Shown one piece after another: positions 1 through 64,000 of a DNA stretch of 64,000 nucleotides. The translations under genes and the position numbers were made by a program. Below the pieces are notes generated by a model that was given only the letters and a program-made list of their open reading frames with translations, was not told where the DNA came from and did no database searches. The stretch covers positions 22,446-86,445 of the forward strand of contig JAISLY010000060.1 in NCBI GenBank assembly GCA_031277035.1, read 5' to 3'. The stretch is from Coriobacteriales bacterium. Its GTDB lineage: Bacteria; Actinomycetota; Coriobacteriia; Coriobacteriales; UBA8131. Position 1 is the first letter of the stretch. Every line of letters begins with the position of its first letter.

Positions 1-32
1 AAAGATACGTGCGGCAAACGTTCCTGCCCGGA

Positions 33-650
33 TCAGCCAATCGCCTGATCATTGAGATGTCTGCGCAGGATTTTGCGGCTGCGGTACAAACGGCTCTTGA
101 CAGCAGGAACAGTCGTCTCGGCCGCAGCCGCAAGGTCGCGCAGACTTTCGCCGTCAAGGTAGTGACGCTCAAGCAGCTCTCGCTCCATGTGTGGAAGCGT
201 TTCGAAGGCGGAGGGCGATCCGTCAGGGCCATCGGCCATCTCAAGGTGCGCCCTGTCAGCGACCGTGCCTGGGTGCTCCCTGTCAGCGACCGTACCAGGG
301 TGCGCCCTGTCAGCGGCCGTGCCAAAGTGCTCCCTCTCGAGGTTCTCCATATCGCCAACCGCCAGTTCCGGTCGCAGTGAGCGCAGTCGTTTGAGGGCGG
401 CGTTGCGCGTTACCACCGCAAGCCAGGGTTTCAGTCGACTGTCCCTGCGAAGCCGGGACGCGACCGTCCACAGCACGGTAAAGGTATCCGAAGCAAGCTC
501 CTCGGCGTCCTGGCGGCTACCGGCCGTGCCAAGGGTGCGCAGCGCCACCGCCATGACATAGCCGCCGTAGCGGGCAATCGCCGCCTCCAGGGCCCGAGGC
601 TCTCGTTTCTGGAGGCCCTTGAGCAGCTTGCGCTCATCATCGAATCTCAT
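33..650 (-). CDS. ECF-type RNA polymerase sigma factor
   Basis: Sigma-70 family factor of about 205 residues. Region 2 (about residues 5-95) ends in a segment rich in Arg/Leu, and region 4 (about 155-200) carries a helix-turn-helix reading DLAAAAETTVPAVKSRLYRSR. I start it at the ATG at 650 because AAAGGAG lies 9 bases upstream; the longer reading frame to 737 has no ribosome-binding site. Between regions 2 and 4 lies an in-frame array of 27-base units (246-326) encoding the nine-residue motif ADRAHPGTV, so the linker is a translated minisatellite. No anti-sigma gene is visible; the gene ends close to the window edge. It is divergent from the ABC exporter, which it may or may not control. Confidence 0.85.
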   Translation of the reverse strand: MRFDDERKLLKGLQKREPRALEAAIARYGGYVMAVALRTLGTAGSRQDAEELASDTFTVLWTVASRLRRDSRLKPWLAVVTRNAALKRLRSLRPELAVGDMENLEREHFGTAADRAHPGTVADREHPGTVADRAHLEMADGPDGSPSAFETLPHMERELLERHYLDGESLRDLAAAAETTVPAVKSRLYRSRKILRRHLNDQAIG

Positions 651-668
651 ATGGGCGGACTCCTTTCC

Positions 669-725
669 TGGACGAATCCCTCTGCGCTGCACGAATCGTT
701 TCACGCTGGACGAATCCCTCTCAGA
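669..725. repeat. 19-bp direct repeat array upstream of the sigma factor
   Basis: Three copies of TG(G/C)ACGAATC start at 669, 688 and 707, a constant 19-base period; the first and third are identical over 15 bases. The array lies immediately upstream of the sigma-factor ribosome-binding site, where a promoter or operator is expected. Function is not known. Confidence 0.7.
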
Positions 726-828
726 AAACGCCCCCAACGCAGCCTACTGCTTTGCCGGCACTATAGGAAGCCAGAAATGCCGCAAAAAGTAGCACGAGGC
801 GAATCTGGTATCGACGGGATGACGGCAC

Positions 829-925
829 GGCATCGCTATATGACAGCGTGGCGTCGCTACATAACGGCGCGGCATCGCTACATAACGGCGTGGCATCGGC
901 ATATAACAATGCGGCATCGGTACGG
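829..925. repeat. 21-bp tandem repeat, 4.6 units
   Basis: Units of 21 bases starting GGCATCGCTA or a close variant begin at 829, 850, 871, 892 and 913 (the last partial). The period is two helical turns and also divisible by three, but no plausible gene covers it. It sits in the 465-base gap between the divergent sigma-factor and ABC-exporter genes. Confidence 0.75.
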
Positions 926-977
926 TAGCATCCCCTGAAAGCGGGTGGCCTGCCCCCGCTGCTCCGATAGACTGGAT

Positions 978-1015
978 AAATGAACGTACGTTTATTTAAT
1001 TGAGCGTGCGTTTCT
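978..1015. promoter_or_regulatory. Near-perfect 20-bp palindrome plus a second half-similar site, likely repressor operator
   Basis: AAATGAACGTACGTTTATTT at 978-997 is a 20-base palindrome with one mismatched pair. A related sequence, TGAGCGTGCGTTT, starts at 1001, exactly 20 bases after TGAACGTACGTTT. This arrangement resembles TetR-type operators. It lies about 100 bases before the ABC ATPase start. No TetR-family gene is in the window, so the regulator is unassigned. Confidence 0.55.
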
Positions 1016-1115
1016 TTTATGGCCTTGTATGGCTTCCGGTATGGTTTCGTATGGCTTCCGATGTGGCTTCCAGTATGCTTGCCCGCGGATGCCGAAGCTC
1101 TCGAAAGGAGGGATC

Positions 1116-2105
1116 ATGGGGCGGACTATTCTGCAGACTCACGATCTCATCAAGCGATATGGCGACTTCACCGCGCTGAAACGCGTATCGCTGTCACTGT
1201 ACGAAGGTGACATCTACGGCCTTGTCGGGCGTAACGGCGCGGGAAAGACGACCTTCTTCAAATGCGTGATGGGCCTTGCCCGGCCAAACTCGGGAAGCAT
1301 CGTCATCGGAGAGGCGGGCGACAAGCTCAATGCCGCACGGCATCGTATGGGCTTTATGATTAACGCCTCGTTTTTTCCCTACCTTGGCCCCCGGGAAAGC
1401 CTGGAGTATCTCTGCCGTGTTAAAAAGATACCAGCGCGGCGCGAGGAGGTCACCCGTCTGCTCAAACTCGTGGAACTCGACACCGTAAAAAAACCGTTTA
1501 AGACCTTCTCCCAGGGCATGAAGCAGCGTCTGGGCATTGCGGGAGCCCTGCTTGGCTCCCCTTCCATCGTGGTTCTCGACGAACCTATCAACGGGCTTGA
1601 CCCCCAGGGTATCGCCGACATTCGCGACATCATCAAAAGCGCACACCAGGTCTCGGGCGCGACCTTTATCATCTCCTCACACATCCTCAGCGAACTCGAC
1701 CTGGTGGCCACTCGCTTTGGCTTTATAGAGCAGGGCGTGCTGCTCAGGGAGATTACGCACGAGGAGCTGCACGCGCAGACCAAAAAATCGCTGACGCTCA
1801 GGGTCAGCGACGCAGTGCGGGCGCAGGCGCTCCTCCAATCGCAGCCTGGCGGCATTCAGGTAAGCAGTTCGGGAGACTGCCTGACCATCGAATCGCATCT
1901 CGATGAACCGCAGCTCATCTCCCGCATGGTGGTGGAAGGCGGAATAGAACTCTTTGAGATGCGCCACGCACAGACAACGCTGGAAGACTACTTTATCCAT
2001 TTGATACGTACTGCCGAGGCGGCTGGCCTGACCAACGGTGAGGATGGGTCGGGCCTCACAAATCGAAGCGGCAAGAAGGGAAGGAGAGGTGCGCATTATG
2101 CTTAG
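1116..2105 (+). CDS. ABC transporter ATP-binding protein (ABC-2 exporter type)
   Basis: A 329-residue ATPase energising export through the permease that follows. Walker A GRNGAGKT, signature FSQGMKQRLGIA and Walker B IVVLDEP are all intact, followed by the H-loop segment IISSHI; about 100 C-terminal residues follow the nucleotide-binding domain, as in bacitracin/antibiotic-type exporters. The start at 1116 is set by AAAGGAGGGATC just upstream; the frame open to 1029 is not needed. It overlaps the permease gene by 8 bases, so the two are translationally coupled. The substrate cannot be read from sequence. Confidence 0.9.
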   Translation: MGRTILQTHDLIKRYGDFTALKRVSLSLYEGDIYGLVGRNGAGKTTFFKCVMGLARPNSGSIVIGEAGDKLNAARHRMGFMINASFFPYLGPRESLEYLCRVKKIPARREEVTRLLKLVELDTVKKPFKTFSQGMKQRLGIAGALLGSPSIVVLDEPINGLDPQGIADIRDIIKSAHQVSGATFIISSHILSELDLVATRFGFIEQGVLLREITHEELHAQTKKSLTLRVSDAVRAQALLQSQPGGIQVSSSGDCLTIESHLDEPQLISRMVVEGGIELFEMRHAQTTLEDYFIHLIRTAEAAGLTNGEDGSGLTNRSGKKGRRGAHYA

Positions 2106-2844
2106 TTACTTCCGAGGCGAAGTCTATCGTCTGCTCCACAAGCGGAGTATGTATCTCTACTTTGGCATCCTGGCAGTGGGATACTGCCTGCTCTCCTTCG
2201 CCCGCTCTGACACCTTTACTGCCGGCTCGATTCTCTCCGACGCAGAAAACCTCTACTCATATCTCCCCGCGCTGGCAGGCGGTTTTTTGTTCGCGGCGGT
2301 GTTTACCGACGACCTGCAGTCAAAGAACCTTGCGACGCTCGTGGGCTTTGGTATGAATAAGGCCATGATCGTGGTGAGCAAATTCATCCTGATGCTTCTG
2401 CTCAGCGTCATCGTCTATGCAGGCGTCATGCTCCTTACCTGGGCGATACACGCCGCCTTTGGTTGGCCGCCTTCCGCAGACACGATGGGGCTCGTCGGCC
2501 TGTTTGCCCTGCGAAACCTGCTTACGACCGTCGCCTTCGCCGCAGTCGCGGGCATCCTGGTCTACGGTCTGCAACGAAGCACCTTTGCCATCGTGTGCTA
2601 CCTCATTCTTGTGCTGGGCATCGTCGACGGCCTGCTGGTTCAGGCCTTCATGCTGGACTTCTTTACGGCTATCGCCCCAGACCTTGGCAATCACCTCCTG
2701 GAAAGAATCGCAAACCGTATCCTTGGCGGATTGCTGGAGAGCGGCACGGTGCCACTGCTTGCGGCCATTGAATACGTCATCTATCTCATTGTATCGATTG
2801 CGCTCTCGGTGCTCGTCTTCACCCGCAGGGAGCTGGAGTTCTGA
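2098..2844 (+). CDS. ABC-2 type permease, small
   Basis: A 248-residue integral membrane protein with about six hydrophobic segments, partner of the ATPase upstream. The start ATG at 2098 follows GGAGAGG and overlaps the end of the ATPase gene. The layout (short first cytoplasmic segment, first helix near residue 20, last helix just before the C-terminus) fits the ABC-2 permease fold. No substrate signature is visible. Two-component exporters of this size often handle drugs, lantibiotics or stress signals; that is family knowledge, not something shown here. Confidence 0.8.
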   Translation: MLSYFRGEVYRLLHKRSMYLYFGILAVGYCLLSFARSDTFTAGSILSDAENLYSYLPALAGGFLFAAVFTDDLQSKNLATLVGFGMNKAMIVVSKFILMLLLSVIVYAGVMLLTWAIHAAFGWPPSADTMGLVGLFALRNLLTTVAFAAVAGILVYGLQRSTFAIVCYLILVLGIVDGLLVQAFMLDFFTAIAPDLGNHLLERIANRILGGLLESGTVPLLAAIEYVIYLIVSIALSVLVFTRRELEF

Positions 2845-3183
2845 GAGGGGCGGGGGCTTCGCCTTCGCCCGCAGGTGAGCCCTCCGCTGCCCGGGGAAGT
2901 GCCGCTGTGTGCATTGCGCGCCCTCGTGCGGCCAGGCAATGAATCGGCACATCCCAAGGGAAGCGCCTGCAGATTATAATAACCGTTGATTTTGGGTTTC
3001 TCGTTATCGAAGAGGCAGTGTTGATAGGAGAACTCCCACAGAGCCCCAAAGAGGTAGGGTCAAGCGCGCTCCCTTTTTACCATCACAAGGGAATGTCGAG
3101 TGTAAGAGACACAGATATTCAATATGTGATAAAATGTCGAACATAAAAGACATCATGTCCCAATTGTTTTGGAGTTTTGTCTT
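2845..3183. other. Intergenic gap with compositional shift
   Basis: The first 100 bases are GC-rich with a GGGGGC/GCCC hairpin after the permease stop; from about 2970 the DNA becomes markedly AT-richer than its surroundings. No gene or tRNA is seen. A weak stem AGGG/CCCT followed by five T at about 3052-3078 may terminate the exporter transcript. Confidence 0.4.
3092..3152. promoter_or_regulatory. Paired TGTC-N10-GACA sites before the DUF4143 ATPase
   Basis: Two 20-base direct repeats, AATGTCGAGTGTAAGAGACA (3092-3111) and AATGTCGAACATAAAAGACA (3133-3152), agree at 16 of 20 positions and are 41 bases apart. Each has inverted ends TGTC...GACA. They lie 32-92 bases before the start codon, where a repressor or autoregulator would bind. 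Confidence 0.5.
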
Positions 3184-4383
3184 ATGGTCATCAGGGAGTT
3201 CTATCTGAGCAAGGTGCGGCCTTTTATCGACAAGGATGTCGTAAAGGTGTTGGTCGGTATGCGACGGTCGGGAAAGAGCACGCTGCTCGTGCAGCTGCGT
3301 GACGAGCTTGCCGCAAGGGGTGTGCCGGCGAAGAGCATCGTTTTCATGAACTTCGAGTCGGAAGCTCTGGCATCGCTGCGCCAGGACAAGGCGCTTTATC
3401 ATCACATCCGCTCCGTTGCCGACAACGCGGAAGGCAAGCTCTATCTTCTTTTTGACGAAATACAGATCGTCGAGGCGTGGGAGCGCTGCGTCAACTCCCT
3501 GCGGGTGGATATCGATTGCGACATCTACCTCACCGGATCGAACGCACGGCTCCTGGCAGGGGAGCTCGCCACTTTGCTGGCGGGGCGTTATGTCTCCTTT
3601 GAGGTCATGCCGTTCTCGTTTCGCGAGTTCCTGTTGGCCGCACCGAACATCCCACCGCATGATGCTTTTGACATCTACCGCGTCTTTGGCGGCATGCCCT
3701 TCCTGCCGCAGATTCAGTTTGACCCCGAATCGAGTCTCACCTATCTCAACGATGTCTACAACTCCATCGTCCTCAAGGACATCGTCACTCGCCACGCCTT
3801 GCGCGATGTCGAGCAGCTCGACCGCATCGTGCGTTACCTGTTCTCTGAGGTGGGTACGACGCTCTCAGTCAAAAACATCGTCAACCAACTTTTCAATGAG
3901 CGTATCGGCATCTCCCGCGACACGGTCTACCGCTACCTTAATGCTTGTGAGGATGCCCTGCTGCTCACGCGCGTCAAGCGCAAGGACATCATCGGCAAGG
4001 AGCTGCTGCGCGCCGCAGAGAAGGTATACCTCACAGACATCGGTATGCGTGAGGCACTGCTGGGCACCAATCAGACAAGGGTCGACCTGATATTCGAGAA
4101 CATCGTTGCAAACGAGCTGCGGCATCGTGGCTATCGCGTCTACATCGGAAAGCTGGGCAGACGAGAGATAGACTTCGTCGCCGAGCGCCACGACACGACC
4201 ATCTATGTCCAAGTCGCCTACCTGCTGGCAACCGACGAGATGATTCGACGCGAGTTCGCCGCCCTACAGGACATACCGGACAACTTTCCCAAATACGTGG
4301 TGAGTGCAGACGAGGTCGATTTCTCCCAAAACGGTATCCGCCACCAAAACATCAGGGGCTTCCTCCTGTCAACAGAGTATTAG
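3184..4383 (+). CDS. ATP-binding protein, AAA-like with C-terminal DUF4143
   Basis: A 399-residue protein of the large, poorly understood family with an N-terminal P-loop ATPase and C-terminal DUF4143. Walker A is GMRRSGKST near residue 25 and Walker B is LYLLFDEIQ. The C-terminal part has the restriction-nuclease-like strand pattern GRREIDFVAERH...IYVQVAYL typical of DUF4143, in which the catalytic E-x-K is replaced by Q-x-A. I choose ATG 3184 (GGAG 9 bases upstream) over a TTG 15 bases earlier. The gene stands alone in AT-rich flanks, which fits a recently acquired orphan. Biological role is not established for the family. Confidence 0.85.
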   Translation: MVIREFYLSKVRPFIDKDVVKVLVGMRRSGKSTLLVQLRDELAARGVPAKSIVFMNFESEALASLRQDKALYHHIRSVADNAEGKLYLLFDEIQIVEAWERCVNSLRVDIDCDIYLTGSNARLLAGELATLLAGRYVSFEVMPFSFREFLLAAPNIPPHDAFDIYRVFGGMPFLPQIQFDPESSLTYLNDVYNSIVLKDIVTRHALRDVEQLDRIVRYLFSEVGTTLSVKNIVNQLFNERIGISRDTVYRYLNACEDALLLTRVKRKDIIGKELLRAAEKVYLTDIGMREALLGTNQTRVDLIFENIVANELRHRGYRVYIGKLGRREIDFVAERHDTTIYVQVAYLLATDEMIRREFAALQDIPDNFPKYVVSADEVDFSQNGIRHQNIRGFLLSTEY

Positions 4384-4421
4384 TAAACGTCAATCGCTGT
4401 TTTCGCCATGCTCACACCTTT

Positions 4422-4440
4422 CCATTGTGAGCAACAATGG
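4422..4440. terminator. Short hairpin after the DUF4143 ATPase
   Basis: CCATTGT and ACAATGG form a 7-bp perfect stem with a 5-base loop, 40 bases after the ATPase stop. There is no T-run, so termination is only a guess. The rest of 4384-4586 shows no gene. Confidence 0.3.
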
Positions 4441-4586
4441 AAGGCATTTGCAGTACATTGTTAAACACGCGACACGCTCAGCGACCTTCATTGATACGGC
4501 TCGATGGTAAGGTCATACAATGAATCGACACTTTCCCAGAGCGAGCTGGAGATAAAACGCAACATCGAATAGGTCAGGGAGGTGTC

Positions 4587-4634
4587 GATTGAGCTCCGGA
4601 TTGAGCCCCGGATTGAGCCCCGGATTTAGCCCCG
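4587..4634. repeat. 12-bp tandem repeat running into the mutY stop
   Basis: Four units of GATTGAGCCCCG (with single changes) cover 4587-4634. The mutY stop codon is formed inside the last unit (4626-4628), so the final codon and stop of mutY derive from repeat sequence. Confidence 0.7.
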
Positions 4635-5657
4635 GATAGTCCAGCCCTTTGCCTGCTCGACGATAAAACCCTCAGAGGCGAGGGCTGTGAGGATGGCCTG
4701 CAGCTCTTCAAGGGACAGGTCGGGGCGAGAGGCCCGGTGCTCGGCTCGGTTGAGAGAGACACACAACTCCTCAGTCGTCGCCTCGCCCAATGCCAGAAGC
4801 TCCCGCAGAAGCCAGGCCCGTTTCTGCCGCACCGAGCCCTCGAAGCGCGATTGTCGCGTGTGATGCTTTGAGGCACGAGAAGGGTTTGGCAGGGTCTTTT
4901 TGAGATGATTTCCGTAGTCGAGTAACGCGTAGTACCAGCCACGGGGGTCGACGCGGTCGCAGGTGGCTTCGATGAGGGGGATGATTTCGCGGTCATGCAC
5001 CGGGCCGCGCGTTGCGTCGGGTTGTGAGTCGGGCACCGGGCCGCGCTCTGCGTCGGGTTGTGAGCCGGGCGTCGGGCCGCGCTTTGCGTCGGGTTGTGAG
5101 CCGGGCGTCTGGGCGGGTTGCGGGTCAGCCGTCGGGCCAGCCGTTGAGCTGCCCGACGGGTCGAATAACAAGGCGGACTCCGTAAAGAAGTGATGCAGGA
5201 AGACCGCGCGGACATTGGTCTCCAGATAGACCTGGGGCTCGTTGAAGGCAAAGATGCAGACACCCGAGGCGGTCGCGGGCCCCACTCCGGGCAGGGTAAG
5301 GAGGGTGTCGCGCGTCGCAGGTATCGTGCCCTTATGGTCGTAGGCGATACGCTCTGCGGCCCGTTTGAGGGCAAGTGCTCGACGGTTGTAGCCCAAACCC
5401 TGCCAGAAGGACAAAACGTCGGTGGTGGAAGCGGCAGCCAGTGCCTCAGCGGTCGGAAAGGCCGCCGAGAAGCGCGACCAGTGGCGCAACACGCGCGAAA
5501 CCTGTGTCTGCTGCAGCATGACCTCGCTTAACAACACCAGCCAGGGGTCGCGCGTGTTGCGCCAGGGCAGGTCTCGATACAGACGCGCACCCTCTGCTCG
5601 CACGAGTGCACAAAACGCCACAAGGGCCTCTTCGGTCGCGCAAGTCGCCTGCGTCAT
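4626..5657 (-). CDS. mutY: Adenine glycosylase, cluster-less MutY type
   Basis: HhH-GPD DNA glycosylase removing adenine mispaired with oxidised guanine. Residues 30-60 hold PWRNTRDPWLVLLSEVMLQQT with catalytic Glu45; the helix-hairpin-helix is LPGVGPATASG. The usual catalytic Asp is replaced by Glu in LETNVRAVF, and the C-terminal C-X6-C-X2-C-X5-C motif for a [4Fe-4S] cluster is absent, replaced by a stretch with NPSR, KHH and FEGSVRQ; both traits occur together in the known cluster-less MutY branch. The start at 5657 overlaps the upstream gene's TGA as ATGA. An in-frame 36-base repeat (4998-5105, about three units, 12 residues each) sits between the catalytic and C-terminal parts. Confidence 0.85.
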   Translation of the reverse strand: MTQATCATEEALVAFCALVRAEGARLYRDLPWRNTRDPWLVLLSEVMLQQTQVSRVLRHWSRFSAAFPTAEALAAASTTDVLSFWQGLGYNRRALALKRAAERIAYDHKGTIPATRDTLLTLPGVGPATASGVCIFAFNEPQVYLETNVRAVFLHHFFTESALLFDPSGSSTAGPTADPQPAQTPGSQPDAKRGPTPGSQPDAERGPVPDSQPDATRGPVHDREIIPLIEATCDRVDPRGWYYALLDYGNHLKKTLPNPSRASKHHTRQSRFEGSVRQKRAWLLRELLALGEATTEELCVSLNRAEHRASRPDLSLEELQAILTALASEGFIVEQAKGWTIRG

Positions 5658-7948
5658 GTGATGTTTGCCGCCGCATAGAACGCTTCGCGTACGGCCTTGG
5701 TGACCGTGCCCGCTCTTGCGTTGCAATCGCCCACATGAAAGGTCTGTGCGACCAGATTGTCAAAGCGCGCGGCCTGCCGCTCCCTCGGCCGCACCCCGAC
5801 AGAAAGCAGCACGGTGTCGCAGTCAAGCTTGCGGCGCTCTCCTGAGACATCGGCGAGCAGTACGCCGGCCTCAAGCACTTCCTCAAGCCGCATCTTCTCA
5901 AGCGTCTGCACTCCGGCATCGAGAGCCATCTGTCGCAAAGTCGCGCTGATGAGCAGGGAGGTCTGCGGATTTGCGTCAATCTCTGCGATGGTTCGCAGAT
6001 CCACCAGCGTGACCTCATGCCCCTTTTGAGCAAGAGAGACGGCGGTCTCGGTCCCGGTCAGGCCCGCACCGATGATGACGACCCTGCCACCCGGCTGTAC
6101 CAGGCCTGCATCCGCGTCCACCGCCAGTGCCACGTTTGCGCGATTTATGCCGGGGATGCGGGGAATAATCTGCTCGGCACCGATTGCCACAATCAGCGCG
6201 CAGGGCTGCTCAGCAACAAGCGCCTCGGGCGTACCCGGCGTCTCCAGGCGGACGTCGATTGCCACGGCTCTCAGGGTCTCGGCCACCGACCAGTCAAGAT
6301 AGCGTCGCAAATCTCCCTTGATTGGATTGGCCGAGGCCAGGCGCAGGGTGCCACCCAGATGGCCGGTGGCCTCGAGGAGGATGACGCGATAGCCGCGCTG
6401 AGCAGCCCTGCGCGCTGCCTCCATGCCCGCACAGCCACCGCCGATGACAAGAACCTTCTGAGTAGACACGGCTCGAATTGCGGGTGGGGCGAAGGCGAGA
6501 GGTGGGGCCTGCTCAACAGGTGGGGCGAGGGTGGGGGCGGATGCGAGAGGTGGGGCCTGCTCAACAGGTGGGGCGAGGGTGGGGGCGGAGGCGAGAGGCG
6601 GGGCCTGCTCAACAGCTGCGACCTGCTCAACAGCTGCAACCTGCTCAATGGACGCGAGGGGGCTCCTCTCAAAGGCATCGAACTCAAGATTGCGACCGCT
6701 TATCGGATTGACCGAACAGCGCAGGGGCTTTGGACAACCATGCGGGTCGTCCCCGGTGCAGATGCAGCAGCGGATACACGGTCGGATTCGCTCACCTTCG
6801 CCACGCCGCGCCTTGTTTACCTGCTCGGGGTCGGCGATAAAGGCCCGTATCATGGCGACCGCATCCGCCTTGCCCTCGGCCAGGGCCCGCTCGGCGAGCT
6901 CCATCGTAAAGGAGCCGACCGTGACCACGGGGATGTCCAGCACCTGCTTAAAGCGTGCGGCGTACGCCACATTGGTCGCAAGCGGCAGATAGGTAGGCTG
7001 GATGACCCGGCTGATTGTCTCCGGCGCCGTCATGTCGCCCACCGAGACGTGGATGAGGTCTATCTTATTTTGGATAATCTTGGCAAACGCCAGGGATTCG
7101 TCTACCCCGACGCCATCGGGCGTCAACTCGTCGGCGCTGATGCGCCACTCGATGGCCATCTGTGCGCCGATGCGCTCGCGCACCGCGTCGAGCAGCTCGT
7201 TTGCAAAGCGGCAGCGGTTTTCCATCGTGTCGGCCCCGTACTCGTCGTCGCGCTGGTTACGGGTGCGTGAGTAGAATGTGGAGAGCACATGGCCGTGCCC
7301 GCCATGAAGCATAATCAGGTCAAAGCCGCCCTTGTAGCAACGCTCTGCGCTCCGGGCAAAATCCGCGATGATTCCCCTGATCTGCTCGCGGCTCAGTTCG
7401 TGCGGCAGGCGTTCGTCGCGCAGGTTGAGTTCGATGGAAGCCAGGGCGCCATAGCGGTGGATGGCGTCGGTCACGCGCACGAGCCCATGCACGATAAAGG
7501 GATCCGACAGGTTGATGACGTAGTGATTGGCCTCGGCGTAGGCCTGATTGATGGGGCTGTCCCCAACGGTCACGATGCCGGCGCCGCCACGCGCCATCGC
7601 CGCGGTGAAGCGGATGAACTCCTCGGTCACCTGGCCGTCTTTGGTGGCGAGAAAGGGCTCCGCCGGTGAAACCTCGATACGGTTTCGGGCGGTGAGTCGG
7701 CCAAAGTGCAGCGGCCTGAAGACGTGTGGATAGTGCTGAGGGCTTGCGCTGTCGAGCGGATGGTGCTGAGGGCTTGTGTCAGGCCGCACATCGCCGCCAT
7801 CACCGGGCCGCGCATCGCCGCCATCGCCGGGCCGCGCGTCGCCGCCATCACCGGGCCGCACATCGCCGCCATCGCCGGGCCGCGCCTTCTCTCCGTCAAT
7901 CTGAACGCTTCCCCCGTCGCTTACGCGGCCTCTGTCGCTTTGCGTCAT
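5654..7948 (-). CDS. NADH:flavin oxidoreductase, Old Yellow Enzyme / 2,4-dienoyl-CoA reductase type
   Basis: A 764-residue enzyme with an N-terminal FMN-binding TIM barrel (starts near VFRPLHFGRLTARNRI; active-site LHGGHG), a [4Fe-4S] motif CIRCCICTGDDPHGC...C at the barrel end, and a C-terminal FAD/NAD(P) domain (VIGGGCAGMEAA and VIIGAGLTGTE). This architecture reduces activated C=C bonds in enoates, steroids or aromatics; the substrate is unknown. The start at 7948 has AGGGGAG 9 bases upstream. Two translated minisatellites are present: four 24-base units (7789-7884, motif RPGDGGDV) at the N-terminus and about three 48-base units (6497-6640, motif EQAPPLASAPTLAPPV) exactly between barrel and FAD domain. 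It is translationally coupled to mutY. Confidence 0.9.
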   Translation of the reverse strand: MTQSDRGRVSDGGSVQIDGEKARPGDGGDVRPGDGGDARPGDGGDARPGDGGDVRPDTSPQHHPLDSASPQHYPHVFRPLHFGRLTARNRIEVSPAEPFLATKDGQVTEEFIRFTAAMARGGAGIVTVGDSPINQAYAEANHYVINLSDPFIVHGLVRVTDAIHRYGALASIELNLRDERLPHELSREQIRGIIADFARSAERCYKGGFDLIMLHGGHGHVLSTFYSRTRNQRDDEYGADTMENRCRFANELLDAVRERIGAQMAIEWRISADELTPDGVGVDESLAFAKIIQNKIDLIHVSVGDMTAPETISRVIQPTYLPLATNVAYAARFKQVLDIPVVTVGSFTMELAERALAEGKADAVAMIRAFIADPEQVNKARRGEGERIRPCIRCCICTGDDPHGCPKPLRCSVNPISGRNLEFDAFERSPLASIEQVAAVEQVAAVEQAPPLASAPTLAPPVEQAPPLASAPTLAPPVEQAPPLAFAPPAIRAVSTQKVLVIGGGCAGMEAARRAAQRGYRVILLEATGHLGGTLRLASANPIKGDLRRYLDWSVAETLRAVAIDVRLETPGTPEALVAEQPCALIVAIGAEQIIPRIPGINRANVALAVDADAGLVQPGGRVVIIGAGLTGTETAVSLAQKGHEVTLVDLRTIAEIDANPQTSLLISATLRQMALDAGVQTLEKMRLEEVLEAGVLLADVSGERRKLDCDTVLLSVGVRPRERQAARFDNLVAQTFHVGDCNARAGTVTKAVREAFYAAANIT

Positions 7949-8062
7949 CGCGTATCGCTCCCCTTCCCGTATCGCTCCCATTCGTCTCCCGCGGCTCTCT
8001 CTACTATAGTACTATGGAACCGAGCGTTGCCCCCTTGTCATTGCGTCACTGTTTGGGAATGT

Positions 8063-8719
8063 ATGCCCCGAGAGTCCAAAACAAACAGGCAGATTCGCGC
8101 CCTTGAGGTTGCCCGCCGCATGGATGCGCGCTACCCCCAGGCCGAGTGCGCCCTGCATTTCTCCGACCCCTTTACGCTGGTCATCGCGGTGCTCCTCTCC
8201 GCCCAGACAACCGACGTCGCCGTAAACAGGGTGACGCCTGAGCTTTTTGCCCGCTGGCCCGATGCGCCCGCGATGGCCGCCGCCGCCGCCGCAGACATCG
8301 CCGAGGTCATCCGCAGCATCGGCTTTTATCGCGTCAAGGCCGCCCATTGTGTGCAGCTTGCCCAGATGCTGCTCACCGACTACGACGGGCAGGTTCCCGC
8401 CACGATGGAGGAGCTCATACGCCTGCCCGGCGTTGGCCGCAAGACGGCAAACATCGTCCTCAACAACGCCTTTGGCATCGTTGAGGGCATCGCGGTGGAC
8501 ACGCACGTCTTTCGCATCGCCCATCTGTTGGGCTTCTCACCAAAGAGCTCAAACACGCCGGAGAAGGTCGAGCGCGACCTGCTCAAACTGTACCCTCGCG
8601 AACTCTGGGGCCCCGTAAACCATCAGTGGGTGCTCTTCGGGCGTGAGGTCTGCATTGCCCGCAGGCCACGCTGCTCTGAGTGCCCGCTGCGCGACCTGTG
8701 TCCCAGCGCCACCGGCTGA
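8063..8719 (+). CDS. nth: Endonuclease III
   Basis: A 218-residue HhH-GPD glycosylase/AP lyase for oxidised pyrimidines. The hairpin LPGVGRKTANIVLNNAFG contains the catalytic Lys, AVDTHVFR the catalytic Asp, and CIARRPRCSECPLRDLC is the C-X6-C-X2-C-X5-C [4Fe-4S] site. So this gene keeps the cluster that the neighbouring MutY lacks. Start 8063 is the only ATG giving a family-length protein; its ribosome-binding site (GGGAAT) is weak. It is divergent from the OYE gene, the two starts being 114 bases apart. Confidence 0.95.
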   Translation: MPRESKTNRQIRALEVARRMDARYPQAECALHFSDPFTLVIAVLLSAQTTDVAVNRVTPELFARWPDAPAMAAAAAADIAEVIRSIGFYRVKAAHCVQLAQMLLTDYDGQVPATMEELIRLPGVGRKTANIVLNNAFGIVEGIAVDTHVFRIAHLLGFSPKSSNTPEKVERDLLKLYPRELWGPVNHQWVLFGREVCIARRPRCSECPLRDLCPSATG

Positions 8720-8763
8720 CGAAGCCGCGATGGGAAACGATGGGAAAGGGTGGCCTTCAGCTT

Positions 8764-8935
8764 CTGGATGCCCCTTGATGCCGCCGGGCGCCCCTGAATG
8801 CTGCGTCGGGCGCCCCTGAATGCTGCGCCGGGCGCCCCGAATGCCCCCAAATGCCCCTTGATGCCCCGCCAGGTACCCCGCCGGGCGCCCCTGAATGCTT
8901 CGCTGGATGCCCCCGAATGCTCCGCTGAGAGAATT
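8764..8935. repeat. Degenerate intergenic repeat, about 22 bp period
   Basis: Seven or so imperfect copies of GGGCGCCCCTGAATGCT-like units fill the gap between nth and nikA. The units contain GGGCGCCC, a small palindrome. No gene is apparent in 8720-8958. Confidence 0.6.
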
Positions 8936-8958
8936 TCGCACCCGCGCTCCCTCAATTA

Positions 8959-8985
8959 GTGTTACGATTATAAAAGTCGTAACAC
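8959..8985. promoter_or_regulatory. NikR-type operator GTGTTAC-N13-GTAACAC
   Basis: GTGTTAC (8959-8965) and GTAACAC (8979-8985) are perfect inverted half-sites separated by 13 bases; the inner two bases on each side also pair. The spacer holds a TATAAA-like -10 element. As I recall, the pattern GTGTTAC-N13/14-GTAACAC was described for the NikR of Geobacter uraniireducens. It stands 58 bases before nikA, and a NikR gene lies at 44216. A second hairpin (8989-9009, CAGACAC/GTGTCTG) follows in the leader. Confidence 0.75.
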
Positions 8986-9042
8986 TCGCAGACACAGAAA
9001 ACGTGTCTGTGGCATCAGGAAAGCATTCAGGAGGTACGCAGA

Positions 9043-10722
9043 ATGAAAGCATTTTCGCGCCGTCGCTTTATGGAATTTGCCAGCGTGGGTGCCCTGGGAG
9101 CAGCCCTGGCCCCGCTCCTCTCCGCCTGCCAGTCATCTACATCGGCAGACGGCACGGGCGGCACGGGCAGCACGGGCACGGACGACGCTGCGGGTGGCAC
9201 CGGCGGTGGCGCCGGTGACAAAGGCCAGGTCATCATCGCAATGGGGACGGGCAATGAGCCGGCGGCCGGCTTTGACCCCTTCTTCGGTTGGGGGGCAAGC
9301 GAGCACAGCCACGAGCCCCTGATTCAGAGCACGCTCATCGCGACCACGGTCGACATGGGTTTTGTCAATGACCTTGCGACCGACTACACCGTAAGCGATG
9401 ACGGACTGCTTGCAAGCTTTACCATTCGCGACGACGTGAAATTCACCGACGGCGAGCCCCTGACCGCACGCGACGTGGCCTACACGCTTAACGGCATCAG
9501 GGCATCGGAGGGCTCTGAGATTGACCTGAGCATGATTCGTGAGGTGAGCGCCCCCAGCGCAACCACCGTCGAGATACACCTGGAGCGCCCCTACAACGCG
9601 CTGCTCTACACCCTGGCGGTCATCGGCATCGTGCCTGAGCACGCGCACGGCGCAGACTACGGCTCCAGTCCCATCGGCAGTGGGCGCTATGTGCTTGAGC
9701 AGTGGGACAGGGGGCAGCAGGTCATCTTTGCCGCCAATCCCGACTATTATGGTACGCCACCCAGGATGCAGCGCGTCATCATCGTGTTTATGGAGGAAGA
9801 CGCCGCACTGGCAGCCGCGCGTGCCGGGCAGGTGGACGTGGCGGCAACCTCAGCGGTCTACAGCAGCCAGGCGATTGAGGGCTATGAGATACTGGCCTGC
9901 AAGTCGGTGGACAGCCGCGGCATCTCACTGCCGACCCCGCCTCCCGGCAACACCACGGGCGAGGGAGCCGAACAAGTGCCGGCCGGCAACGCCGTGACCA
10001 GCGACATCGCTATCCGCCGCGCGCTTAATTACGCCGTCGACCGCGACCTTCTCGTACAGAATGTGCTCAATGGCTATGGCACCGTCGCCTTTGGCGTCTC
10101 GGACGGGATGCCCTGGTCTTCGCCGGATATGCAGGTGGCAGGCAGCATCAACGAGGCGCAGCGCATCCTTGAGGAGGGCGGCTGGATTGCAGGAGCAGAC
10201 GGAATTGTGGAGAAGACTGGCACTAAAGCGAGCTTTGAACTGTGCTATCCTTCAAACGACAGCGTGCGCCAGTCGCTCGCCAACGAGTTTGCCAACCAGG
10301 TGCGCGCGGCAGGAATCGAGGTCATTCCCGTGGGTCTTGGCTGGGACGACCTCTATCCGCGAGCCTATACCGACCCCATCCTGTGGGGCTGGGGCTCCAA
10401 CTCCCCCGCCGAGCTGTATAGCCTCTACCACTCGCAGGGCAGTGGCAACTTTCCGCTCTACAAAAACGCGACCATAGATGCCTACCTTGAGGAAGCCCTC
10501 ACAACGACGCCCATCGAGGAGAGTTTTTCCCTGTGGCAGAAGGCCCAGTGGGACGGCGCCGAAGGTGTTGCCCCGCAGGGCGCGGCGACCTGGGTGTGGT
10601 TTGCCAACATCGACCACCTGTACTTCAAACGCACAGGTCTTGTTGTGGCGGCGCAGAAGCTTCATCCCCACGGGCATGGCTGGGCGGTTGCCAACAACGT
10701 TGACCAGTGGAGCTGGCAGTAA
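9043..10722 (+). CDS. nikA: Nickel/peptide-type ABC transporter substrate-binding lipoprotein
   Basis: A 559-residue SBP_bac_5 family protein. It begins with a twin-arginine-like signal (SRRRFMEFASVGALG) ending in lipobox LLSAC, so it is probably exported folded and lipid-anchored outside the membrane. A Gly/Thr-rich linker follows, then the family core (FDPFFGW, YTLNGIRA, and late INEAQRILEEGGW). Ribosome-binding site AGGAGGTACGCAGA precedes the start. It is the first gene of a five-gene importer with a NikR-type operator, so nickel is the favoured substrate; dipeptide or another chelate remains possible from family membership alone. Confidence 0.8.
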   Translation: MKAFSRRRFMEFASVGALGAALAPLLSACQSSTSADGTGGTGSTGTDDAAGGTGGGAGDKGQVIIAMGTGNEPAAGFDPFFGWGASEHSHEPLIQSTLIATTVDMGFVNDLATDYTVSDDGLLASFTIRDDVKFTDGEPLTARDVAYTLNGIRASEGSEIDLSMIREVSAPSATTVEIHLERPYNALLYTLAVIGIVPEHAHGADYGSSPIGSGRYVLEQWDRGQQVIFAANPDYYGTPPRMQRVIIVFMEEDAALAAARAGQVDVAATSAVYSSQAIEGYEILACKSVDSRGISLPTPPPGNTTGEGAEQVPAGNAVTSDIAIRRALNYAVDRDLLVQNVLNGYGTVAFGVSDGMPWSSPDMQVAGSINEAQRILEEGGWIAGADGIVEKTGTKASFELCYPSNDSVRQSLANEFANQVRAAGIEVIPVGLGWDDLYPRAYTDPILWGWGSNSPAELYSLYHSQGSGNFPLYKNATIDAYLEEALTTTPIEESFSLWQKAQWDGAEGVAPQGAATWVWFANIDHLYFKRTGLVVAAQKLHPHGHGWAVANNVDQWSWQ

Positions 10723-10728
10723 GAGGGA

Positions 10729-10805
10729 AGCCGGGGTAAGCGGGAAGCCGGGGTAAGCGTGAACGCAGGGGTGAGCGGGAAGCCGGGGTAAGCGTGAACG
10801 CACGG
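10729..10805. repeat. Tandem 17-18 bp repeat between nikA and nikB
   Basis: Units resembling GCGGGAAGCCGGGGTAA alternate with GCGTGAACGCA(G/C)GG across the 100-base gap. The array lies inside the operon transcript and ends just before the nikB ribosome-binding site. Confidence 0.6.
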
Positions 10806-10823
10806 CGAGGCGCAAGGAGATAG

Positions 10824-11846
10824 ATGCGGTTTTTCGCAGGTCAACTGTTCAAGTTCATCATGCTCATGGTCGCCGTGAGCATGGTGTCTTTTGCCCTCGT
10901 AAGCCTCTCGCCCACAGACCCGGTGCAGATGAACGTCGGGCAGGTCGCCTATCTCAACATGAGCGAGGCAAAGCGTGCTCAGCTGGCGGAGTACTGGGGC
11001 GTGAACACGCCGCTTTGGGAGCGGTACGCCCACTGGGCGAGCGCGGCCCTGCACGGGGATTTGGGAACATCGCTGCGCTATAACGCGCCGGTTGTGCAGG
11101 TCATCGCTACACGCTTTGTCAACTCGGCCGCGTTGATGAGCGTCGCCTGGCTGACGAGCGGCATCTTTGGCCTGCTTCTCGGCATCCTTGCCGCCGTGCG
11201 CCGTGGCGGCTGGCTCGATCGTGCCGTCAAAGCCTACTGTTTCCTGCTTGCCTCGGTGCCCACCTTCTGGCTTGCGCTGCTCGTTCTCATCGTCTTCTCC
11301 GTCTGGCTTGGCATCTTTCCCCTGGGCTTCAGCGTCCCCATCGGCGTAGCCCCCGCCGACGTGACCCTCGCAGACACGCTTCACCACCTCATGCTCCCCG
11401 CGCTCACCCTGAGTGTTGTGGGCGTCGCCAACATCGCGCTGCACACACGCGAGAAGACCATCGACGTCCTTGAGAGCGACTACGTGCGCTTTGCCCGCAC
11501 GCGCGGCGAGTCCACCGCCACCATCATCTGGCGCCACGGCCTGCGCAACCTCGCGCTGCCGGCGCTCACACTGCAATTCGCATCCATCAGCGAGATTTTC
11601 GGCGGCTCGGTCCTTGTCGAGCAGGTCTTCTCCTATCCGGGCCTCGGCCAGGCGGCGGTCACGGCCGGCCTTGGTGGCGACGCCGCGCTGCTCGTCGGCA
11701 TCGCGCTTATCAGCGCCGCGACGGTCTTTGGCGGCAACCTGATTGCAAACCTGCTCTATCGTCTCATCGACCCCCGTATGCGCCCCGCCTCCCGCCGCCC
11801 CGCCCTCAATCTGATGCGGAGAAAGACGGGTGCCTCCCATGAGTAG
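10824..11846 (+). CDS. nikB: Nickel/peptide ABC transporter permease 1
   Basis: A 340-residue permease of the DppB/NikB family with about six transmembrane segments. The first helix is at the N-terminus, followed by the large external loop containing LSPTDPVQM and GDLGTSLRYN; the cytoplasmic EAA-type motif is ARTRGESTATIIWRHGLRNLALP, and the C-terminus has EQVFSYPGLGQ and NLLYRLIDPRM, all hallmark positions. AAGGAGATAG precedes the start. Its last codons overlap an ATG (11839) that probably was the original nikC start. Confidence 0.85.
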   Translation: MRFFAGQLFKFIMLMVAVSMVSFALVSLSPTDPVQMNVGQVAYLNMSEAKRAQLAEYWGVNTPLWERYAHWASAALHGDLGTSLRYNAPVVQVIATRFVNSAALMSVAWLTSGIFGLLLGILAAVRRGGWLDRAVKAYCFLLASVPTFWLALLVLIVFSVWLGIFPLGFSVPIGVAPADVTLADTLHHLMLPALTLSVVGVANIALHTREKTIDVLESDYVRFARTRGESTATIIWRHGLRNLALPALTLQFASISEIFGGSVLVEQVFSYPGLGQAAVTAGLGGDAALLVGIALISAATVFGGNLIANLLYRLIDPRMRPASRRPALNLMRRKTGASHE

Positions 11847-11850
11847 GACA

Positions 11851-12030
11851 CCCAGACACAAAGGGGACGGTTTCTTTTGTGTTCCCTGAGAGGTGACAAG
11901 GCGACACAAAGGGGACGGTCTCTTTTGTGTCGCCCCGAAGCTGGGCAAAAGCAAACAACAGAGTGTTCTGGGAACACAAAAGAGACCGTCCCCTTTGTGT
12001 CGCCCTTTGTGTCGCCCTTTGTGTCGCCCC
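11851..12030. repeat. Composite REP-like element at the nikB/nikC junction
   Basis: Palindromic modules built on ACAAAGGGGACGGTCTC and its complement occur at about 11855-11885, 11901-11935 and 11970-12003, followed by repeated CCCTTTGTGTCG to 12028. The inner linker AAAGCAAACAACAGAGTGTT is shared with the second element at 13393-13548. GGGACGGTCTC-type motifs of this kind are dispersed repeats in many Gram-positive genomes (recall, not searched). The element covers what should be the 5' end of nikC. Confidence 0.8.
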
Positions 12031-12926
12031 TGTCCCCCTCGCAGCCGCTCCTGCACGCTCCTCGCGCGAGTCGTGCCAACGTTGGCAACCGTCGCCGCAC
12101 GCTTATGACCTTCATCATCGCGGCGCTGCTGCTCGTCGCCATCGTTGTCACCGGCCGTCTGCTCACCGCACCGAGCTCTTTTGAGGTCGGCGGCCTGCCC
12201 ATCGCAACCGCAACCGACTTCACGGCAAAAAACCTTGAGCCGGGCCTTTCCCACCCCTTTGGCACCGACTGGATGGGGCGCGACATGCTCGCCCGCACCC
12301 TCGCCGGGCTCTCGACGAGCGTACTCGTCGGCCTGTTTGCAGCCGGAGCCTCGGCGCTGCTCGCGCTCATTCTCGGCACCGTCGCCGCCCTCGGCGGCCG
12401 TCGCGCCGACGCGCTCATCACCTGGCTTATCGACCTCATGCTCGGCATCCCGCACATCGTGCTGCTCATCCTCATCTCCTTTGCCATCGGCAAAGGCTTC
12501 TGGGGAGTGGCCATCGGCGTAGCGCTCACGCACTGGCCCAGCCTCACGCGCGTCATCCGCGCCGAGATACTTCAGTGCCGCGAGTCGGTCTTTGTCGCCC
12601 AGGCGCGCAAGCTCGGTGCCGGACCCTTTACCATCGCCCGCAAACACCTGTTCCCGCACGTTTTTCCGCAGTTCCTCGTCGGGCTCGTGCTGCTGTTCCC
12701 TCACGCCATCCTGCATGAGGCATCCATCACCTTCCTCGGCTTTGGCCTGCCGCCCGAGCAGCCCGCCATCGGCATCATCCTGAGCGAGTCCATGACCTAT
12801 CTCAGTGCCGGTTTCTGGTGGCTTGCGCTGTTCCCGGGCATCGCGCTCATCGCCACGGTGCTGCTGTTCGACCGCGCCGGCTCCAATCTGCGCCGCCTCA
12901 TCGACCCCCATCGTTCGCAGGAATAA
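11877..12926 (+). CDS. nikC: Nickel/peptide ABC transporter permease 2, 5' end remodelled by a REP-like element
   Basis: DppC/NikC family permease. The conserved protein begins around the ATG at 12105 (MTFIIAALLLVAIVV), with the hallmark FGTDWMGRDMLARTLAG and the EAA-type motif ARKLGAGPFTIARKHLFPH, and five to six transmembrane segments. The true start is uncertain. The ATG at 11839 overlapping the nikB stop is out of frame and stops after 16 codons within the REP-like DNA; the ATG at 12105 has no ribosome-binding site. I give the longest frame, from a TTG at 11877 that has AGGGGA (from the repeat itself) 9 bases upstream. If used, about 55 N-terminal residues are translated repeat. Confidence 0.75.
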   Translation: MCSLRGDKATQRGRSLLCRPEAGQKQTTECSGNTKETVPFVSPFVSPFVSPLSPSQPLLHAPRASRANVGNRRRTLMTFIIAALLLVAIVVTGRLLTAPSSFEVGGLPIATATDFTAKNLEPGLSHPFGTDWMGRDMLARTLAGLSTSVLVGLFAAGASALLALILGTVAALGGRRADALITWLIDLMLGIPHIVLLILISFAIGKGFWGVAIGVALTHWPSLTRVIRAEILQCRESVFVAQARKLGAGPFTIARKHLFPHVFPQFLVGLVLLFPHAILHEASITFLGFGLPPEQPAIGIILSESMTYLSAGFWWLALFPGIALIATVLLFDRAGSNLRRLIDPHRSQE

Positions 12927-12940
12927 GGGAGAGGGACGCC

Positions 12941-14071
12941 GTGGTACCGCATGCGCACGAACACATCGACCACTCCGTTGAGCAGACGCATCACCACCAT
13001 GCTCACGCGCAGACCTCCCATCACGTCGACGGACATCATCTGCTTCAGGTTGAGGGATTGAGCATCAGCTTCACGATGTACGAGTCCGCCGAGCCGCGTT
13101 TCTTCAGGGCACGGCGTATGCCGGTGGAGGTCATCAGCGACCTGCACATCGGCGTGCATGCAGGTGAGCTGGTCGCCATCGTTGGCGCGTCCGGCTCAGG
13201 CAAAACGCTGCTCGCCGACGCAATCATGGGCATCTTTGAGCCAAATGCCACGGTGCGCGGACGCATCTGGTTCAATGGTGTGGAGCAAAACGCCGCCTCC
13301 CTCGCAGCGCTTGCCGGCAACGGCATCTCGCTCGTGCCTCAAAGCGTGAACCACCTCGACCCGCTCATGAAGGTCGGGCGTCAGATACTGGGGCATGCGA
13401 CACAAGGTGCGACACAAGGGGGACGGTCTCTTTTGTGTTCCCCCAAAACCGGGCGAAAGCAAACAACAGAGTGTTTTGGGAACACAAAAGAGACCGTCCC
13501 CCTTGTGTCTGGGAACACAAAAGAGACCGTCCCCCTTGTGTCGCACCCGCAGCCGTCCCGCGCCGAGCGTCTCGCTGAGCTGTTCAAGCACTACGATCTG
13601 CCGCCAGAAGTTGCGGACAAATACCCCCATGAGCTCTCCGGCGGTATGGCGCGCCGCGTCCTGCTCTGCTGCGCACTGATGGACGACCCCCAGGTCATCA
13701 TAGCCGATGAGCCAACCCCGGGGCTCGACCTTGAGCTTGCCAGGCGCGCCCTTGACGACTTTCGCGAGTTTGCCGACAGCGGCAGAGGCGTGCTACTCAT
13801 CACCCATGACATCGAACTCGCCCTTCGCGTTGCCGATCGCGTGGCGGTGTTTGCCGAGGGCACCGTCATCGAAGAGACGGCCGTTGCAAACTTCGCCTCC
13901 CCCGACACTCTGGAGCATCCCTTCACGCGTGCCCTCTGGCATGCCCTTCCCGAACATGACTTTCAGGTTCCCGATGACGCCACAGATGCCGCGACGGCGA
14001 CGGCTGCCGACACCACCTCCACCCCCATTGCCAGCGACACACAATCTGAGAAGAACGGCGAGCCATGTTAG
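12941..14071 (+). CDS. nikD: Nickel/peptide ABC transporter ATPase 1, His-rich N-terminus, REP-derived insertion
   Basis: DppD/NikD-like ATPase of 376 residues. The GTG start at 12941 follows GGGAGAGGG; the first 36 residues hold 13 His (for example THHHHAHA, SHHVDGHH), a likely metal-binding tail. Walker A is VGASGSGKT, the Q-loop LVPQSVNHLDPL, signature ELSGGMARRV, Walker B VIIADEPTPGLD. Between Q-loop and signature an insertion of about 52 residues (13393-13548) is translated REP-like DNA containing GRSLLC, KQTTEC and two copies of GNTKETVPLVS. The frame stays open, so the protein may still be made and work. The stop overlaps the nikE start. Confidence 0.85.
   Translation: MVPHAHEHIDHSVEQTHHHHAHAQTSHHVDGHHLLQVEGLSISFTMYESAEPRFFRARRMPVEVISDLHIGVHAGELVAIVGASGSGKTLLADAIMGIFEPNATVRGRIWFNGVEQNAASLAALAGNGISLVPQSVNHLDPLMKVGRQILGHATQGATQGGRSLLCSPKTGRKQTTECFGNTKETVPLVSGNTKETVPLVSHPQPSRAERLAELFKHYDLPPEVADKYPHELSGGMARRVLLCCALMDDPQVIIADEPTPGLDLELARRALDDFREFADSGRGVLLITHDIELALRVADRVAVFAEGTVIEETAVANFASPDTLEHPFTRALWHALPEHDFQVPDDATDAATATAADTTSTPIASDTQSEKNGEPC
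13393..13548. repeat. Composite REP-like element inside nikD
   Basis: ACACAAGGGGGACGGTCTC (about 13412) and two complementary modules (13480-13507, 13511-13541) flank the linker AAAGCAAACAACAGAGTGTT, the same composite as at 11851-12030. It lies wholly in nikD coding sequence and is read in the same frame as the copy in nikC, giving the same peptides. Confidence 0.85.
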
Positions 14072-14655
14072 AGGCCCGCGACCTTCACTTTGCCTACCCG
14101 GGTCAGGCCGAGCTGTTCGGCGGACTTACGTTTTCTGCAAAGCCGCAGGAGCGTGTGGCGCTCGCCGCCCCTTCGGGCGCGGGCAAGTCCACCCTCTGCA
14201 AACTGCTTGCCGGCTACCTCACCCCGCAAAGCGGCGCCATACTCATTGACGGCAAGCCGCTGCCAAACAGAGGCGTCTGCCCTGTACAACTCGTCTGGCA
14301 GCACCCCGAACAGGCCGTCGATTCTCATATGCGTATGCAGGCCATACTGGACGAAGGCGGTACCGTCACGCCACAACTGCGCGAAGAGTTGGGGATACGC
14401 GACGAGTGGCTTGTGCGCCACCCCCACGAACTGAGCGGTGGTGAGCTGCAACGCTTCTGCATCGCCCGCGCACTGGCCGCCAATCCGCGCTATCTCATAG
14501 CCGATGAGATCAGCACCATGCTCGACGCGGTGACCCAGGCTCACGTCTGGCAGATGCTGCTTCGCGCCTGCGACGCGCGCGGCATCGGCCTCATATTCGT
14601 CTCGCACTCCCCCGCCCTCACCCGCCGCCTCGCCACCCGGGTCATTGAGCTGTAA
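14065..14655 (+). CDS. nikE: Nickel/peptide ABC transporter ATPase 2
   Basis: A short 196-residue DppF/NikE-type ATPase with Walker A APSGAGKST, Q-loop VWQHPEQA, signature ELSGGELQRF, Walker B YLIADEISTMLD and H-loop FVSHSPAL. It lacks the C-terminal extension that usually follows in peptide transporters, as in NikE-like nickel systems. Its ATG overlaps the nikD stop (ATGTTAG), so it is coupled. It is the last gene of the nik operon; a region of CTGACCGGTT-like repeats follows. Confidence 0.85.
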   Translation: MLEARDLHFAYPGQAELFGGLTFSAKPQERVALAAPSGAGKSTLCKLLAGYLTPQSGAILIDGKPLPNRGVCPVQLVWQHPEQAVDSHMRMQAILDEGGTVTPQLREELGIRDEWLVRHPHELSGGELQRFCIARALAANPRYLIADEISTMLDAVTQAHVWQMLLRACDARGIGLIFVSHSPALTRRLATRVIEL

Positions 14656-14815
14656 CGTCCTGGCCTGCTCTGACCGGTTCTACCCGGTTCTGCCCTGCCC
14701 GTCCCGTCCTGTCCTGGCCCTGTCCTGACCGGTACCGTCCTGCCCGGTCCGGCCCTGCCCTGACCGGTTCCCTCCTGCCCGTCCCGTCCTGTCCTCTCTC
14801 CCCAAGGGTTTAACG
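14656..14815. repeat. Degenerate CTGACCGGT / CCGTCCTG repeat after nikE
   Basis: Short pyrimidine-rich units such as CCTGCCCGTCCCGTCCTGTC and CTGACCGGTTC recur irregularly over about 150 bases. No terminator-like T-run and no gene were found. Confidence 0.5.
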
Positions 14816-14899
14816 AAGCTGTAATAGGTGGGTAACGAGGGCGTTTTTCTGCGCCCCTATAGTTGGACTTCCAAGACTCAAGACGGGAAGGGACGGACT

Positions 14900-15208
14900 A
14901 TGATCGCACCGAAACATCACATCCTCATCTGCGCTGGCACCAAGTTCGTAGGCGATACGCTCGGAACCTGCCATTCCCGCAACGCAGCGGGGCTCGTGCA
15001 GCATCTCATCATGGAGCTTGAGGACCACGACCTCGCAAGCGATGTCATCGTGAGCACCACAAGCTGCTATGGCATATGCGACAAGGGGCCCATCATGGTG
15101 GTCTATCCCGACGGCGTCTGGTACGGCAGGCTTGACACCGATGCCATTGAGGCCATCGTCGAGGAGCATCTTGAGGGAGGCAGTCCGGTGGCACAGTACC
15201 AGATATGA
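14900..15208 (+). CDS. Thioredoxin-like [2Fe-2S] ferredoxin
   Basis: A 102-residue protein with four Cys in the thioredoxin-fold ferredoxin pattern: ILICAGT, GTCHSRN (12 residues apart), and SCYGICDKGP (Cys-X3-Cys). This family includes NuoE-like and hydrogenase-associated ferredoxins that carry electrons in the cytoplasm. GAAGGGA lies 6 bases before the ATG at 14900. It stands alone behind the nik operon; a role beside Ni enzymes is possible but not shown. Confidence 0.8.
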   Translation: MIAPKHHILICAGTKFVGDTLGTCHSRNAAGLVQHLIMELEDHDLASDVIVSTTSCYGICDKGPIMVVYPDGVWYGRLDTDAIEAIVEEHLEGGSPVAQYQI

Positions 15209-15264
15209 CGAAGCATCAAACCAACGGGATGCGGGAGAGAAACGCGGCGCCCTGAAACGCGGCG

Positions 15265-15480
15265 CCTCTTTCTCTCTCCTCTTCCCCTGTCTCATCTCTC
15301 CCCTCTCCCTCTCTTCTTTCTCCTCTCCCTATCCCTCAAATCCCATTCCGCCCATCTCTCCCTCCTACCTCCAAATCCCAACAAAACCATCCCTCCTCTC
15401 TCCTCTTCCCCTGTCCCGTTTCCCCCCCCTCCCTCCTATCCCAGTCCTCCTCTCCCTATCCCTCAAATCCCAACAAAATG
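15265..15480 (+). other. Long polypyrimidine tract
   Basis: About 215 bases on the plus strand are almost entirely C and T, with recurring CTCTCCC and CCTATCCCTCAAATCCCA blocks and few purines. An open frame crosses it, but the predicted peptide is Pro/Ser/Leu repeat with no homology cue, so I treat it as non-coding. Directly after it lies the 14-base palindrome AACAAACGTTTGTT (15481-15494), then GTTTGCAAAC (15533-15542). Confidence 0.6.
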
Positions 15481-15546
15481 AACAAACGTTTGTTTCTTCA
15501 CAAAAAAATCACACCTTACCCCCTAGCAATGCGTTTGCAAACCTGT

Positions 15547-15684
15547 CATACTGTACTCACCTTGACAGAGAGGCGCGCAGGATGCCTCGATGTAAACGAG
15601 GAAGAGCACATTGGTTGCGAGCAGGATTGAGAGATCCTGCTACGACGCCCCTCGCTTCCAGTGTGCTCTTCCTCGTTTTTTATT
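15547..15684 (+). ncRNA. Candidate structured small RNA ending in an intrinsic terminator
   Basis: A perfect 17-bp stem (15594-15610 with 15662-15678) encloses an 8-bp hairpin AGCAGGAT/ATCCTGCT (15620-15641) and is followed by a T-run (15676-15682). An upstream stem GAGGC/GCCTC lies at 15570-15588. CATACT at 15547 could serve as a -10 box; the palindrome GTTTGCAAAC overlaps the expected promoter. No gene on this strand follows for more than 20 kb, so it is not a leader. I do not recognise an RNA family. Confidence 0.45.
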
Positions 15685-15781
15685 TCCTCACGCCTACACC
15701 CCCCTGGTACCGCCCTGACCGCGCCCTTAACAGCGCGCCCACTCCACCGCCCACGCTCCGGGTTATAGGAGGCTTATAGGG

Positions 15782-15823
15782 TTATAGGACAAAACGTGGG
15801 CTTATAGGACAAAACGTGTGTCC
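15782..15823. repeat. Direct repeat TTATAGGACAAAACGTG, two copies 20 bp apart
   Basis: Copies at 15782-15798 and 15802-15818 are identical; the second forms the inverted repeat GGACA...TGTCC (15807-15823). They lie downstream of the ACT gene, which is read from the other strand. The rest of 15685-15943 shows no gene. Confidence 0.55.
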
Positions 15824-15943
15824 GATTTTGAGCTATATCTGCTGGTAAACCTTCAAAAATCAAGCGTTTATAATTTCTGGAGGTTTTAAACGGCGAACCA
15901 CCGGGCGCCGGACAGCTCAGCTTGGCCTGCCGAATTCGGTTGC

Positions 15944-16219
15944 TCATACCTTATACATGAACTCAAAGACGTCCTCACGTTGCAGCGTAATCTGCAGACC
16001 AAGCCTCTCGCCGTCGGCAGCCAGGCGCTCCTGCAGGTCGTTAAAGGCGCACTGCTCCTCATCCATCGTCACCAGCATCGTCATGGAAAACATCTCGCCC
16101 AGAAGCGTCTGCTGAATGTCGTCGATATTCGCACCGGCCTCATAAAGCGTGGTTGCGACCGCAGCGACGATGCCCCTGCGATCCTTTCCCAATACACTGA
16201 GCACGGTTTTTGTCTTCAT
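15944..16219 (-). CDS. ACT-domain regulatory protein (UPF0237 type)
   Basis: A 91-residue single ACT domain: LSVLGKDRRGIVAAVATTLYEAGANIDDIQQT is the characteristic ligand-binding start. The ATG at 16219 is chosen for AAAGG 7 bases upstream. Family members usually precede a PFL-like UPF0210 gene, but none follows here, so the partner is missing or elsewhere. It probably senses an amino acid or related small molecule. Confidence 0.85.
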   Translation of the reverse strand: MKTKTVLSVLGKDRRGIVAAVATTLYEAGANIDDIQQTLLGEMFSMTMLVTMDEEQCAFNDLQERLAADGERLGLQITLQREDVFEFMYKV

Positions 16220-16282
16220 GAGTTGCCTTTCTTCAATCGTCAAGACCCTCTGCCGATGCCCTCCAGAGGCGGGCGCTCTCCC

Positions 16283-19072
16283 CTACTGCTTCGTTACCGC
16301 ATAGTCCATGCGGTCGTTCAGGTCGATGCGCACCTCGTCGCCCTCGTGGATGCTTCCGGCAACAATCTCGTTGGCCAGCAGATCCACGATGTTGCGCTGG
16401 ATCAGGCGCTTTAAGGGCCGTGCGCCAAAAACCGGGTCAAAGCCGTCGATGGCCAGCTGCTCGGCGGCGGCGCGTCCAATCTCGACCGTTATCTTGCGAT
16501 CAGCCAGGCGTTTGCGTACATCGGCAAGCTGGAGCTCAACAATCGCGTCGATATTTTCCATAGCAAGCGAGTGAAAGATTATAATATCATCAATGCGGTT
16601 CAGGAACTCCGGACGGAAGGTTGCCCGAAGCGCCTCGTCGATGGCGCGTTCCAGCTGCTTCTCATCGTCAAGCTCAGTGTGCGTCTCCCGCTTTTTAGCG
16701 GGCTTCTTCCGGCCTTCAATCGACTGGCCCAACTCTTCCATCATCTCGTTCATAAGCGTGTCGATGCCGCCCTCGGCGCTCACTTTTGCCGCCAAATCGC
16801 CCTTGTCGCTGGTGGTCGCCAGACCCGCCAGCTTGCCACGGGCGCTCTTCTCGCCAATGCCGCGCGCGTTAAACTCACGGATAAACTGCGAACCAACATT
16901 GCTCGTCATGATGATAATCGCGTTGCGAAAACTGACGACCCGGCCCTGTCCATCGGTCAGGCGGCCATCGTCAAGCACCTGCAAAAGGATGTTAAAGACG
17001 TCGGGGTGCGCCTTTTCTATCTCGTCGAGCAGAATGACGCAGTAGGGCCGGCGCCGCACAGCCTCGGTCAGCTGGCCGCCCTCGTCGTAACCCACGTAGC
17101 CGGGAGGCGCACCGATGAGCCGCTGGACGCTGAACTTCTCCATATACTCGCTCATGTCGATGCGCACCATCGCGCGCTCGTCGTCAAAGAGAAACTCCGC
17201 GAGCGTCTTTGCCAGCTCGGTCTTGCCAACACCGGTGGGGCCCAAAAACAGGAAGGTGCCGATTGGCTTGTCCGGGTCGGAGAGCCCTGCCCGCGAGCGG
17301 CGAATGGCCCCGGCGACGGCCGCGACGGCCTCATCCTGACCAACCACCCGTTTGTGCAGTTCGTCTTCGAGATGGACGAGTTTTTCCAGCTCACCCTGCA
17401 TCATCTTACTCACGGGGATGCCCGTCCAGGTGGCGACAACCGCGGCAATCTCCTCCTCGGTAACCTCCTCCTTGAGCAGGCCGCCGCCCGCCTGCCGGTC
17501 TTCAAGCAGTTTTGTAGCAGCAGCAAGCTCGCTCTCCAGCTGCGGAATCGCGCCGTAGCGCAGCTCGCTTGCCCGCTGGAGGTCGTTTTCGCGCGCGGCG
17601 CGGTCATAGTCAATCTGCGCCTGCTCAAGCTCGGCCTTCAGAGTCTGCACGCGCGTGATGGCGTCCTTCTCGTTGGACCAGGTGGCCTTTACCGAATCAA
17701 GGCGGTTTTGCGTCTCTGCCATATCGTGGCGCAGGGCCTCCAGGCGCTCAACTGAGGCGGCGTCGGTCTCCTTGAGCAGTGCCTGCTCCTCTATCTGCAT
17801 CTGAATCAGCTGGCGATCCACCGTGTCTATCTCCTCGGGCATCGAGTCGATTTCGATGCGCAGGCGGCTTGCGGCCTCGTCCATCAGGTCGATGGCCTTG
17901 TCCGGCAAAAAGCGGTCGGCGATATAGCGGTTGGAGAGTTCGGCGGCCGCGACGATGGCGGCGTCGGTGATGCGCACGCCGTGGTGGATTTCGTATTTCT
18001 CCTTGAGACCGCGCAGGATGGAGATGGTGTCCTCAACCGTCGGCTCGCCCACATAGACCGGCTGGAAGCGTCGCTCAAGGGCGGCGTCCTTCTCGATATA
18101 TTTCCGGTACTCGTCAAGCGTCGTCGCGCCGATGGCGTGCAACTCACCGCGCGAGAGGGCCGGCTTGAGCATATTGCCCGCGTCAAGCGAGCCCTCGCCG
18201 CCAGCGCCTGCGCCGACGATGGTGTGCAGCTCGTCGATGAAGAGGATCACGCGGCCCTCGCTCTGCTCCACCTCGCGCAGCACCGCCTTGAAGCGGTCCT
18301 CAAACTCGCCACGGTATTTGGCACCGGCGAGCATCGCGGCGATGTCGAGCGCGACGATGTCGCGGTCTTTGAGCGAGGAGGGCACGTCGCCGGCAACGAT
18401 GCGTTGAGCCAGACCCTCGACGATGGCGGTCTTGCCGGTGCCCGGCTCGCCGATGAGCACGGGGTTGTTCTTCGTACGGCGGCTGAGCACCTGGATGGTG
18501 CGGCGAATCTCCTCGGCGCGGCCGATGACCGGGTCGAGCTTGCCGGCACGCGCCGCCTCGGTGAGGTTGCGGCCGTAGTGCTCAAGAGCCTCAAACTGCG
18601 CCTTGGCGTCGCGCTCAAGCACCCGGGTATCGCCGCGCAGCTCCTCGTAGGCCTGTTCGAGTCGGGAGCGCGTCACGCCCGCGACCGAAAGCGCCTTGCC
18701 TGCCGACCCCTTGTCCTCAGCAAGCGCGATGAGCAGATGCTCGGTCGTGGTAAAGCTGTCCTCCATTTTGGCCGCGACCTTCTCCGCAGCATCAATAACC
18801 TGCGTAAAGCGTGGAGAGGGCGGCGTGATGCCCATCACCTTGTTGCCGGTGACCCTGGGAGCAGCCTCCAGCTCAGCGGTGATGGCCTTGTTGAGGGCCT
18901 CGGGGTTGGCGCCCACGCGCTCGATGATGCTGTTGAGGTTGCCCTCATGCGAGTCAAGCAGGGCCTTGAGCAGATGTTCGGGCTCAAGTGCCGCAGCGTC
19001 GAGGTCGGAGGCGATGCCCATCGCTTCCTGAAAAGCCTCCTGCGAGGAAACTGCAAGTTTGTCCAAACGCAT
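16283..19072 (-). CDS. clpB: ClpB disaggregase
   Basis: Hsp100 hexameric AAA+ chaperone that pulls proteins out of aggregates with DnaK. It has the N-domain (1-145), first ATPase (Walker A GEPGTGKT, Walker B VILFIDE), coiled-coil middle domain (about 400-530), second ATPase ([21 protein letters not shown]) and a C-terminal domain. At 929 residues it is about 65 longer than usual. The excess lies in the second ATPase between TSNVGSQFI and [11 protein letters not shown], a Lys/Glu-rich insert including [16 protein letters not shown] and EGRKKPAKK. The gene follows hspR, fitting the HspR heat-shock regulon. Confidence 0.97.
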
Positions 19073-19209
19073 TGCCTACTCCTATCTACCAGGGCACAAT
19101 CCACAAGAGGAAAGCCCACACAGAACCGCTTGCTCAATCCACACGATACCCACACGAGGCCCACACGAGGCCCGCTCGGCGCCCCCACAGAGGCGCCCCC
19201 ACAGAGGCG

Positions 19210-19596
19210 CTATTCCTTCCAGAGCCGGATGGCTCGCGAATCGCTGCGTGCAAGCGCGGTGATCTGCTCGCGCATCCGGTGTTCATGTACCCGCGCCTCA
19301 AGGCGCACGACGCGCCGACGCAGGTTCTCGATTTCAGCTTCCTTCCTGGCCAGGCGTCGTTCGAGATCGATAATCCGCATCACCCCGGCGAGATTGATGC
19401 CTTCGTCGGTGAGTTGGCCAATCAGTTCGAGCTGTTCGATGTCGGCCTGCGAATAGAGGCGCGTGTTGCCCGAGGAGCGCTTTGGTGTCACCAGGCCCTT
19501 GGTCTCATAGATGCGCAGGGTCTGTGGATGCACGCCCGCGAGTTCGGCGGCCACGCTGATCATATAGAGTGGACGGGTGCGGTCATTTGGGCTCAT
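19210..19596 (-). CDS. hspR: HspR heat-shock repressor (MerR family)
   Basis: A 128-residue MerR-type DNA-binding protein: [26 protein letters not shown] is the HspR-typical winged helix-turn-helix, followed by a coiled coil (residues 75-115). HspR with DnaK as corepressor shuts off the dnaK operon in actinobacteria. The start at 19596 overlaps the dnaJ stop as ATGA and has AAGGAGG 6 bases upstream. Confidence 0.95.
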
Positions 19597-20639
19597 TGTG
19601 CGCCTCCTTCGATACTTTTCACGATGCCCGGGCGTATGTCGGCGCCCGTCGGGTCGCTCGCGGCCGCAAAGGCGCAAAGCGCCTCCTTCTGCTTCTCGTT
19701 CAGTTCGGCGGGCAGGCTGACGCGTGCCCGCACCTTGAGATCGCCCGAACCCTTACCCTTCACGCGCGGCGCGCCCTTGCCCTTGACAACGAAGGTCTTC
19801 CCATCCTGCGTCCCTGCGGGGATGCGCAGCTTGACTTTTGAGCCGTCCGGCGCGGGCACGACAATCTGGGTACCCAGCGCGGCCTCGGCTATCCCGATAG
19901 GCAGCTCAAGGACAACATCGGCGCCCTTACGGGTATACAGCGGATGCGGTTTGATGGCGGTGACAATCAGCAGGTCGCCCCGCTCACCTCCGTTTACGCC
20001 CTCAGAGCCCTTGCCCTTGTATCGCAGTTTGCCGCCTTCGACCGCACCGGGAGGCACCTTGACCTCTATCTGTTGCTCGCTGCCATCACCCGTGCGAATC
20101 GTCACGCGCTTCTGCGCACCGGAGAAGGCCTCCTCGAAGCTGACCTCAAGGGTCACCTGTACCTCGCGGCCCTTTGTGCTGCGCTTGCCACCGAAGTCCC
20201 ACTCGGTGCCAAAAGCGCCCTCCCCATTCGCCATGCGTGAGAAAATATCCCCGATGCCGCCCAGCCCACCAATATCGACACCGTTTACGACCGTGCGCCA
20301 GGAGCCGCCGGGGCCGCCCGCACCGGGGCCACCGGGGCCGCCCCAGCCAAAGCCGCCGGGGCCACCCGCGCCCCTACCCGCGCCCCCACCCGCGCCCGCG
20401 CCGCCTGCCCTGCCGCCCGCAAAGGCGCCGTATTTGAGCATGGTGTCGTACTCCTCGCGCCGCTGCGCATCGGAGAGGGTCTCGTAGGCCTCGCTGATCT
20501 CCTTGAATTTGGCCTCATCGCCACCGGCATCGGGGTGATGCTTGCGCGCCAGCTTCTTAAAGGCCTTTTTTATCTCATCGGTGGAGGCGGCCTTCTTGAC
20601 GCCGAGCACCTCGTAATAATTCTTCTCAGCTGCAACCAT
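19593..20639 (-). CDS. dnaJ: DnaJ co-chaperone lacking the zinc-finger domain
   Basis: A 348-residue Hsp40. The J-domain (1-70) contains KHHPDAGGD with the HPD motif, followed by a Gly-rich linker ([12 protein letters not shown] and similar) and two C-terminal beta domains that bind substrate. The four CXXCXGXG repeats of type I DnaJ are absent, so it is a type II/CbpA-like protein. It recruits clients and stimulates DnaK ATPase. ATG 20639 is chosen over the GTG at 20648 because AGGAGGT sits 7 bases before it. Confidence 0.93.
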
Positions 20640-20664
20640 GCCTACCACCTCCTGTCATCATGCC

Positions 20665-21321
20665 TCATCGATCGCTTCTATCGCTCGCCTCACGCTTCGG
20701 GCCCCCACTTGAGACGGCCACCGTAGCCGGGCGCAGCACGCGATTGGCCATTCGGTACCCCTTCTGATACACCTGGGCCACGGTCTCGTCCGGTACCGTC
20801 GTATCCTCCAGCGTGCCGACCGCCTGATGCACGGTCGCGTCAAAGGCCTCGCCGAGAGGATCGATCGCCTCAAGGCCCTCCTTTGCCAGCACTTCGTTGA
20901 ATTTGGAGAAGACTGCCGTGATGCCCTCTTTGAGGGAGGCCCCGTTGACCGTATCGCTGTGGTCGACGGCACGCTCCAAATCGTCGAGAACCGGCAGCAG
21001 TTTTTCCACCAGGCGCTCGGCTGCGCGGCTGCGTTCCTGTTCGCGTTCGGTGGCGATGCGCCTGCGGAAGTTGTCCCATTCCGCCTGCAGGCGGGCGTAG
21101 CGATCGCGCAGTCGCTCAGCCTCAGCCTTCACCGCGTCAAGTTCCGTAAGCTCCGCAACAATCTCTGACTCGACAGCTTCAAAGTCGCGGGCCAGGTCTT
21201 CTATCGCTGCTGCGTCAGCGAGGATGGAGTCGTCTGCGGCCGCAGCTTCGCCTGCGGCTGCGGCCTTATCTGCGGCCGCAGCTTCGTCCATACCATCCTC
21301 ATGTTTCTTTTTCGCAACCAT
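20665..21321 (-). CDS. grpE: GrpE nucleotide exchange factor
   Basis: A 218-residue DnaK cofactor. An Ala/Asp-rich low-complexity N-terminus (residues 10-45) precedes the long coiled coil with WDNFRRRIATEREQ and the C-terminal beta domain (AVGTLEDTTVPDETVAQVYQKGY). It releases ADP from DnaK. The ATG at 21321 is preferred over the GTG two codons earlier; both lie close behind AAAGGGTAGG. Confidence 0.95.
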   Translation of the reverse strand: MVAKKKHEDGMDEAAAADKAAAAGEAAAADDSILADAAAIEDLARDFEAVESEIVAELTELDAVKAEAERLRDRYARLQAEWDNFRRRIATEREQERSRAAERLVEKLLPVLDDLERAVDHSDTVNGASLKEGITAVFSKFNEVLAKEGLEAIDPLGEAFDATVHQAVGTLEDTTVPDETVAQVYQKGYRMANRVLRPATVAVSSGGPKREASDRSDR

Positions 21322-21472
21322 GCTCACCTACCCTTTCGTCTACCCGGACTACCGTCACAACCAAGCTCGCCGCTCTCAGGCAAGCCAGTGGACGGGGGGG
21401 AGTTGTGGGGGTCGCACAGGAGGAAAAGAGGGGAAGCGCCCTCTCGTTCCCCCCTGTGTCCGCCGGAAGGCC

Positions 21473-23410
<1,938 letters not shown>

Positions 23411-23457
23411 TTTTGCCGCATCCTTTCTGTTGGTTGCCTTCTCCTGCAAACGGTTCG

Positions 23458-23527
23458 CGCAGGGCTCAGCGGCCCTGCGACTCATGTGCATACCAGACAG
23501 TATAAAATCTAAGTGCGCTATTATCAA
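23458..23527 (-). promoter_or_regulatory. dnaK promoter with HAIR-like overlap and leader hairpin
   Basis: On the minus strand TTGATA (23522-23527) and TATACT (23499-23504) are separated by 17 bases, a near-consensus sigma-70 promoter. CTTGATA-N7-ACTTAGA overlaps the -35 and resembles a degenerate HspR box (consensus CTTGAGT-N7-ACTCAAG; the second half matches poorly). The transcript starts with an 8-bp hairpin CGCAGGGC/GCCCTGCG (23458-23479). Confidence 0.65.
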
Positions 23528-23554
23528 GTTTTGTAACCGATGCGTTGATAAGTA

Positions 23555-23728
23555 TGAGGGCGAAGGCGGGGGGACGAGGGCTCATCAGGCGAAGGCGGAG
23601 GGGCGAAGGCTCATCAGGCGACGGCGGGGGGACGAGGGCGGAGGCGGAGGGACGGTTCATGCGTCCCTCCGCCTCCAACTGCGTTCGGCTTCGTAAACGC
23701 CCCTGTCCGCAGGACGCATGAACCGTCC
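23555..23728. repeat. REP-like palindromes between dnaK and the Tad/FHA operon end
   Basis: GGACGGTTCATGCGTCC (23650-23666) has an exact inverted copy at 23712-23728. Around the first, 15-base arms (23640-23654 with 23662-23676) form a long stem. Upstream, units like GGCTCATCAGGCGA(A/C)GGCGG recur. It is the only obvious terminator candidate for the Tad operon, whose last gene ends at 23730. Confidence 0.7.
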
Positions 23729-23729
23729 A

Positions 23730-24260
23730 CTAAGCTGTCTGGAGAGTGAGCAGAGCATCGCCGACTTTGATAGTGACCCCCTCTCCAACTCCTCGCGTCC
23801 CGCTTAGAGGAATACCGTCGATCAGCGCAGGATGCGTCGAACCATGATCCTCAAGCCAAAGCTGCCCCTGGGCATACCGCAGGGTCAACTGGTGACGGCC
23901 GACCTCGGTCTGCGGAATGATGATATTGTTATCTGCGGCGCAACCGATTCGAAGACTCGCCCCGTCCTGCTGAACGATATAGGTGTCGTAGAGAAAGTGG
24001 CCGGGGAATTCCACGCGGACACGACAGGCAGGCGAGACAGACGATGCCTCCTGGCCTACATCGGGCAACGCTTTGAAAAGGCGCTCGGCCTCGACGGGTA
24101 GCGGCAAGGCGCCCAGCAGGACGCCCGGCAAGACGCCCGGTTCCTCCACCTCTCCCAGAAGCTCCAGATCCTCCCCCGCTTCCATAAAGGGATTCAGACA
24201 GCCAAAACAGACGTCCATGTCATCAAAGGCGGTCGCGCCACACTGCAAACAGGTCTTCAT
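23730..24260 (-). CDS. Zinc-ribbon plus FHA-domain protein
   Basis: A 176-residue protein with an N-terminal zinc ribbon (CLQCGAT...CFGC) and a C-terminal FHA domain (SLRIGCAADNNIIIP, GRHQLTLR, DHGSTHPALIDG), the fold that recognises phosphothreonine. GGAG 6 bases before the ATG supports the start. It is the last gene of the Tad operon, so it may couple pilus assembly or signalling to a Ser/Thr kinase; no kinase is in the window. Confidence 0.75.
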   Translation of the reverse strand: MKTCLQCGATAFDDMDVCFGCLNPFMEAGEDLELLGEVEEPGVLPGVLLGALPLPVEAERLFKALPDVGQEASSVSPACRVRVEFPGHFLYDTYIVQQDGASLRIGCAADNNIIIPQTEVGRHQLTLRYAQGQLWLEDHGSTHPALIDGIPLSGTRGVGEGVTIKVGDALLTLQTA

Positions 24261-24300
24261 GGCCTTCTCCTCTTCATGGCCTTCTCCCTTGCCTACTGCT

Positions 24301-24615
24301 TCACGTACTGCTCAAACGGATCAGGTCACCGGCTTCATACCAGGCAGCCTGCGGATTGGCGCGGCGTTCAAGCGTTCCGACCGCCTTGCGACACGCGAGG
24401 AGACGGTTGGGTGGCAGATCGCGTGCGACAGAAAGCACCCTGCCCTGCGAGTTGACGAAGGCGACGTCGATCGACGCATCCATACCAAAGGTATGGATGC
24501 GAGAGCAGGGCGTCAGCAGCAGCGCCTCCCCATCACGGCATACCTGTTTGCGCAAAAGCCCACACAGGCGCTCAAACATCGTCGATGCGATTCGGAAGCG
24601 TCCCGAATAGCTCAT
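24301..24615 (-). CDS. DUF192 protein
   Basis: A 104-residue DUF192 (COG1430) domain with the family core IHTFGMDASIDVAFVN and the C-terminal LERRANPQAAWYEAGD. DUF192 proteins are small, often exported, and of unknown function; this one has no signal peptide. GGAGGT lies about 9 bases before the ATG at 24615. The gene is only one base from the upstream gene's end, hence the same transcript as the Tad genes. Confidence 0.75.
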   Translation of the reverse strand: MSYSGRFRIASTMFERLCGLLRKQVCRDGEALLLTPCSRIHTFGMDASIDVAFVNSQGRVLSVARDLPPNRLLACRKAVGTLERRANPQAAWYEAGDLIRLSST

Positions 24616-24616
24616 C

Positions 24617-25192
24617 TCATAACACCTCCACAATCACAGAGCTTCCTGTGGGAATGCTTACACATTGCACAAGCAGAAACGCAGATGCGCCACTCGCAGA
24701 GGGATAACTGAAGCTCAGCGGCACACCGGCCTGCTCACCGAGAGCACCCTGCCCATCTGCATCCTCCAAGTTTCCGCCCCCCAGACCCGCATCCTCCAGG
24801 TTTCCCGCAAACATATCCCCGTCAAGCCGATACCAGCCCTGCGAGAGCAGGAAGTTGGTCACGAGCTGCGTCGCTTCCCCCCGTTGCCAACCGCAACTGT
24901 AGCCGATGACGGATCCGCCTGGAGCAACACCAATCAACTCAAAGCCCAAACCTGCCTGGGCAAGTCCGAGCGGATCTGTGTCGCCTGTCGCAATCGCCCC
25001 ATAGGCCCCATGATTCTCACTTGAGCCATACGCTCCATGCGTCTCGCTGTATAGCGCATCGCCTGACATCGCTTCCAGCAGCGACGGCTGTCGCTGGTTA
25101 ATGCGACTTTGCGCCGCCAGCACAAGCAGAAACGCCACGAAGGCCGCCAGGAAGAGCCCTGCGACCACAAGGCGCCTGCCTGTGCGTCTCAC
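24617..25192 (-). CDS. Membrane-anchored protein of the Tad operon, unknown
   Basis: I do not recognise the family. The GTG start at 25192 overlaps the upstream TGA as GTGA. A basic N-terminus (RRTGRR) and one transmembrane segment (LVVAGLFLAAFVAFLLVL) are followed by about 150 extracytoplasmic residues with small repeats (ETHGAYG/ENHGAYG and GNLEDAG/GNLEDAD). Position suggests a pilus-associated or assembly protein. Confidence 0.6.
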   Translation of the reverse strand: MRRTGRRLVVAGLFLAAFVAFLLVLAAQSRINQRQPSLLEAMSGDALYSETHGAYGSSENHGAYGAIATGDTDPLGLAQAGLGFELIGVAPGGSVIGYSCGWQRGEATQLVTNFLLSQGWYRLDGDMFAGNLEDAGLGGGNLEDADGQGALGEQAGVPLSFSYPSASGASAFLLVQCVSIPTGSSVIVEVL

Positions 25193-25692
25193 AGGAACAC
25201 CCCCGGCCGATAGGGGTCGATGCAAAAGATACGACTGTGCTCGATGCCGCTGAAACTCACGCCGAAGAAGCGGTCGCCAAAGCCCCAGGGACGATAGCGC
25301 ATACGACAGGTGAATTCCTCCTGGTGCGGCAGAAGCGAGAAGGAGGGGCCGCTCGACGTGTCGCCCCCGCCGCCCTCACCGCTACCGCCGCCAAGGATGG
25401 CAGACTCCCGCGCATCCACCTCAAAACTGAGCCAGCCCCGCCCCTCAAAGGACTGCTCAATACGGGCTTGCACCGCCTGCGCACGTGAGATGGTGCCGTA
25501 GGCACCAAAGCCCGGCGAGGCCGCCTCAGTACGCACCGCCTCAGCCGCAACCCGGTCAAAACGCGCACAGTCCCCTAAAAAGACCATCAGATTAACGGCG
25601 ATGCCAACGACGGCCAACAACACGGGAATGGTCACAGCGAGCTCCACCATCATCTGCCCACGAGTAGACAGACTTCTCACGCCCAACATCAT
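25189..25692 (-). CDS. TadE-like pseudopilin
   Basis: A 167-residue protein whose N-terminus holds a class III prepilin-type motif GQMMVELAVTIPVLL (cleavage expected at the Gly with Glu at +5) and a single hydrophobic helix, then an extracytoplasmic domain containing a Gly/Ser-rich loop (GGGSGEGGGGDTSSG). TadE pseudopilins assist Flp pilus assembly. Start and stop overlap both neighbours. Confidence 0.75.
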   Translation of the reverse strand: MMLGVRSLSTRGQMMVELAVTIPVLLAVVGIAVNLMVFLGDCARFDRVAAEAVRTEAASPGFGAYGTISRAQAVQARIEQSFEGRGWLSFEVDARESAILGGGSGEGGGGDTSSGPSFSLLPHQEEFTCRMRYRPWGFGDRFFGVSFSGIEHSRIFCIDPYRPGVFL

Positions 25693-27854
25693 CTCGCCAC
25701 CTGCTCGGGAAGTCGGATGGTGACCGGAATGCTTGGCGCTCCCGGCCAGTCCCCGAGACTGATTGTGAAAAGCCTTACCTCGCGTTCCAGAACTCCGGTG
25801 CCCGGCCGCTGCACCTCCGCAAGCACACCGTCGAGAACATCTGTCGTAAAGTCCCCAGCTCCCGTACCCGGCAGGGAGCCGTAGGCCTCCTTAACCGTAC
25901 CCAGTGCGGCCAAGGCCTGGTTGTCGCCCGCGCGAATGACATGGATACTGTTTACGATGACCGGTTTGGGAGCACCGAGGGCGACTCCCTCGAGCCCGAC
26001 TCCCCGTATCGCCGAGCGCAGGGTTTCCTCCGCCCATGAGGCCAGCGGCGTAGCATTTACCAGTGGTATCGCACGCAAAACATCTCCAACTCCCCGGCAA
26101 AGACCCTCCACCCCCTCGCTGTAGGCCAGAAGCGTATCGCCCCAAATACCAAGGATGCCATCGAAGATGCCAAGCCCCGAACCCCAGGCACTGCCTTCGG
26201 AATTCTCTTTGGCGCGATCGAGGAATGCGGCGAGCACCGTGTTTCCTTCAGAGGCCTCGTCGAGCGCAAGAGCCGCCGCCGAGATCGCCATGCGTGGTGG
26301 TAAAGCAGCATCCCCGGAGACGAACGAACTGCCAAAGGCATCCGGCATTAACCGTGCGCTGAGATCGAAGGCAATGGCAATGCAGCCGTTACGTCCCGGC
26401 GGCTTGGGATGGATACGAGGTGTCTCAAGCGCGGCGAATGCCTCCTCAAAGCTGTCGAAGGCATCCTCAGCCGACTCCTGTGCCGCGCCAGTCGCGTCTG
26501 CAAAGTCGCGCGAGGCAGTCTCATAGCGTTCGGCCGCTGCGGCGACGATGCGATAATGGTACTCAAACCCGTTCTCGATGGACGTTGAGGCACTCGCAAC
26601 CCGTCCAATCGAACTGGCGCTCAGGCCGCATAGCTCACAGGAAGTGTAAAGACCTGATTCGAGCTGGGAGATTGAGCCCCATCCCGCTGCGCCTGCTTCC
26701 TGGTATACGGAACAGGATGTGACTCCATGTAAGACCCCGTTCGCATCCACTGGATAGACGGCATCGGTATACAGGCGTGTCTGCCGTATCTCGGCCGTAT
26801 TACGCGCCAACAGCGGGAAAAACCCCTGGTAGATGCCGTCGGCAGAGGTATGGGAATAGCCCCTCTGCATCTCCTCGATGGCGTAGTGGTAATACTGACT
26901 GCGGATATGAGAGCGCACCTGCTCCTCAAGTGATGTATTGGCAGGTCCTTCCGTCGCAGCGCGCTGACGATAATAGGCCTGTGCCCGTGCCAAGGCATAA
27001 TCAAACTGCCAGGTCTCAACCGAACTGAAAAAGGGGTTTTGCGCGCCGCTGAGATGGGCCAGATGCCCGGCGCGTTCGTACATGCAGTAATTGGGGTTTG
27101 ATCCGCAGTCCGCAAGATAGGCCTCGAGCTTCGCCTGTTCCATCCGTTGACGGGCATCCTCGGCCTCGTCGCTCAGTTCGGCGGTCTCTTCGTTTTGCTC
27201 CCCCACCTCCTGCGCCTTTGCCTCCACTGCTGCGTCGTCGGGAAACGAAAGCTCTTCCCCTTCCCAGGGAACGAGAATCGCCAGTCCATGATAGTCGCTT
27301 GCTCCCTCACGCGAGAAACCGTTTGCCTCAATGGTGGCAACCGCATTGACCGCAGCCAGGAACGGTAGCGCCTTTTGAAGGCCGTTTAACGCTTTTGAAG
27401 CCTGCCGGGCACAGTCGTCTCGCGCCTTGAAGACCTTCTGACCAAACTCCATGAGCTTGGCTCCTATCTCCTGACAATAGGGAATGCAGCTGACAACGAT
27501 GGCAATACCATAGATAAGCAGGCCAAAAAGACTGAGCGAGAGGACAACCGCATCGGCTGTCTGCGCAATGATGTAATACTCCGCGACAAGGTCTTCGGCC
27601 GCCAGCGCGCCCGCATCCGCAGCGAACTGGACGTCCCCGGCCGTCGAGTTCACCCAGTAGACCTGCGCCGAGGTGAAGAGCAGGGCAAGCGTGAGCATCA
27701 GGGCAACCACCACGCCCACACTGCTGAATCCTCCGTCGCCCTCGACAAACCAGAAGGAGCGTGAAGATCTCTGCGCGAGTCGGAATTGAAACATCCTGGG
27801 TTTTCGCGCTCCGTTGCAATCGTGCACAGTATGGCCTGCTTTCCTCAGTCCCAT
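25689..27854 (-). CDS. Large TadG-like Tad pilus protein
   Basis: A protein of about 721 residues with a hydrophobic N-terminal helix (VGVVVALMLTLALLFTS) followed by VQFAADAGALAAEDLVAEY, the pattern of putative TadG/Flp-pilus assembly proteins (DUF2134-like). A second hydrophobic pair follows near residues 95-130, then a long extracytoplasmic domain with several Cys pairs (CGSNPNYC, CELC). The ATG at 27854 overlaps the upstream tadE-like stop; the actual start could be the ATG at 27794. Likely a surface or tip component. Confidence 0.65.
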   Translation of the reverse strand: MGLRKAGHTVHDCNGARKPRMFQFRLAQRSSRSFWFVEGDGGFSSVGVVVALMLTLALLFTSAQVYWVNSTAGDVQFAADAGALAAEDLVAEYYIIAQTADAVVLSLSLFGLLIYGIAIVVSCIPYCQEIGAKLMEFGQKVFKARDDCARQASKALNGLQKALPFLAAVNAVATIEANGFSREGASDYHGLAILVPWEGEELSFPDDAAVEAKAQEVGEQNEETAELSDEAEDARQRMEQAKLEAYLADCGSNPNYCMYERAGHLAHLSGAQNPFFSSVETWQFDYALARAQAYYRQRAATEGPANTSLEEQVRSHIRSQYYHYAIEEMQRGYSHTSADGIYQGFFPLLARNTAEIRQTRLYTDAVYPVDANGVLHGVTSCSVYQEAGAAGWGSISQLESGLYTSCELCGLSASSIGRVASASTSIENGFEYHYRIVAAAAERYETASRDFADATGAAQESAEDAFDSFEEAFAALETPRIHPKPPGRNGCIAIAFDLSARLMPDAFGSSFVSGDAALPPRMAISAAALALDEASEGNTVLAAFLDRAKENSEGSAWGSGLGIFDGILGIWGDTLLAYSEGVEGLCRGVGDVLRAIPLVNATPLASWAEETLRSAIRGVGLEGVALGAPKPVIVNSIHVIRAGDNQALAALGTVKEAYGSLPGTGAGDFTTDVLDGVLAEVQRPGTGVLEREVRLFTISLGDWPGAPSIPVTIRLPEQVAR

Positions 27855-28414
27855 TGCGTCGTCCAATCCGCTGGGCCACCGCCGCCGTTGTTTAACACCC
27901 AGGACGGTTGGACAGGTGCCCGAAGCTCGACAGTCTGCGTAAGATAGCCCTCAGCGTCCGTCTGCCCCGCCAGCCTGGCACCCCAACCGAGAAGCGGCAG
28001 GGGGCGCAACCGGTTGACAATGCGAACACAAACCTCTTCACTTCCCTCTCCACCTTCAAGCGTTATATCCCAGGAACGCACGCCTGTTCCCACATGGAAG
28101 ATGTCCGTAAGCGGAATTGCTGTCAGACGGCGAAGAACATATCCTTCGTATTTATCCGCGCTGAAGCTGCCGACATCGGCTCGGGTCGATAACAGGCGGC
28201 AGGCCTCTGCGGCGGCATTTTCCATAACCAGACGGTTGTAGAGAAGGATTGCCGGCTGACAGAGCACCAGGATGAGAAGCATTGTGACCGGCAACAGCAC
28301 AGCGGCCTCAACGGTTGCCTGACCGCGAGAAGAGCGCACGGCCCGCATGCCTTCAGGCGGGCAGAAGGTCTTCGTCGTCTCAGGCGGGCAGACGGTCTTC
28401 GTCGTCTCGGACAT
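27845..28414 (-). CDS. TadE-like pseudopilin with a duplicated N-terminal motif
   Basis: Prepilin-type motif GQATVEAAVLLPVTMLL and one hydrophobic helix, then about 120 extracytoplasmic residues. Before the motif the frame contains two copies of ETTKT(V/F)CPPE from a 27-base tandem duplication (about 28348-28408), possibly extending the leader. The start is uncertain: ATG 28414 or ATG 28348, neither with a good ribosome-binding site. Confidence 0.7.
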   Translation of the reverse strand: MSETTKTVCPPETTKTFCPPEGMRAVRSSRGQATVEAAVLLPVTMLLILVLCQPAILLYNRLVMENAAAEACRLLSTRADVGSFSADKYEGYVLRRLTAIPLTDIFHVGTGVRSWDITLEGGEGSEEVCVRIVNRLRPLPLLGWGARLAGQTDAEGYLTQTVELRAPVQPSWVLNNGGGGPADWTTQWD

Positions 28415-28433
28415 ACGTAATACTTGTAATCTA

Positions 28434-28640
28434 TTAGTAAAGTAAAACATCGCCAACCGTCCCCCAGATGTTTCCCCCCACTGCGTGCGAGGCGCCATCA
28501 GCCGCACGGCTGACAAACAGTCCATCGCCAAGGCGCCCCGCCAACAGGCCGAGTGTCGCTATTACCACCATCAGGGCAAGACCAATAATCAGGTACTCAA
28601 CCGTGGCCTGCCCCCTGGTATTACCGCATCGCGCACACAC
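28434..28640 (-). CDS. Flp-like small pilin
   Basis: A 68-residue protein started at GTG 28640, with AAGGAGG 5 bases upstream. A short leader ends in RGQATVEYLIIGLALMVVIATLG, a Flp-type Gly|XXXX-Glu-Tyr signal with the hydrophobic stalk, followed by only about 35 residues. Length and signal are typical for a Flp major or minor pilin. Confidence 0.75.
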   Translation of the reverse strand: MCARCGNTRGQATVEYLIIGLALMVVIATLGLLAGRLGDGLFVSRAADGASHAVGGNIWGTVGDVLLY

Positions 28641-28650
28641 TGAATCCTCC

Positions 28651-29340
28651 TTAGCGTTTGGGGGGACTGATACGCACAACACTGATTTGCAGACGATTGT
28701 TTTCATTGCGGCCCTGCCCCAAAGCCTGGGGCACCAGCGAAATGACCTGCGAACTGCCATCCGCGCAGGCTACGGTGCAGCCCCAGGCCTCTCCACTCAG
28801 GTCAAGATAGCCCGCCGTAACAAGTTCAACGCCCGCAGCCTGAAGATTCTGGAGAATTCCGCGCGCAACCTCCTCGCAGCCTCCTTCACTCAGGCCACGC
28901 CATCTCTCGGTCGTCGAAGTTCGCTGATATTCAAGCGCCGTCGTGTCCGGAGGCATCGCCACCGGACAGGGGGTCATGGCAAACGAAGCGCTGCCTGGGA
29001 CGGACGATGTGTCGCCGGCGTCTGCGTCGCGGGAGACGGTACCTCCGACATCTGCGTCGCGAGAGGCACCGACACCATCTTCGGCGGCACCGGCACCATC
29101 TCCGGCGGCACCGGCACCGGAGGCTGTTTTGTCGGAAGCCTCACGGTTGTCCTCCATCCCAGAAAGAGCGCCCTGGGCAAGGCAGATCGATACCACGAGC
29201 GACAGCACACAGGCGCCAAGCGGCAGAAATGGCCGTGGCGCATGGGATGGTGCTGCGCTGCTGTCTGCCGTGCGCCTCTCAGAAACCGTCTCCAGCGATT
29301 CTGCTGGGTGCAAAACGGGTATGTTGCCCCCACGCTTCAC
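28651..29340 (-). CDS. Single-pass membrane protein of the Tad operon, unknown
   Basis: The GTG at 29340 overlaps the flp stop as GTGA. Residues 1-35 are cytoplasmic, LPLGACVLSLVVSICLAQ is a transmembrane segment, then comes a low-complexity Ala/Gly/Asp stretch with repeated GAGAAGDG/SRDAD units and a globular C-terminus (about residues 125-229, four Cys). No family recognised. It lies between two pilin genes. Confidence 0.6.
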   Translation of the reverse strand: MKRGGNIPVLHPAESLETVSERRTADSSAAPSHAPRPFLPLGACVLSLVVSICLAQGALSGMEDNREASDKTASGAGAAGDGAGAAEDGVGASRDADVGGTVSRDADAGDTSSVPGSASFAMTPCPVAMPPDTTALEYQRTSTTERWRGLSEGGCEEVARGILQNLQAAGVELVTAGYLDLSGEAWGCTVACADGSSQVISLVPQALGQGRNENNRLQISVVRISPPKR

Positions 29341-29681
29341 AGTCCGTTGATCCCATCTGATATGTTGCCCCAAAGTTCTTGAAGCTTGCCTCTGAAGGCG
29401 ACGACCGCAATGATCGCGATGACAACCAGCACGCCGACGAGAATTGCGTATTCCGTTGTTCCCTGACCCCGTGCATCCCGCAGACAACGATCTCCTCGCA
29501 TCACCACGGTCTTGAGGCCAGCCTGCCAGCGCTCACACAGCGCCACATACCAGGCATGCGCCTTTGCATATGTGGATAAGCCAGTCCTTACCACCGCCGT
29601 CTCCGCGCACCGTGCGCGTACCTTCGCGCAGTGCTCTTGCAGGCGCATAAGCGTACGATTCCCTGTAAACATCTTTCTCAC
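29337..29681 (-). CDS. flp: Flp pilin with an unusually long leader
   Basis: The C-terminal 45 residues are a textbook Flp pilin: RGQGTTEYAILVGVLVVIAIIAVVA then KLQELWGNISDGINGL. The frame begins 70 residues earlier (GTG 29681 overlapping the tadC stop, or ATG 29672), whereas Flp leaders normally have 10-20 residues. An internal ATG at 29501 would give a normal leader but lacks a clear ribosome-binding site. Processing would need a TadV-type peptidase, which is not in the window. Confidence 0.85.
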   Translation of the reverse strand: MRKMFTGNRTLMRLQEHCAKVRARCAETAVVRTGLSTYAKAHAWYVALCERWQAGLKTVVMRGDRCLRDARGQGTTEYAILVGVLVVIAIIAVVAFRGKLQELWGNISDGINGL

Positions 29682-30508
29682 CCTATCCTTTCCATCAAAT
29701 CCAATACGATTGGGCCCATCACCAATAACAACATCGCCGGCAAAATCAGTGCGCCGGTTGGCAACAGCATCTTTACCGGAGCCTTTGCCACCAGAGCCTC
29801 GCGCTTGGCCCTGTAGTCCTTGCGAGCCTCGCTTGCCAGGTCCCCAAGCAGGCGCGTCATCGGCGCCCCGTACCGTAAACTCCGAAGCACCGTCGCCACG
29901 AAACGTCCAAAGAACGGAGTGGCCACCTGCTGCCCCAACTCCCGCATACCCGCCTCACGGCTTACCAGACCCCGCTGCCATATCTCCAATGGGCCCTTGC
30001 AGAGACGGGCAAGCGGAGTCTCAAAGCGACAGGTATAGAGCTCAAACGCCTGGTCAAAGCCCATGCCCGCACGCATGCCAAGCGCGATTACCTCAAGCAT
30101 CGCAGGCAAATCCCGTTCGTAATTTGCCTGCATACGATTCTCTGCCTGGCGCTGAGAGAGACGTGCCTGAAGGAATCCGAGGAGAGGTATGCGAGCACGG
30201 CCAGTCGAGAACGCGGCTCGCGAGGAGGGCATATCTGCTGTGCCCAGAGCTGCCGTATCGCGGGCTGCCGTATCGCGGGCTGCCGCGTTGAGGGCTGCTG
30301 TGTCCGAAGCAACCGTGCCCGCAGATTGCGTCGTCGTGGAGCCAGCAGAGAGGGGCAGGCGTCCCAGGCCTCCCAGGCCTCCCAGGCGTGCGTGCATCTG
30401 TTGGCGATTGCGGATGCGCATGCGGTGTTTCAGCAGCTCACCACAACACAGGTATACGGCAACAGCTCCGCTGCCAAGCGCTATCGACAGACACACAGAC
30501 AACCACAT
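29678..30508 (-). CDS. tadC: TadC inner-membrane platform protein
   Basis: A type II secretion F-domain protein: YERDLPAMLEVIALGMRAGMGFDQAFELY and ELGQQVATPFFGRFVATVLRSLRYG are diagnostic, with C-terminal helices. Between the first transmembrane helix and the F domain is an in-frame repeat of 15-base units (TAALNAAARDTAARDTAAL). AAAGGAG lies 7 bases before the ATG at 30508. With TadB it forms the platform moved by TadA. Confidence 0.85.
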   Translation of the reverse strand: MWLSVCLSIALGSGAVAVYLCCGELLKHRMRIRNRQQMHARLGGLGGLGRLPLSAGSTTTQSAGTVASDTAALNAAARDTAARDTAALGTADMPSSRAAFSTGRARIPLLGFLQARLSQRQAENRMQANYERDLPAMLEVIALGMRAGMGFDQAFELYTCRFETPLARLCKGPLEIWQRGLVSREAGMRELGQQVATPFFGRFVATVLRSLRYGAPMTRLLGDLASEARKDYRAKREALVAKAPVKMLLPTGALILPAMLLLVMGPIVLDLMERIG

Positions 30509-30536
30509 CAGACTTCTCCTTTCTTCTCCCCTTGCT

Positions 30537-31616
30537 CTATTCCAGGTCGATTCCCAGGATTCGGCGAATGGAAAGTACCCCTGCAAGCTCCATGCCCAAA
30601 GCGACGACAAGAATGGCCAGACCTGCGAAGCTCGAGAAGAAGGCCTGGAGATACCCTTCCATCGCCAGTGAGAGCACAGCGATCAGAACAAGCGGCATAA
30701 GGGCGACAATCCGTGCCGAAAGACGGGCTTGAGCGGTCTGCACGCTCAGCTGGCGACGCAGGTCGCCAGCTGCCAAGACGGCGCTGGCTGCGCTCTCCAG
30801 AAGTTCCTGAAGGCTTCCTCCCGTGCGATGCTGCACCTCCAGGGCGACGATGGCAAAGCGCAGTTCCGCAGCGCTCGTCCGCTGTTCAAGGCTGCCCAGA
30901 GCCTCCTCGATGCTTCGCCCCGCAGCAACATCGCAGACCGCTTGCCACAGTTCTGCGCCCAGAGGGTCAGGCGTCTCAGCCGCTGTCTGTTCCAGCGCCT
31001 GTTGCAGGGAGTACCCGGCTGAGAAGCACAGACCGATGGAGCGCAGGGCCTCGGGTATCTGTTCACGAAGACGGCTTTCCCACTCGCGAAGCGTCCGTTC
31101 GGCGATGTTCGCAGTCAACATGACGAAAAGCACTGCCGCGCAAAGCCCGACGAGGGCAATCCCACTCAAAAGCCAAACGAGGATGAACCCTGCCAATGCG
31201 ATAAGAAGCAGCAGTTCACAGACCTGTTGTGTTCCCGATACGAAACCTCGAATCCGCAGAGCGGAGACCTCCCTCTGCAAAACTCTTGCCACCCGCGCGC
31301 TCCTTATGAGCGCTTGCGCGAGAAGACGAAACGGTCGCACGCCGTTTCTCAACAGGTCGCTGAGCACGATGCCACATCCCGCGGCCACCACACCAATCAT
31401 GCCTTTTGAGCGAGCGCCCAGGTTCCGTACCAAGCTTGCCTGTCGTGTGTCTGCAGCGCCCGCGCTGCCAGGAATACGGGCTCCCTCTTCAAGAAAACGC
31501 GCCCGGGCCTGGGCAATGCGGGCAAACCGTCGCAAGGCAAAAAGCGAGGGTGGGAGAAGGAGCGCTCCGCACGCCCCGGCGGCGGCAATCGAGAGTATCA
31601 ACAGCAGGTGAGACAT
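30537..31616 (-). CDS. tadB: TadB inner-membrane platform protein
   Basis: A second GspF-domain protein (359 residues): EQIPEALRSIGLCFSAGYSLQQALEQ, ALEVQHRTGGSLQELLE, and terminal helices LVLIAVLSLAMEGYLQAFF. The start ATG 31616 has GAAAGG upstream and overlaps the end of tadA. Confidence 0.85.
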   Translation of the reverse strand: MSHLLLILSIAAAGACGALLLPPSLFALRRFARIAQARARFLEEGARIPGSAGAADTRQASLVRNLGARSKGMIGVVAAGCGIVLSDLLRNGVRPFRLLAQALIRSARVARVLQREVSALRIRGFVSGTQQVCELLLLIALAGFILVWLLSGIALVGLCAAVLFVMLTANIAERTLREWESRLREQIPEALRSIGLCFSAGYSLQQALEQTAAETPDPLGAELWQAVCDVAAGRSIEEALGSLEQRTSAAELRFAIVALEVQHRTGGSLQELLESAASAVLAAGDLRRQLSVQTAQARLSARIVALMPLVLIAVLSLAMEGYLQAFFSSFAGLAILVVALGMELAGVLSIRRILGIDLE

Positions 31617-33058
31617 GCTCGCCACCTTTCCAACTCCTTCGCCTCAATCTCATCAATCGCAGGAGGCAGAGCAGCATCTTCCAGCCAGGGCGGCACAGCC
31701 CGCCAGAGATAGGCAGCCTGCCTCACATTCCACGAGACCAACGTCTGCAGCTCGACACCAGAACGACCGTGTCCATGTTGCCCAGCGCCCGCGCCCGCAG
31801 CGGCGCCCGCAGCGGCGTCGCCCGATTGCCCAAAAGCGGCGTCGGATGGCTCGGCTCCAGCATCAGCACCGGCGCCGTCCAAACGTCTGGCGTCAGTGCC
31901 GCCTGAACAAAGGCAGACGCTTGTTACTCTTCGTACGCCGTCGGCAGCCCGGTCTATCTGCACAATCAAATCGAAGGCCGTCGCAATCTGCTGCTCGATG
32001 ACCTCGACAGGCAGATCCATGCCAAAGCGCGCCATCATCACCAGGCGGTTTATGACGTCGCCCGGCGAGTTTGCGTGCAGCGTGGTCATCGAGCCATCGT
32101 GGCCGGTGTTCATCGCCTGGAGCATGTCGAGCGCCTCGGCACCACGACATTCACCGACAACAATGCGATCAGGCCGCATCCTGAGCGCATTTGCGACCAG
32201 GTCGCGGATGCTCACCTCGCCCGTACCCTCCGCATTACGCATCCGGGCCTCAAGTCGCACCACATGAGGATGCGTGAGAAAGCGCAGCTCGGCGGCATCC
32301 TCAATGGTGATGATGCGTTCATTGGAGGGAATTTCAACAGAAAGCGCGTTCAGCAATGTGGTCTTGCCCGCGCCGGTGCCTCCGCTGACGGCGATGCTCC
32401 TGCGACAGATGACCGCCCACCTCAGCAACTGGCTCAACTCAAGGCTCATGGTGCCGCGCCTGACCAGCTCCCTCAGCGTATAGGGCGCGTCGCTGAACTT
32501 CCGTATAGTGAGAACCGGCCCGTCGACAGCAAGTGGCGGAATGACAACATTGATGCGATGCCCCTGGGGTAGACGGGCGCTGACAAGAGGGCTCTGCTCA
32601 TCGACCCGCCGCCCCAGCGGCCCGACGATGCGGTCGATAACCATGCGAAGCTGCTGCTCATCGGCAAAAGTCACCGAACTGGGCGCTATCTTGCCTTCGC
32701 GCTCATAGAAGACCGCGTGAGGGCCGTTGACCATGATTTCGGTCACTGAGGGGTCGATGAGCAGCTCCTCAAGCGGACCGAGGCCCAGCGTGAGGTTCAG
32801 TACCTCCGAGATCAACTCTGCGCGACCGCCTGCCTCCATATGCGCGTATTCCTGACCCTGGGCGATCTGTTCAAGGACGGCACTGACCTCCCGCTGGGCA
32901 CGCTGCCGGTCTTCGGCCAGAAGTGCCGCAATCCGTTTGCTTGGCAGGCGTCGATAGAGCAGGTCGCGCAGGCGGGTGCGCTGTTCGGTGCGCTGCGTTC
33001 CCGCGACAAGCTGCGGCGTATCGCAGCCTGGCTGCTCCAGATACTCAAGAAGGGACAT
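31598..33058 (-). CDS. tadA: TadA/CpaF assembly ATPase
   Basis: A 486-residue hexameric secretion ATPase powering Flp pilus assembly. The N-domain has DPSVTEIMVNGP; Walker A is SGGTGAGKTTLLNAL, with the Asp-box IITIEDAAELRF, Walker B DRIVVGECRGAEALDML and His-box GHDGSMTTLHANSPGD. Near the C-terminus a low-complexity Ala/Gly stretch (GDAAAGAAAGAGAGQHGHG) is inserted after the core. The ATG at 33058 overlaps tadZ. Confidence 0.95.
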   Translation of the reverse strand: MSLLEYLEQPGCDTPQLVAGTQRTEQRTRLRDLLYRRLPSKRIAALLAEDRQRAQREVSAVLEQIAQGQEYAHMEAGGRAELISEVLNLTLGLGPLEELLIDPSVTEIMVNGPHAVFYEREGKIAPSSVTFADEQQLRMVIDRIVGPLGRRVDEQSPLVSARLPQGHRINVVIPPLAVDGPVLTIRKFSDAPYTLRELVRRGTMSLELSQLLRWAVICRRSIAVSGGTGAGKTTLLNALSVEIPSNERIITIEDAAELRFLTHPHVVRLEARMRNAEGTGEVSIRDLVANALRMRPDRIVVGECRGAEALDMLQAMNTGHDGSMTTLHANSPGDVINRLVMMARFGMDLPVEVIEQQIATAFDLIVQIDRAADGVRRVTSVCLCSGGTDARRLDGAGADAGAEPSDAAFGQSGDAAAGAAAGAGAGQHGHGRSGVELQTLVSWNVRQAAYLWRAVPPWLEDAALPPAIDEIEAKELERWRACLTCC

Positions 33059-34472
33059 GGCCAAGCCTTCCCAAGCCGGAGAAAAGCCCGCCCAGACCAG
33101 CAAGGCGCCGCCCAAAACCTCTGGCCTCATCCGTACTGCCATCACCGGCGTTACGCGCGTCGCGTCTGCCGTCGCGTCTGCCGTCGCGTGGCCCGTCGCC
33201 GACCCTGCCCACCGCGCGACCGCCCTCGACGAACAGGCACTCGACGGTCAGCTGCTCGAACAGGGAATCGAGTGAGGCGACAAAGGCGTTTTTGCTGTGC
33301 GCAAGTTCTTTCGGGCAACCGAGGGAAAGCAGTTCGTCTACCAGGGTGCCCCCATCGGCAAGCTCGCAGACGTCCGCCCCTCCCAGGGCCAGAGAGACAT
33401 CCTGAACGCCGAGGGCCGCATAGCGTCCACAACCGTTGAGGGCGTACAGGAAGCGTGCCTGGGGAACCTGCAGGCGGATGCAGAGATCAGCCGCCTGCCT
33501 GCAGGCGTTTACCGAGGTAGAACGCTGGTCCATCAGAAAGACAAGATGGCTGCACCTGCGGGCGAGCACGGCATGGAGATCGCTCCAGAAAGAGCCGGTG
33601 TTGGCGATGACCAGATCGAAGGCAGACGTAAGGCAGTCGAGGAAAGAGGGGATGTCGGCAAGGAGCACCTCGGCCTGCTCCGGCTGCGATGGAGCCTCGA
33701 CGATGAGTAACTCACCGGTATCGACTCCGCCAGCAGAGAGACGACTGAGTTCTCCCAGGGGAATTTTGCGCAGATGTCCCCGCTCCTCTTTTCCCGCCAG
33801 ATAGGCGATGTCCCCAAACTGCAGGTCAAGGTCGATAAGGGCCGTGCGCAGGCCTCGCCTTTGCGCCACCAGGGCAAGCATCAGGGAAACGGCGCTTTTG
33901 CCAACGCCACCACGCCCTGAGAAGATGCCCGCCAACAGTCCTGGTGACGCTGAGAGCGCGGAGCTTTCTCCAGAAACAGGCACGGCAGAGGGGGCGAGAG
34001 GTGCTGCCGGTGCGGCAACCTGGGGGGAGGTCTTTTCCCGGGAGATGTGCGCCGGGGGTTGTGCAGGAGCAGGCTGCGTTGAGGGTTGTGCAGGAGCAGG
34101 CTGCGTTGAGGGTTTTTGCGTTGAGGACGCCGGCAGCGTGGACTGCCGCTCTCCCGGGAGGAATGGCTCGAGGAGTTGTTCTGCCTGTGCGGGGCTTATC
34201 ACCTCCCGAATGCCCGCAGCCCGGGCCCGACCTACAAGAGCATGCGTCGGTGCCGCTTCAGCAAGATACACGTCACGCTCCGGCGCATCGGCACAAAGCG
34301 CGGCCGCAAGGTTTATGGGAGTAATCTCTCCGCCGGTGCAGACAATTACCGGTGTGGAGGAAGGTTCATTTCGCAGAGCCTCGCGACAGGCGGCGCTGGA
34401 GATAAACGTGCGGGCCTCTCGCAGGGTATCGACCTCGGGGTAAAACGCATAGGCCGCCACAAGACTATTCAC
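33045..34472 (-). CDS. tadZ: TadZ/CpaE localisation ATPase
   Basis: A 475-residue MinD/ParA-like ATPase that positions the Tad machine. An N-terminal receiver-like domain (1-120) is linked by a Pro-rich repeat (STQPAPAQP twice) to the ATPase with deviant Walker A SGRGGVGKS and LIDLDLQFGDIAYLAG. The C-terminus has an Arg/Gly/Asp repeat (DGRRDGRRDARNAGDG). The GTG at 34472 overlaps the cpaB stop. Frames extending further upstream are low-complexity shadow and are not included. Confidence 0.85.
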   Translation of the reverse strand: MNSLVAAYAFYPEVDTLREARTFISSAACREALRNEPSSTPVIVCTGGEITPINLAAALCADAPERDVYLAEAAPTHALVGRARAAGIREVISPAQAEQLLEPFLPGERQSTLPASSTQKPSTQPAPAQPSTQPAPAQPPAHISREKTSPQVAAPAAPLAPSAVPVSGESSALSASPGLLAGIFSGRGGVGKSAVSLMLALVAQRRGLRTALIDLDLQFGDIAYLAGKEERGHLRKIPLGELSRLSAGGVDTGELLIVEAPSQPEQAEVLLADIPSFLDCLTSAFDLVIANTGSFWSDLHAVLARRCSHLVFLMDQRSTSVNACRQAADLCIRLQVPQARFLYALNGCGRYAALGVQDVSLALGGADVCELADGGTLVDELLSLGCPKELAHSKNAFVASLDSLFEQLTVECLFVEGGRAVGRVGDGPRDGRRDGRRDARNAGDGSTDEARGFGRRLAGLGGLFSGLGRLGHVPS

Positions 34473-35478
34473 GGTCAATCCCACCCTCGCCACCAGCGAG
34501 GCCAGCGCCCTCGCCACCGACGCCACCCTCGTCGCCGACGCCACCCGCAAGGCCCACACCCGCGCCACCAACGCCACCCGCGCCCGCCGCACCATCAGCC
34601 GCGCCCTCGTTCGCGTCATCCGCGCCTGTGAGACCCGCGCCGCCAACGCCACCAGCGAGACCAGCGCCCGCGCCGCCCTCGAAATCGCCATTGCTGCCAA
34701 CCGTTCCACTATCGGCGTCTTTGAGCTCCTCTTCGGGGTTACCTGGCTCAGGGTCATCACCGGTCTCAAGATCCTCCAGGCCAATCCCAGTACCGGGCAA
34801 GACGAGATACAGGCTTTTGTCGCGTGAGGCGGCAATCAGTTCCTGCACCCGATGCGGCTCGATGGCAAGAGTCACCCAGGCAAGCGCTTTTCGTGTGGCA
34901 ACGTCTCCAAAAAGGCGAGACCCTGACGAGGTCGCCGCCGATGTGCCATCGATTGCTCCGTTGCTGGTCTCAAGTACCAGAACATCCTCAGCAAGCAGCT
35001 CAACTGCCGAGGGGCCGGCGGCATAGACCATGATGATCGAACCGACACGGATAGCGCCGCCCACCGCAAGCACGTCGTCGGTGGGAATGCTGACCGCACA
35101 GAAGCCCGCGGGCACGCTGAGTGCCTCAGCCGAAGCGCTCCCGTCGCCAAGTTTGGCTGCAACCACCGGTTCGTTGCACAGAAGAGGCAGTGCCAGCATC
35201 TGTCCGAAGACCTCCTTCTGCTCGCCCAAGGCACCCTCGGGCAGCAGATCGCTCAGCCAGAGCTGTGAACTCACGTTATCGGCACTCAGCGTCTCTCCTG
35301 CCGCTATGTCGCGCGTTGCCACAAACACCTCAATCTGATCGCCTCCATAAGAGGTAAGTGCCCGTTGCCTCGACTCGGTTGCCTCAGCACGTATTCCAGA
35401 GGCGTAAAGCGCCATCGCCAACGCAGCTACTGCGGCACAAAGCAGGGCCAGTGCCGTCCTCTTTCTCGACCAGCTCAT
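34465..35478 (-). CDS. cpaB: CpaB/RcpC-like SAF-domain protein
   Basis: A 337-residue protein with an N-terminal transmembrane anchor (ALALLCAAVAALAMALY) and a SAF domain (VFVATRDIAAGETLSADNV) followed by a CpaB core (AVSIPTDDVLAVGGAIRVGSIIMVYA). The last 80 residues are Gly/Ala repeats (GGAGAGLAGGVGGAG-like) from a GC-rich minisatellite (about 34480-34680). GGGGGAG 5 bases before the ATG. First gene of the Tad operon. Confidence 0.8.
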   Translation of the reverse strand: MSWSRKRTALALLCAAVAALAMALYASGIRAEATESRQRALTSYGGDQIEVFVATRDIAAGETLSADNVSSQLWLSDLLPEGALGEQKEVFGQMLALPLLCNEPVVAAKLGDGSASAEALSVPAGFCAVSIPTDDVLAVGGAIRVGSIIMVYAAGPSAVELLAEDVLVLETSNGAIDGTSAATSSGSRLFGDVATRKALAWVTLAIEPHRVQELIAASRDKSLYLVLPGTGIGLEDLETGDDPEPGNPEEELKDADSGTVGSNGDFEGGAGAGLAGGVGGAGLTGADDANEGAADGAAGAGGVGGAGVGLAGGVGDEGGVGGEGAGLAGGEGGIDRE

Positions 35479-36000
35479 ACCGCTCCCCCTTCTTCTCTCA
35501 ATTCTTGCCTGTCGTCAGGCGAATGAACGGGCGGAGGGCGAAGTATGAAGCACGGGCCTTTCCCAACTCTGAACATCGTCCAAATCGAATCTGACCGAAA
35601 GCCGATGCGTATCCGAACAGAGCCTGTCAGAAGACCGAATCTGCAGCCTCGAAGCGTGAATGCCCTGGCCAACAGGAAGTCTGGCCAAAGAATCAGTTTT
35701 TTACTTTTATACTAGCTTATTGCCAGCTGGTCTATTTGAGGCGCCGAGCGGTTTTACGGCTCGCCCCTCTTGCCAGGCTTCGTGCTTTCGGCTATATTCG
35801 CGGCGAACCGTATGAGCCGCATCCCTGAACCCCTTGGGGGTACCCGGTGGACTGGGCTGCGGCCTGTGTGGAATGACGCGTGTGGAATGACGCGTGTGGA
35901 ATTGCACACATGGAATGACACGGTATCCCTGAAACCCCTTGGGGGTACCTTTTGCCTGAGGCTCGTTGAGGGGTCCACCCTCAGTTGAGAGGAGCACGAG
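35479..36000. other. Divergent regulatory region between the Tad operon and the molybdoenzyme cluster
   Basis: No gene is seen in this gap. The first 200 bases (cpaB leader) contain several GAATC/CGAATCTG-like short motifs. TTTACT and TATACT-like boxes occur in the T-rich stretch at 35696-35715. The right half holds the repeat structures listed separately. Confidence 0.5.
35821..35949. repeat. Pair of ATCCCTGAA-ACCCCTTGGGGGTACC elements flanking a 4 x 14 bp array
   Basis: Copies at 35821-35844 and 35925-35949 (the second with one extra A) contain ACCCC/GGGGT, a small hairpin. Between them GTGTGGAATGACGC-like 14-base units occupy 35866-35921 in four tandem copies, the last two diverged. The set precedes the ferredoxin gene at 36001 and looks like a regulator-binding array or attenuator. 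Confidence 0.65.
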
Positions 36001-36189
36001 ATGCCACATCCGATTATCAACACCGATGAGTGTTCAGCCTGCGGGATCTGCGTTGACGCCTGCCCACAGGATGTGCTTGACATTGTCCGTGACGCGGCGG
36101 CCGTCGTGAACGAAGACAACTGTATCGGCTGCGGAGACTGCATGGAAGAATGCCCGATGGGCGCAATCGAAGAGATTGAGGAGGACTGA
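36001..36189 (+). CDS. 2[4Fe-4S] ferredoxin
   Basis: A 62-residue bacterial ferredoxin with two CXXCXXCXXXCP motifs (CSACGICVDACP and CIGCGDCMEECP) and an acidic C-terminus. Low-potential cytoplasmic electron carrier. GAGGAG precedes the ATG. It may feed electrons to the molybdenum enzyme 200 bases downstream, but a hairpin lies between. Confidence 0.93.
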   Translation: MPHPIINTDECSACGICVDACPQDVLDIVRDAAAVVNEDNCIGCGDCMEECPMGAIEEIEED

Positions 36190-36202
36190 ACACCTGTGCT
36201 AT

Positions 36203-36219
36203 CGGGGGCTTTGCCCCCG
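36203..36219 (+). terminator. GC hairpin after the ferredoxin gene
   Basis: CGGGGGC-TTT-GCCCCCG is a perfect 7-bp stem with a three-base loop, 14 bases after the ferredoxin stop. No T-run follows, so termination may be partial. The remaining gap to 36397 has TACTAT (36305-36310), a possible -10 box for the next gene. Confidence 0.45.
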
Positions 36220-36397
36220 CAAACCCTCCCCTATTCTCCCTATTCCTCTCCTACCCGAAGTGCTAAATGAGGATTCTTCCGCATTTTCGCCCACTTCTCT
36301 GCGGTACTATGTTCACAGACACAAAAATGCTCTGAGAAAAGCGGCTTGAGTGCCGTGCGCCCTGTTGTGGGCGCGCAATCAGAAGGAGGTCGGGAAC

Positions 36398-38803
36398 ATG
36401 GCAATGAGCAGGGAATGGAGACGGGAGAACCCGGACGGCTCAGTCACCGTACGGAGCTGTTGCTGGTCGCCCCCGGGCGATCATCCGGTGGGCTGTGGGC
36501 TTCTGTTGACGGTCAAGGACGGCAAGTTGATCAATGTCGAAGGCGACGAGGAACACAGCATCACCAATGGCCGCCTGTGCATCCGCGCCCTGTCGCTACC
36601 CGAGATTGTCCACTCACCCGAGCGCATTCTGTACCCCATGAAGCGCGATCCAAAGGACCGCGGCAAGGACGCGTGGACGCGCATCAGCTGGGACGAGACT
36701 TTTGACCTGGTCTGCGGCAAGGTCAATTACTTTAAAGACGAGTACGGGGCGCAGTCCATTCTGGTCTTTGGCGGTACGGGACGCGAGGCCTGCATCTACT
36801 ACTACCCTCTGGGCTTTTCCACCCTGCAGACGCCCAATGTCTGCTACGGGCAGTCCGGCTGGTCGTGTTACGGGCCGCGCTGCTCCATCACCGACTATAT
36901 CCTCGGCGCTGGCTACCCTGAGATAGACTTTGCCGGCTATTTTGAGGATCGCTACAACAACCCTGAGTTCGAACTGCCCAAGTATGTGGTCTGCTGGGGC
37001 AAGATGCCGCTGGCCTCAAATGGCGATGGGCTGTTTGGCCATGCCCTTATCGACATGATGCGCCTGGGCACCAAGATTATCATGATCGACCCGCGTATCA
37101 CCTGGCTGGGCGCCATCGAGGGCAATATCAACCTCCAGATCAAGCCCGGCTCGGACGCCGCCGTGGGCCTCGGTCTGGCAAACGTCATCATCGAGGAAGG
37201 CCTGCAGGACCAGGAGTGGATTGACGCCTGGTGCTACGGCTGGGACGAGTTTGTCGAACGCGCAAAGGAGTACCCGCCCGAGCGCGTTGAGGAGCTGGCC
37301 TGGTGTTCGGCTGAGCAACTGCGCAAGGTTGCCCGCTGCATGGCAGAAAAGCCCGTGTCCATCGCCTGGGGCCTGGCCGTCGATCAAAACCCCAACGGCT
37401 CACAGGTCGGCCACATCACCATCATCCTTCAGGCCATTACCGGCAACATCGACATCCCCGGTGGCCTGACACTCGGGCCGCCCTCCGCCCTGCTGGGAAA
37501 GTGGCGGATGGAGACGCGCAAGGACCTCGCCCCCGATCTTTGGGACATGCGCCTTGGAGCCGCGGAATATCCGGCGCTCTCAAACGCGATGGCCACAACC
37601 CATCCCGACTTCACGCTCGATGTGCTTGAGACCGGCAAACCCTACGAGATTAAGATGTGCTGGTTTAACTCCTCCAACCTGCTGGCCCCCACCTGCTCGG
37701 CCGCGCCGACGCGCTGGCACGACGCGCTTATCAAGACCGAGTTCAACGTGGTGCAGGATCTCTTCATGACCCCGACGGCCATGGCCTGCGCAGACGTCTT
37801 CCTCCCCCTGCCAACCGTCGCCGAGCACGATGGCGTCGTCATCACCCACTACGGACGCAACACGGTCTTTCTGGGGGCGATGAACGAGGCGCTGCGCCTT
37901 GGAGAGACCAAAAGCGACATCGAGGTCTGCATCGAGTTTGGTAAGCGACTGAACAACGCAGGGCCCGACGGCAGTTCGACCTGGAATGTCTTTGAGGGCG
38001 ATACGCGTGATCAGTTCGTCCCGGACTTCTTTACCAAGCAGCTTGAGCCGGAACTTGGCTTTGACTTTGACGAGTTGCGCAGAATAGGCTTCTATCAGCC
38101 CGGCTATACCTATCGCAAGTATGAAAAGGGTATGCTGCGCTTTGATGGCGAGCCCGGCTTTAACACGGTCACCGGTATGGTGGAGCTCTACTCCACGCTC
38201 TTTGACGCCTGGGGCGAAGACCCCCTGCCCTACTACGAAGAGCCGCGTTGGAGCCCCGTCAGCCATCCCGAGTTGGCCGAGCGCTATCCGCTCATGATGA
38301 CCACCGGCTCGCGCGAGTACAGTTCCTTTCACTCCGAGCATCGCCAGATACCGACCCTGCGCCACTTCCGCACCTATCCCGACATCGAGATACATCCCGA
38401 TGTGGCCGCACAGTATGGCATCGAGGAGGGCGACTGGGTAGAAGTCGAGAACCCCTTTGGTCGGGCACGGCAGAAGGCTCATCTGGTTATCACCATCGAT
38501 CCTCGCGTCGTCCATTGTCGTCATGGCTGGTGGTACCCCGAGCAGGATGGTGAGGAACCAAACCTCTTTGGCACCTGGAAGTCCAACGTCAATACCCTCG
38601 TGCCGCACTTCGATATCGGAAGGCTCGGCTTCGGAGCACCGTTCAAGAGTGTTTTCTGCTCCATCAAAAAGGTCGATGACCTGGACAGCATCGTGCCCAA
38701 ACGCTCCTACGACATCGTCAAGGAGCAGGACAGGCTGGCAGAGGTCGAGGGTGTGGACCCTGCGAACATCGTGGATATCCACAGAGAGCATCGCATCTAT
38801 TGA
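36398..38803 (+). CDS. Molybdopterin-dependent oxidoreductase, DMSO-reductase superfamily
   Basis: An 801-residue bis-MGD enzyme. The N-terminal Fe-S region has Cys21/Cys22, His29 and Cys33 (SPPGDHPVGCG) and Cys61 (TNGRLCIR), so it does not follow the plain C-X2-C-X3-C pattern. MGD-binding stretches include WTRISWDETFDLV, LFGHALIDMMRLGTKIIMIDPR, SIAWGLAVDQNPNGSQ and the C-terminal RYPLMMTTGSREYSSFHSEHRQ. No Tat signal, so cytoplasmic; no TGA codon, so not a Sec-formate dehydrogenase. With the Fe-S subunit and MFS carrier next to it, the set resembles catechol dehydroxylase and related gut-actinobacterial loci; the substrate is not deducible. AGAAGGAGGT precedes the ATG. Confidence 0.88.
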   Translation: MAMSREWRRENPDGSVTVRSCCWSPPGDHPVGCGLLLTVKDGKLINVEGDEEHSITNGRLCIRALSLPEIVHSPERILYPMKRDPKDRGKDAWTRISWDETFDLVCGKVNYFKDEYGAQSILVFGGTGREACIYYYPLGFSTLQTPNVCYGQSGWSCYGPRCSITDYILGAGYPEIDFAGYFEDRYNNPEFELPKYVVCWGKMPLASNGDGLFGHALIDMMRLGTKIIMIDPRITWLGAIEGNINLQIKPGSDAAVGLGLANVIIEEGLQDQEWIDAWCYGWDEFVERAKEYPPERVEELAWCSAEQLRKVARCMAEKPVSIAWGLAVDQNPNGSQVGHITIILQAITGNIDIPGGLTLGPPSALLGKWRMETRKDLAPDLWDMRLGAAEYPALSNAMATTHPDFTLDVLETGKPYEIKMCWFNSSNLLAPTCSAAPTRWHDALIKTEFNVVQDLFMTPTAMACADVFLPLPTVAEHDGVVITHYGRNTVFLGAMNEALRLGETKSDIEVCIEFGKRLNNAGPDGSSTWNVFEGDTRDQFVPDFFTKQLEPELGFDFDELRRIGFYQPGYTYRKYEKGMLRFDGEPGFNTVTGMVELYSTLFDAWGEDPLPYYEEPRWSPVSHPELAERYPLMMTTGSREYSSFHSEHRQIPTLRHFRTYPDIEIHPDVAAQYGIEEGDWVEVENPFGRARQKAHLVITIDPRVVHCRHGWWYPEQDGEEPNLFGTWKSNVNTLVPHFDIGRLGFGAPFKSVFCSIKKVDDLDSIVPKRSYDIVKEQDRLAEVEGVDPANIVDIHREHRIY

Positions 38804-38880
38804 TCGTCGGCTCATCTCTGGGGTCGTGTCCAAAGCGGCCGCACCCGGAGAAAGGACTCGAAGAGAGAGGTTGAGGGACT

Positions 38881-39252
38881 ATGTCTTACGAGAACTACGG
38901 CCTTCTGGTCGATTACCGGTACTGCTCGAACTGCCATACCTGCGAGGTCGCCTGCAAATACCATCTACAGCAGACCCTTGGCAGAGAGATAGATTTGGAT
39001 AAGACCCCGGGCATTGTCGTGCTGGAGAAGGGGCCCTTCCACCTGGAGGAGGGCAACCCGGATGCCTGGGACTGGAGCTATATCCCCATGCCAACGGCGC
39101 TCTGCGACCTGTGCGTCGACCGTCTGGAACGAGGAGAGAAGCCGTCGTGTGTCAAGCAGTGCCTGGCCGCCTGCATGGAGGTTGGCCCGCTGGACGAACT
39201 GGCCCGGCGTGCGACCGAGATTGGCCACAGGACCCTGATTGTTCGGCCATGA
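38881..39252 (+). CDS. 4Fe-4S electron-transfer subunit of the molybdoenzyme
   Basis: A 123-residue DmsB/HycB-like protein: CSNCHTCEVACKYH is one cluster motif, CDLCVDRLERGEKPSCVKQCLAACMEVG supplies the next Cys set. At half the usual size it probably holds two or three clusters rather than four. It lies 77 bases after the catalytic gene and presumably delivers electrons to it. Confidence 0.88.
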   Translation: MSYENYGLLVDYRYCSNCHTCEVACKYHLQQTLGREIDLDKTPGIVVLEKGPFHLEEGNPDAWDWSYIPMPTALCDLCVDRLERGEKPSCVKQCLAACMEVGPLDELARRATEIGHRTLIVRP

Positions 39253-39440
39253 GGCGGAGTGGGGCGTAGGGCGTGGGTTGCGGGGCGGTTGCGGGGCGGT
39301 TGTGGGGTGCAGGTTGTGGGGTGCGGGTTGTGGGCGGGCCGCGGGGTGCGGGCCGAGCGCGAGGTGCGGGCTGTGGGGTGCGGGCCGAGCGCGGGGTGCG
39401 GCTTTGGGCTATGCCTGGTTTTGATCGCAGAACGATGCGT
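39253..39440 (+). repeat. G-rich repeat with quadruplex potential
   Basis: About 160 bases of degenerate GGGGTGCGGGTTGTG / GGGCCGAGCGCG units with dozens of GGG/GGGG runs on the plus (coding) strand, between the Fe-S subunit and a small gene. The transcript could fold into G-quadruplexes. No gene. Confidence 0.65.
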
Positions 39441-39469
39441 GCCTTTGGACTGAAGACAGGAGGTTTGGG

Positions 39470-39733
39470 ATGACTTTGAATGAACTGCTCGAACTCTCGA
39501 CCGCCGAACAGGAGAAGTGGCTTGCCGACCAACTCGCTGGCGGCAAGACTCCCGAGGAGGTGTATGCCGCACTGGGCACCGACAAAGGTGGCCTGGGAAA
39601 GGTGGGTATCTTCTACGTCCCGCCCAAGAAGGCGTTCATGATCAAACCGATGCGCGGCTATCAGACCACTCGTCTGAGTGGCAATGAGAAGACCGGCGAC
39701 GCTGGCATCCAGGGAGGCCAAACCATCGGATAA
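39470..39733 (+). CDS. Small protein of the molybdoenzyme cluster, unknown
   Basis: An 87-residue protein of no family I recognise: an N-terminal helical segment (STAEQEKWLADQLAGGKTPEEV) resembling a small helix-turn-helix, then a Lys/Gly-rich part (VGIFYVPPKKAFMIKPMRGY). ACAGGAGGT precedes the ATG, so translation is likely. No Cys, unlike the next two small genes. Confidence 0.6.
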   Translation: MTLNELLELSTAEQEKWLADQLAGGKTPEEVYAALGTDKGGLGKVGIFYVPPKKAFMIKPMRGYQTTRLSGNEKTGDAGIQGGQTIG

Positions 39734-39852
39734 GGCCTTCGGAGAGACTTCGGAGGAGTTCACGGGGATCCAGGCAGATCTCACACGTAGCTCCGAAGCG
39801 CCGTGGGATAGGTTTTGAGAACGACGAGACAGAAGTTTTGGAGGATCAGCGT

Positions 39853-40158
39853 ATGTGTTTCAGACCAGCAGGTGTTGATCTACCCGATCCCGTATGCCCC
39901 GAATGTGGCAAGAAGATGCAGATCATCGGGGGCGTCGTGATGAAGAAGTGCCCATTTTGCAAGGCGGATTTGACCAAGTATGCCGAGCAGTTCGGCTACA
40001 CCGCCGGTGGCGCACAAGCCCCAGGCGCCCCAGGTGCCCCCAAAGCTCCCGGTGCCCCCGGTGCCCCCAAAGCTCCCGGTGCCCCCGCGGCGCCACCAAG
40101 GCCTCCCGCGCCACCGGCGGTGCCTGGAACTCCCGGCACGCCAAAGCCGCCTGCGTAA
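39853..40158 (+). CDS. Zinc-ribbon protein with collagen-like tail
   Basis: A 101-residue protein beginning MCFRPAG, with a four-Cys ribbon (CPECGKK...KKCPFCKAD), then a tail of Gly-Ala-Pro repeats (GAPGAPKAPGAP) and Pro-rich end. GGAGG lies before the ATG at 39853; the five-codon longer frame is not used. The unknown role probably links to the neighbouring enzyme. Confidence 0.65.
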   Translation: MCFRPAGVDLPDPVCPECGKKMQIIGGVVMKKCPFCKADLTKYAEQFGYTAGGAQAPGAPGAPKAPGAPGAPKAPGAPAAPPRPPAPPAVPGTPGTPKPPA

Positions 40159-40245
40159 CAAAGCCTTTTGCACAAACGTCCTGCGTGTGCGGGAGCGCAC
40201 CGGCGGAACTCTTTGCAAGACGGATGACGAAACGGAAGTTTACCG

Positions 40246-40428
40246 ATGTGTGGATACGGCTGTTCAGGGTGTGGGAGATGCCAGGGGGGATTCGAATCCA
40301 AGATTATCCCCAAGGGCTTTTGTGACCGGTGCCAGACCTTTAACAGCCCTTCTGCAACCGTGTGCAAAAAGTGCGGAGCGCCCATAGACAACGCAAAGGC
40401 CCGGAAGGTGACTCCCGGCACTCGATGA
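40246..40428 (+). CDS. Cys-rich mini-protein
   Basis: Sixty residues with eight Cys: CGYGCSGCGRC at the start and two zinc-ribbon halves (CDRC, CKKC). It could bind zinc or an Fe-S cluster. Ribosome-binding site is weak (CGGAAG). The closely spaced MFS gene follows 27 bases later. Confidence 0.6.
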   Translation: MCGYGCSGCGRCQGGFESKIIPKGFCDRCQTFNSPSATVCKKCGAPIDNAKARKVTPGTR

Positions 40429-40455
40429 GGGACGACGACAGCACGGAGAGGCTTT

Positions 40456-41886
40456 ATGACTGAGACAAAACCTGGCTCTGCCCTTCGAACCCGGCGGCTG
40501 CTCTACCTGGCCTTTGCCACCCTGACCCTGCTGGTGCTTGGCCTTATCTATGCCTGGTCGATCTTCGCAACCCCCATTGGTGCGCAGTTCGAAACATACA
40601 AGCCGATGCTTGGACGGGTCTTTCAGGTCTCGATGTTCGCGTTTTGCCTCTCCGCCCTGGCGGGTGCCCAGATAAGTCGTCTGGCATCGTTTCGGGTCGC
40701 CCTCATTGTGTCGGCCGTCCTCCTTGGCGTCGGCTTTGTGACCTGTGCCCTGTTCGCCGCACACGGAGTCTGGGTGCTGTTCGTCTGCTATGGCGTCCTG
40801 GCGGCCTCCGGGGTCGGCATCGCCTATAACGCCATCATATCGCTTGTTAATCCCTGGTTTCCCGACCGCGTGGGCCTCTCCTCAGGCTTCATGATGATGG
40901 GCTTTGGCGTCTCCTCTCTCGTCTTCGGCTCCCTGGCCAGCCTGCTGATAGCGCGGCTGGGGGGTTGGCAGGGGGTCTTTTATCTGGTTGCAGCCGCGGC
41001 CATTCTGGTCATACTCGTCCTGGCATTCATGGTACGGCCGGCCCCGCACAATCTCGAAAAACTTCTTGCCGGTGAGACTGCGGTGGGCAAGGCGGAGGAG
41101 CACGCCTCGCTCAGTGCAAAAAGCGTCAGAGACGCAGGCGAGCCTGGGCAAGGCGCCGCGCCCGCCTTGCAGCCTACCTCGCCGCCCGCCCTGCAGAGTG
41201 CGACACGCAGCCAGCATATCCTGAAAACCAGGGCATTTTGGCTCTATGTGGTCTGGTCCATCGTCGTTGTTGCCTGTGGGCTGATGCTCATCGGCACTGC
41301 CCGGCAGGGTGCCGAAGCACTTGGGGTCGACACTATGAGTGCGGGTCTGCCAATCCTGCTGGTCGGCCTCGTCTCGACGATGAACGGGCTGGCGCGTCTT
41401 ATCAACGGGGCACTTTTTGATAAGGTGGGCCTCGTGCCGGTGATGGTAATCTGCGCGCTGCTCTCCTTTGTGGCGATGCTCGCGCTGGCTCTCTCCTTTG
41501 CCAGTGCTCTGCCGGCGCTCTACGTGGTGGCCGCCATTCTGATCGCCTTTCCCTATGGCGGCGTGCCGGTCATGGCCTCGGCCTTTGCCCGACAGCGCTT
41601 CCGGCCCGAAGATTTTGCAATGAATCTTGGCATCAACAATCTGAGCATCGCTGCGGCCGCCCTCATCAATATCGTCATGGATTCGTTCATCGGGCCCGTT
41701 ACCAGCGTAAGCGGGGCCTCGGCGAGCGCACCGCTCACCTACGGCGTCCTGGCGGCACTTGCCCTTGTTGCGCTTGTCTTTACCTGGCTGTTCAGCCGTA
41801 TCTATCGGACCGATCTCCTCCAGATTGCCAGGGAAGAAGCGTCTGCCAGAGAAGAAGCGGCCGGGCAGGAAGCAGCGACGGCCTGA
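40456..41886 (+). CDS. MFS transporter, oxalate/formate antiporter (OFA) family
   Basis: A 476-residue 12-helix carrier. The first helix has YLAFATLTLLVLGLIYAWSIFATPI and the first half GIGIAYN-like SGVGIAYNAIISLVNPWFPDRVGLSSGFMMMGFG, the OFA hallmark. The central loop (residues 195-255) is hydrophilic and Pro/Ala-rich, and the tail ends in REEASAREEAAGQ repeats. OFA carriers exchange organic anions; here the likely cargo is the molybdoenzyme's substrate or product. Confidence 0.85.
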   Translation: MTETKPGSALRTRRLLYLAFATLTLLVLGLIYAWSIFATPIGAQFETYKPMLGRVFQVSMFAFCLSALAGAQISRLASFRVALIVSAVLLGVGFVTCALFAAHGVWVLFVCYGVLAASGVGIAYNAIISLVNPWFPDRVGLSSGFMMMGFGVSSLVFGSLASLLIARLGGWQGVFYLVAAAAILVILVLAFMVRPAPHNLEKLLAGETAVGKAEEHASLSAKSVRDAGEPGQGAAPALQPTSPPALQSATRSQHILKTRAFWLYVVWSIVVVACGLMLIGTARQGAEALGVDTMSAGLPILLVGLVSTMNGLARLINGALFDKVGLVPVMVICALLSFVAMLALALSFASALPALYVVAAILIAFPYGGVPVMASAFARQRFRPEDFAMNLGINNLSIAAAALINIVMDSFIGPVTSVSGASASAPLTYGVLAALALVALVFTWLFSRIYRTDLLQIAREEASAREEAAGQEAATA

Positions 41887-41893
41887 AGGCCGC

Positions 41894-42027
41894 TTGCGTA
41901 GACGGCGGAACCTCCAACGAGTTGCGCATTGCGTAGACGGTGGGGCCTTCAACGGATTGCGCATTGCATAGACGGTGGGGTCCCCAACGGATTGCGCATT
42001 GCGCAGGTGACGGGGCCTTCAACAGGA
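41894..42027. repeat. 35-bp tandem repeat, four units
   Basis: Units of TTGCGCATTGCGTAGACGGT plus GGGGCCTTCAACGGA begin at about 41894 (truncated), 41922, 41957 and 41992; the central ones are about 85 percent identical. It fills the gap between the MFS gene and the next one, with no gene in it. Confidence 0.75.
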
Positions 42028-42082
42028 ACGGGTCCGAAGAACGGGCTGAGGAACCTCTGAGAAATGAGCGACAGGATGTGTC

Positions 42083-42775
42083 ATGGATAATCCGACTACG
42101 TACGACTCCTACCGCTATGTCCACGCAAAATCCTCCTGGATGTCTGCACTCGAAGCCTTTCGCCTGGTTGAGGAAGCTGCTAGCCTCGGTGCCAAAAGCG
42201 GCAATATCGACGCGTATCTGCAGGGCCTCGACTACGATGAGAACCAACGCAGGCTTGGCGATATACCCGATGGCACAAGCGACTTCAGAGCCACCGTGCC
42301 CGTGCTGTACCTCTTGACCAATGGAATCGACCTGATGCTCAAGGCCTTCCTCTATGCGGGGCACCCGGATCGCCAGCCGCGTACCGTGCCAAAGACCCCG
42401 GAGCTCGTGGCAGCCTTTGCCGCGGAGTTCAGCGAACTGACCAGCCTGCAGGCCTTTGTGGTGACCTATACCGACAGCGGGCTCCTCCCCGGGCTTTTTG
42501 CCGAATTCCTGGCGGCAAATGAGATGGACATCGCCGCATTTCTCAGTCAACGACGCCACCTGAGCAATACGAGCTTCTTTACCATTTTGGAGCGCTATCG
42601 CTCGTTTCCCTATCGCTGGGAGGACGGGCGGGTATTTTACGCGCAGCTCGCAGAGAAGCTGAAGCAGGTGATTCCGCTGCTCCAGGAACTGCAAACGGAT
42701 ATTGATTCGGATGGCAATCCCGGCGTGAAGGTGCTGGCCCTTAAACGAGAGAATGCGGCGGCACGGCGCGCTTGA
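42083..42775 (+). CDS. Unknown protein, possibly HEPN-like
   Basis: A 230-residue soluble, mostly helical protein. I do not recognise the family; VLYLLTNGIDLMLKAFLYAGHP recalls the hydrophobic helix of HEPN proteins, but no RxxxxH motif is clear. AGGATG precedes the ATG. Its 3' end overlaps the convergent UDG-like gene by 35 bases, an unusual tail-to-tail overlap. Confidence 0.6.
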   Translation: MDNPTTYDSYRYVHAKSSWMSALEAFRLVEEAASLGAKSGNIDAYLQGLDYDENQRRLGDIPDGTSDFRATVPVLYLLTNGIDLMLKAFLYAGHPDRQPRTVPKTPELVAAFAAEFSELTSLQAFVVTYTDSGLLPGLFAEFLAANEMDIAAFLSQRRHLSNTSFFTILERYRSFPYRWEDGRVFYAQLAEKLKQVIPLLQELQTDIDSDGNPGVKVLALKRENAAARRA

Positions 42776-43256
42776 GTTGCGCCCAGACGCGTTGTTTGGC
42801 GTTCGCATCACCGAGCGCCTCCTCAAAGCCCGCAACGCTGATGAGGTTGCGTCCCTGCACAAGCGTCTGGGCGCCGGGCGCGAGGACTGTCTCTGGGCCA
42901 AAGGCCGCAGCCAGCGCCTGTCGCGCCGGCTCATCGAGCGCGACGATGACCTGCGGATCTATGATTTCGCAGGTCAGACGGAGCTCGCCGGGCTGAAGCG
43001 AAGCGATGCCCGGCGGCGCGACAGGCGCGACCAGGATGCCGCACCAGCTGCCCTTCGGCCAGCCCAGAGCCACCAGCGCCTTCTCAAGCGCCTCGCCATC
43101 CTCGCCAGAAAAGGGCGCTCGACCGGCCCACTCGGCTGCACCCGCCACCCCCTTGACGAGGACAACATGCGCTGCCACCTCCCCTTTGAGGTAGGGGCGA
43201 TAGGGAGCAAGCTGCGATTCGAGCGATCGCCTGAAATCGAGTGCGGACTTCTCCAC
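42741..43256 (-). CDS. Degenerate uracil-DNA-glycosylase-like protein
   Basis: A 171-residue protein with the UDG-superfamily layout: APFSGEDGEALEKALVALGW, GILVAPVAPPG and IIDPQVIVALDEPARQAL match the spacing of GRPFVG...G, NVVKCRPPG and RPKVIVALG-like parts. Motif A (GEAPG) and motif B (HPSP) are not recognisable, so glycosylase activity is doubtful. The GTG start at 43256 has AAAGGGG upstream. It may be a non-catalytic or divergent member. Confidence 0.55.
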   Translation of the reverse strand: MEKSALDFRRSLESQLAPYRPYLKGEVAAHVVLVKGVAGAAEWAGRAPFSGEDGEALEKALVALGWPKGSWCGILVAPVAPPGIASLQPGELRLTCEIIDPQVIVALDEPARQALAAAFGPETVLAPGAQTLVQGRNLISVAGFEEALGDANAKQRVWAQLKRAVPPHSLV

Positions 43257-43330
43257 GAGAACCCCTTTACCGAGTATGCCAAAATCAACAGGCCCTCATC
43301 CTAACCCAACAGGACAGGAGATTCATCCGG

Positions 43331-43358
43331 CATCCTGCCAGAACATGTTGGCAGGATG
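43331..43358. other. 10-bp stem hairpin in the divergent gap
   Basis: CATCCTGCCA and TGGCAGGATG form a perfect 10-bp stem with an 8-base loop between the UDG-like gene and thioredoxin. It has no T-run. It could be an operator for either divergent gene. Confidence 0.5.
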
Positions 43359-43482
43359 GTCAGTCGCGGGATGAGCGGAGGTGTAAGGTTACGAACGAGG
43401 GGATTCGTGTTATCCTTAGCGCAGCACAACGTCGCGGCCGGCCCTGAAGGCTACGGACGCATCATCATGAAGGGAGCATTCC

Positions 43483-43806
43483 ATGCCCGAACCTGTCGTC
43501 TTGAACGCTTTTAACTTTGAGAGCACCGTCCTGAAGTCCACCACGCCCTTCCTCGTGGATTTCTGGGCAGCCTGGTGCGGGCCATGCCGCGCCGTTGCCC
43601 CCATCGTCGATGAAATCGCCGCCGAGAAGGCTGGCTCGCTGGCCGTCGGGAAACTCAATGTCGATGATCAGCCCGAGATAGCACAGCGCTACAACGTCAT
43701 GTCGATTCCGACCCTGATTCTTTTCAAGGACGGAGAGCCCGCTGCCGTCTCCATCGGCGCAAGTTCAAAAGAGGAGCTCCTCAAGCGCTTTGAGGCCTTC
43801 CTCTGA
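43483..43806 (+). CDS. trxA: Thioredoxin
   Basis: A 107-residue thioredoxin with active site WCGPC (residues 31-35), cis-Pro in SIPTLILFKDG and the C-terminal helix. General disulfide reductase. AAGGGAGC before the ATG. It leads towards the nikR-hyp genes 140 bases downstream, separated by a repeat array. Confidence 0.95.
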   Translation: MPEPVVLNAFNFESTVLKSTTPFLVDFWAAWCGPCRAVAPIVDEIAAEKAGSLAVGKLNVDDQPEIAQRYNVMSIPTLILFKDGEPAAVSIGASSKEELLKRFEAFL

Positions 43807-43833
43807 CGCACGACGGGCACACCACGCAGGAGT

Positions 43834-43909
43834 GCGAACAGGGTGACACCGAGCGAACAGGGTGGCGCCGAGCAGGCAGGGTGACACCGAGCGAACAGGG
43901 TGGCGGCAA
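43834..43909. repeat. 19-bp tandem repeat, four units
   Basis: GCGAACAGGGTGACACCGA units begin at 43834, 43853, 43872 and 43891 with one to three changes each. The array lies between thioredoxin and the small gene before nikR. Confidence 0.75.
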
Positions 43910-43944
43910 TCGGGGACTGAAACCGCAGGGAAAGAGAGGCTTTC

Positions 43945-44196
43945 ATGTGCACAAATGGCGTGAATACCAGTCAGTTTAAGACAAACATCGAGCAGATTGA
44001 CGAGACGGTTGCCCTCACGCGTCGCTGGACGCATAAGGCCTTTCATCTTGCCGACGAAGGCCAGCAGCCAAAGACGGCCGCTCGGCTCAAGGAAGCCCAG
44101 GGCCTCCTTGATGAGGTGCGTGCCCTGCTCAGCGAGGTATCTTCCCTCGTCGAGGAGGAAGCTGGTGCGGCCGGCGTGACCGTCACCGCTGTCTGA
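43945..44196 (+). CDS. Small helical protein upstream of nikR
   Basis: An 83-residue acidic, probably coiled-coil protein (helix KTAARLKEAQGLLDEVRALLSEVSSLVEEE). No family recognised. Ribosome-binding site GGGAAAGAGAGG precedes the ATG. It sits 19 bases before nikR and may be co-transcribed with it. Confidence 0.6.
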   Translation: MCTNGVNTSQFKTNIEQIDETVALTRRWTHKAFHLADEGQQPKTAARLKEAQGLLDEVRALLSEVSSLVEEEAGAAGVTVTAV

Positions 44197-44215
44197 GACG
44201 CTTCGAGATTATTCC

Positions 44216-44635
44216 ATGAGCGATCTGGTTCGTTTCTCGGTTGCCATGCCCGAGGAGTTGTTGATGCAATTTGACAACCTCGTCGCCCGTCGCGGCTTGG
44301 CAAAAAACCGCTCGGAGGTCATCCGCGACCTCGTGCGCGACGCGCTTGTCGATGAGGAATGGGACGACCCCGACCAGGAAATCGTCGGCACCCTGACGAT
44401 TGTTTTCTCGCACCACGCCGTCGATCTGCAAAACAAGCTCGACCAGATACAGCATTCCCATTACCACACAATCATCTCAGCCATGCACATCCACCTCGAC
44501 GCACACAACTGCCTGGAGGTCGTGGCAATGCGCGGGCGTTCCGACGAGGTACGGGGCATTGCCGAAAGCATTCTCGGGGTCAAGGGCGTCAAGCACGGCC
44601 GCCTGACCACGACTACGACCGGAAGATTCCTGTGA
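44216..44635 (+). CDS. nikR: Nickel-responsive regulator NikR
   Basis: A 139-residue NikR: ribbon-helix-helix at the N-terminus (VRFSVAMPEELLMQFDNLVARRG, KNRSEVIRDLVRDAL) and an ACT-like nickel domain. The ligand set is readable: His in QHSHYH, the pair HIH, and Cys in NCLEV, corresponding to His76, His87/His89 and Cys95 of the E. coli protein. It binds Ni and then represses nickel uptake. Its stop overlaps the hypF start, and a NikR-type operator lies at 8959 before the importer genes. Confidence 0.92.
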   Translation: MSDLVRFSVAMPEELLMQFDNLVARRGLAKNRSEVIRDLVRDALVDEEWDDPDQEIVGTLTIVFSHHAVDLQNKLDQIQHSHYHTIISAMHIHLDAHNCLEVVAMRGRSDEVRGIAESILGVKGVKHGRLTTTTTGRFL

Positions 44636-47217
44636 GCCCTCGGCGGGGCGCAGAGCCTCCTGCAGCCGCGCCGCAGGAGGATGCCGCGCCGCGAACCACA
44701 CCGCAGGAGGAGGCCGCGCCGCAGGAGGCCGCGCCGCAAACCGCACAACAAGCCGCGCCGCAGGAGGCCGCGCCGCAGGAGGCCGCGCCGCAAACCGCTC
44801 GTGACCTGCATATTGTGGGCATCGTGCAGGGAGTGGGTTTTCGCCCCTTTGTCTATCGACTGGCACACGAGCAAAATCTGCGTGGATGGGTGCAAAACAC
44901 CGGCGACGGCGTACGTGCGCACGTGGAAGGGGCTCCCGATAATCTGGCTGCCTTTATCTCGGCGCTCAAACGCGAGGCTCCGCCTGCTGCGCGAATCGGT
45001 CGCATCGACACGGCGCCGGCTGCAATCGAGGGGGCCTCGAGCTTCTCCATCCTTCCCTCACGTGAGCGAAGGGGGGCCGAAGCGCACGCCACCGCCACCC
45101 CCGACGGTGCCGAGACGAGCGACATGCTTGCGGGGCACCTTGGGGCGCACAGTACCGCTGTCTCGCCCGACATCGCCACCTGCCCGAAATGCCGCGCAGA
45201 GCTCTTCGACCCCGATAACCGCCGCTTTCATTACCCGTTTATCAACTGCACCGACTGCGGGCCGCGTTTCACCATCATACGTGCGCTGCCCTATGACCGC
45301 CCAAACACTTCAATGGCCGACTTTGAGATGTGCGCACAGTGTGCTGCCGAGTACGCCAACCCGCTCGATCGCCGTTTTCACGCGCAGCCAGACGCCTGCT
45401 TTGCCTGCGGCCCCCATCTGAGTCTGTGGCAGCGCGGCTCCGTTATCCAGGCCCACAGCCGCGAGGGAAGCGATGCCGTGATAGAAACGGTCGCCGCCAT
45501 GCTGAAGGCCGGCGACATCGTCGCCATCAAGGGGCTTGGCGGCTATCATCTGGCCTGCGACGCGACCAATGAGTCGGCGGTCGCACACCTGCGCTCCCGT
45601 AAGCGCCGCACGGACAAGCCGTTCGCGGTCATGGTGCATGACGTACGCGAAGCACGCGCACTCTGCGAGGTCAGTGAGGACGAGGAGGCCGTACTCTGTG
45701 GCACCGTGCGGCCCATCGTATTGCTCAGACGCAGACGCATTGGGCAGGATGGAGAGAGCGCTTCGATTGCCCTGGCTCCCTCGGTTGCAGGCGAGCTGCA
45801 CGAACTGGGCCTGATGCTTGCCTGCACACCCCTGCACCACCTCCTGATGGCTCAGGTTGACGTTCCCCTGGTTATGACTTCGGGCAATCTCAGCGAAGAG
45901 CCGATTATCGCAGACGAAGAGGAGGCCCACGAGGCGCTGGGCGCCTGTGCCGATGCCTTTCTGGACAACAACCGCCCCATCGTATCGCGCTACGACGACA
46001 GTGTCGTGCGGATGGTCGACAGACAGCTTTACCTGGTACGCCGCGCCCGGGGCTATGCTCCCGCGCCCGTGCCCTTTCCTCCATATCTGGAACGCGGAGA
46101 CACCGTTTTGGCAGTCGGGCCCGAACAGAAAAGCACGCTCGCCCTCGTGCGGGAAAGCCAGGCTTTTGTCTCGCAGCACCTTGGAGACCTCGAAAGCGTC
46201 TCGTCGCTGAACGCCTGGCGACAGGCCCTGACACACTACCAGAGCCTCTTTGACCTGCATCCAAACCTTATCGCCTGCGACCAGCACCCCGAGTATCTCT
46301 CGACAAAATGGGCCCGCTCCCAGGATGAGCCGCGCATTGAGGCACAGCATCATCACGCGCACATCGCCAGCGTTCTTGCGGAAAACGGGCTAGAGCAGGC
46401 CATCGGTATCGCTTTTGATGGGACGGGCTTTGGAGATGACGGCACGATCTGGGGCGGCGAGGTGCTGCTTGCGACCTGCGTTGACTATGAGCGTATCGCC
46501 TACCTGCGACCCGTACCGCTGCCAGGGGCAGCGGCGGCCATCGAGCATCCTGAACGCATGGCCTGGTCCTATCTGTTCAGCCTCGGCCTGAGCGAACATG
46601 AAGGAGCGGCGGCGCTTGGCAGGCGCATTGGCCCTGATCGTCAGGCTTTGCTGGAAGGCATTATCGCTGGTAAGCTGAACAGCCCGCTCACGTCCTCGAT
46701 GGGGCGTCTGTTTGACGCAGTGAGCGCCCTGCTGAACATCTGCACCAGGCCAAGCTATGAAGGGCAGCCCGCCGTCGAGTTGGAAGCGGCGCTGTATGGA
46801 GCCTGTGAAGAGACGGACGAGACGAGTGAGAACGCGGCGGATCGCTACCGCTTCACGCTCGATATGCCACATATCGACCCCACCTCGCTTCTGTGCGCCA
46901 TCCTTGAGGATTTGGCGGCGGGCGAGCAGGTCGCTGCCATCTCCCTGCGCTTTCATCAGGCTCTTGTGCGGATGATTGTCGAGGTCTGTACGGCGGCGCG
47001 CCAGGCGAGTGGCATTGCGGCCGTTGCGCTCTCAGGGGGGGTCTTCATGAACCGCTATCTGCTTACCCATACCGTGCCCGCCCTGCGCGCCGCCGGCTTC
47101 TCTCCCGCCCTGAATCGCGATCTGCCTGCCAATGACGGCTGTATCGCCTACGGTCAGGCAGTGATTGCCGCCGCACAACTGGCGCAACTGCGCACAGAAG
47201 GCATAGAGTTGCTCTGA
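44632..47217 (+). CDS. hypF: HypF carbamoyltransferase, N-terminally extended
   Basis: Makes the carbamoyl precursor of the CN ligands of [NiFe]-hydrogenase. Domains: acylphosphatase (IVGIVQGVGFRPFVYRLA), two zinc fingers (CPKC...CTDC, CAQC...CFAC), YrdC-like and Kae1-like (HHHAHIASV). The 861 residues exceed the usual 750-770. The excess is the first about 57 residues, a Gln-Glu-Ala-Pro repeat from 15-base units (44640-44800). The GTG at 44632 overlaps the nikR stop as GTGA, so the extension is needed to reach a start codon. Confidence 0.93.
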   Translation: MSPRRGAEPPAAAPQEDAAPRTTPQEEAAPQEAAPQTAQQAAPQEAAPQEAAPQTARDLHIVGIVQGVGFRPFVYRLAHEQNLRGWVQNTGDGVRAHVEGAPDNLAAFISALKREAPPAARIGRIDTAPAAIEGASSFSILPSRERRGAEAHATATPDGAETSDMLAGHLGAHSTAVSPDIATCPKCRAELFDPDNRRFHYPFINCTDCGPRFTIIRALPYDRPNTSMADFEMCAQCAAEYANPLDRRFHAQPDACFACGPHLSLWQRGSVIQAHSREGSDAVIETVAAMLKAGDIVAIKGLGGYHLACDATNESAVAHLRSRKRRTDKPFAVMVHDVREARALCEVSEDEEAVLCGTVRPIVLLRRRRIGQDGESASIALAPSVAGELHELGLMLACTPLHHLLMAQVDVPLVMTSGNLSEEPIIADEEEAHEALGACADAFLDNNRPIVSRYDDSVVRMVDRQLYLVRRARGYAPAPVPFPPYLERGDTVLAVGPEQKSTLALVRESQAFVSQHLGDLESVSSLNAWRQALTHYQSLFDLHPNLIACDQHPEYLSTKWARSQDEPRIEAQHHHAHIASVLAENGLEQAIGIAFDGTGFGDDGTIWGGEVLLATCVDYERIAYLRPVPLPGAAAAIEHPERMAWSYLFSLGLSEHEGAAALGRRIGPDRQALLEGIIAGKLNSPLTSSMGRLFDAVSALLNICTRPSYEGQPAVELEAALYGACEETDETSENAADRYRFTLDMPHIDPTSLLCAILEDLAAGEQVAAISLRFHQALVRMIVEVCTAARQASGIAAVALSGGVFMNRYLLTHTVPALRAAGFSPALNRDLPANDGCIAYGQAVIAAAQLAQLRTEGIELL

Positions 47218-47315
47218 GACGGATAGACTGCGTACAGAAAACCGAGAGTGACTCTGGGGCGTGGCGCAGACGGAGTGCTCCGGGGCTCTGAGATTGATTG
47301 TGAGGAGGACGGCAT

Positions 47316-47549
47316 ATGTGTTTGGCGATACCAGCCCGCATAGAAAGCATCGGCGATAACCGGCTCGCGGTAACCGACGTGCTCGGCGTCAAGCGCCAGG
47401 TTGCCCTGGACCTCGTGCCACAGGCAAAGGTAGGCGACTTTTTACTGGTTCACGCGGGCTATGGCATCGAAGTCATAAGCGAGCAGCTCGCGCAGGAGAC
47501 CCTGGATCTCATTCGCGAAATTCCCGAGTTGGTGGGAACCGAAGCATGA
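47316..47549 (+). CDS. hypC: HypC hydrogenase chaperone
   Basis: A 77-residue HypC/HybG with the essential N-terminal Cys in MCLAIPARIES and the OB-like core VGDFLLVHAGYGIEVI. It carries the Fe(CN)2CO group to the hydrogenase large subunit with HypD. GGAGGA lies before the ATG; its TGA overlaps hypD as ATGA. Confidence 0.95.
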   Translation: MCLAIPARIESIGDNRLAVTDVLGVKRQVALDLVPQAKVGDFLLVHAGYGIEVISEQLAQETLDLIREIPELVGTEA

Positions 47550-48667
47550 CGATGCCTGATATGGCTCTGCTCGACTCCTTTCGCGATCCTCTGCTTGCCC
47601 GCAGACTGCTTGCGGCCATACAAAACAGAGCGGCACATCTTGCCGAACACACGAAGCGGCCCGTGCATCTCATGGAGGTCTGCGGCACGCACACCGTCGC
47701 CATCGCCCGATCGGGATTCTGCTCGGTACTGCCCGAGAGCGTCCGGCTCATCAGCGGGCCGGGTTGCCCCGTCTGCGTAACCTCGAACAGCGACATCGAC
47801 CGCATCATCGCGCTGACCCGCATACCCGGTGTGACCCTGGCAAGCTTTGGTGATATGATACGAGTACCCGGATCGAGCAGCTCCCTGCAGACGCGCAAGG
47901 CCGAGGGGGCCGACATAGAGGTGCTGTACTCGCCCCTTGACGCACTGCGACTTGCCCAGGAGCGTCCTGAGCGGCAGATTGTCTTCGTCGGTGTCGGTTT
48001 TGAGACAACCGCGCCGCTGATAGCCGCGACTGTCGAGCGAGCGGTCGCGCAGGGTGTGGAGAACTTCAGCGTCCTTGTGGCGCACAAGCGGGTGCCGCCT
48101 GCCCTGGCGGCCCTCGTCAACGATACCGAAGTCGCCCTCGACGCACTCATCCTGCCCGGGCATGTCAGCACCGTGATTGGCAGTGAGCCCTATCGCTTCC
48201 TGGCCCGCGACCACAACATCCCCGGGGTCATCACCGGCTTTGAGCCCCTCGACGTGCTCCAGGGTATCGCGCAGCTGCTGGAACTGCTCGCGGCGGGGCG
48301 GGCGGACATCGAGATAGCCTACCGACGCGCCGTCCATGTTGAGGGAAACCCGACCGCGCTGGCTGCCCTGGAACGGGTCTTTGAGCCATCGGATGCCACC
48401 TGGCGCGGACTTGGTCGGATTGCGCAGAGTGGCTATGTGCTGCGCGAAGAGTTTGCCGCCTTTGACGCATTGCGCCGCTTCTCACCAGAAGTCGAGCCGA
48501 CCGTCGAGCCCCAGGGTTGTCGATGTGGAGAGGTGCTGCGCGGTGTCATGGCGCCGGGCGACTGCCCTCTGTTCGCGCGCGTGTGCACACCCGCACACCC
48601 CGTTGGCCCCTGCATGGTCTCCTCGGAGGGCAGCTGCGCGGCGCATTATCGCTATCGGAGGGGATGA
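47546..48667 (+). CDS. hypD: HypD Fe-ligand assembly protein
   Basis: A 373-residue HypD. Family motifs are complete: MEVCGTHTVAI, SGPGCPVCVT, GFETTAPLIA, and the C-terminal Fe-S Cys set (GCRCGEVLRG, CPLFARVCTP, GPCMVSSEGSCAA). It builds the iron cyanide/CO unit with HypC. Its end is covered by copy A of a 37-base duplication. Confidence 0.95.
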   Translation: MTMPDMALLDSFRDPLLARRLLAAIQNRAAHLAEHTKRPVHLMEVCGTHTVAIARSGFCSVLPESVRLISGPGCPVCVTSNSDIDRIIALTRIPGVTLASFGDMIRVPGSSSSLQTRKAEGADIEVLYSPLDALRLAQERPERQIVFVGVGFETTAPLIAATVERAVAQGVENFSVLVAHKRVPPALAALVNDTEVALDALILPGHVSTVIGSEPYRFLARDHNIPGVITGFEPLDVLQGIAQLLELLAAGRADIEIAYRRAVHVEGNPTALAALERVFEPSDATWRGLGRIAQSGYVLREEFAAFDALRRFSPEVEPTVEPQGCRCGEVLRGVMAPGDCPLFARVCTPAHPVGPCMVSSEGSCAAHYRYRRG

Positions 48668-48761
48668 GCATGGGCGATACCGTCCTTTTGCCTCCGCACT
48701 TGATGTTAAGTAATGATTCAGCACATCGGAGGGGATGAGCATGGGCGATACCGTCCTTTTG
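48654..48761 (+). repeat. Duplicated start of hypE (37 bp, two copies 71 bp apart)
   Basis: The 37 bases spanning ribosome-binding site and first codons of hypE (ATCGGAGGGGATGAGCATGG...) occur identically at 48654-48690 and 48725-48761. The first copy opens a 22-codon frame (48670-48738, beginning MGDTVLLPPHLML) whose TGA overlaps the ATG at 48735. So the hypD-hypE junction holds a small leader ORF made from a duplication; the offset of 71 puts it out of frame with hypE. Confidence 0.85.
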
Positions 48762-49964
48762 GCGCATGGTTCTGGCGGCTCGATGATGCGAGAGCTCATC
48801 GAGGGCCTGTTCTTTGATGCCTATGGCTCCGCAGAACTATTGCGCGGCGACGACGCGGCGATTCTTGAAACGCTGGCGGCAGGTGGTGCAGATGCCGGAC
48901 GACTGGCGCTTTCTACCGATACCTTTGTGGTCAGTCCGTATTTCTTCCCCGGAGGAGACATCGGCCGCCTCGCTGTCTGCGGCACGGTCAACGACGTGGC
49001 GACCTCCGGAGCCGTCCCCCTGTGGCTTTCGGTCGGCTTCATCCTGGAGGAAGGCCTGCCGCTGGCTGACCTCAGAGGTATCTGTGCCTCGATGGCCGCT
49101 GCCGCGCGCGAGGCCGGCGTGCGAATTGTCACCGGCGATACGAAGGTGGTCGAGCGGGGGCATGGCGATGGCATCTACATCAACACGACGGGCGTTGGCC
49201 TGTTTGCGCCGGCCCTCGGGTACGCGGACAGCGGCCATCGAGGCACACGGCGGGCCCTCTCGGGGGCAGACTGTCAGCCCGGCGACCGCGTCCTGCTCTC
49301 GGGGACACTCGGCGACCACGGCATCGCCATCGTCTCGGCCCGTGAGAATCTGGGATTTACTTCGACGATTGAAAGCGATGTCGCACCCCTGAACCATCTG
49401 GTCGCCGACGTGCTTGACCTTGCCCCCCATACGCGATGCTTTCGCGATCCAACCCGCGGCGGCCTGGCCTCGACGCTCAATGAGCTGGCGATGCAAAGTC
49501 AGGTCGCGATTATTGTTGAGGAGGAGGCCGTACCCGTACACGACGCCGTGCGAGGCGCCTGCGAGATGCTTGGCTATGACATCTTCCAGGTGGCCAACGA
49601 GGGCAAGATGGTGGCCGTCGTGCCTGCGCAGGAAGCCGAGGCGGCGCTTTGTGCGATGCGGGCGAGCCGTTATGGCAAAGACGCCGCGCTCATCGGCGAG
49701 GTCGCTGCGATTGAGGGCGGCGCTGTGGACGGTGTGAGCGCTGCGAGCGCTGTGGGCAGTGTGGGCGCGGCGGGTGCGGCGGGCGGAGACGGCGGGGGCG
49801 CTGTGGGCGCTGTGGGCGCGACGGGCGGAGACGGCGGGGGTGGTGGCAGGCGAACAGACAGAGCATATGCGGGAGCCGAGCCACTTGTCACCGTCCGCAC
49901 CGCCTTCGGCTCACAGCGCGTTCTCGACATGCTGGTCGGAGAGCAACTTCCCCGCATCTGCTGA
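48741..49964 (+). CDS. hypE: HypE carbamoyl dehydratase
   Basis: An ATP-dependent enzyme that dehydrates the carbamoyl on its own C-terminal Cys to cyanide. PurM-like domains: AHGSGGSMMRELIE and LLRGDDAAIL near the start; the C-terminal Cys is the last residue (LPRIC). Before it lies an in-frame Gly/Ala insertion of about 60 residues (GAAGAAGGDGGGAVGAVG and similar, 49730-49850) that lengthens the protein to 407 residues versus about 340. The ATG at 48741 is preferred because GGAGGGG is 6 bases upstream; the ATG at 48735 touches it. Confidence 0.93.
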   Translation: MGDTVLLAHGSGGSMMRELIEGLFFDAYGSAELLRGDDAAILETLAAGGADAGRLALSTDTFVVSPYFFPGGDIGRLAVCGTVNDVATSGAVPLWLSVGFILEEGLPLADLRGICASMAAAAREAGVRIVTGDTKVVERGHGDGIYINTTGVGLFAPALGYADSGHRGTRRALSGADCQPGDRVLLSGTLGDHGIAIVSARENLGFTSTIESDVAPLNHLVADVLDLAPHTRCFRDPTRGGLASTLNELAMQSQVAIIVEEEAVPVHDAVRGACEMLGYDIFQVANEGKMVAVVPAQEAEAALCAMRASRYGKDAALIGEVAAIEGGAVDGVSAASAVGSVGAAGAAGGDGGGAVGAVGATGGDGGGGGRRTDRAYAGAEPLVTVRTAFGSQRVLDMLVGEQLPRIC

Positions 49965-50051
49965 AGCGTGCGCACGGTTGCCCCTGCCCCTGCCCCGCTT
50001 CTGCTCCTGCTCCGCCCCTGCTCCTGCCCCCGCTGGCACTCACCAAAGCGC

Positions 50052-52181
50052 CTATAACAGCTCGCATATCTCCTGAGCATAGGCTATCGGATCGTCAAGC
50101 GGTAAGCCCTCGATGAGCAGGGCCTGGCCGTAGAGCACCTTGGTGTAGCGGGCAAGCTCCTCGCTGCGCTCCTCCGCAAATGCTGCCTTGAGCTTGGCAA
50201 ACACCGGATGGGCGGCATTGATCTCAAGGACGCGTTCGGCCTTTGGCTTCTCCTCGCCGCCTGGCATTCTTGCAAAGGTCTTCTCCATCTCAAGCGAAAT
50301 CGGTCCTGACGAGCTTATGCAGACAGGAGCATCGGCAAGGCGTGTGGAGACAATCACCTTCCCAACGGCACCGTCCAGGGCCCTGGCCATCGCCTCGAAC
50401 AAAGGCTCGTTGTCCTTTTCCACCTGCTCGGCGGCGGCCTTCTCCTCTTCAGTGCCCAGATCCAACCCCTCGCTCATGATATTTTTCAGGGTATAGCTCC
50501 TGGGGACGCTCGTGTCGTTCCTCCCGACATCCGAGGCGCTGTCGCTTCCCTCCGCAGCCGCGTCCGCAGCAGAGCCGGACGCATCCGCATCAGCTGCACG
50601 GCTGTACTCACCGAGCATCATGAGGGCAAACTCATCGACCTCCGCATCGCCCAGTAACACGTCATAGCCCCTGGCAAGTGCGCTGGTCACCACCGGCAAC
50701 TTCTTCAGGCGCTCCAGCGAATCGCCCACGGCATACAGGATGTGTTCCTGGTCCTCGCGGACATCCGTCAGGTACTCGTCCAGGGTCACCATCCGCTCCT
50801 GCTTTGCGGAGTAGTACAGCAGCAGGTCGGCCAATACCTCGCGGTTCTGCCCATAGCTGCTGTAGATGCCAAATTTCAGCGACTGGCCAAAATCGTGGAA
50901 GAAGGCCTCGTACGAATCGCGGTCATTGGCGCAAAAGTCGAGCAGCTCCTGCTTAATCCTCTTGGCTACCCGCTTTGAAATCGCACGCAGCTGATGGTTG
51001 TGCTGCAGGGTCTCACGGCTGATATTGAGCGTGAGGTCAGGCGAATCCACCACGCCTCGGACAAAGCCAAAGTAGTCGGGCAGCAGCTCCTCACAGCGCT
51101 CCATAATCAGGACGTTGTTGGTATAAAGGGCCAGGCCGCCCCGGTAATCCCTGCTGTAGAAATCATAGGGTGCATGGGCGGGCACAAACAGCAGGGCATC
51201 GTAGGTAAGCGCACCTTCCACATGCAGTGAGACGCGGCGCGCCGGCGCGTTGTAGTCGTGAAACTCCGCCCTGTAAAACTCCTCGTACTCCTCGTCGCTG
51301 ACCTCGCCTTTGCCCCGTTTCCAGATTGGCGTCATCGAATTGAGGGTCTCAAGCTCCAGCACATCCTCATACTCGATCTGGTAGTCATCTGGCGCGTCGT
51401 CAGGCTTGGGCTTGGCACGGTGACGCTCAAGCTCCATCTGGATGGGGTAGCGCACATAATTGCTATATTTTTTAACAAGTTCTTGGATTGTGTAGGGTTC
51501 GAGAAAAGCGCTGTAATTCTCCTCTGCCCCGTCTTCCTTGAGGGTAAGAATCACATCGGTACCCGCCTGCGCTCGCTGCGCCTTGCGCACGCTATAGCCT
51601 TCCCTGCCATCGCTTTCCCAGGCAAATGCCTCATCGCAGCCCTGGGCGCGTGAGACCACCCGTACCGCGCTGGCCACCATGAAAGCAGAATAAAAGCCCA
51701 CACCAAACTGACCGATGATGCTGATGTCCGAGCGTGCCGCGCCTTTTGGCGAACTGCCTGCTCCCCCACTCGCCGCATCCGTCGCGTCTGCCGCATCCGT
51801 CGCCGCGCCGTTTGTCGCATTCGTCGTCGCGTCTGCCGCGTCCGTCGCCGCGCCGTTCGCGTCGATTGCGTTTTGCTCCAGGAAGTCCAGGCTGCCGGAA
51901 TGGGCAATGGTGCCGAGGTTCTTCTCCAGATCCTCGCGCGTCATGCCGATACCGTTGTCGGAGATGGTGATGGTGCGCGTGGCCTTATCCGGCGTGATGC
52001 GGATAGCCAGAGAATCCCGGTTCAGCGAGATGCTGGTGTCGGTGAGGCTTCGAAAGGAGAGCTTGTCGATGGCGTCCGAGGCGTTGGAAATCAACTCACG
52101 CAGGAATATCTCCCTGTTGGTGTAGATTGAGTTGATCACCAGATCCAGCAGGCGCTGGCTTTCCGTTTTGAACTTCTTCAT
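50052..52181 (-). CDS. htpG: HtpG (Hsp90) with low-complexity insertion in the lid
   Basis: An Hsp90 chaperone of 709 residues. GHKL motifs: RELISNASDAIDKL, ITISDNGIGMT, GTIAHSGS and IGQFGVGFYSAFMV. Between GSLDFLE and ISIIGQFG the frame holds about 45 residues of Ala/Asp/Thr repeat (GAATDAADATTNATNG), exactly in the ATP lid. A second stretch (about 535-560, DADASGSAADAAAEG) lies in the C-terminal half. Its ATG overlaps the corrinoid-protein stop as ATGA, an unusual pairing. Confidence 0.95.
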   Translation of the reverse strand: MKKFKTESQRLLDLVINSIYTNREIFLRELISNASDAIDKLSFRSLTDTSISLNRDSLAIRITPDKATRTITISDNGIGMTREDLEKNLGTIAHSGSLDFLEQNAIDANGAATDAADATTNATNGAATDAADATDAASGGAGSSPKGAARSDISIIGQFGVGFYSAFMVASAVRVVSRAQGCDEAFAWESDGREGYSVRKAQRAQAGTDVILTLKEDGAEENYSAFLEPYTIQELVKKYSNYVRYPIQMELERHRAKPKPDDAPDDYQIEYEDVLELETLNSMTPIWKRGKGEVSDEEYEEFYRAEFHDYNAPARRVSLHVEGALTYDALLFVPAHAPYDFYSRDYRGGLALYTNNVLIMERCEELLPDYFGFVRGVVDSPDLTLNISRETLQHNHQLRAISKRVAKRIKQELLDFCANDRDSYEAFFHDFGQSLKFGIYSSYGQNREVLADLLLYYSAKQERMVTLDEYLTDVREDQEHILYAVGDSLERLKKLPVVTSALARGYDVLLGDAEVDEFALMMLGEYSRAADADASGSAADAAAEGSDSASDVGRNDTSVPRSYTLKNIMSEGLDLGTEEEKAAAEQVEKDNEPLFEAMARALDGAVGKVIVSTRLADAPVCISSSGPISLEMEKTFARMPGGEEKPKAERVLEINAAHPVFAKLKAAFAEERSEELARYTKVLYGQALLIEGLPLDDPIAYAQEICELL

Positions 52182-52816
52182 GCGGCGATAAGCTCGGCAG
52201 CCTTCGCAGCAGCAGAACCTGCGTCGGGCGTGTAGCCATCGGCTCCGATCTGATCTGCGAGTTCCTGCGTAACCGGCGCGCCGCCAACCATGATTTTCAC
52301 CCGGTCGCGCAGGCCGGCCTCGTCAAACGCCTTGACCGTGGACTCAAGGGCGGGCAGGGTCGTGGTCAACAGTGCGGAGAGCGCTACGAGGTTTACGTCC
52401 TTGTGAGTCTGCACATACTCGACAAAGGTCTCCGGCGCAACGTCCACACCGAGATCCTCAATCTCGATACCCTTGCCTTCGATCATCATCTTCACGAGGT
52501 TCTTGCCAATGTCATGCATATCGCCCTGAACCGTGCCGATAACCGCCCTGCCGAGCGGCTCGTTGCCCTCGCCGGCAAGCAGCGGTTTGAGCAGAGCGGT
52601 GCCGGCGTTCATCGCACGGGCAGCCACAAGAACCTCGGGCACGAAAATCTCATTGTTCTTGAATTTGGGGCCGATGATGTCCATCGCGGCCAGCAGAGCG
52701 CCGTTCAGTATCTCGTGAGCCGAGATGCCTTCGTCAATCGCCTGCTGCACAAGCGCCTCGACGTCCCTTCTTTTGCCAGCCTGCACCGCTGCGGAAATAT
52801 CGTCAAGAATTGCCAT
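52178..52816 (-). CDS. Corrinoid (B12-binding) methyltransferase protein
   Basis: A 212-residue MtaC/MtbC-like carrier. Residues 1-85 form the helical cap domain; DMHDIGKN is the cobalamin His-ligand motif DxHxxG, followed by VDVAPETFVEY, SALLTTTLP and GGAPV. The cobalt is methylated by a substrate-specific methyltransferase, which is not in the window. It is divergent from the gene for its predicted activator. Confidence 0.92.
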   Translation of the reverse strand: MAILDDISAAVQAGKRRDVEALVQQAIDEGISAHEILNGALLAAMDIIGPKFKNNEIFVPEVLVAARAMNAGTALLKPLLAGEGNEPLGRAVIGTVQGDMHDIGKNLVKMMIEGKGIEIEDLGVDVAPETFVEYVQTHKDVNLVALSALLTTTLPALESTVKAFDEAGLRDRVKIMVGGAPVTQELADQIGADGYTPDAGSAAAKAAELIAA

Positions 52817-53060
52817 AGTTTTCTCCCCTTTCTGGGAAAGTCGTCTTCACGGCGGCTCTCTTTGACAGACCGCCTGAAGCGTACTGTTCCATGGTAGACC
52901 TCGCGGCCTTCTCGCGCAGCGCAAGTGCCATACAATGTGCCGACTGCACACAAAGTCTCCCATAGACTGGACACCCCTGCCTTCAACCGTTTGCGCCTTC
53001 CCACCGGGTGTGAAGAGAGGGTATGATGTGCCGACCGACCGATTGCAGAAATGGAGCAGA

Positions 53061-54806
53061 ATGACAGACCGACTCGTCACCATACGACGGGGCACGACAA
53101 GCCAAAATCTTTCGATGTGCGAGGGCCAGACCGCGTTGGAGCTGCTCCGCGAACAGGGCATTCGCTTCTCGGCGCCCTGCGGTGGCAAAGGCACCTGTGG
53201 CAAATGCGGCCTGTTTGTCCGTGATGGAGAGGGCCTGCGGTTTCTTCTTGCGTGCAAGACCCCCCTGGTCGATGGGATGATTCTTGAGCTGGGCGAGGAA
53301 TCGCCGATGCTCATTGAGGATGCCGGGCTGTCGCTTGCCGGCGTTTTTGAGCCTGATGCGAACGCGGAGGGCCTTGGTGTCGCCTTTGACATTGGAACGA
53401 CGACTTTGGCCTGCCGCCTCTTTTGTCTGGGCGGCACTGCTACGCAAGGCCCCCGCCTGCTGGCAACCGCAACGCTGGTAAACCCCCAGGCGGTTTTTGG
53501 AGCCGATGTGATCAGTCGCATCGATGCCAGCATGGCCGGACATCTGAGCGCGATGGAGGACGCTATCGCGCTCGCCCTTTCTCAACTTGCCCTGCGCCTG
53601 CGGGCCGAGGCACAGGTTGGGGCCGAGGCGGGCGGGCAGGCCAAAGGGGCGAGCGGAGCACAGGTTGGGGCCGAGACGGGCGGGCAGGCCAAAGGGGCGA
53701 GCGAGGCGCAGGTTGGGGCCGAGGCGCAGGTTGGGGCCGAGCGCATCACGCGCATCACGCTTGCGGGAAACACGGTCATGCAGCATATCGTCTGTGGCCT
53801 TGCGCCCGACTCAATCGGCGTTGCCCCCTTTAAGCCCCTGTCCCTGTTCGGCGAGCTGCGGCCGGTAAAGGGCCTGGATGTCCCCGCCTGGCTTGCACCC
53901 TGCGTGGCCGGCTACGTGGGCGGCGATATTACCTGTGGCATACTCGCCTGCGGCCTGTATGCCAGCGAGCGTCCGCAACTTCTCATCGATCTGGGCACGA
54001 ACGGCGAGATGGCTCTTGGAGATTGCACGGACATCGTCAGCTGCGCGACCGCGGCTGGCCCGGTCTTTGAAGGCGCGAATGTCCACTTCGGCATGCCGGC
54101 GCTGCCCGGGGCGATACAGGCCGTGCGTGAACAGGATGGGGCGCTTGAGATTGAGGTGATTGGAGGGGGTGAGCCGATTGGCATCTGCGGCACCGGCCTG
54201 ATTGACCTGATTGCCGTCCTGCTGCGCCGCGGCATCATCGACGAGAGCGGCCTTTTGCTGGGGCCTGACGAGCTTTCTGAACTGCCCGACCTGCCCGAGA
54301 ACCTCAGGCGTCGCGTTGGGCTTGAGGACGGCTATCCCGTCTTTTCCCTCACCGATGCCTCCGATTCCCACGCCCCCGACCACACCGCCACCTCTGACTC
54401 CACCGACCCCACCCCCACACCCGCACCCGGACGCGCCCTCTACCTCACCCAGGCCGACGTGCGAAACGTCCAGCTCGCAAAATCCGCCATCTATTCCGGC
54501 GTCATGGTGCTGCTCACAGATCGCGGCCTTGCGGCTTCTGACCTCGACGCGCTTTTCATCGCCGGCGGTTTTGGCAAGCGCCTCAGCCTCGCCAACGCCG
54601 CGACCGTGGGGCTCTTCCCAGCCGAACTTCTCAGTCGGGCCCGAGCCGTGGGCAACACCTCGATTGAGGGCGCGAGCGCCGCGCTCCTCTCCCAACAGGC
54701 CCGCGATACCCTGCAGGCGCTCACGGAGCGTTGCCGCTACCTCGAGCTTTCGGTGAACGCAAACTTCAATCAGTTCTTCACAGACTACATGACATTTGGC
54801 CTGTGA
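53061..54806 (+). CDS. Reductive activator of corrinoid methyltransferase proteins (RamA/DUF4445 type)
   Basis: A 581-residue protein with an N-terminal [2Fe-2S] ferredoxin domain (CGGKGTCGKCGLF...C) and an ASKHA ATPase core (FDIGTTTLACRLF, LIDLGTNGEMALG, GICGTGLIDLI, FIAGGFGKRLSLANA). It reactivates inactive Co(II) corrinoid with ATP. Two in-frame low-complexity parts occur: a 48-base unit (AQVGAEAGGQAKGASG, 53610-53740) inside the ATPase and a Thr/Ser/Pro/Asp stretch (about 54356-54440). GGAG precedes the ATG at 53061. Confidence 0.9.
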   Translation: MTDRLVTIRRGTTSQNLSMCEGQTALELLREQGIRFSAPCGGKGTCGKCGLFVRDGEGLRFLLACKTPLVDGMILELGEESPMLIEDAGLSLAGVFEPDANAEGLGVAFDIGTTTLACRLFCLGGTATQGPRLLATATLVNPQAVFGADVISRIDASMAGHLSAMEDAIALALSQLALRLRAEAQVGAEAGGQAKGASGAQVGAETGGQAKGASEAQVGAEAQVGAERITRITLAGNTVMQHIVCGLAPDSIGVAPFKPLSLFGELRPVKGLDVPAWLAPCVAGYVGGDITCGILACGLYASERPQLLIDLGTNGEMALGDCTDIVSCATAAGPVFEGANVHFGMPALPGAIQAVREQDGALEIEVIGGGEPIGICGTGLIDLIAVLLRRGIIDESGLLLGPDELSELPDLPENLRRRVGLEDGYPVFSLTDASDSHAPDHTATSDSTDPTPTPAPGRALYLTQADVRNVQLAKSAIYSGVMVLLTDRGLAASDLDALFIAGGFGKRLSLANAATVGLFPAELLSRARAVGNTSIEGASAALLSQQARDTLQALTERCRYLELSVNANFNQFFTDYMTFGL

Positions 54807-54873
54807 GGACAGGCACAGTCGCGGCAGCTAACAGATATGTGGAGAAGGCAGACCCCTGAAGGAAAGGCCGAAC

Positions 54874-55416
54874 ATGGATGAGCACCTTGGCGAGAGACTG
54901 AAAAAACTGATTGAGAAAAGCGGCTTTGAGAGCATCGGTGCCTTTAAGGCGGCTGAGTTGAAGGTCGAGCCCGAGGTTCGAGCGATGTGCGCAGTCAACA
55001 CGTGCCAGGCCTACGGTAAGAACTGGGCCTGCCCGCCAGCCTGCGGTAGTCTTGAGGAATACGAGGAGCGCTTCTCGCACTATCTTGACGGCTACGTGTT
55101 TCAGACCATCGCGCAGATGGAGGATGCCTTTGATTTTGAGGCAATCGAGGCAGCTGGGGCCGAGCACAAACGCCGCTTTCACCTGCTGGTTGATGAAACA
55201 CGCGATTTTGGCTCAGCCACCTTGCTGCTCGGAGCCGGCCACTGCTCAATCTGCCCTGAATGCAGCTGCCCCGACGCACCCTGTCGCTTCCCGGACAAGG
55301 TCTACCCCTCAATGGAGGCCGCTGGCCTGCTGGTTTCGGCGGTTTGCAACCTGGCCGATGTGCCGTACTATCACGGCCCCGGTACTGTCGCCTTCTGCTC
55401 CGCCGCCCTGTACTAG
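54874..55416 (+). CDS. DUF2284 metal-binding protein
   Basis: A 180-residue predicted metal or Fe-S protein: CAVNTCQAYGKNWACPPAC in the N-terminal half and CSICPECSCPDAPC near the end, ten Cys in family positions. DUF2284 genes are found beside corrinoid and methyltransferase genes, consistent with the two previous genes. GAAGGAAAGG precedes the ATG. Confidence 0.85.
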   Translation: MDEHLGERLKKLIEKSGFESIGAFKAAELKVEPEVRAMCAVNTCQAYGKNWACPPACGSLEEYEERFSHYLDGYVFQTIAQMEDAFDFEAIEAAGAEHKRRFHLLVDETRDFGSATLLLGAGHCSICPECSCPDAPCRFPDKVYPSMEAAGLLVSAVCNLADVPYYHGPGTVAFCSAALY

Positions 55417-55517
55417 CAGCCGTTTTGCAGTGTCAGTCTTCAGAGGATTTCATTTTTTGCAGGCGTCGTTTACATCGAATTCTAAGGAGTAGCAGGGTCA
55501 TCCAGCGCAAACATCTC

Positions 55518-55601
55518 GCGAAGCGGCTGGCAAAGCGGCTCGCAAAGCGATTGGCTCAGCGATTGGCTCAGCGGCTCGAAAATCGGTTGGCTCAACGGCT
55601 T
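55518..55601. repeat. 12-bp tandem repeat, seven units
   Basis: Seven GC(A/T)(A/C)AGCG(G/A)(C/T)T(C/G)-type units (for example GCAAAGCGATTG) run in register from 55518 in the gap between DUF2284 and the HAD gene. No gene is visible in 55417-55631. Confidence 0.7.
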
Positions 55602-55631
55602 ATCAGCCTACCGGCTCTCCGCCAAAACCAG

Positions 55632-56369
55632 CTACGCCAAAACCAGGCCCTCCAACTCGCTGAGGCTGTGGATGACAGCAAAGTCGCCCTGCGCACCAGA
55701 TGCGGCAGAGGCCGAGGCGTCAAAGCGATGATCCCGGTCGAGCAGGACGGGGCGCAGGCCGGCAGCGCGGGCGCCGCCGACATCGGCCTGCAGATGGTCG
55801 CCCACGTGGACGGCCGACCTTGCGTCAAGCCCGAGGCGCTCTAAAGCGAGGTCGAATATCTGCCGCTGCGGCTTGTGCGCACGCACGACGGTGGACGCAA
55901 GGATGACGCTGAAGTAATGGTCAAGCCCCATACCCACGATAATCGATTCCAGGGAGCTGTCCCAGTTTGAGATAAGTCCCAGTCTGAGTCCGCGGGCGGC
56001 AAGCGCATCGAGCGTTGGGAGGGTATCGTCAAAGGGTTTCCAGGCGCCGGGGGCAAAGTAGGTCTGGTGCACCCGTTGAGCGATGCGATGAGCATGATCG
56101 GAGAGGCCGGCCAGCTCGGCAAGATATGCGTACAACTCAAGCCAGAGCGTTGTGGCCCGCTCCTCGTCAGCCCAGAAGGAATCGTCGCGCGCATACAACT
56201 CCTCGTAGCGCGCATAGACCTGCGGCATGAGGCGCGTAACGTCTGCGGCATCAAGGTGCGCGCCCACCGAGGCAGCGGCCTCAACAAAAGAGACCTCCTC
56301 GGGGATGCCCAGCGTAAGCAGCGTCTGCCCAACGTCAAAAAAGACGGCTTTGACCGGTTCGCTGCTCAT
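55632..56369 (-). CDS. HAD-family hydrolase
   Basis: A 245-residue haloacid-dehalogenase-like phosphatase. Motif I is VFFDVGQTL (the second Asp is Gly, as in the HDHD3/YjjG-like branch), motif II LISNWDSS, motif III RAHKPQRQIFDLAL and motif IV HVGDHLQADVGGA. The start overlaps alaS as ATGA; it takes the position where ruvX often follows alaS in actinobacteria. Substrate unknown. Confidence 0.85.
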   Translation of the reverse strand: MSSEPVKAVFFDVGQTLLTLGIPEEVSFVEAAASVGAHLDAADVTRLMPQVYARYEELYARDDSFWADEERATTLWLELYAYLAELAGLSDHAHRIAQRVHQTYFAPGAWKPFDDTLPTLDALAARGLRLGLISNWDSSLESIIVGMGLDHYFSVILASTVVRAHKPQRQIFDLALERLGLDARSAVHVGDHLQADVGGARAAGLRPVLLDRDHRFDASASAASGAQGDFAVIHSLSELEGLVLA

Positions 56370-59128
56370 GCGGAAACCAGCAATCGGGCCTGTTCAAGCG
56401 CCGTATCGATACCTGCGGCGTCCTGACCGCCAGCCTGTGCCATACCCGGTTTGCCGCCGCCGCCGCCTTTGATGAGTGGAGCAATCTGTTTGATCAGAGC
56501 GCCGGCATCAAAGCCCTTCTCAACAGCGGCCTGCGTACCCGCCGCAAGCAGAAGCGGCCTGCCACTTTTGCCTGTACCCCCCAAAACCAGAGCGCTCGCG
56601 TCGCCGAGGCGCGGGCGCAAGGCATCCCACAGAGTGCGCATGTCCTCAACCTCATTGCCATCCATCCGCGCAACAACGACCCGGTATCCCACATCAAGCG
56701 CCGCTGCCGCCATCTGCTCGATGTCGTCGAGCGCGGCCGCGCGGCGTTGTCGAGCAAGTTCACTTTCGAGCTCCTGAACACGGGCTTGCAGCGCCTCAAC
56801 GCGCCCGGCGAGCTCCAAGGGCGCTACTTTGAGCCGCGCGGCCGCGCGCTTCAGCTCTGCCTCCATGCGGTTTACGGAGGCCAGGGCGTCAAAGCTGGTC
56901 ACCGCCTCGATGCGGCGCAGGCTGGAGCCGATGCTCTGCTCGCTGATAATCTTCATGAATCCAATCTGCGCGGTGTGGGTGACATGCGTTCCACCGCACA
57001 GCTCACGGGAGGCAGGTCCGGCCTCAAGCACCCGCACCGTCTCCCCATACTTCTCACCAAAAAGCGCGGTCACGCCGTCGGCGCGGGCCTCGTCGAGCGA
57101 GGTCTCGTGGGCAGAAACGAGGGAGTCTTCCATGATGAGGATGTTCACAAGCTCCTCAACCTGGGAAAGCTGCTCGGACGTGAGGGCCTCAAAGTGTGTG
57201 AAATCGAAACGTAGACGATCCGGGGCAACAAGCGAGCCGGCCTGCTTTACATGCTCGCCCAGTATCTCGCGCAGCGCATGGTGCAGCAGATGGGTGCCCG
57301 TGTGGTTGCGCTCAATGCGCTCGCGCCGCATCGTGTCGATACGCGCGCGCACCACGTCGCCGACCGCCAGGGTTCCGTCGATGCGGCCGATGTGGGCATA
57401 GATTGCCTTCTCGTGAACCTGCGTATCCTCGACGGTAAAGACGTCCCCACTCGACGTCACCAACTCGCCGGTGTCGCCCACCTGCCCCCCCATCTCTCCG
57501 TAGAAGGGGGTGCGATCTAAGACGACCTGAGCCTGTTGGCCGTCGCTGATGCGCTCGATGGCAACGACGCGCCGCTCGCCCGTGCCCGTGCCTTTACCCT
57601 TGCCCTTGCCGTCGCCTGGGCCCTTGCCGTCGCCTGCGCCCTTGCCGTCGCCTGCGCCCGCCCGACGCGAACGCTTGCTCTCGTCACGCCCGTCCTGCTC
57701 CTCAACGATAATCGCAAGAACTCGCGCCTCGGGCAGTTCGGTATGCGCATAACCCTCAAAGCGCGTCGCGCCCTTCTCGCGCAGGATGTCAGAGAAAATC
57801 GAGCCAATCGTTGCCCAGGCATCATCCTTCAGTGCGCCACGTGCCCGTTCGCGCTGCGTGCGCATATGAGCCTCAAAGCCCTCGCGATCGACCGCAACGC
57901 CCTGCTCGGCGGCAATCTCAATCGTCAAATCGAGGGGAAAACCATATCGGTCATGCAGCTCAAAGGCGATGTTGCCGGCCAGGACGGGAGAAGTCTCGGG
58001 CGCCAGGGAGGCAAGATGGTCGTCGAGGTAGGCCTGGCCCGTGCGGATGGTGGCCGCAAAACGCTCCTCCTCAGCACGGACGATACGCTCGATAAGCACC
58101 CTGTTCTCTCTGAGCTCAGGGTAGGGGCCGCTCATCTCCTCGATAACAGCCTGCACATACTCGCCAAGGAAGGGTGGCTCGATGCCGAGCAGTTGGCCGT
58201 GACGCACGGCTCGTCTGAGCAGGCGACGCAGCACATAGCCCCGCCCCTCGTTGGCGGGCAGGATGCCATCGGCAATCATGAAGGTGACTGCTCGGGAGTG
58301 ATCGGCGCAAATCCGCAGGCTCAGATCATCCGAATCCCGAGAGCCGTAGGTCTTTTTGCTCAGACGCTCACCGATGGTAATCAGGCCACGGAGGATGTCG
58401 GTCTCATAATTGGAAGGCACGTTCTGGAGCAGAGCCGCGGTGCGCTCAAGGCCCATGCCGGTGTCGATGTTCTTCTTGGGAAGCGGCACGAGCGTCCCGT
58501 CCTCCTGCCGATCGTACTGGGTAAAGACAAGGTTCCAGTACTCGAGAAAGCGGTCGCAGTCGCAACCGGGGCCGCAGTCGGGCCGGTCGCAGCCAAAGGC
58601 GGGGCCCTGGTCGTAATACAGCTCGGAGCTCGGCCCGCAGGGGCCCGTGGGGCCGGCGACCCAGAAATTATCCTCGGCACCAAGGCGGCTGATGTGGCTC
58701 TCTGGCACGCCAAGCGACTTCCATATCTCAAAGGTCTCGTCATCGTCCAGATAGATGGTGAAGTAGAGTAGTTCGGGGTCAAAGCCAAGCACCTCGGTGG
58801 AAAACTCATAGGCCCAGGCACACATCTCCTGCTTAAAATAGGCCCCGAAGGAGAAGTTGCCCAACATCTCAAAGAAGCTCAGATGACGCCCCGTGCTGCC
58901 GATGATGTCGATGTCGGTGGTGCGGACGCATTTCTGAACGGTCGTCGTGCCGATAAAGGGGGGTTCAAGCTGGCGTTGCTGGAGAAACCAGGGCTTGAAT
59001 TGAACCATACCGGCACTGGTCAGAAGCATTGAGGGGTCATCTGGCACCAGCGAGGAGGAGGGCTGGCGCTTGCAGCCCTTCTGCTCAAAGAAGGCAAGGT
59101 ACTTCTCACGAAGCTCTGCGCTTTTCAC
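56366..59128 (-). CDS. alaS: Alanyl-tRNA synthetase
   Basis: A 920-residue class II synthetase charging tRNA-Ala, with editing. Catalytic SSSLVPDDPSMLLTSAGMVQFKPWF and RTTDIDIIGSTGRHLSFFEMLGNFSFG, editing HTGTHLLHHALR and CGGTHVTHTAQIG, C-terminal KGGGGGKPGMAQAGG. A GDGKG repeat of 18-base units (57570-57665) lies between the tRNA-binding and editing domains. GTG 59128 starts it, overlapping the upstream TGA as GTGA. Confidence 0.96.
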   Translation of the reverse strand: MKSAELREKYLAFFEQKGCKRQPSSSLVPDDPSMLLTSAGMVQFKPWFLQQRQLEPPFIGTTTVQKCVRTTDIDIIGSTGRHLSFFEMLGNFSFGAYFKQEMCAWAYEFSTEVLGFDPELLYFTIYLDDDETFEIWKSLGVPESHISRLGAEDNFWVAGPTGPCGPSSELYYDQGPAFGCDRPDCGPGCDCDRFLEYWNLVFTQYDRQEDGTLVPLPKKNIDTGMGLERTAALLQNVPSNYETDILRGLITIGERLSKKTYGSRDSDDLSLRICADHSRAVTFMIADGILPANEGRGYVLRRLLRRAVRHGQLLGIEPPFLGEYVQAVIEEMSGPYPELRENRVLIERIVRAEEERFAATIRTGQAYLDDHLASLAPETSPVLAGNIAFELHDRYGFPLDLTIEIAAEQGVAVDREGFEAHMRTQRERARGALKDDAWATIGSIFSDILREKGATRFEGYAHTELPEARVLAIIVEEQDGRDESKRSRRAGAGDGKGAGDGKGPGDGKGKGKGTGTGERRVVAIERISDGQQAQVVLDRTPFYGEMGGQVGDTGELVTSSGDVFTVEDTQVHEKAIYAHIGRIDGTLAVGDVVRARIDTMRRERIERNHTGTHLLHHALREILGEHVKQAGSLVAPDRLRFDFTHFEALTSEQLSQVEELVNILIMEDSLVSAHETSLDEARADGVTALFGEKYGETVRVLEAGPASRELCGGTHVTHTAQIGFMKIISEQSIGSSLRRIEAVTSFDALASVNRMEAELKRAAARLKVAPLELAGRVEALQARVQELESELARQRRAAALDDIEQMAAAALDVGYRVVVARMDGNEVEDMRTLWDALRPRLGDASALVLGGTGKSGRPLLLAAGTQAAVEKGFDAGALIKQIAPLIKGGGGGKPGMAQAGGQDAAGIDTALEQARLLVSA

Positions 59129-60426
59129 TCTCTTCCATCCCCCTCATCCAACAGATCCTTCTCGGTCAGTACCGCACCGGTGGCATCGGCCACTGGGTCA
59201 AAGGTGTCTTCTGCGTCGACGCCCGTGCCCGTGTCGGCACCCTTCGCATCCGCGTTCTCTCCCTTCGCCTTTTTGCCCCGTTCCCGGTTGCTGCGAAACA
59301 GCGCGCCGTTCTCCGAGACAAGCCTGCGGCCCGTATGCCGCTCAAAGTAATAGACAAAGACACTCTTGGCGGTTGCAAGGAGCGGTATGGCGGCAACCAG
59401 GCCGAGGACGCCGCCGAGGGCACCGCCTGTGAAGATGCCGACCAGCACGATGGCCGGATGAAGCTCGACGACGGCCGACATGACGCGCGGCGTAACGAAG
59501 TTATCGACAAGCTGCTGCGCGACGAGGATGGTCATGATGGCAAGCAGGGCGGCCAGCGGAGAGACAAACAGGCCAAAAAGGCCGCAGGTAGCCGCAGCGA
59601 CCCAGGGCCCAACGATGGGAATGAAGTTCATCAGTCCGACAAACAGGCCCAAAATGGCCGGGTACGGAAGGCCAATCAACGAAAAGGAAATACCGGAGAT
59701 AAGGCCCGAACAGGTGCCCTGCACAAGGATGCCGCGCAGATAGCCGCCAACGGAGCGGGCGAAGGTCGAGGAGATGAAGAGCACGTCCTCCTCAAAACGA
59801 GGCCCGATGATGACGCGCAACTCATGTCCGATGCGCGGCAGGTCCTTCAGCACCCAAAAGCCGACAACGAGGGCAACGAATGTTCCGATAAGAGCCGCGA
59901 CCATGCCCGTCCCGATGGTGATGAACTGCGAGGCCGATTCTCGCATCATGTTGACCGCCCAGGAGGAGAGCGTTCCGCCCAGCGAGGAGACGATCTGCTG
60001 GACGTTGCTGTCCTCAAGCAGGTATTGATACTGAGCATAGAACTGCTGCCACCACACGCCAGCCTGATTGATATAGCCCGGGATTAGACTGAGGAGACCC
60101 ATCAGCTGCTTCCAGATGACGGGGATGAACACCAGAATAAGAACGCCGATAATCAGGAACATGCCCGCATAGGCAATGAGGGTACCTGCCCAACGGGGCA
60201 CGCGATGGCGTGCGAGCCAGGCAACGGGGGTGCGCAAAATGAAGATAACCAGGGCGGCAATGAGAACGATGGCAATGGCGGGCAGGACGGAGCCCAGCAC
60301 ATAGCCCACCGCCACGAGCAGCGCGACGATGCCGATAATCGACCAGACGACCGCGAAGAGCCACTTGGCCCGCTCAAGGCGATCGGAGGCTTCAGAGGGG
60401 GATCGTTGGGATCTTGGTTTCGGCAT
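59125..60426 (-). CDS. AI-2E family transporter (PerM-like)
   Basis: A 433-residue membrane protein with the AI-2E/PerM layout: two N-terminal helices, a periplasmic helical part (about 95-165), then helices with GLPYPAILGLFVGLMNFIPIVGPW and the LVDNFVTPRVMSAVVELHPAIV signature. The C-terminus is a hydrophilic repeat-like tail. The ATG at 60426 has GGAG upstream and overlaps the DUF948-like gene by 35 bases. Family roles vary (quorum signal export, ion antiport). Confidence 0.9.
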   Translation of the reverse strand: MPKPRSQRSPSEASDRLERAKWLFAVVWSIIGIVALLVAVGYVLGSVLPAIAIVLIAALVIFILRTPVAWLARHRVPRWAGTLIAYAGMFLIIGVLILVFIPVIWKQLMGLLSLIPGYINQAGVWWQQFYAQYQYLLEDSNVQQIVSSLGGTLSSWAVNMMRESASQFITIGTGMVAALIGTFVALVVGFWVLKDLPRIGHELRVIIGPRFEEDVLFISSTFARSVGGYLRGILVQGTCSGLISGISFSLIGLPYPAILGLFVGLMNFIPIVGPWVAAATCGLFGLFVSPLAALLAIMTILVAQQLVDNFVTPRVMSAVVELHPAIVLVGIFTGGALGGVLGLVAAIPLLATAKSVFVYYFERHTGRRLVSENGALFRSNRERGKKAKGENADAKGADTGTGVDAEDTFDPVADATGAVLTEKDLLDEGDGRE

Positions 60427-61126
60427 CGGGCTCCACGACATCGGAATCGTCCAGGTCGGGTACCTGGTCTGTGGCGGGGGTCTGAGAGACGGGCGGGGTT
60501 TGAGAGGTGGGCGGGATTTGAGAGGTGGGCGAAGGGGACGGAGATGGGGCCGGGGCCGGGGACGAGGCAGGGGCCGGGACAGGGGTCGGCTCATCTGGAA
60601 TGGGGGCCTGGTCGGGGGCAGAAGCCGGGGGGACAGGAGCGGACGAGGCGTCTGGCGTGGGGGCAGGCGCAGGCGTGGGGGCGGGCGCAGGCGCAGGAGC
60701 GGGCGGAATGGTCTTCTGTATCGCCTTGTCTGCCTTACGGTCAGCAAAGAGGCTTCTGACCTTATCGGTCGCGCTGGTCAGCAGATTCAGCGGGGCATCG
60801 GTGATGTCGGAGACCTTTTTCACGGCACCGGAGGCGATGTTCGTGACATCCGAGACATCCGCAAGTATCTGATCAGCACGCATGATCTCAAGATTTACCG
60901 CATCGACGGTCAGGGAGACGCGTTCCATGAGCGGATCGACGCGTTTGAAGGCGGGCTCCAGGGTATCGAGGCTGTTGTTCACGCGCTCAACGGTGGGCTC
61001 AAGGTCGTCGATAGTCTTGCGAACCCTGCGAATGGTACGGATGACCTCAATCCCGACGATGATCAGGACGACGACGAGCACCGCCGTGGCACCGATCAGT
61101 ATCTCTCTCAGCAACTCTTCGGTCAT
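60392..61126 (-). CDS. DUF948-like membrane protein with Pro-rich tail
   Basis: A 244-residue protein: N-terminal membrane helix (LIGATAVLVVVLIIVGIEVI), a helical coiled-coil region (DLEPTVERVNNSLDTLEPAFKRV, as in DUF948), and a tail of Pro-Ala repeats (PAPAPAPTPAPAPTPD) encoded by GC-rich 6-base units (60480-60710). GGGGAGG sits before the ATG at 61126. It lies in the conserved order rarA-DUF948-alaS. Confidence 0.75.
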   Translation of the reverse strand: MTEELLREILIGATAVLVVVLIIVGIEVIRTIRRVRKTIDDLEPTVERVNNSLDTLEPAFKRVDPLMERVSLTVDAVNLEIMRADQILADVSDVTNIASGAVKKVSDITDAPLNLLTSATDKVRSLFADRKADKAIQKTIPPAPAPAPAPTPAPAPTPDASSAPVPPASAPDQAPIPDEPTPVPAPASSPAPAPSPSPSPTSQIPPTSQTPPVSQTPATDQVPDLDDSDVVEPDAETKIPTIPL

Positions 61127-61200
61127 GATGGCAAGCCTCCCCGTTCGATTCGCGTCCGTCGCACGACGCACAGTGTGAATGATAGCAGAGTACGGCCCTC

Positions 61201-62742
61201 TTAGCCCGCAGCTCCGTCCAAATTCGGATCGGAGGTGGGCTTGGAGCTGAGGTTGGGACTGGGATTGGGGCTGGAATCGGAGTCGGGGGCGGGGTCGGGG
61301 GCGGGGTCGGAGTCGGAGTCGGAGTCGGGAGCGGAGTCTGGCTGGAAGCCGGGATTGGAGTTTGAGCTGGGGCTGGCATCGGGGGTGGGGGTCAAAGCGG
61401 GCCTGTCGCGTTGGACGGCCTCGACGCGCCAGGCCTCCCAACCGCGTTCGCCGGGCGCATAAAAGCTCCCACGCTGAAGGCCATCGGGCAGATAGTGCTG
61501 CTCCACATAGCCACGCGCGTCGAGATGCGGATAGTGATACTTCCCATAGCCCTCTGAGCCGGGACGATGGCGGTCGCGCAGATGATTGGGGACCGCGCGA
61601 AGAGGGCCTGAGCGCACTTCGCCCAGTGCGGCAAAGATGGCATTCGTCGCAGAGTTTGACTTGGGCGCAAGCGCCAGGTAGATGGCCGCCTGGGCGAAGT
61701 TCAACTGACATTCAGGGTATCCGATACTTTCCGCCGCCTTGAAGGCAGCCTGTGCGATGAGCAGGGCCTGTGGGTCGGCGTTGCCAACGTCTTCACTCGC
61801 AAAGATGAGCATTCGCCGCGCGATGAACCGGGGATCCTCTCCGCCTTCAATCATGCGCGCCAACCAGTACACGGCCGCGTCCGGATCCGACCCGCGCATG
61901 CTCTTGATGAAGGCGGAAATCACATCGTAATGGACATCGCCTTTCTTGTCGTAGGGCAGGGCGCGGCGGGGCGTGGCGCCAAGCACATCGTCGAGGGTGA
62001 TGACCGCGAGCGGCAAAACGCCGGGGGCGTGTGCCAGGCTCTCGTCGGGGGCGTGTGACAAGGCGCTGGTGGCAAGCTCGGCGGCAAGCTCCAGAGTCGT
62101 CAGCGCTGACCGGGCGTCCCCTCCTGCCATGTTGATGATGGCCGCACGCGCCTCATCGGTAAGCTCGCAGACGCCCGCCAGTCCCCGCTCGTCAGAAAGG
62201 GCGCGGTCAAGGACAAGGGAGACGTCCTCGTCGGTAAGCGTCTTGAACTCGATGACGCGGGAACGCGAGATCAGGGCGCTGTTTACCTCGAAAAAAGGGT
62301 TTTCTGTCGTGGCGCCGATGAGAATGACAATGCGATCCTCAACCGCGTGCAGCAGCGCGTCTTGCTGTGAACGTGAGAAGCGGTGTATCTCATCGACAAA
62401 AAGGATGGTGCGCTGTTCCTGGAGCGTGAGGTTTCGTTTGGCCTCTTCGATAACGCGGCGCAGGTCGCTTACGCCGCCGGAGATTGCACTGACCTCGGTG
62501 AAGTTCGCCCTGGTCATGCCGGCGATGATGCGTGCAAGCGTGGTCTTTCCGGTACCAGCCGGACCGAAGAGAATGATGGAGGAAAGCGTGTCGCCCTCAA
62601 TGGCTCCACGCAGCCACGTGCCTTCTCCAACGACCTCGCGTTGCCCAACCAGATCGTCAAGTGTCCGAGGACGCATGCGTACGGCCAGCGGCGCGACGCT
62701 CAAAAGCGCCTCGTTCTCGATGGGTGTGAACAGGTTATCCAT
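61201..62742 (-). CDS. rarA: Replication-associated recombination protein RarA (MgsA)
   Basis: A 513-residue AAA+ ATPase acting at stalled forks. Walker A GPAGTGKT, Walker B TILFVDEIHRF, sensor region GATTENPFF, and the C-terminal tetramerisation part (ISAFIKSMRGSDPDAAVYWLARM, LDARGYVEQHYLPDGL). The last about 60 residues are a Pro/Asp/Ser repeat (PDSDSDSDPAPDPAPDS). The ATG at 62742 has no ribosome-binding site; TACAAT ends 7 bases upstream, so the mRNA may be leaderless. Confidence 0.93.
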   Translation of the reverse strand: MDNLFTPIENEALLSVAPLAVRMRPRTLDDLVGQREVVGEGTWLRGAIEGDTLSSIILFGPAGTGKTTLARIIAGMTRANFTEVSAISGGVSDLRRVIEEAKRNLTLQEQRTILFVDEIHRFSRSQQDALLHAVEDRIVILIGATTENPFFEVNSALISRSRVIEFKTLTDEDVSLVLDRALSDERGLAGVCELTDEARAAIINMAGGDARSALTTLELAAELATSALSHAPDESLAHAPGVLPLAVITLDDVLGATPRRALPYDKKGDVHYDVISAFIKSMRGSDPDAAVYWLARMIEGGEDPRFIARRMLIFASEDVGNADPQALLIAQAAFKAAESIGYPECQLNFAQAAIYLALAPKSNSATNAIFAALGEVRSGPLRAVPNHLRDRHRPGSEGYGKYHYPHLDARGYVEQHYLPDGLQRGSFYAPGERGWEAWRVEAVQRDRPALTPTPDASPSSNSNPGFQPDSAPDSDSDSDPAPDPAPDSDSSPNPSPNLSSKPTSDPNLDGAAG

Positions 62743-62900
62743 GAGATGTATTGTACAACGAGCCCGTGGGGGCATGGATGGCAATTCGAAAACGGGATAG
62801 ATCATCTGATGAGGCTGGCAGGAAGGCTGCAGAAGGGCTGCAGGAGGGCGTTTCGTCCCATACCCCGGGAAGGCTGGCACAGCATGGCGGATACCATGAG

Positions 62901-62925
62901 AAAGGGTGGCTTGACGCCACCCTTT
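62901..62925 (-). terminator. Intrinsic terminator of the 6S RNA
   Basis: AAAGGGTGGC and GCCACCCTTT form a perfect 10-bp stem with a 5-base loop, starting 6 bases after the 6S 3' end on the minus strand. The U-run is short (three T). Remaining bases 62743-62900 (leader of rarA) contain GGCTGCAG repeats but no gene. Confidence 0.65.
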
Positions 62926-62930
62926 GTTCT

Positions 62931-63101
62931 CGGCACCTCACTCCCAAGCCGGAAGGATGAACCCACCTCAAAAAGGTGGGTACCCGCGCCCGGTTTCCAG
63001 CTTCCCCAGCAAGGAGGATACCTGTCTACCAAGGTATCTGGGCTCCCTATTCATAAATGTCGGTCCATCTAATAGACCGGACTCGAGAATGAGGCTGCCT
63101 T
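62931..63101 (-). ncRNA. ssrS: 6S RNA
   Basis: About 170 nt on the minus strand. The ends close as an 11-bp stem: GGCA-g-CCTCATT (63099-63089) pairs with AGTGAGG-TGCC (62942-62932). Inside are a stem CGGTC/GACCG, a terminal hairpin CCCAGATACCT/AGGTATC-CTGGG, and in the 3' strand of the bubble the typical hairpin CCCACCTttttgAGGTGGG followed by GTTCAT. Length, closing stem, large bubble and apical hairpin all match 6S RNA. It lies just upstream of rarA, a neighbourhood known for 6S RNA in Firmicutes. It would regulate RNA polymerase by mimicking an open promoter. Confidence 0.8.
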
Positions 63102-63103
63102 TA

Positions 63104-63132
63104 AGCCTAGCACTCCTCAATGCCGGATGGAA
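63104..63132 (-). promoter_or_regulatory. Promoter of the 6S RNA
   Basis: On the minus strand TTCCAT (63132-63127) and TAGGCT (63109-63104), 17 bases apart, precede the 6S start by a few bases; TG lies 2 bases before the -10, an extended form. Confidence 0.5.
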
Positions 63133-63327
63133 CACCGTTCACCGAACTCTGCCGCCTCTTGTCAGCGCAGTGCCGAATGAAATCCTTAGCGCAAATCCCC
63201 TTGCACTTAGTCTGTCGCGCACTGATGCCTCCCCACGTGGGCGAAATCCCCTATCCTTGACTGCCTGTCCCCCTGGCAGGCAGGCGGCTTTCACGCGCAG
63301 ACATACGGATAGAAGGGAATGAACGAT
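63133..63327. mobile_element. Probable left end of an IS30-like insertion element
   Basis: This gap between the 6S promoter and the transposase start has no gene, is less GC-rich than its flanks, and holds the imperfect palindrome CTGCCTGTCCCCCTGGCAGGCAG-like (about 63260-63283). I cannot identify the terminal inverted repeat without the right end, so the boundary is approximate. Confidence 0.4.
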
Positions 63328-64000
63328 ATGCCAGGAGAGACAAGCTACAGCCACCTCGACTTTGAGAGGAGATGTACGATAGAGAAGTACCTGAACCACG
63401 GGATGACATTGAGTTGGATAGCCAACGAGGTCAACATGCCGCTGTCGACGATAAGCCGTGAGGTGAGGCGTAACAGGCGCGATGACGGTTTTACCAAGAC
63501 AGAGAAGGTGACCAACATCTGCAGGCACAGGAGAAACTGCGCCGTCAGGCTTTTGTGCAAGGGCAGGAGGTGCCGGCGGAGGTGCTCGGCATGCCAGGAG
63601 GTGCGCTGCTCAAACACCTGTGGGCACTACGAGGCGGAGGTGTGCCAAAGGACGGCGCGGGCGCCTTGGGTCTGCAACGGCTGCCCAGGGACCTGGGGGT
63701 GCAAGCTGCACCGCTTTCGCTACGACGCAAAGGTCGCCCAAAGGTCTGCCGATGGCAGGCTCAGCGGCTCACGCAAGGGCGTGAACAAGACCGAAGATGA
63801 GTTCAAGGCGATTATCGATACCGTAAAGCCCTTGCTGGACAAGAAGATAGGCCTTGACGCCATCTGGTGCAAGCATGGCGCCGAGCTCGGCATATCCAAA
63901 CGCACGCTGTACCGCTGGGCAGAGGCAGGATACGGGCTTTGCAACATGGATTTGCCTAAGAAGGTCTCCTACAAGCCGAGAAGATCCACCCAAAGCACCA
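63328..64000 (+). CDS. IS30-family transposase, 3' end beyond the window
   Basis: An open frame of at least 224 codons runs from ATG 63328 (AAGGGA 9 bases upstream; ATG 63319 is an alternative) to the window end without a stop. LDFERRCTIEKYLNHGMTLSWIANEVNMPLSTISREVRRNR is the IS30 helix-turn-helix; a Cys-rich zinc-binding part (CRHRRNC, CKGRRCRRRCSAC, CNGC) follows, and LDAIWCKHGAELGISKRTLYRW is the second HTH-like part. The DDE core would lie further right. The element's left end must fall between the 6S promoter and 63320; a stem CTGCCTG/CAGGCAG at about 63260-63282 may be near it. Confidence 0.85.
   Translation, partial: MPGETSYSHLDFERRCTIEKYLNHGMTLSWIANEVNMPLSTISREVRRNRRDDGFTKTEKVTNICRHRRNCAVRLLCKGRRCRRRCSACQEVRCSNTCGHYEAEVCQRTARAPWVCNGCPGTWGCKLHRFRYDAKVAQRSADGRLSGSRKGVNKTEDEFKAIIDTVKPLLDKKIGLDAIWCKHGAELGISKRTLYRWAEAGYGLCNMDLPKKVSYKPRRSTQST

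Follow-up and report, generated by a model that had tools for sequence, protein, structure and literature searches.

6S RNA is a small RNA by which RNA polymerase is blocked when growth stops. In the Bacillota (RF00013; B. subtilis 6S-1 and the lactic acid bacteria), it is made up of a closing stem, an apical stem and a central bubble whose 3' side carries a hairpin; a CC in the template is read as GG in the pRNA, and rarA is the neighbour. These features recur at the locus described here, where the template is a prediction. The E. coli version (ssrS) shares the open-promoter architecture, but it lies in another gene neighbourhood and shows little sequence identity outside the core. A third system is Ms1 (the MTS2823 homologue of Mycobacterium, scr3559 in Streptomyces), which comes from the same phylum as our locus and also forms a stem with a central bubble, but its partner is core polymerase and it lies in another gene context; it is about 300 nt long and holds extra hairpins at its 5' and 3' ends (PMC9130861). 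Actinobacteria are said to be without 6S RNA, save a disputed candidate in Streptomyces (PMC9130861, PMC11077062), and Coriobacteria are not mentioned in either of these papers. A literature search for 6S RNA together with Coriobacteriia found no paper, and some members may have been listed earlier. A broad survey of 6S RNAs is reportedly that of Wehner et al. in 2014.

The window (the whole stretch of DNA that was analysed, 64,000 nucleotides long) belongs to a member of the Coriobacteriia, in agreement with the actinobacterial host proposed in a first-pass annotation. Its region 62931-63101, on the minus strand, is almost certainly a 6S RNA gene, judging by sequence homology, structure, conservation and gene context. 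The first-pass annotation had placed a 6S-like RNA there, with correct coordinates and strand, and had proposed a covariance search with RF00013. In a permissive Rfam search over 621 bases, this model matches 62934-63095 of the minus strand, the core of the RNA, over its full length (positions 1-187 of 187) with 36 bits and E = 1.1e-5; the search of the whole genome gives E = 7.3e-6 and no other match. The score lies under the gathering cut-off of 46.4 bits, which counts against the 6S reading; this cut-off is a curation threshold and not a biological property. Rfam at curated cut-offs returns no match in the 64-kb window, so that automatic annotation would probably miss the RNA. Relatives do exceed the threshold, among them a genome of the same family with 48.1 bits (G032). 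Weaker Rfam matches (isrB, BASRCI337 and PrrB_RsmZ) fall far under their own cut-offs and are taken as chance.

The RNA is widespread among the relatives of this bacterium. With RF00013, matches were obtained in 21 of the 33 genomes of the window's family. A covariance model derived from 41 class-wide sequences (R1) finds the RNA in 27 of the same 33, including all four of good quality; on the window, which is itself among the 41 sequences, R1 matches 62926-63103 with 163.6 bits, the next best score in the window being 5.9 bits. Genomes outside the model are also matched, namely those of Slackia piriformis, Gordonibacter sp. An230, Parvibacter caecicola, Curtanaerobium respiraculi, Adlercreutzia hattorii and Olegusella massiliensis, with E values from 5e-22 to 5e-20; among isolates outside the model, the values go down to about 1e-22. 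In a sample of 300 Coriobacteriia genomes, 298 of them with a completeness of 90% or more and little contamination, RF00013 gives matches in 282, with 45 over the cut-off. An apparent 'short 6S' of 137 nt (L023/G666) proved to be an assembly gap of N and not a variant.

Folded alone, the 171 nt of the minus strand reach -81.7 kcal/mol, for which comparison with dinucleotide shuffles gives z = -4.95. The closing stem, for which 11 bp had been proposed, is longer, with 17 pairs and one bulge, its 5' strand at 63094-63077 pairing with its 3' strand at 62952-62936, and two-sided compensatory changes appear in 12 of 16 of its pairs among the 41 class-wide sequences. In the alignment of these sequences as a whole, 14 pairs show two-sided changes; shuffles give 8.9 ± 1.5, and none of 500 reaches 14. 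Paired cells make up 89.8%, compared with at most 55.4% when the partners are slid. The long closing stem, the central bubble and the apical stem-loop (GGGAGCCC ... GGGTACCC, 62978-63047, minus strand; class-wide, 97.2% of its cells pair) are thus all upheld by covariation. On the 3' side of the bubble lies a hairpin (62965-62977, minus strand) formed by ACCT...AGGT and extendable to CCCACCT/AGGTGGG; this longer form and the GTTCAT that follows it, both pointed out in the first-pass annotation, occupy 62980-62957. Across 20 family sequences aligned over promoter and RNA, GATGGACCGACA, CAGG, CCCACCTT and GGTGGGTTCAT are nearly invariant. Compared with the Bacillota RNAs, the window's sequence has drifted far enough to fall under the Rfam cut-off, the very conserved motif pair GAUGGACCGA / AGGUGGGUUCAUCC marks the Coriobacteriales version, and one gene per genome was found here instead of two.

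An inner closing helix is formed between GATGGACC (63062-63069, minus strand) and GGTTCATC (62956-62963, minus strand), according to the pairing in the window and the family alignment; all eight pairs of GAUGGACC:GGUUCAUC are present in the window, and 98.8% of the family cells are paired. The predicted pRNA template GATGGACCGAC (63059-63069, minus strand) was located by homology to known pRNA sites and by column counts. Alignment to 6S RNAs of known start site puts the start opposite C63059, from where GAUGGACCGAC would be copied into a pRNA beginning 5'-GUCGGUCCAUC. A study of 6S RNAs from lactic acid bacteria describes as general marks of pRNAs a GG at positions 4/5 or 5/6 and an adenine adjoining the start (PMC8414754). 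The predicted template has both, with GG at positions 4/5 of its pRNA and an A beside the start. Of the 41 sequences, all keep the template CC that encodes this GG, 39 have the start C and 36 have the A after it. The predicted GUCGG also aligns with the start of the E. coli 6S pRNA, which we take to be AUCGG. One observation counts against the 6S reading: in the lowest-energy fold of the window's RNA the template lies in a local 5' hairpin, GGUCUAUUAGAUGGACC, and not in the inner helix, the difference being 2.7 kcal/mol. In several relatives the two folds are nearly balanced, and it is possible, as a speculation, that the RNA switches between them during pRNA synthesis.

Both ends of the putative transcription unit were recognised by comparison with relatives and not by scan. 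Upstream, a -35-like element TTCCAT (63132-63127, minus strand; TTG-type in relatives) and a -10-like element TAGGCT (63109-63104, minus strand) make up the promoter TTCCAT-N17-TAGGCT that had been proposed, whose position is conserved: at the site of the -10 element, 19 relatives carry a recognisable box, mostly TATACT. A consensus promoter scan did not pick this promoter up because it is too weak. The strong hairpin noted earlier as a terminator is likewise found 3' of the RNA (62925-62901, minus strand), as AAAGGGTGGC GTCAA GCCACCCTTT with the tail CTC. In 19 of 20 family loci, all but L013, the closing stem is followed by a terminator-like hairpin whose sequence varies, and that of the window was not picked up by a terminator scan because it lacks five T. 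Four other loci differ from the window's family, with its separate terminator hairpin, in that the closing stem's 3' strand is followed immediately by at least five T (L029, L033, L036 and L043), so that the stem may act there as its own terminator.

By analogy with known 6S RNAs, we infer the transcription, holoenzyme binding, pRNA synthesis and timing of the window's RNA as follows. The gene would be transcribed from its own promoter up to the hairpin terminator before rarA, and the RNA would fold into the long closing stem, central bubble and apical stem-loop in imitation of an open promoter. Its target would be the primary-sigma form of the RNA polymerase holoenzyme, which it would bind, most probably during stationary phase, and keep off promoters. 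When NTPs return, the polymerase would start on C63059 and synthesize the pRNA, which is predicted to open the inner closing helix, refold the bubble and release the polymerase.

A different reading is that this is an RNA of the Ms1 type, known from Mycobacterium and Streptomyces, which associates with core RNA polymerase lacking sigma and has only the look of a 6S RNA. The shared phylum favours it, and so does the precedent that Ms1 was initially mistaken for 6S RNA from its fold; that structure-based '6S' candidates in Actinobacteria turned out to be Ms1 weighs against the 6S reading (PMC9130861). Nevertheless, the conserved unit measures about 170 nt plus terminator, not about 300 nt, and is devoid of the additional end hairpins of Ms1, while it matches the sequence and structure model of RF00013 over its full length, conserves a predicted pRNA template and adjoins rarA as in the Bacillota. 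Moreover, RbpA is present in genomes of the presumed Actinomycetes class but in none of the 11 Coriobacteriia tested. Taken together, these data make an Ms1-type RNA improbable.

A second alternative is that this is a structured leader regulating rarA in cis, in favour of which are the shared strand and the position upstream of that gene. The gene rarA (MgsA family AAA+ ATPase; MgsA_C, PF12002, E = 2.3e-61 with Pfam) is found at 61201-62742 on the same strand as the RNA, its start at 62742 being 190 nt downstream of it, and rarA follows the RNA directly in most family loci that hold this gene. Beyond its conserved part, the RarA protein ends in a tail of about 70 residues in which Ser, Asp and Pro abound (61204-61400, minus strand). 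In rarA loci fetched by protein similarity, R1 places the RNA on the upstream side of rarA in the majority of Coriobacteriia, with weak matches at the same place in Brevibacillus and other Bacillota, and RF00013 has strong matches in the vicinity of rarA in Anoxybacillus, Brevibacillus and Tumebacillus. The neighbourhood that had been described as shared with Firmicutes 6S genes therefore recurs in both groups. However, a leader is hard to reconcile with the terminator-like hairpin between RNA and rarA, and the linkage is not strict, which argues in the same direction. In seven Eggerthellaceae-type loci (L029, L032, L036, L040, L042, L043 and L051), the 6S gene stands on the strand opposite to rarA, and it must have been inverted locally or have moved while still remaining a neighbour; in Adlercreutzia, Parvibacter and Olegusella, the RNA is distant from rarA or on a different contig; and in other orders the two are separated by about 600 bp that contain an open frame. 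A cis-acting leader is consequently very improbable. Less probable still is that a 132-aa open frame on the plus strand (62924-63322) is the actual gene and the pairing incidental, since the frame exists but relatives carry indels whose lengths are not divisible by three, and conservation tracks base pairs and not codons in an alignment without a conserved frame. On the other side of the RNA, a transposase-like frame (HTH_38; presumably IS30-like) occupies 63319-64000 of the plus strand; its start lies some 190 bases upstream of the 6S promoter, and it is cut off by the end of the contig.

The 6S interpretation made in the first-pass annotation is thus supported by the RF00013 match, conservation, covariation, the positions of promoter and terminator, and the rarA neighbourhood. 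We hold the full reading with high confidence: the locus would be the ssrS of a Coriobacteriia bacterium, with its own promoter, a terminator before rarA, an open-promoter mimic, and predicted holoenzyme binding and pRNA release.

Beyond this class, the distribution of 6S RNA was compared with that of RbpA. In a draw of 397 genomes of the phylum, RF00013 matches 142, of which 83 are outside Coriobacteriia, with scores of up to 102 bits. When RbpA (PF13397) is considered as well, 6S alone is found in 142 genomes of the same draw, RbpA alone in 61 and neither in 194, and no genome has both. The absence of RbpA as a simple counterpart of 6S RNA is weakened by those 194 genomes, and common descent could suffice to explain the exclusion without any functional link, phylogeny being a confounder. 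No RF00013 match was obtained in the 148 genomes of one class (that of G349), presumably the Actinomycetes, whose genomes measure 6 to 10 Mb and often encode two RbpA proteins. We assume that, by class, the published Ms1 orders are correctly assigned to the Streptomyces-Mycobacterium side. The orders in which Ms1 has been listed all fall on that side (PMC9130861). A tentative scenario, about which we are slightly more doubtful than confident, is that 6S RNA is ancestral in Actinomycetota, has remained near-universal in Coriobacteriia and is kept in several other lineages, and was lost in the Actinomycetes lineage, which has Ms1 instead and the sigma-anchoring RbpA.

The statement that Actinobacteria have no 6S RNA is wrong for Coriobacteriia. 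Most homologues in this class score under the Rfam cut-off, which is probably why they have been overlooked; the cut-off hides a whole class, and a revised model would repair this. That 6S RNA is near-universal in Coriobacteriia, and occurs in cultured members from the gut (Slackia and Parvibacter among them), corrects the published absence and provides tractable organisms for studying how and where the phylum went from a holoenzyme-binding 6S RNA to the core-binding Ms1.
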